14,776 bases of DNA from an uncultured delta proteobacterium (GTDB taxonomy: Bacteria; RBG-13-61-14; DRUE01): assembly GCA_903930515.1 (NCBI GenBank), contig CAIYYW010000205.1, forward strand, positions 1-14,776. Direction: 5' to 3'. Positions within the stretch are counted from its first letter, which is position 1. Every line of letters begins with the position of its first letter. The position numbers were made by a program, and so were the translations under genes. This document shows positions 1 to 14,776 of the stretch, piece by piece. The notes under the pieces were generated by a model that worked only from the letters and a program-made list of their open reading frames with translations, did no database searches and was not told the origin of the DNA.

Positions 1-694
1 CTTGATTAAAGGTTTTCGGGTCAAAATAGATTAGGACATTCCGGCAGAAGATCAGGTCAAACAGTCCGTTCCCGGCCAGGGCGTCGAAAGGGCCGGAGGC
101 CAGGTTGAAATGATTGAATTCCACCAGGCGCCTGAGTTCCGGATTCACCCGGTAATCCTGCCCGCTCCTTTTGAAGTATTTATCCTTCAGGTAATCGTCC
201 AGGTTCCTTAAATCCTTTCCCGAATAGAGGCCCTCCCGGGCGGCTTCCAAATATTCCCGGTTCACATCGCAGGCCACGATCTCAAGCCCCAGCCCCGGCT
301 CGGTTTCGATCTTCTCCATCACCACCATTGCCAGGGAATAGGGCTCCTCGCCGGTGGCGCACCCCGCGGAAAGGATCCGGAGGGTTTTGCGCCTGCGGGA
401 ATGCTTCTCCTTGATCAGGCCGGGCAGCACGAAATCCCTAAGCGCCCAGAACTGGGGAGGGGTGCGCATAAAGCTGGTCTCGCCGATGGTGATTCGGGAA
501 ACCAACTGGTCCAGTTCTTCCGCCTGGCGGCCGTCCGAGAGCAGGGACAGGTAGTCGGAAAAAGACGGGAGCCGCAGTTCGCTGATCCGGGAATGGACAA
601 TGGTCCTAAGCTCCGCCTGGCTGGTCTCCTTGAGGGTCAGCCCGTAGCGGTCCTTGATCATTTTCGATAGCGCGGAGATCCTGGTCGTATCCAT
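1..694 (-). CDS. cheR: CheR-type chemotaxis protein methyltransferase (3' end outside window)
   Basis: Transfers methyl groups from SAM to glutamates of chemoreceptors in the cytoplasm, setting adaptation. I translated the minus strand from the ATG at 694-692 and read 231 residues before the window ends; CheR proteins are usually about 270-280 residues, so roughly 40-50 are missing. The N-terminal helical domain is present (RISALSKMIKDRYGLTL), followed by the GETSFMR stretch. The SAM-binding motif reads SAGCATGEEPYSLAM near residues 108-122, and FDLIFCRNVLIYFDPKT lies just before the edge. Both are diagnostic of CheR. The start has a G-rich Shine-Dalgarno (GGGGGTTT) 6 bases upstream. It lies downstream of a chemoreceptor on the same strand, with 156 bases between them and a separate promoter in the gap, so it can be expressed apart from the receptor. 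Confidence 0.94.
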   Translation of the reverse strand, partial: MDTTRISALSKMIKDRYGLTLKETSQAELRTIVHSRISELRLPSFSDYLSLLSDGRQAEELDQLVSRITIGETSFMRTPPQFWALRDFVLPGLIKEKHSRRRKTLRILSAGCATGEEPYSLAMVVMEKIETEPGLGLEIVACDVNREYLEAAREGLYSGKDLRNLDDYLKDKYFKRSGQDYRVNPELRRLVEFNHFNLASGPFDALAGNGLFDLIFCRNVLIYFDPKTFNQ

Positions 695-700
695 TTATTT

Positions 701-755
701 AAACCCCCGGTCCCGGTCCGGAAAGCGCCCGGGCGGGAATTCCCTTTCCGGAAAG
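701..755 (-). promoter_or_regulatory. Palindrome-rich 5' leader of cheR
   Basis: Between the cheR promoter and its start codon three palindromes sit end to end: CGCCCGGGCG (726-735), GGGAATTCCC (735-744) and CTTTCCGGAAAG (744-755). A further copy of the TTTCCGGA string lies nearer the start, around 718-725. In the transcript TCCGGAAAG can pair either with its own neighbouring CTTTCC or with the later CTTTCCGGA copy, giving two mutually exclusive hairpins upstream of the GGGGGTTT ribosome site (701-708). The palindromes are seen directly; a regulatory role is inference. Confidence 0.45.
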
Positions 756-777
756 CCCGAAAGACTCGCCTGGACTT

Positions 778-805
778 AAAATATCAAACCCGCGGTATTT
801 GTCAA
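778..805 (-). promoter_or_regulatory. Sigma70-type promoter for cheR
   Basis: On the minus strand TTGACA (805-800) and TATTTT (783-778) are separated by 16 bases. The -35 is a perfect consensus match and the -10 matches 4 of 6. Transcription would begin near 771, leaving a leader of about 77 bases before the cheR ATG. Confidence 0.65.
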
Positions 806-850
806 TGGCATCCATTCCCGCTTTTTCTCCCGGCCCCGGCTCCGTCCCTT

Positions 851-3133
851 TCATTGCGGCCGGGCCTTGACCAGCGTTTTCAATTCCGCTCCCAGGCTGA
901 CCAGTTTCTCCACCGATTCCTGGATCTGGTCTGTCCTTCCCGAGAGCTGCTGCGCCACCACCTTGATCTCGGAGAGCGCCTGGGTCATCTCCTGGTTGGT
1001 CTGGATTTGCAGGTTCATTGAATTAACGATGTCCTCCGAGGTGGACACGCTCAAATCAATCAGGGAGGAGAACCCTCCAAAGGCTTCCCCCGCTTTGTTC
1101 GCCAGGTGCACGCTCTGGTTCATCAAATTCCCGCCTTCCAGGCTGGCCCGGATGATCCCGGAGATGGAATCCAGAACATCCTTGATGATCTTGCCGATGT
1201 TGGTGTTGAACTCCTTGGTCATCATCGCCAGTCGCTTCATCTCGTTCGCCACCACGGAAAAGCGCTCCCCCGCCTCCCCGGACACGCTCGCTTCCACCAG
1301 GGCGTTGAATGCGAGCAGGTTGTTCTGGGTGGAGATCTCCTCGATGATCCCCACGATCTCCCGGATCTTGATTGAATGTCCCTCCAGGATTTGCGTGATT
1401 TCCTGGATCTTGTTCACCTGCCTCTGACCGGCTTTGACCGAGCCGATGGCGCTGGAAAGGACCTTCACTCCGTCCCGATAAGCCCGGGAGGTCTGCCCGG
1501 CCGAGCTTTCAATCTCCCGGCTCTTCCCGCTCAGCTTCTGCGCGCTTTCTCCCAGGTTTTCCAGGATCCCATAGGCCTGTTCCAGAGACGCGGCCTGGTG
1601 GGTAGAGCCGCTCCCCTGCTCCTGGGCGATCTGGGAGAGCAGGCGGGTGGCGGAATCAAGGTGAGTGACCGTGCTTTCAATTTTGAAAATCAACTGGTCG
1701 TAATGAAGGATATAATTCTTGATACTCCCGCGCATCTGCATAAAACTCCGGGCCAGCTCCCGGGTTTCGTCATCCGGGAGAGGGAATGGCCGGTCCGAGA
1801 AATCCCGCTCCGCGACCAGGGCGGCCTCCGAGGAGATCGCTCGGATCGGGGAGAAAATCTCTCCGGAAGCCAGGACCGCGAACAATCCGCACAGGACCAG
1901 GATAATCCCGATAAAACCCAGGGTCAGGTATTGCAAGTTCCGCATCTCCTTCTGCAGTTCCTGCCAAGGATGAATCCGGCCCAAAATCAAATTCGTTCCC
2001 GCCAAGGTTTGGTATACCACCACCGCGTCCGATTTCAGACGGAAAAAGTTCCCCTCCCCCTTCTCCAGCATCTCCTGAATCTGCTCCCGGCTCAATTCCC
2101 TTTCCGGCTTTCCCGCGAGCGCCTTGCCGTTTTTTTCCAGCAGGAAAAAATTCTTTTTTCCGGCCAGGGACTGGACCAGACGGTCCGGGTCCAATGATCC
2201 TTGCGCCAGCTCCCCGGTCTGTTGGGCCAGCTCCAAACTATAAAGCCGGGCGGACTTGGTCTTCAGGATTTCCATGGTCCGGGAATAGTTGAGGCTGAAG
2301 GAAAAGCAAACCGAAAAAATGGTCAGGCTGAGGAAGAAGATGAACAATTTATAACGCAGACCGATCAGGAACAGTCCTTTTTGCTCGGCGATCCGGGGAT
2401 GGTCGCCCAGGAATATTTGCAGCAACCCGGACAGGGACCGCTTGAACAGCAGGTATTGGAACGGGAAGGCTAAAATGCCGGTGCTGAAGGCGATGGTCAG
2501 GATATACAAGCATTCAAAGCGGGAGAAGCCGACCAGGAAATAATATCCCAGACTCAGCCCGATCCCGGCATAGGCCCAGAGTCCGAAGGAGAGACCCGCG
2601 GATTTGAGCGGGAATTTCAAAAAGCCGTTGGCGGTTTCTAATTCCGAGCCTGGCCGGTTCTTTGCCCGCGCCAGCTTCCGGAACTGCCAGGCCCGCATCA
2701 GCAGCCAACTGATCAAAAAGGATACCCCGGCTCCGATGCCGACCGCGAACAAAATTCCGATCTGGGGGATGCTCAGGGGACTGACCAGCTTGACGATGAT
2801 AATCGCGATGGCCAGGCCCGCGGTCCAGCAGATCAGGAAGAACCCGGTCAATTTAAGCGCCGCGGAAAAGGCGGCTTCGGGCTTTTGGGCCTGGCCCCGG
2901 CGATTGAGCCAGAAGATGATCGGCGTGAGCCAGATTTCGTTTAAGATGATCTGGGCGATGCCGGTGGTGGCCAGAATCGCGATGGACCAGACACAGAGCG
3001 GAAAGATCATATTGGGCGCGAACAGGAAGATATTGGTCAGGAACGCCAGATTGATGATCACCCCCAGACCGCTGATGCCAAAGCATTCGGCCAAAAGTTC
3101 AATCCGGACCCGGCTGATCAAATCCCCCCTCAT
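851..3133 (-). CDS. Methyl-accepting chemotaxis-like receptor with multi-pass membrane N-terminus, HAMP and divergent signalling tip
   Basis: A membrane receptor expected to control a CheA-type kinase. From the ATG at 3133 it has 760 residues. About seven hydrophobic segments fill residues 15-285 (for example IGILFAVGIGAGVSFLI and KLFIFFLSLTIFSVCF). An extracytoplasmic region of about 110 residues follows, then another membrane helix near 405-428, a HAMP-like linker (FSPIRAISSEAALVAERDF) and a long coiled signalling domain. The tip region near 593-635 reads QNNLLAFNALVEAS then GEAGERFSVVANEMKRLA, clearly MCP but degenerate. I chose 3133 over upstream in-frame ATGs because AGGGGG lies 9 bases before it and the best -10 lies just upstream. 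Known receptors usually have two membrane helices and a periplasmic domain, so the multi-pass module is atypical. cheR follows on the same strand. Confident of the class; ligand unknown. Confidence 0.88.
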   Translation of the reverse strand: MRGDLISRVRIELLAECFGISGLGVIINLAFLTNIFLFAPNMIFPLCVWSIAILATTGIAQIILNEIWLTPIIFWLNRRGQAQKPEAAFSAALKLTGFFLICWTAGLAIAIIIVKLVSPLSIPQIGILFAVGIGAGVSFLISWLLMRAWQFRKLARAKNRPGSELETANGFLKFPLKSAGLSFGLWAYAGIGLSLGYYFLVGFSRFECLYILTIAFSTGILAFPFQYLLFKRSLSGLLQIFLGDHPRIAEQKGLFLIGLRYKLFIFFLSLTIFSVCFSFSLNYSRTMEILKTKSARLYSLELAQQTGELAQGSLDPDRLVQSLAGKKNFFLLEKNGKALAGKPERELSREQIQEMLEKGEGNFFRLKSDAVVVYQTLAGTNLILGRIHPWQELQKEMRNLQYLTLGFIGIILVLCGLFAVLASGEIFSPIRAISSEAALVAERDFSDRPFPLPDDETRELARSFMQMRGSIKNYILHYDQLIFKIESTVTHLDSATRLLSQIAQEQGSGSTHQAASLEQAYGILENLGESAQKLSGKSREIESSAGQTSRAYRDGVKVLSSAIGSVKAGQRQVNKIQEITQILEGHSIKIREIVGIIEEISTQNNLLAFNALVEASVSGEAGERFSVVANEMKRLAMMTKEFNTNIGKIIKDVLDSISGIIRASLEGGNLMNQSVHLANKAGEAFGGFSSLIDLSVSTSEDIVNSMNLQIQTNQEMTQALSEIKVVAQQLSGRTDQIQESVEKLVSLGAELKTLVKARPQ

Positions 3134-3166
3134 CTCCCTAAACCCCCTGCTGATTAACATTTTATA

Positions 3167-3175
3167 ACTATACCA
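3167..3175 (-). promoter_or_regulatory. Extended -10 promoter for the chemoreceptor
   Basis: The minus strand reads TGGTATAGT, an extended -10 (TGn plus TATAGT). No good -35 lies at 16-18 bases, as is common for extended -10 promoters. Transcription would start near 3160, which excludes the more upstream in-frame starts and supports the ATG at 3133. Confidence 0.4.
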
Positions 3176-3179
3176 GATT

Positions 3180-3391
3180 TTGTAAAATTTGATACCGTTT
3201 TGGGCGGGACTGGCGGACTTATGGCGTTTCCGGTAATCGTTCCCCGGCTCGGCCAAGCTCGCCCTCGCCTTTTCTCGTTTCTCGCATTATTGTTGGGGAG
3301 GAGGGAATCCCCCTTCGCGGAAGTTCAAAAGGACCAAGCGGCGCAAGGCGACATTGTATTCCGGCCCGCCATGCGCAGCCCTGGCAAAGCT
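3180..3391. other. Gene-free spacer between chemoreceptor promoter and tRNA-Leu
   Basis: No convincing gene or hairpin terminator is visible. The open frames crossing it are read-through of the tRNA. The string TCGTTTCTC (near 3276) recurs in the spacer near 9044, hinting at a degenerate intergenic repeat. Confidence 0.4.
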
Positions 3392-3479
3392 TGGTGCCGG
3401 AGGAGGGAATCGAACCCTCACAGAGCTATGCTCCACGGGATTTTGAGTCCCGCGCGTCTCCCAGTTCCACCACTCCGGC
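3392..3479 (-). tRNA. tRNA-Leu, anticodon CAA
   Basis: The minus strand folds as a class II tRNA of 88 nt with encoded CCA. The acceptor arms are GCCGGAG and CTCCGGC followed by A-CCA. The anticodon stem CGGGA/TCCCG encloses the loop CTCAAAA, so the anticodon is CAA, reading UUG leucine codons. A long variable arm (GTGGAGCATAGCTCT region) and the T arm GAGGGTTCGATTCCCTC complete it. The type II shape and the sequence match bacterial tRNA-Leu closely. Confidence 0.96.
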
Positions 3480-3505
3480 ATTGCGGGGTTCGTGTGGATT
3501 AAGGG

Positions 3506-3534
3506 AAGGTAAATCAATCGCGGGGAAAAGTCAA
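3506..3534 (-). promoter_or_regulatory. Promoter of tRNA-Leu
   Basis: On the minus strand TTGACT (3534-3529) and TACCTT (3511-3506) are 17 bases apart. The predicted start near 3499 gives a 5' leader of about 20 bases ahead of the mature tRNA. The -35 is strong, the -10 weak. Confidence 0.5.
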
Positions 3535-3680
3535 TTTCTTGGTTTTTATCCCGGAACCCGTCTTCGACCCTGAGGATCAGACCATAAGGGAAACTCGAAA
3601 CAATGAATTGTAGGGGCGCAGACACTTGATAAAAATCAATTCAATTTGCCTGGCCAAGAAACGGTCTTTTCCGGGAACGG

Positions 3681-3709
3681 TTGCGGAGCAGGGGTTGAAA
3701 TGATATTTT
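3681..3709 (+). promoter_or_regulatory. Possible promoter giving a leaderless transcript for the 3717 methyltransferase
   Basis: TTGCGG (3681-3686) and TATTTT (3704-3709) are 17 bases apart. The ATG at 3717 begins only 8 bases after the -10, where transcription itself should start, and there is no Shine-Dalgarno. The match is moderate. Confidence 0.35.
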
Positions 3710-3716
3710 AAGAAGC

Positions 3717-4556
3717 ATGAGCGGAAGGATCCGAAAGAAGATGCTGGGCAGGATTTTGCGGAAAGAAGAGCAACTGGACCTGAAAGACCCCAAGGTGGCG
3801 GAGGAAATTTTCCGGCTGGAACTGGGGAGCACTTACCGCAAATACTGGGACCGGCTGGCTCGGACCAAGCAGTTGGCATATTTTGCGGTGGCTGGGCTGC
3901 CGTTCGGGGAGAATCCCACGGACGCTAACCTGGAGGAACACGGAAAGCAAACGGCCGGGATCATCGCGCGGAAACTGGGGATCGGGAAAGAGGATGAGGT
4001 CCTGGAAGTGGGGGTGGGGGTGGGAAGGCTGGCCGGGCACATTGCTCAATCCTGCAAGGGCTTCACCGGCATTGACATCTCCAAACAGATGATCAAGTTC
4101 GCGGGCAAGCGGCTTTCCGGCCTGAAAAATATCCGGCTCATTGCTCATCCCAAATCCGACCTGTCCCTGTTCCCGGACCAAACTTTTGACAAGGTCTATT
4201 TCCAGATCGTGCTGATCCACCTGGACCGGGAGGACGCCTTCCATTATCTGCGCGAGAGTTTCCGCGTGCTCCGTCCGGGCGGGAAAGCCTGGTTCCAGTT
4301 TTATAATTTGTTGCATCCGGACGGTTTCAAGGAATTCAAATACGCGGTTGACTTGTCGCAGAAGCTGGGCGGGAAACTGCGCGGCAGGGTCCAGCTTTAT
4401 ACCGCGGACGAGGCGAGGAAATTTGTGGAAGAGGCTGGGTTCAAAATCCTTGAAGACCGGAGCTATCTGGAGAAGCTGGATCAGAAATACGAGTTCACCC
4501 CGCCGGATACGCATTGGTTTTACTATCTGATTGCGGTGGCGGAAAAGCCGAAATGA
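3717..4556 (+). CDS. Class I SAM-dependent methyltransferase
   Basis: A 279-residue cytoplasmic methyltransferase with a Rossmann-fold SAM site: VLEVGVGVGR at residues 95-104 is motif I (usual form VLEVGCGTGR), and GIDIS with D120 closes strand 2 and should bind the ribose of SAM. Motif IV-V regions follow (FDKVYFQIVLIHLDRED, then ESFRVLRPGGKAWFQFYN). The first 60 residues are a charged helical extension and carry no recognised domain. The substrate cannot be read from the sequence. The gene stands 43 bases ahead of a family 2 glycosyltransferase and heads the glycan-type gene set, so methylation of a sugar or lipid-linked intermediate is a reasonable inference. An in-frame ATG at 3741 is an alternative start; neither has a strong Shine-Dalgarno. 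Confidence 0.88.
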   Translation: MSGRIRKKMLGRILRKEEQLDLKDPKVAEEIFRLELGSTYRKYWDRLARTKQLAYFAVAGLPFGENPTDANLEEHGKQTAGIIARKLGIGKEDEVLEVGVGVGRLAGHIAQSCKGFTGIDISKQMIKFAGKRLSGLKNIRLIAHPKSDLSLFPDQTFDKVYFQIVLIHLDREDAFHYLRESFRVLRPGGKAWFQFYNLLHPDGFKEFKYAVDLSQKLGGKLRGRVQLYTADEARKFVEEAGFKILEDRSYLEKLDQKYEFTPPDTHWFYYLIAVAEKPK

Positions 4557-4599
4557 GGATTGAAACCGCGCACTTTAATCTCCCCCAACCTCGCTTAAA

Positions 4600-5613
4600 A
4601 TGAAAGTATCCATCGTAATCCCGACCCTGAATGCCGGACCCTTGTTTGAGGAAGTCCTGAAGGCGGTGAAGGCGCAGGAGATAGACGCGGAAGTGGAACT
4701 GGTGATTGTGGATTCGGAGAGCGATGACGGCACCGCGGAGCTGGCCAGGAAATATGCCGGGATCTTTTTCCAGGTCCGGCGCGAGGAATTCAACCACGGC
4801 GACACCCGGAACCTGGCGGCCAGTCGTTCAAGCGGGGAACTGGTCGCGCTTTTGGTCCAGGACGCCACGCCGGCTGATCCGCATTGGCTGAAGAATTTGG
4901 CGGACAATTTTTCCGATCCCAGGGTCGCGGGGTCTTACAGCCGTCAAATTCCGAGGCCGGATTGCAATCCATTGCTCAGGATCAGGCTTAAGGGCTGGGG
5001 AGCGGGAAAGCCGGAGAGGAGGGTTCAGGAAATCACCGACAAGGGTGTCTGCGGAACAAGGGTATGCCCGGACTCGCAGGCAGGAGGGCTTGCGCCGCGA
5101 AAGCTCACGCCGGATCAGATCAAGGAAGTGATAGATACTTTCAGTTTTGACAATGTCAGCTCCATGATCCGGAGGTCGGTTTGGGAGCAGGTGAATTTTC
5201 CCCGGCGTAAATTCGCGGAGGACATCGGGTGGTGCCGGGAGGTATTGGGCCGGGGATATCAAGTAGTTTACCAGCCGGAATCCATGGTGGTTCATTCGCA
5301 TAACAAGTCGCTCTGGTATGAGTTCAAGCGGATCTATCTGGACCATCAGAACTGGTGGCAGGTGGGGAGGTTCAGGATTTTCAACCGCAGGCGCGAACTG
5401 ATCGGGGCGAGCCTGGGCGGTACTTTCCGGATGATCAAGTCTTTGGGGCGGGAAGGCGCGCGCGGTTTCCCTCTGATTTACTGGTCGGGTTACGCGCTGT
5501 TTTATGTTTTCAGCCAGAACCTGGCGCAATATATGGGGGGCTGGTCGGATCGTTGGAAAGAAAAATACCCGTGGTATGCTAAAATAGATAAATGGATCAG
5601 CCAGGGGGTATGA
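4600..5613 (+). CDS. Family 2 glycosyltransferase (rhamnosyltransferase-like)
   Basis: Transfers a sugar from a nucleotide-sugar donor, at the cytoplasmic face, during surface glycan assembly. The 337-residue protein opens with the GT-A signature: SIVIPTLNAG (4-13), then VIVDSESDDGT (35-45) in which D38 and D42 fit nucleotide binding. QDATPAD at 87-93 replaces the usual DxD motif, as in bacterial rhamnosyltransferase-like members, and NHGDTRNLAA precedes it. FAEDIGWCREVLGRGY fits the catalytic ED motif, and VVHSHNKSLWYEFKR follows. The start has no Shine-Dalgarno but MKVSIVIPTLN is the standard family N-terminus. Residues 149-167 are a glycine/cysteine-bearing insert encoded by a palindromic DNA stretch (see separate feature). 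The next gene begins essentially at its stop codon, so the two are co-transcribed. The donor sugar is unknown. Confidence 0.92.
   Translation: MKVSIVIPTLNAGPLFEEVLKAVKAQEIDAEVELVIVDSESDDGTAELARKYAGIFFQVRREEFNHGDTRNLAASRSSGELVALLVQDATPADPHWLKNLADNFSDPRVAGSYSRQIPRPDCNPLLRIRLKGWGAGKPERRVQEITDKGVCGTRVCPDSQAGGLAPRKLTPDQIKEVIDTFSFDNVSSMIRRSVWEQVNFPRRKFAEDIGWCREVLGRGYQVVYQPESMVVHSHNKSLWYEFKRIYLDHQNWWQVGRFRIFNRRRELIGASLGGTFRMIKSLGREGARGFPLIYWSGYALFYVFSQNLAQYMGGWSDRWKEKYPWYAKIDKWISQGV
5051..5098 (+). repeat. Imperfect palindromic element inside the family 2 glycosyltransferase gene
   Basis: Arms GCGGaaCAAG (5051-5060) and CTTGcgCCGC (5089-5098) are inverted repeats with 8 of 10 paired positions around a 28-base centre. 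Translated in frame it gives CGTRVCPDSQAGGLAP, which does not resemble the surrounding glycosyltransferase sequence. This looks like a small in-frame insertion of a palindromic element, although a lineage-specific loop is possible. Confidence 0.4.
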
Positions 5614-5619
5614 ACTATT
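5603..5619 (+). promoter_or_regulatory. Ribosome site and unusual start of the family 4 glycosyltransferase
   Basis: AGGGGGT at 5603-5609 is a strong Shine-Dalgarno. The ATG beside it (5610) reads ATG AAC TAT TAA and stops at once. In the glycosyltransferase frame the codon at the correct distance (7 bases) is ATT at 5617, which would yield MKIVYVAQGLPP, the expected family N-terminus. The alternatives are GTG at 5632, which would cut off the first strand, or a one-base insertion in the sequence. Confidence 0.5.
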
Positions 5620-6915
5620 AAGATTGTTTATGTGGCGCAGGGCTTGCCGCCCGAACAGGTCGGGGGGGTGGAGGTATACCTGAAGAACCTGGCGCGCAAG
5701 ATGGCGGAGAACGAACGGGTGTTCATCTTCACCCGGGGCAAGCTGGGTAGCCACAAGCATTTGGAGATGGAAACCGAGGTTGAGGACGGGGTGGAAATCA
5801 CCAGGCTCCGGGTGGATACGCGTCGGCTCCTGGATTTCCGGGCAACCTACCAGCGCGATGAAGTGGATTTGATTTTCAAGAATTATCTGCTGGAGAAAAA
5901 GCCGGAGATCGTTCATATCCATCATTTGGGAGGGTTGAGCCTGGGGATGATCCGGTTCGCGGACGAGTTGGGCCTCCCGGTGATTCTCACTTCCCACGAC
6001 CATCATCCGTTCTGCCCGCGCGGTCAGAGGATCCGCGACGACAAGCGCATCTGCCATAAGATCGTTTTGGACGAATGCCTGGAATGTTTAAAACCGCAGA
6101 CGGTGGGCCTGAACCTCCCGGCCAAGGTCGCGATGTATGTGCTGGCCAAGGACAAGGGATTGCATCAGCTCCGGGAAATGCGCGCGGAGATAGAGCGGCA
6201 CCTGGCCCGGGTCTTCAGGATCATCGCCCCCAGCAAGTTCCATCGCGAGCGGATCATTGAGGCCGGGGCGCTCGCGGATAAAACCATCGTGCTTCCCTAC
6301 GGGCTGGACCTGAGCCTGGTGGAGCAGGTGCCGGCCCGGATTAAAAATTCTCCGGTGCGCAAGTTCGGATACCTGGGGACCCTGATCCCGTCCAAGGGCG
6401 TGGAGGATTTGATTTTGGCGTTCAAGAAAATGAAGACCAAGGGCTGCGAGCTTCATATCTTCGGCGAGGCGGTCCCTTATCACGGCCTTCATGATTACGA
6501 CCGCCGTCTCCAGGAAATGGCCAGCGGTCTCCCGGTTTTTTTCCACGGAGCGTATCAGCCCGATCAGCTTCCGCAGACCCTGGCCCAGATTGATTGTATG
6601 GTGCTTCCCAGCCGCTGGTATGAATCCTTCGGAATCACCATCCGCGAGGCGCTCCGGGCCAGGCGGCCGGTGATCGTCTCGGACATCGGCGCGTTCCAGG
6701 AAGTGATTGTCCACTATCAAAACGGGCTGCTCTTCCAGGCCGGCGAGGTCTTCAGCCTGCGGGAGATGATGGATCAAATAGCTGCCCGGCCGGACCTGGC
6801 GGACAAGCTGGTGGCCAAGGAATTCCAGGCCGAGTCTCTGGTGGACCATTGTCAGAAGCTCAAAGACCTTTACCAGCAGGCGATCCGGGAGCGCAAAGCC
6901 GGGAGAGCCGATTGA
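5617..6915 (+). CDS. Family 4 (GT-B) glycosyltransferase
   Basis: A cytoplasmic or membrane-associated enzyme adding a sugar to a lipid-linked or nascent glycan. Read from ATT at 5617 it has 432 residues. The N-terminal half has IVYVAQGLPPEQVGGVEVYL, with the glycine-rich acceptor loop, and HIHHLGGLSLGM, then LTSHDHHPFCPRG. The C-terminal half has GYLGTLIPSKGVEDLILAF, LHIFGEA, and LPSRWYESFGITIREAL, in which E336 and E344 form the EX7E donor-binding motif. Cysteines 133, 146, 154 and 157 (ending CLEC) form a possible metal site, as seen in some family 4 members. Its start nearly abuts the preceding gene and its stop overlaps the next start by 4 bases, so all three are translationally linked. 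Only the start codon is in doubt. Confidence 0.92.
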   Translation: MKIVYVAQGLPPEQVGGVEVYLKNLARKMAENERVFIFTRGKLGSHKHLEMETEVEDGVEITRLRVDTRRLLDFRATYQRDEVDLIFKNYLLEKKPEIVHIHHLGGLSLGMIRFADELGLPVILTSHDHHPFCPRGQRIRDDKRICHKIVLDECLECLKPQTVGLNLPAKVAMYVLAKDKGLHQLREMRAEIERHLARVFRIIAPSKFHRERIIEAGALADKTIVLPYGLDLSLVEQVPARIKNSPVRKFGYLGTLIPSKGVEDLILAFKKMKTKGCELHIFGEAVPYHGLHDYDRRLQEMASGLPVFFHGAYQPDQLPQTLAQIDCMVLPSRWYESFGITIREALRARRPVIVSDIGAFQEVIVHYQNGLLFQAGEVFSLREMMDQIAARPDLADKLVAKEFQAESLVDHCQKLKDLYQQAIRERKAGRAD

Positions 6916-8324
6916 AAGTGCTCCTGGTCCAGCCCGACTATCAACGGAAAGGGCTTAGCCCCGAAGAACTTTCAAAGCGCCTCCTGCCCAGCTACCCCTT
7001 GATCCTGCTCTCCGAAATCCTCGCCAAGGCCGGGCATCCAACCCGGGTCCTGGATGCCTGGTCCAACTGGATCCTCTCCGGAAAAGGAGTGGAAAACGAT
7101 CTCCTGGTCGGCGCGCAAAAACTTCTGGAAAAGGAGAGTTACGACCTGGTCGGGATTTCGGTTTATACCCCGCTCCGCAAGGAAGCCGTGGAATTGGCCC
7201 GGCTGGTGGAAAAAATATCTCCGGGCGCAAAAATCGTGTTCGGCGGCCCGCATCCGAGCCGGCTCTGGCATACTTTATTGGAATCAGATCAGGGCAACCT
7301 GGACTTTATTATCAAGGGCGGGGCCGAGCAATCGCTGCCGCAACTGGCGGACAACCTGGAAGGAAGGGGAGTGGCGCGGTTCCGGGTTCCGGGCCTGGCC
7401 TGGAAGGGGGAAGGGGTGGAAGTCCGGTCCAATTCCAATCCCGTGATCAACCTTGACCTTGCCGGACAGCCCGTGGTGAATTTCAATGATTATTTCGCCG
7501 ACGCCGGAGCGGACCGGATAGACCGGGCATATCTGGTGACCACGCGCGGGTGCAAGCGGTGGTGTAATTATTGCTCGCAACTTTGGAAAAAGGCCCTCTA
7601 TCATCCGCCGGACCGGGCGGTGGAAGAAGCGAGGCGGCTGATTGTGGATTTCCATGCGGGCGAGCTGGTGATTTATGACGACTGTTTGGGGATGAACCCG
7701 GCGCATAGCTCTGAAATCTTCCAGAAGATCAGCCGGTTCAATAACTCCGCCCGCCTGATCGGGATCAGCCATTTCCAGTTCCTGCAAAAAGACTGGCTGG
7801 AACATTTTAAAAACGCCGGCGGATACGGCCTGATGATCGGGATTGAAAGCGGCTCCGGGAAGCTCAGGCGCAAGATGAATAATTATATTGAAGACCAAAC
7901 CATCTGCCAGGGGATTGAACTGGTCCGCTCGCTCGGGATCAAGATCGGCATCTATGTTATCGTCGGGTTCCCGACCGAGACAGCGGAAGATTTGGGCAAG
8001 ACCCGCGAGCTATTGGAAATGATCGCGCCGGAACAGGTGATCGCGACCGTGTATGACCTCAAGCCCGGGGATATGATGGTTGAGTTCGGGATCAAGTCCC
8101 AGATGATCCGCGAAAGCGACTACCTCAACCTGTCCCGGCGTCTGATCAATTATATGACTGAAACCGAGCTGAAACAGGCCGCGGGAGCCGCGGAATGGCT
8201 GGAAAACAAATTCACCAAAGAGCTTCTGCTCAAGGACACCGACCCTGCGGGCTGGATTTTGGGGCTGGATCAGGCGACCCGCGAACAAATGACCCAAAAA
8301 GCCGCAAGGGACATTGCCCCTTGA
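6912..8324 (+). CDS. B12-binding domain radical SAM protein
   Basis: An iron-sulfur enzyme that cleaves SAM to a radical; members with this layout often carry out methylation or rearrangement with a cobalamin cofactor. I start it at TTG 6912, which overlaps the upstream stop (TTGA) and gives MKVLLVQPDYQ, the natural first strand of the B12-binding fold; the length is 470 residues. Residues 1-140 form that Rossmann-like domain (YDLVGISVYTPL, KIVFGGPHPS) but lack the DxHxxG cobalamin-ligand motif, as do many of this class. The cluster motif is C214-KRW-C218-NY-C221. IGIESGSGKLRRKMN and IYVIVGFPTETAEDL are radical SAM barrel motifs. The C-terminal 100 residues are helical with no motif. Being in a glycosyltransferase operon suggests a glycan or lipid substrate; this is inference. 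A corrinoid adenosyltransferase gene follows. Confidence 0.93.
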   Translation: MKVLLVQPDYQRKGLSPEELSKRLLPSYPLILLSEILAKAGHPTRVLDAWSNWILSGKGVENDLLVGAQKLLEKESYDLVGISVYTPLRKEAVELARLVEKISPGAKIVFGGPHPSRLWHTLLESDQGNLDFIIKGGAEQSLPQLADNLEGRGVARFRVPGLAWKGEGVEVRSNSNPVINLDLAGQPVVNFNDYFADAGADRIDRAYLVTTRGCKRWCNYCSQLWKKALYHPPDRAVEEARRLIVDFHAGELVIYDDCLGMNPAHSSEIFQKISRFNNSARLIGISHFQFLQKDWLEHFKNAGGYGLMIGIESGSGKLRRKMNNYIEDQTICQGIELVRSLGIKIGIYVIVGFPTETAEDLGKTRELLEMIAPEQVIATVYDLKPGDMMVEFGIKSQMIRESDYLNLSRRLINYMTETELKQAAGAAEWLENKFTKELLLKDTDPAGWILGLDQATREQMTQKAARDIAP

Positions 8325-8350
8325 CCCGATTTTTTTATTCTTGGTATGCT
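8321..8350 (+). promoter_or_regulatory. Promoter of the corrinoid adenosyltransferase gene
   Basis: TTGACC (8321-8326) and TATGCT (8345-8350) are 18 bases apart. The -35 overlaps the stop codon of the radical SAM gene. Transcription would start near 8357, and AGAGGT in the leader serves as ribosome site for the ATG at 8398. Confidence 0.6.
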
Positions 8351-8397
8351 CCGCGACTCTGCGGCGGAAAAATCCTGAAGGTTAGAGGTAATAACTT

Positions 8398-8931
8398 ATG
8401 CCCAAACTGAAAAAAGGACTGGTCCAGATTTATACCGGAACCGGCAAGGGAAAAACCACCGCGGCTTTGGGATTGGCCTTCCGCGCAGCCGGGCACGGCT
8501 ATAAAACCAAGATCATCCAGTTTATGAAAGGCAGGATCAATTACGGCGAACTCAGGGCCGCGGGAAAATTCCCCTCCTTGATCCGGATCGTCCAATCCGG
8601 CCGGCCGGACTTTGTGGACCGCAGGAATCCGGCTGAAATTGACATCGCCCTCGCCCAAAAGGCGATCGGGCTCGCGGAAAAGGAATTGGAGAAAAACCGG
8701 GTTGACATTCTGGTCCTGGACGAAATCATCTGCGCCCTGGATTTTAAATTGGTCTCCCTTAAACAGGTCAAGGGATTGATCCGGCAAAAACCCGCCTCAA
8801 TGGAATTGGTCCTCACCGGCCGCTCCGCCCCTAAATCCCTCTACCCCCTCGCCGACTTGGTCACGGAAATGAAAGAAGTCAAGCATTATTGGAAGAAAAA
8901 GGTGATGGGAAGAAAAGGGATTGAATTTTGA
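8398..8931 (+). CDS. cobO: Corrinoid (cob(I)yrinic acid a,c-diamide) adenosyltransferase, CobO/BtuR type
   Basis: Attaches the 5'-deoxyadenosyl group of ATP to reduced cobalt in corrinoids, making or salvaging adenosylcobalamin in the cytoplasm. The 177-residue length fits the family. The P-loop is G14-TGKGKT-T21, followed by AALGLAFRAAGHG, a CobA/BtuR signature. DILVLDEIICAL is the Walker B-like strand. The C-terminus has LVLTGRSAPKSLYPLADLVTEMKEVKHY and ends GRKGIEF, both typical. It has its own promoter and an AGAGGT ribosome site. Standing just behind a B12-binding radical SAM gene, it may supply or recycle the cofactor that enzyme needs, although no other cobalamin biosynthesis genes are in view. 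Confidence 0.95.
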   Translation: MPKLKKGLVQIYTGTGKGKTTAALGLAFRAAGHGYKTKIIQFMKGRINYGELRAAGKFPSLIRIVQSGRPDFVDRRNPAEIDIALAQKAIGLAEKELEKNRVDILVLDEIICALDFKLVSLKQVKGLIRQKPASMELVLTGRSAPKSLYPLADLVTEMKEVKHYWKKKVMGRKGIEF

Positions 8932-9003
8932 ATTTTGAATGATGAAAAAAATAATCGGGACGCGATTTTCATTCCTCTCCGCCGCAGTCTCAACCGGAAC
9001 TGA

Positions 9004-9021
9004 GGGAAAGGCGGCTTTCCC
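9004..9021. terminator. Hairpin between convergent genes
   Basis: GGGAAAG (9004-9010) and CTTTCCC (9015-9021) form a perfect 7-bp stem with loop GCGG between the ends of the adenosyltransferase and the convergent membrane glycosyltransferase gene. There is no directly following T run on either strand, so it is at best a weak bidirectional terminator. Confidence 0.35.
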
Positions 9022-9049
9022 GTTCAGCCCTTTTCTCTTTCCTCGTTTC

Positions 9050-10384
9050 TCAGCGCGGATTGCCTGATTCTGGGGTCTTGCCCGGCGTCCGGCCGATGGT
9101 CTGATAGAGCCAATTGAGGGAAAGGGCGGCGAAGAAGAGGAATGCGAATTCAAAGAGGTATCGGAAGCGGGCCTGTCCCACGAAGCAGGAATAGAAGAGG
9201 GAATGCCAGAGGAAGAGGAGATAGAAGATGGAATCCCGGCAAAGGTTTTTTCTCGCGACCCAAATTCCGGACACGGCGAAAACGGCCAGGAAGATATAGA
9301 CGACTTTTCTAAAGAGGAAAAAGCGGCTGGGCATTTCCGGATCAAACCACCAGAGGGCGCGCAACCGGAGCGGGATCAGTTGTAGGAATTTTTTGGGGTT
9401 TTGTTTGATCCATTCCCGGCCGGCCTGATATAAAATTCGGTCCTTGTCAGCCTCGGTCTTTGCCCGGGACAGTTTCTCCATCAGCTCGGCCGGGATCGCC
9501 GAGAGCATAGGTTTTCCGGCTTTGGTGTAGAGCGCGCCGGTGGCCTGGTCGTTATTTCCATACCAGAGGTTGGCGCCGCCGTTGGTGGTCAGGGGAACCC
9601 ATTGGCCGAAGACATTATGGTTCCGGATGGTCCAGGGCATAATCACCAGGACGCAGGCTGTCGCCCAGACCGCGCCGATATAAATCAGCTCCCGGAACCG
9701 GGCTTTCTGATAGAGCCAGAGCCAGGCGAGATAGAGGGCGGGGAAGGTAAGGTAGAAACTTTTGGAAAGCGCGGTCAGGCCCATTACGGCTCCGGCCAGG
9801 AATACTTTCCATAATTTTTTATCGGCCGTACTCCAGAGCGCGAGGCAGATGCCGAGCAGGAGCAGGAACACATCCACGGTCAGGGAAAGGGGAAGACTGC
9901 ACCAGTAAACATAAACCGGATAGAGGGAGAAAAGCAGGCCGGAAATAATCCCGATCCTCTCCCCGGCCAGACAACGGCCGAGCCAGGCGAGCAGGAGCGC
10001 GGAAAAGGCGCCGAGCAGGCCCTGAGTCATCTCCACCCAGAAATAGTTCTGTCCGAAGATAAGGAAATGCAGATATAGGAAAACGGTATAGACCGGCCCG
10101 ACCAGGGCGCTGGGCATTTCATTTATAATATAGGCGAAACAATACCCCTTCCCGGCCAGGAGATTTTGCGCGATCGTCTCGTTCTCCATCCCGGATACCT
10201 GGGAATAATTGGCAAGCACAAGGATCGCGGCCAACCGGGAAAGGCAGGCGATAAAAAAAATCGCGAGCAGACCTTGCCCGAAGGAAAATTGCCGGAAGAA
10301 TTTCTCCAGGATCAGGACGGGCTTGCCCGGGAACCCTGTGCTTGGAACTGGAAGATCATTTTGCGGATCGGCCTTTGGTTTCAT
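9050..10384 (-). CDS. Polytopic membrane glycosyltransferase, GT-C fold (ArnT/PMT-like)
   Basis: A 444-residue integral membrane protein with about ten hydrophobic helices, expected to transfer a sugar from a polyprenyl-phosphate carrier to a lipid or glycan on the outer face of the cytoplasmic membrane. After the first helix (GLLAIFFIACLSRLAAILVL) the loop GMENETIAQNLLAGKGYCF contains E67 and E69, positions where the family has its catalytic acid. A typical conserved run, PWTIRNHNVFGQW then TTNGGANLWYGNND, lies near residues 248-277, followed by AGREWIKQNPKKFLQLIPLR. GARFRY-like text (GQARFRYLFEFAFLFF) near the end is also typical. The start has no clear Shine-Dalgarno. It is convergent with the adenosyltransferase gene and divergent from the ECF-like gene. 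The family is clear, the substrate is not; it fits the nearby glycan genes. Confidence 0.88.
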   Translation of the reverse strand: MKPKADPQNDLPVPSTGFPGKPVLILEKFFRQFSFGQGLLAIFFIACLSRLAAILVLANYSQVSGMENETIAQNLLAGKGYCFAYIINEMPSALVGPVYTVFLYLHFLIFGQNYFWVEMTQGLLGAFSALLLAWLGRCLAGERIGIISGLLFSLYPVYVYWCSLPLSLTVDVFLLLLGICLALWSTADKKLWKVFLAGAVMGLTALSKSFYLTFPALYLAWLWLYQKARFRELIYIGAVWATACVLVIMPWTIRNHNVFGQWVPLTTNGGANLWYGNNDQATGALYTKAGKPMLSAIPAELMEKLSRAKTEADKDRILYQAGREWIKQNPKKFLQLIPLRLRALWWFDPEMPSRFFLFRKVVYIFLAVFAVSGIWVARKNLCRDSIFYLLFLWHSLFYSCFVGQARFRYLFEFAFLFFAALSLNWLYQTIGRTPGKTPESGNPR

Positions 10385-10406
10385 CTTTGCTTAAAATCCC
10401 GGTTTC

Positions 10407-10434
10407 ATTTTACCGGATTTCTTAAAGCGAGCAA
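10407..10434 (-). promoter_or_regulatory. Possible promoter of the GT-C glycosyltransferase
   Basis: On the minus strand TTGCTC (10434-10429) and TAAAAT (10412-10407) are 16 bases apart, with the gene start 22 bases beyond the -10. The -10 is good and the -35 weak. Confidence 0.35.
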
Positions 10435-10488
10435 AACCCCTGTTTGCCGTTGCTCGTTCACCTCGTTGCCCGTTCCCCGGCGGCGAAC

Positions 10489-10517
10489 TTGTTGAACCAT
10501 CGCTCCTCGGGTATCCT
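10489..10517 (+). promoter_or_regulatory. Weak candidate promoter of the ECF-like gene
   Basis: TTGTTG (10489-10494) and TATCCT (10512-10517) are 17 bases apart, about 60 bases before the TTG start. Both hexamers are partial matches. No cobalamin, thiamine or other riboswitch core that I recognise is present in the 192-base divergent spacer. Confidence 0.22.
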
Positions 10518-10576
10518 TTTTCGGGAATCGTTTGTCGTTTTCCCTTAACCGTTTACCGCATTGATGGGGGTTTAAA

Positions 10577-11332
10577 TTGTCAGAACTGGGAAGGATGTGG
10601 AGCAATACCAGGCTGGTGGTGCTCAGCGCGGTGAGCGCGGCGCTGTATGTGGCTCTCTTGATCCCGTTCAAATTCATCCAGATCATCCCGGGCCTGGCCG
10701 AGCTTAGGCCCGCGGGGGCCATCCCGCCTCTCTGCAGCCTGTTGTTCGGGCCGGCCGGGGCCTTCGGGGCCGCGTTCGGAAACCTGATCGGAGACTTTTT
10801 CGGGACCCTGGGCCCGGGATCTTTCTTCGGGTTCCTGGGAAATTTCCTGTATGGCTATCTCCCTTATAAAATCTACCGCTCTTTTGCCGAGGAGAATTTC
10901 AGCTGGAAAATGCCGCTTAAGAATTGGCTGGTCCTGGAATTCTCCATCGCGGTCAGCGCCGCGGTCTGCGCGATCATCATCGGGTTCGGCCTGGATATTA
11001 TCGGCATCGTCCCGTTCCAGGCCCTTGCCAACTGGATCGTTTTCAATAACCTCCTCTTCGGCCTGATCCTCACCCCACTGATCCTGCTCCCAATTTTCCC
11101 CTTCCTCCGAGAATCCGGCCTTTTTTATAACGACCTGGTCCAGATCAAAAAACATCCCGCAAGGACCCTGGCCGGGATCATTTTGATCATCCTTGGAATC
11201 GCCATCGCGCTCGGCGCTGGAAACTGCCCTTCCCAGGCCGCAGAACTGATCGGCTTGACCGGAAAGCACCTGACCCTCTCCATCATCGGCCCAGGAGTGG
11301 CACTGATCCTGATCGGATCAATTATTGTGTAA
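10577..11332 (+). CDS. ECF transporter S-component-like integral membrane protein, substrate unknown
   Basis: A 251-residue, very hydrophobic protein with about six membrane segments. The first (RLVVLSAVSAALYVALLIPF) and the following ELRPAGAIPPLCSLLFGPAGAFGAAFGNLIGDFFGTLGP run, here broken only for description, resemble energy-coupling-factor substrate-binding (S) components related to QueT-type proteins. Such proteins capture a vitamin or metal and dock with an EcfT/EcfA module; no such module is in this window, so a shared energising unit encoded elsewhere would be needed. Two extra hydrophobic helices at the C-terminus (LAGIILIILGIAIALGAG and SIIGPGVALILIGSIIV) go beyond the usual fold. 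The start is TTG at 10577, six bases after GGGGGTTT gives the ribosome site; ATG 10595 is poorer. Because B12-related genes lie nearby, a corrinoid or cobalt role is conceivable but not shown. Confidence 0.72.
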   Translation: MSELGRMWSNTRLVVLSAVSAALYVALLIPFKFIQIIPGLAELRPAGAIPPLCSLLFGPAGAFGAAFGNLIGDFFGTLGPGSFFGFLGNFLYGYLPYKIYRSFAEENFSWKMPLKNWLVLEFSIAVSAAVCAIIIGFGLDIIGIVPFQALANWIVFNNLLFGLILTPLILLPIFPFLRESGLFYNDLVQIKKHPARTLAGIILIILGIAIALGAGNCPSQAAELIGLTGKHLTLSIIGPGVALILIGSIIV

Positions 11333-11333
11333 G

Positions 11334-11360
11334 CTGCTGATATTATTATAGTTACAGCAG
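11334..11360 (+). repeat. Inverted repeat after the ECF-like gene
   Basis: CTGCTG (11334-11339) and CAGCAG (11355-11360) flank an AT-rich 15-base centre, starting 2 bases after the stop codon. There is no T run after it, so it is not a standard terminator. Confidence 0.35.
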
Positions 11361-11386
11361 AATCCCAGCCCCTTATCCGACCCATT

Positions 11387-11417
11387 TTATCCACAGTTTG
11401 TGCACCCCTGTGGAAAA
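11387..11417. promoter_or_regulatory. Inverted pair of DnaA-box-like sites
   Basis: TTATCCACA (11387-11395) is a perfect copy of the bacterial DnaA box. TGTGGAAAA (11409-11417) is a second box in the opposite orientation with one mismatch. They form the inverted repeat TCCACAG/CTGTGGA around 11 bases. A weaker box, TTATCATCA (11446-11454, 7 of 9), follows and an AT-rich run (11340-11352) precedes. Whether DnaA binds here is inference; an operator for another protein is possible. Confidence 0.45.
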
Positions 11418-11420
11418 TCA

Positions 11421-11459
11421 GGATTAGATTTTGATACTCAAGTATTTATCATCAAATCC
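11421..11459. repeat. Imperfect inverted repeat upstream of the non-coding RNA promoter
   Basis: GGATT (11421) pairs with AATCC (11455-11459), GATA (11433) with TATC (11447-11450), and ATACT with AGTAT forms the centre. It may be an operator or a cruciform-prone site. Confidence 0.35.
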
Positions 11460-11469
11460 CAGCTATAGT

Positions 11470-11488
11470 GGGGGTCCCCCAAAAAAAA
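11470..11488 (+). repeat. G5-T-C5 palindrome followed by A8
   Basis: Five G, one T and five C at 11470-11480 are followed directly by eight A. On the minus strand this reads as eight T before the palindrome, the wrong order for a terminator, so a protein-binding or structural role is more likely. Confidence 0.3.
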
Positions 11489-11538
11489 TGCAAAATATAG
11501 TATTTTTTACTTGACAAGATAAAAAAAGCTGATATAAT
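11481..11538 (+). promoter_or_regulatory. Strong consensus promoter with UP-like element for the non-coding RNA
   Basis: TTGACA (11511-11516) and TATAAT (11533-11538) are both perfect, 16 bases apart. The 30 bases before the -35 are strongly A/T-rich (runs of A8, AAAATATAG, TATTTTTT), like the UP elements of highly expressed stable-RNA promoters. It is the best promoter in the window, and no protein-coding gene lies within 240 bases downstream. Confidence 0.85.
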
Positions 11539-11544
11539 CACGAT

Positions 11545-11700
11545 TAAATTAGGTTCTTTCTCAAAATGGTGGCCTCGCGCCGGGATACGGGATGACTCTT
11601 AGGCAAGTCTGATGCCCAAATATAAACCAACCACCACCTACCCTCGGGACCCTTGCTCTTGCCCCGGATCATCCTCCTGACCGAGGCCACCTTTTTCTTT
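11545..11700 (+). ncRNA. Structured non-coding RNA of unknown family, about 150 nt
   Basis: Transcription from the consensus promoter should start near 11545 and end in the T run at 11692-11696. The ends close in a perfect 10-bp stem, GGTGGCCTCG (11568-11577) with CGAGGCCACC (11682-11691). Further in, GGATGA (near 11590) pairs with TCATCC (near 11669), and GGCAAG (11602-11607) pairs with CTTGCC (near 11658), forming a long rod interrupted by internal loops. The apex holds a 31-base guanine-free stretch (11615-11645) including ACCAACCACCACCTACCC. There is no open reading frame worth noting. The size, the rod shape and the strong promoter resemble 6S RNA, but I do not see its conserved sequence, and the SRP RNA apical motif and tmRNA features are absent. 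It could be a regulatory RNA acting through the C/A-rich loop. Confidence 0.7.
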
Positions 11701-11730
11701 TGCAAAACACGCTGAAAGCCTGCGCCGCCA

Positions 11731-11759
11731 TTTTCAATTTTTTTCTTTTCTGCTAAAAT
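11731..11759 (+). promoter_or_regulatory. Promoter of the FAH-family gene
   Basis: TTTTCA (11731-11736) and TAAAAT (11754-11759) are 17 bases apart, and TGC just before the -10 makes it an extended -10. Transcription would begin near 11766, giving a leader of about 22 bases with GGGGGTTT at 11776-11783. Confidence 0.6.
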
Positions 11760-11787
11760 CCGTAATCATTTTTCAGGGGGTTTCAAA

Positions 11788-12546
11788 TTGAAGATTTGCC
11801 GGGTGGAGATCGGCGCGGGGAAAATAATTTATGGGATCATCCAGGGCGAAGAGGTCTTTGGGCTGGAAGGGGAGCTGACCCGGGCCAAGCCGGGGAATAA
11901 TTTGGGAAGGCTTTCGGAGTTGAAGCTGAAATGCCCTTCGGTTCCGAGCAAGGTGGTGGGGGTGGGACTGAACTATCAGGACCACGCCCGGGAGATGAAT
12001 CAGAAGCCCCCGGAAAATCCAATCCTGTTCTTGAAGCCGGCCACCGCGGTGATCGGGCCGAATGAGCCGATCCTGTATCCCGCTCAATCGCAGCGGGTTG
12101 ACTACGAGGCCGAGTTGGGGGTGGTGATCTCGCGGCTCGCGAGAAATGTGAAAGCCGCCTCCGCCAACGATTATATCCTGGGCTATACCTGCTGCAATGA
12201 TGTCAGCGCGCGAGACCTTCAGATCAAGGACGGGCAATGGACCCGGGCCAAAAGCTTTGACACCTTCTCTCCCATCGGCCCCTGGATTGAGACCGAGTTG
12301 GACCCCTCCAACCTCGTGGTGCAAGGGATCCTCAATGGGAAAATCGTTCAGAATTCCAACACCGCCAACCTGATCTTCACTGTGCCTGAGCTGGTCTGCT
12401 TCATCTCCTCCATAATGACCCTCCTGCCCGGGGATGTGATCGCAACCGGAACCCCATCCGGGATCGGCCCGATGCAAAAGGGGGACGAGATCGTGATCAG
12501 CGTTCAGGGAATCGGGGAGTTGAAAAATTTTGTCCGGGCCGGGTAA
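11788..12546 (+). CDS. Fumarylacetoacetate hydrolase family protein
   Basis: A 252-residue cytoplasmic metalloenzyme of the FAH superfamily, whose members hydrolyse, decarboxylate or hydrate small beta-diketo or 2-keto acids (acylpyruvases, oxaloacetate tautomerases and 2-keto-4-pentenoate hydratases look alike). Diagnostic motifs occur in order: GVGLNYQDHARE, PILFLKPATAVIGP, VDYEAELGVVI with E107 and E109, CCNDVSARDLQ with D138 (the three divalent-metal ligands), WTRAKSFDTFSPIGPWI, and GDVIATGTPSGIGPMQKGD. Length and motif spacing are those of the compact bacterial and FAHD1-like members. The start is TTG at 11788, with GGGGGTTT five bases upstream. It follows the non-coding RNA, with its own extended -10 promoter. 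The precise substrate cannot be read from sequence; neighbours give no pathway. Confidence 0.93.
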   Translation: MKICRVEIGAGKIIYGIIQGEEVFGLEGELTRAKPGNNLGRLSELKLKCPSVPSKVVGVGLNYQDHAREMNQKPPENPILFLKPATAVIGPNEPILYPAQSQRVDYEAELGVVISRLARNVKAASANDYILGYTCCNDVSARDLQIKDGQWTRAKSFDTFSPIGPWIETELDPSNLVVQGILNGKIVQNSNTANLIFTVPELVCFISSIMTLLPGDVIATGTPSGIGPMQKGDEIVISVQGIGELKNFVRAG

Positions 12547-12598
12547 AGCCCGTCTCGCGCTATTTTTTCTTTCCCAAAACCGAAACGGGAGATGATCA

Positions 12599-13300
12599 AT
12601 GGAAGACGAAGAAAATATATCAGGTAAAAGGATAATTTATTATGATCATGAGCCGGCATATCAAGCTCTCCGGCAAAAGGGAGAATCCGGCTGGAGATCA
12701 GGCGGAAAGTCTGCGCCCTTCAATTTATATTGGAATATCTTCAAAGCCTGCGAATTACTGCCTCCGCCCAAAGCGCGAGTTTTAGACTTTGGCTGTGGGG
12801 GCGGAGAATTTTCTCTCCTGCTCGCCCAAAAGGGGTATCAGGTGATCGGGATTGATTATTCCCGGACCGCGGTGCAAATGGCTGAAGAGAATGCAAAAAG
12901 AGCCAGGATCAAAAATGTAAAATTCTATTGTCAGGACGCCCTGAAGCCCGATTTAAAGTTCTCATCCTTTGATGCTATCTTTTCCATTGCCGTGCTCCAT
13001 TGCCTGCTCGGGCAAGACCGGATGACCTATTGGAATAACGCCAAGAAACTCCTCAAGAAAGAAGGCGTCCTCGCTTTAGCCACAATGGTGGATTTTCCCA
13101 AAGATAAAAACTGGATCAAAGAGCTAAAAATCAATAAAAGAACCAGAACCGATGCCTTGCGCCACAGATATTTCGCTTCTGAAAAACAAATCCGGGCTGA
13201 ACTTGAATCAGCGGGTTTGGAAATGCTTTATTTCGCGCGCAGGAATGATGTGAAGGATAAAAAGGGATGCGATGATTTGATCATCATCGCTCAAAAATGA
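12599..13300 (+). CDS. Class I SAM-dependent methyltransferase
   Basis: A 233-residue methyltransferase with an intact SAM site: VLDFGCGGGEF at residues 61-71 is motif I and GIDYS with D86 closes strand 2. FDAIFSIAVLHCL and LLKKEGVLALATM follow as motifs IV and V, a Methyltransf_11/25-like layout. The C-terminal part (KRTRTDALRHRYF, then a final DDLIIIAQK strand) gives no substrate clue. The ATG at 12599 has GGGAG eight bases upstream. The gene is visibly more AT-rich and uses more A/T-ending codons than its neighbours, which suggests a different history, perhaps recent transfer. It lies 52 bases after the FAH-family gene and may be co-transcribed with it. Function beyond methyl transfer is unknown. 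Confidence 0.9.
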   Translation: MEDEENISGKRIIYYDHEPAYQALRQKGESGWRSGGKSAPFNLYWNIFKACELLPPPKARVLDFGCGGGEFSLLLAQKGYQVIGIDYSRTAVQMAEENAKRARIKNVKFYCQDALKPDLKFSSFDAIFSIAVLHCLLGQDRMTYWNNAKKLLKKEGVLALATMVDFPKDKNWIKELKINKRTRTDALRHRYFASEKQIRAELESAGLEMLYFARRNDVKDKKGCDDLIIIAQK

Positions 13301-13355
13301 GCTATCGGGGGCAGGCCTTTAAGTATAAGTTGACGCGCTCAGGAAATTTTCCTTC

Positions 13356-13384
13356 TTGCGCTTGGCAGATGAGTTGAATAGAAT
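13356..13384 (+). promoter_or_regulatory. Possible near-leaderless promoter of the EndoQ-like gene
   Basis: TTGCGC (13356-13361) and TAGAAT (13379-13384) are 17 bases apart. The -10 matches 5 of 6. Transcription would start within a few bases of the ATG at 13394, and no Shine-Dalgarno is present. The -35 is weak. Confidence 0.33.
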
Positions 13385-13393
13385 AGCCGGCAA

Positions 13394-14776
13394 ATGAAAC
13401 TGATCGCAGACTTCCATATTCATTCCCGCTTCTCCCGCGCCACCAGCAAGGAACTGACGCCGGAAGAGCTGGACTATTGGGCCAGGATCAAGGGGCTGAA
13501 TATAATCGGCGCCGGGGATTTCACTCATTCAAAGTGGCGCTCGGAATTGAAGGAAAGACTCGGCCCGGCCGAGTCCGGGCTGTATCGGCTCCAGGAAAAG
13601 TTCCGGATCAAGGACCGGATGCTCCCCGCGGATCCCGGCCCGGTCCGGTTTGTTTTCTCGGCTGAGATCAGTTGCATCTACAAGAAAGCCGGCAGAGTGC
13701 GCAAGCTCCATCACCTGATCCTGGCGTCAAGCCTGGAAGGCGCGGAGAATATTTCCAAAAAACTGGCCAGGATCGGCAACCTGGAATCGGACGGCAGACC
13801 GATCCTGGGTCTGGATTCCAAGCATCTGTTGGAGTTGGTTCTGGAATCGGATGAATCCGCGGTATTGATCCCGGCGCATATCTGGACCCCCTGGTTCTCG
13901 CTGTTCGGATCAATGAGCGGTTTTGACGCGATTGAGGAATGTTTTGAGGAATTGACGGATAAAATATTCGCGCTGGAAACGGGCTTAAGCTCGGACCCGG
14001 CGATGAACTGGCGGCTGTCCGCGTTGGACCGATTCTCCCTGGTGTCCAACTCCGACGCCCATTCCGCCAGGAACCTCGGCCGGGAGGCCAACCTCTTTGA
14101 TTGCGGCCTGGACTATCATCAGATGATCGCGGCGCTCCGCGACCCGGCGCAGGGGTTCCAAGGCACCGTGGAATTTTTTCCCGAAGAAGGCAAATACCAT
14201 TACGACGGGCACCGCAAATGCGAAACGCGGTTTTCGCCCGGGGAGACCAAAAAGCACAAGGGCCTCTGCCCGGTTTGTAAAAAACCGATCACCATCGGCG
14301 TGATGAACCGGGTGGACCAGCTCGCGGACCGGGACGCCTCGGAACAGCCCAAACGCGCGCCCGGCTTCAAGAGCCTGATCCCGCTCGGGGAAGTTCTGGG
14401 AGAAATTTTGGATACCGGCTCCCAGAGCAAGGGAGTGCTGAAGGAATATTTCCGGCTGGTGAGCCGGCTGGGGCCGGAATTGAAAATCCTGATGGAAATA
14501 CCGACGGCGGAGATTGGAAAGGAATTCCCGGCCCTGGCAATGGCGGTGGAGAGGATGCGCCGGGGCGAGGTCAAAGTGGAAGCCGGATACGATGGCGAAT
14601 ACGGCCGGATCAAGGTCTTTGAGCAGGGCGAATTGAAAAAGATCGCCCAAGGACAGGAGGGATTCTTCCCGGCCGGGCTTGCCAAGAAAGAATCCGCTGG
14701 AACCGGAGAGAATGGGCCGGCTGAAAAAAATCTGAGCGAACCCGATCGGGAATCGGCGCCCGCGCTGTTCCGTGAA
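13394..14776 (+). CDS. EndoQ-like PHP-domain DNA repair endonuclease, continues past right edge
   Basis: Endonuclease Q cuts DNA 5' of deaminated bases such as uracil, hypoxanthine and xanthine. At least 461 residues are present with no stop. The PHP metal residues are visible: H8 and H10 (DFHIHSRFS), D42 and H45 (GDFTHSKW), E91 (SAEIS), H106-H107, H162 (AHIWTPW), and D221 and H223 (SNSDAHS). A zinc-binding segment follows: YHYDGHRKCETRF with C276, then CPVC (C292, C295) and PITIGVMNRVDQLADR, matching the EndoQ family. After about residue 425 the sequence becomes a polar linker (KKESAGTGENGPAEKNL). Archaeal EndoQ ends near 424 residues; many bacterial members are fused to a UvrD-type helicase, so a helicase beyond the edge is a fair inference. 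The ATG follows a possible near-leaderless promoter. Confidence 0.9.
   Translation, partial: MKLIADFHIHSRFSRATSKELTPEELDYWARIKGLNIIGAGDFTHSKWRSELKERLGPAESGLYRLQEKFRIKDRMLPADPGPVRFVFSAEISCIYKKAGRVRKLHHLILASSLEGAENISKKLARIGNLESDGRPILGLDSKHLLELVLESDESAVLIPAHIWTPWFSLFGSMSGFDAIEECFEELTDKIFALETGLSSDPAMNWRLSALDRFSLVSNSDAHSARNLGREANLFDCGLDYHQMIAALRDPAQGFQGTVEFFPEEGKYHYDGHRKCETRFSPGETKKHKGLCPVCKKPITIGVMNRVDQLADRDASEQPKRAPGFKSLIPLGEVLGEILDTGSQSKGVLKEYFRLVSRLGPELKILMEIPTAEIGKEFPALAMAVERMRRGEVKVEAGYDGEYGRIKVFEQGELKKIAQGQEGFFPAGLAKKESAGTGENGPAEKNLSEPDRESAPALFRE

Follow-up and report, generated by a model that had tools for sequence, protein, structure and literature searches.

The 455-base intergenic stretch between a QueT/ECF S-component gene and an FAA-hydrolase gene is very probably home to a real RNA gene. 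It lies in the window analysed here, a stretch of 14,776 nucleotides that constitutes contig C205 of genome G000. The transcript is about 155 nt long, with limits judged from sequence, and its family is apparently new, restricted to one sparsely sampled phylum and of a familiar kind. On balance, we lean towards a small RNA that pairs with mRNAs in trans through a C-rich seed loop, probably with the aid of Hfq.

Genome G000 is assigned to the GTDB phylum RBG-13-61-14, which corresponds to Candidatus Coxosiota and comprises three genomes of 3.65–4.74 Mb (PMC11382960). The closest relatives of G000 among the retrieved genomes are G001, from the same genus, and G002, from the same order; all others share no rank with it below the domain. 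G002 is Deltaproteobacteria bacterium RBG_13_61_14, a name that fits the phylum designation. The QueT proteins of G001 and G002 share 82% and 48% identity with the copy in the window. A tRNA-Leu gene (3392-3479, minus strand), located away from the RNA, is the sole Rfam match in the window at the gathering threshold. Open reading frames called over it on both strands (3287-3502) are probably spurious. The features relevant to the RNA are as follows:

10577..11332, plus strand: QueT/ECF S-component gene, upstream neighbour in conserved synteny (PF06177, E 4.5e-13)
11481..11510, plus strand: AT-rich UP-like block adjoining the −35 element, conserved in G002 (alignment with L022:1331-1392)
11511..11538, plus strand: sigma-70-type promoter TTGACA-16-TATAAT with TG before the −10 element, 12/12 consensus positions
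11545..11700, plus strand: small RNA gene, with limits suggested by the promoter and the T run
11568..11577, plus strand: 5′ arm of closing stem P1, pairing with 11682-11691 (perfect 10 bp)
11602..11607, plus strand: 5′ arm of apical stem P3, GGCAAG, pairing with 11658-11663
11632..11657, plus strand: conserved C-rich loop CACCACCTACCCTCGGGACCCTTGCT, near-identical in G002, the proposed pairing region
11658..11663, plus strand: 3′ arm of P3, CTTGCC, pairing with 11602-11607
11682..11691, plus strand: 3′ arm of P1, pairing with 11568-11577, from the fold and the comparison with G002
11692..11700, plus strand: T-rich tail, putative terminator and possible Hfq tail
11788-12546, same strand as the RNA: FAA-hydrolase gene, the downstream neighbour, about 90 nt past the RNA

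The perfect −35/−10 pair and the AT-rich UP-like region reported in the initial annotation were both recovered. A 12/12 promoter with a spacing of 16–18 occurs once in the real window and in none of 60 whole-window dinucleotide shuffles. The promoter of G002 reads TTGACA-16-TACATT and thus has a spacer of identical length. Local alignment of the promoter blocks of window and G002 yielded a score of 56, while shuffled sequences averaged 16.5 and did not exceed 31. Just upstream of the promoter, positions 11465-11504 contain GGGGG-T-CCCCC followed by A8. The A/T-tract block to the right of this motif is kept in G002, carries an imperfect inverted repeat (AATGC/GTATT) and might represent a UP element or, alternatively, an operator. 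A SAM-II-like match to the same positions (20 bits, gathering threshold 44, E 0.29) was rejected on account of its position upstream of the promoter and its score far below the threshold.

The RNA starting at around 11545 folds at −51.3 kcal/mol, compared to −37.2 ± 3.6 kcal/mol for shuffled sequences (z −3.9, none of 200 as good), and the segment 11564-11696 reaches a z value of −4.8 against shuffles. As initially described, a perfect 10-bp stem closes the molecule (11568-11577 with 11682-11691) and a T run (T5CT4) follows, with TTTTTCTTTTG directly 3′ of the stem. A simple terminator scan left the 3′ end unflagged because P1 encloses an interior of 104 nt instead of a short loop. Closing stem and T run appear to serve as the terminator. 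The predicted fold features one large apical loop. Its C-rich part is mostly unpaired in the predicted ensemble, with a 3-bp GGG pairing as the main exception. Three stems had been proposed, of which P1 and the apical P3 are backed by G002, while the middle stem is predicted in the window sequence alone. No gene-length open reading frame spans the RNA and none of the short frames is shared with the G002 homologue, in agreement with the earlier view that no coding frame fits. As far as the promoter alone can tell, the RNA may be abundant.

A homologous RNA is present in G002 on contig C7. It is located behind the QueT homologue and preceded by the UP-like block, the −35 element, the 16-nt spacer and a leader of similar length. 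The transcripts align locally with a score of 32 (shuffled mean 16.5, maximum 26 in 500), and conservation does not extend beyond promoter block and RNA; the tested flanks on either side score no better than shuffled sequences. The loop is near-identical in both genomes (ACCACC..ACCCTNNGGACCCTTGCT), with CACCA-CCTACCCTCGGGACCCTTGCT aligning with CACCACCCAACCCTATGGACCCTTGCT. In contrast, the middle of the RNA differs and is not alignable with MAFFT. The G002 copy folds only modestly better than shuffled sequences (z −2.1), and a separate hairpin with TCTTTCTTTTT follows about 55 nt past its P1. The contig of G001 stops 46 bases past the matched QueT region, which places the position of the RNA outside the assembled sequence.

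Compensatory changes, which the initial annotation had named as a check, were found in P1 and P3. Among nine aligned pairs of P1, one is changed on both sides (U-A to C-G) and two on one side (G-C to G-U). Three of the six pairs of P3 are changed on both sides (A-U to G-C twice, G-C to U-G), the pairing being taken from a structure-guided alignment. The sum of four two-sided and two one-sided changes, with no pair broken, stems from two RNA copies and is suggestive support for both stems, not proof.

The covariance-model search against Rfam, likewise proposed beforehand, returned no match over the RNA at the gathering threshold and only chance-level matches up to an E value of 10. Together with promoter and fold, this supports the description as a structured RNA that has its own promoter and belongs to none of the catalogued families. 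The accompanying suggestion that its class may be undescribed holds at the level of the family; as to function, the RNA is most simply read as a further lineage-specific small RNA rather than as a new class.

A scan of GTDB R220 genomes, which may leave out G000 itself, detected the exact loop pattern solely in G002, and no IMG/VR contig contains it. A sequence model of the RNA scored 67.6 bits in G000 and 55.7 bits in G002. The other 384 genomes yielded at most 20.7 bits, the best of these matches lying inside a protein-coding frame; the model is sequence-only and weaker than a structure-aware one, so that divergent relatives could be missed. Matches of 16–21 bits in other phyla look like chance and lack the promoter when inspected by eye. 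DNA matches in other phyla cover the promoter only. Loop-pattern matches with one mismatch were also obtained in other phyla, and the surroundings of the two that were inspected (L016 and L020) contain no comparable RNA. These searches revealed no relative of the RNA outside the three-genome phylum.

The RNA has its own promoter, a putative T-run end, no evident coding frame and, in the two sequences at hand, a conserved exposed seed region. An Hfq gene is present in G000, G001 and G002, a CsrA gene in G000 and G002. In the proposed mechanism, a free-standing small-RNA gene of Ca. Coxosiota would be transcribed constitutively, with transcription ending at the T run, and Hfq would bind to the U-rich tail of the product. 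The exposed loop ACCACC..ACCCUNNGGACCCUUGCU would then base-pair to G-rich sequences of mRNA leaders, among which that of the HU-type (hup) mRNA is a candidate.

This candidate derives from an 11-nt perfect complementarity between the loop core GGACCCUUGCU and the 5′ leader of the hup gene in G002. The complementary site (GGACCCTTGCT) sits between a promoter-like site and the ATG, while three other sites of this sequence in G002 are inside long open frames. The orthologous leaders contain GGCAAAGGGTTCTGAGG in G000 (56% protein identity) and GGCAAAAGGGTTCTGAGG in G001 (60%). Predicted duplexes of loop core and hup leader reach −28.6 kcal/mol in G000 and −25.6 kcal/mol in G002, and that of the G001 leader with the loop of the G000 RNA −25.7 kcal/mol. 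In a background of sampled leaders, 3 of 105 (G000) and 11 of 227 (G002) paired as well as hup or better (p only ~0.03–0.05); among those of similar G + C content, the counts were 0 of 26 and 1 of 49, respectively. For G002 this comparison is not an independent test, since the 11-nt match was what singled out hup, and the hup gene of G000 shares ancestry with that of G002. We regard the hup leader as a tentative lead, more doubtful than not as a target.

In all three genomes, the element GCAA(A)GGGTYCT..GGTTT is found within the 170 bases that precede the start codon of hup (L053, G000:C175; L052, G001:C616; L051, G002:C3). The G000 leader shows an apparent GGTTTTGAAT/ATTCAAAACC hairpin when read by eye. 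None of the three leaders matches Rfam, and the region with the shared element may itself act as a regulatory leader.

Alternatively, the RNA could act via a protein, either as a second 6S-like, polymerase-binding copy or as a protein sponge or scaffold, which we consider unlikely. The strong promoter and the closed, rod-like fold would suit such a role, some bacteria carry two 6S RNAs, and the CsrA genes of G000 and G002 would offer a partner for a sponge. However, the initial suggestion of a 6S-like RNA is not supported. The 6S model (RF00013) does not match the window RNA even at an E value of 10, and a search of whole genomes detected no copy in G000 and a single one in G002 (85.3 bits). 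The latter, a canonical 6S RNA located behind a gene read as zapA, exists besides the RNA homologous to that of the window. What is conserved is a single long apical loop, whereas the two-sided central bubble flanked by stems that is typical of 6S is absent from the predicted fold. A CsrB-type sponge is at odds with the conserved loop, which has one GGA and lacks repeated GGA loops. As a separate observation, a candidate RNA occupies the intergenic space that follows zapA in both G001 (L029, G001:C119) and G000 (L030, G000:C228); inspection by eye suggests a 5-formyl-THF cyclo-ligase for the gene on its other side. The sequence adjoining zapA folds as a long rod in G001. It is not called by the Rfam 6S model, but is probably a divergent 6S RNA.

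The position about 90 nt upstream of the FAA-hydrolase gene and on the same strand would also fit a cis-acting leader or attenuator of that gene. This is very unlikely, because G002 has no FAA-hydrolase gene at the place of the RNA: there, the upstream neighbour is kept and the FAA-hydrolase homologue is found on another contig. The T run that closes the RNA and the lack of any Rfam riboswitch point in the same direction. It is scarcely to be expected that promoter and hairpin reflect chance or a relic without a functional RNA. Promoter-like sites do occur in AT-rich intergenic stretches and only two copies are known; yet place, promoter and loop are kept where the neighbouring protein is only 48% identical, and the stems show compensatory changes. 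Two further-reaching readings are that the RNA defines a phylum-wide class controlling HU via the conserved leader element, or that, as a structured RNA, it binds protein in an entirely novel role, in either case present in all Coxosiota and nowhere else. We judge these to be improbable and retain the base-pairing small RNA as our working assignment.

A literature search on RNAs of such kind returned nothing specific to phylum RBG-13-61-14. As far as found, this would be the first non-coding RNA to be recognised as specific to Ca. Coxosiota, a phylum known from three genomes. It yields a seed alignment for a family absent from Rfam and, with the HU leader, a testable regulator-target pair in an uncultured lineage. 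A confirmed link to HU, or a confirmed new protein partner, would be needed to make it more than a further RNA of a familiar kind.

Compared to bacterial small SRP RNA (RF00169), the RNA is similar in being small, structured and presumably stable, but it does not match the model with its conserved apical domain, and the SRP RNAs of these genomes are encoded elsewhere (G000:C45, 66 bits; G002:C77, 76.7 bits). tmRNA, with its tRNA-like domain and tag frame, can be set aside as well, since ARAGORN detected only the tRNA-Leu in the window and Rfam gave no match; the earlier remark that the marks of SRP RNA and tmRNA are lacking is therefore correct. With 6S RNA (SsrS) it shares the free-standing gene, the strong promoter and the long terminal stem that closes the molecule; it differs in the missing bubble and model match, and in its location, as the place behind zapA is taken by the canonical 6S in G002 and by the other candidate in G000 and G001. 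The closest resemblance is to Hfq-dependent trans-acting small RNAs with C-rich seed loops, which likewise have their own sigma-70 promoter, a length of 100–200 nt, a structured fold, an exposed conserved loop, a U-rich end and an Hfq gene in the genome. Unlike these, the RNA of the window bears no sequence relation to Rfam families, its closing stem spans the whole molecule and its target is putative.
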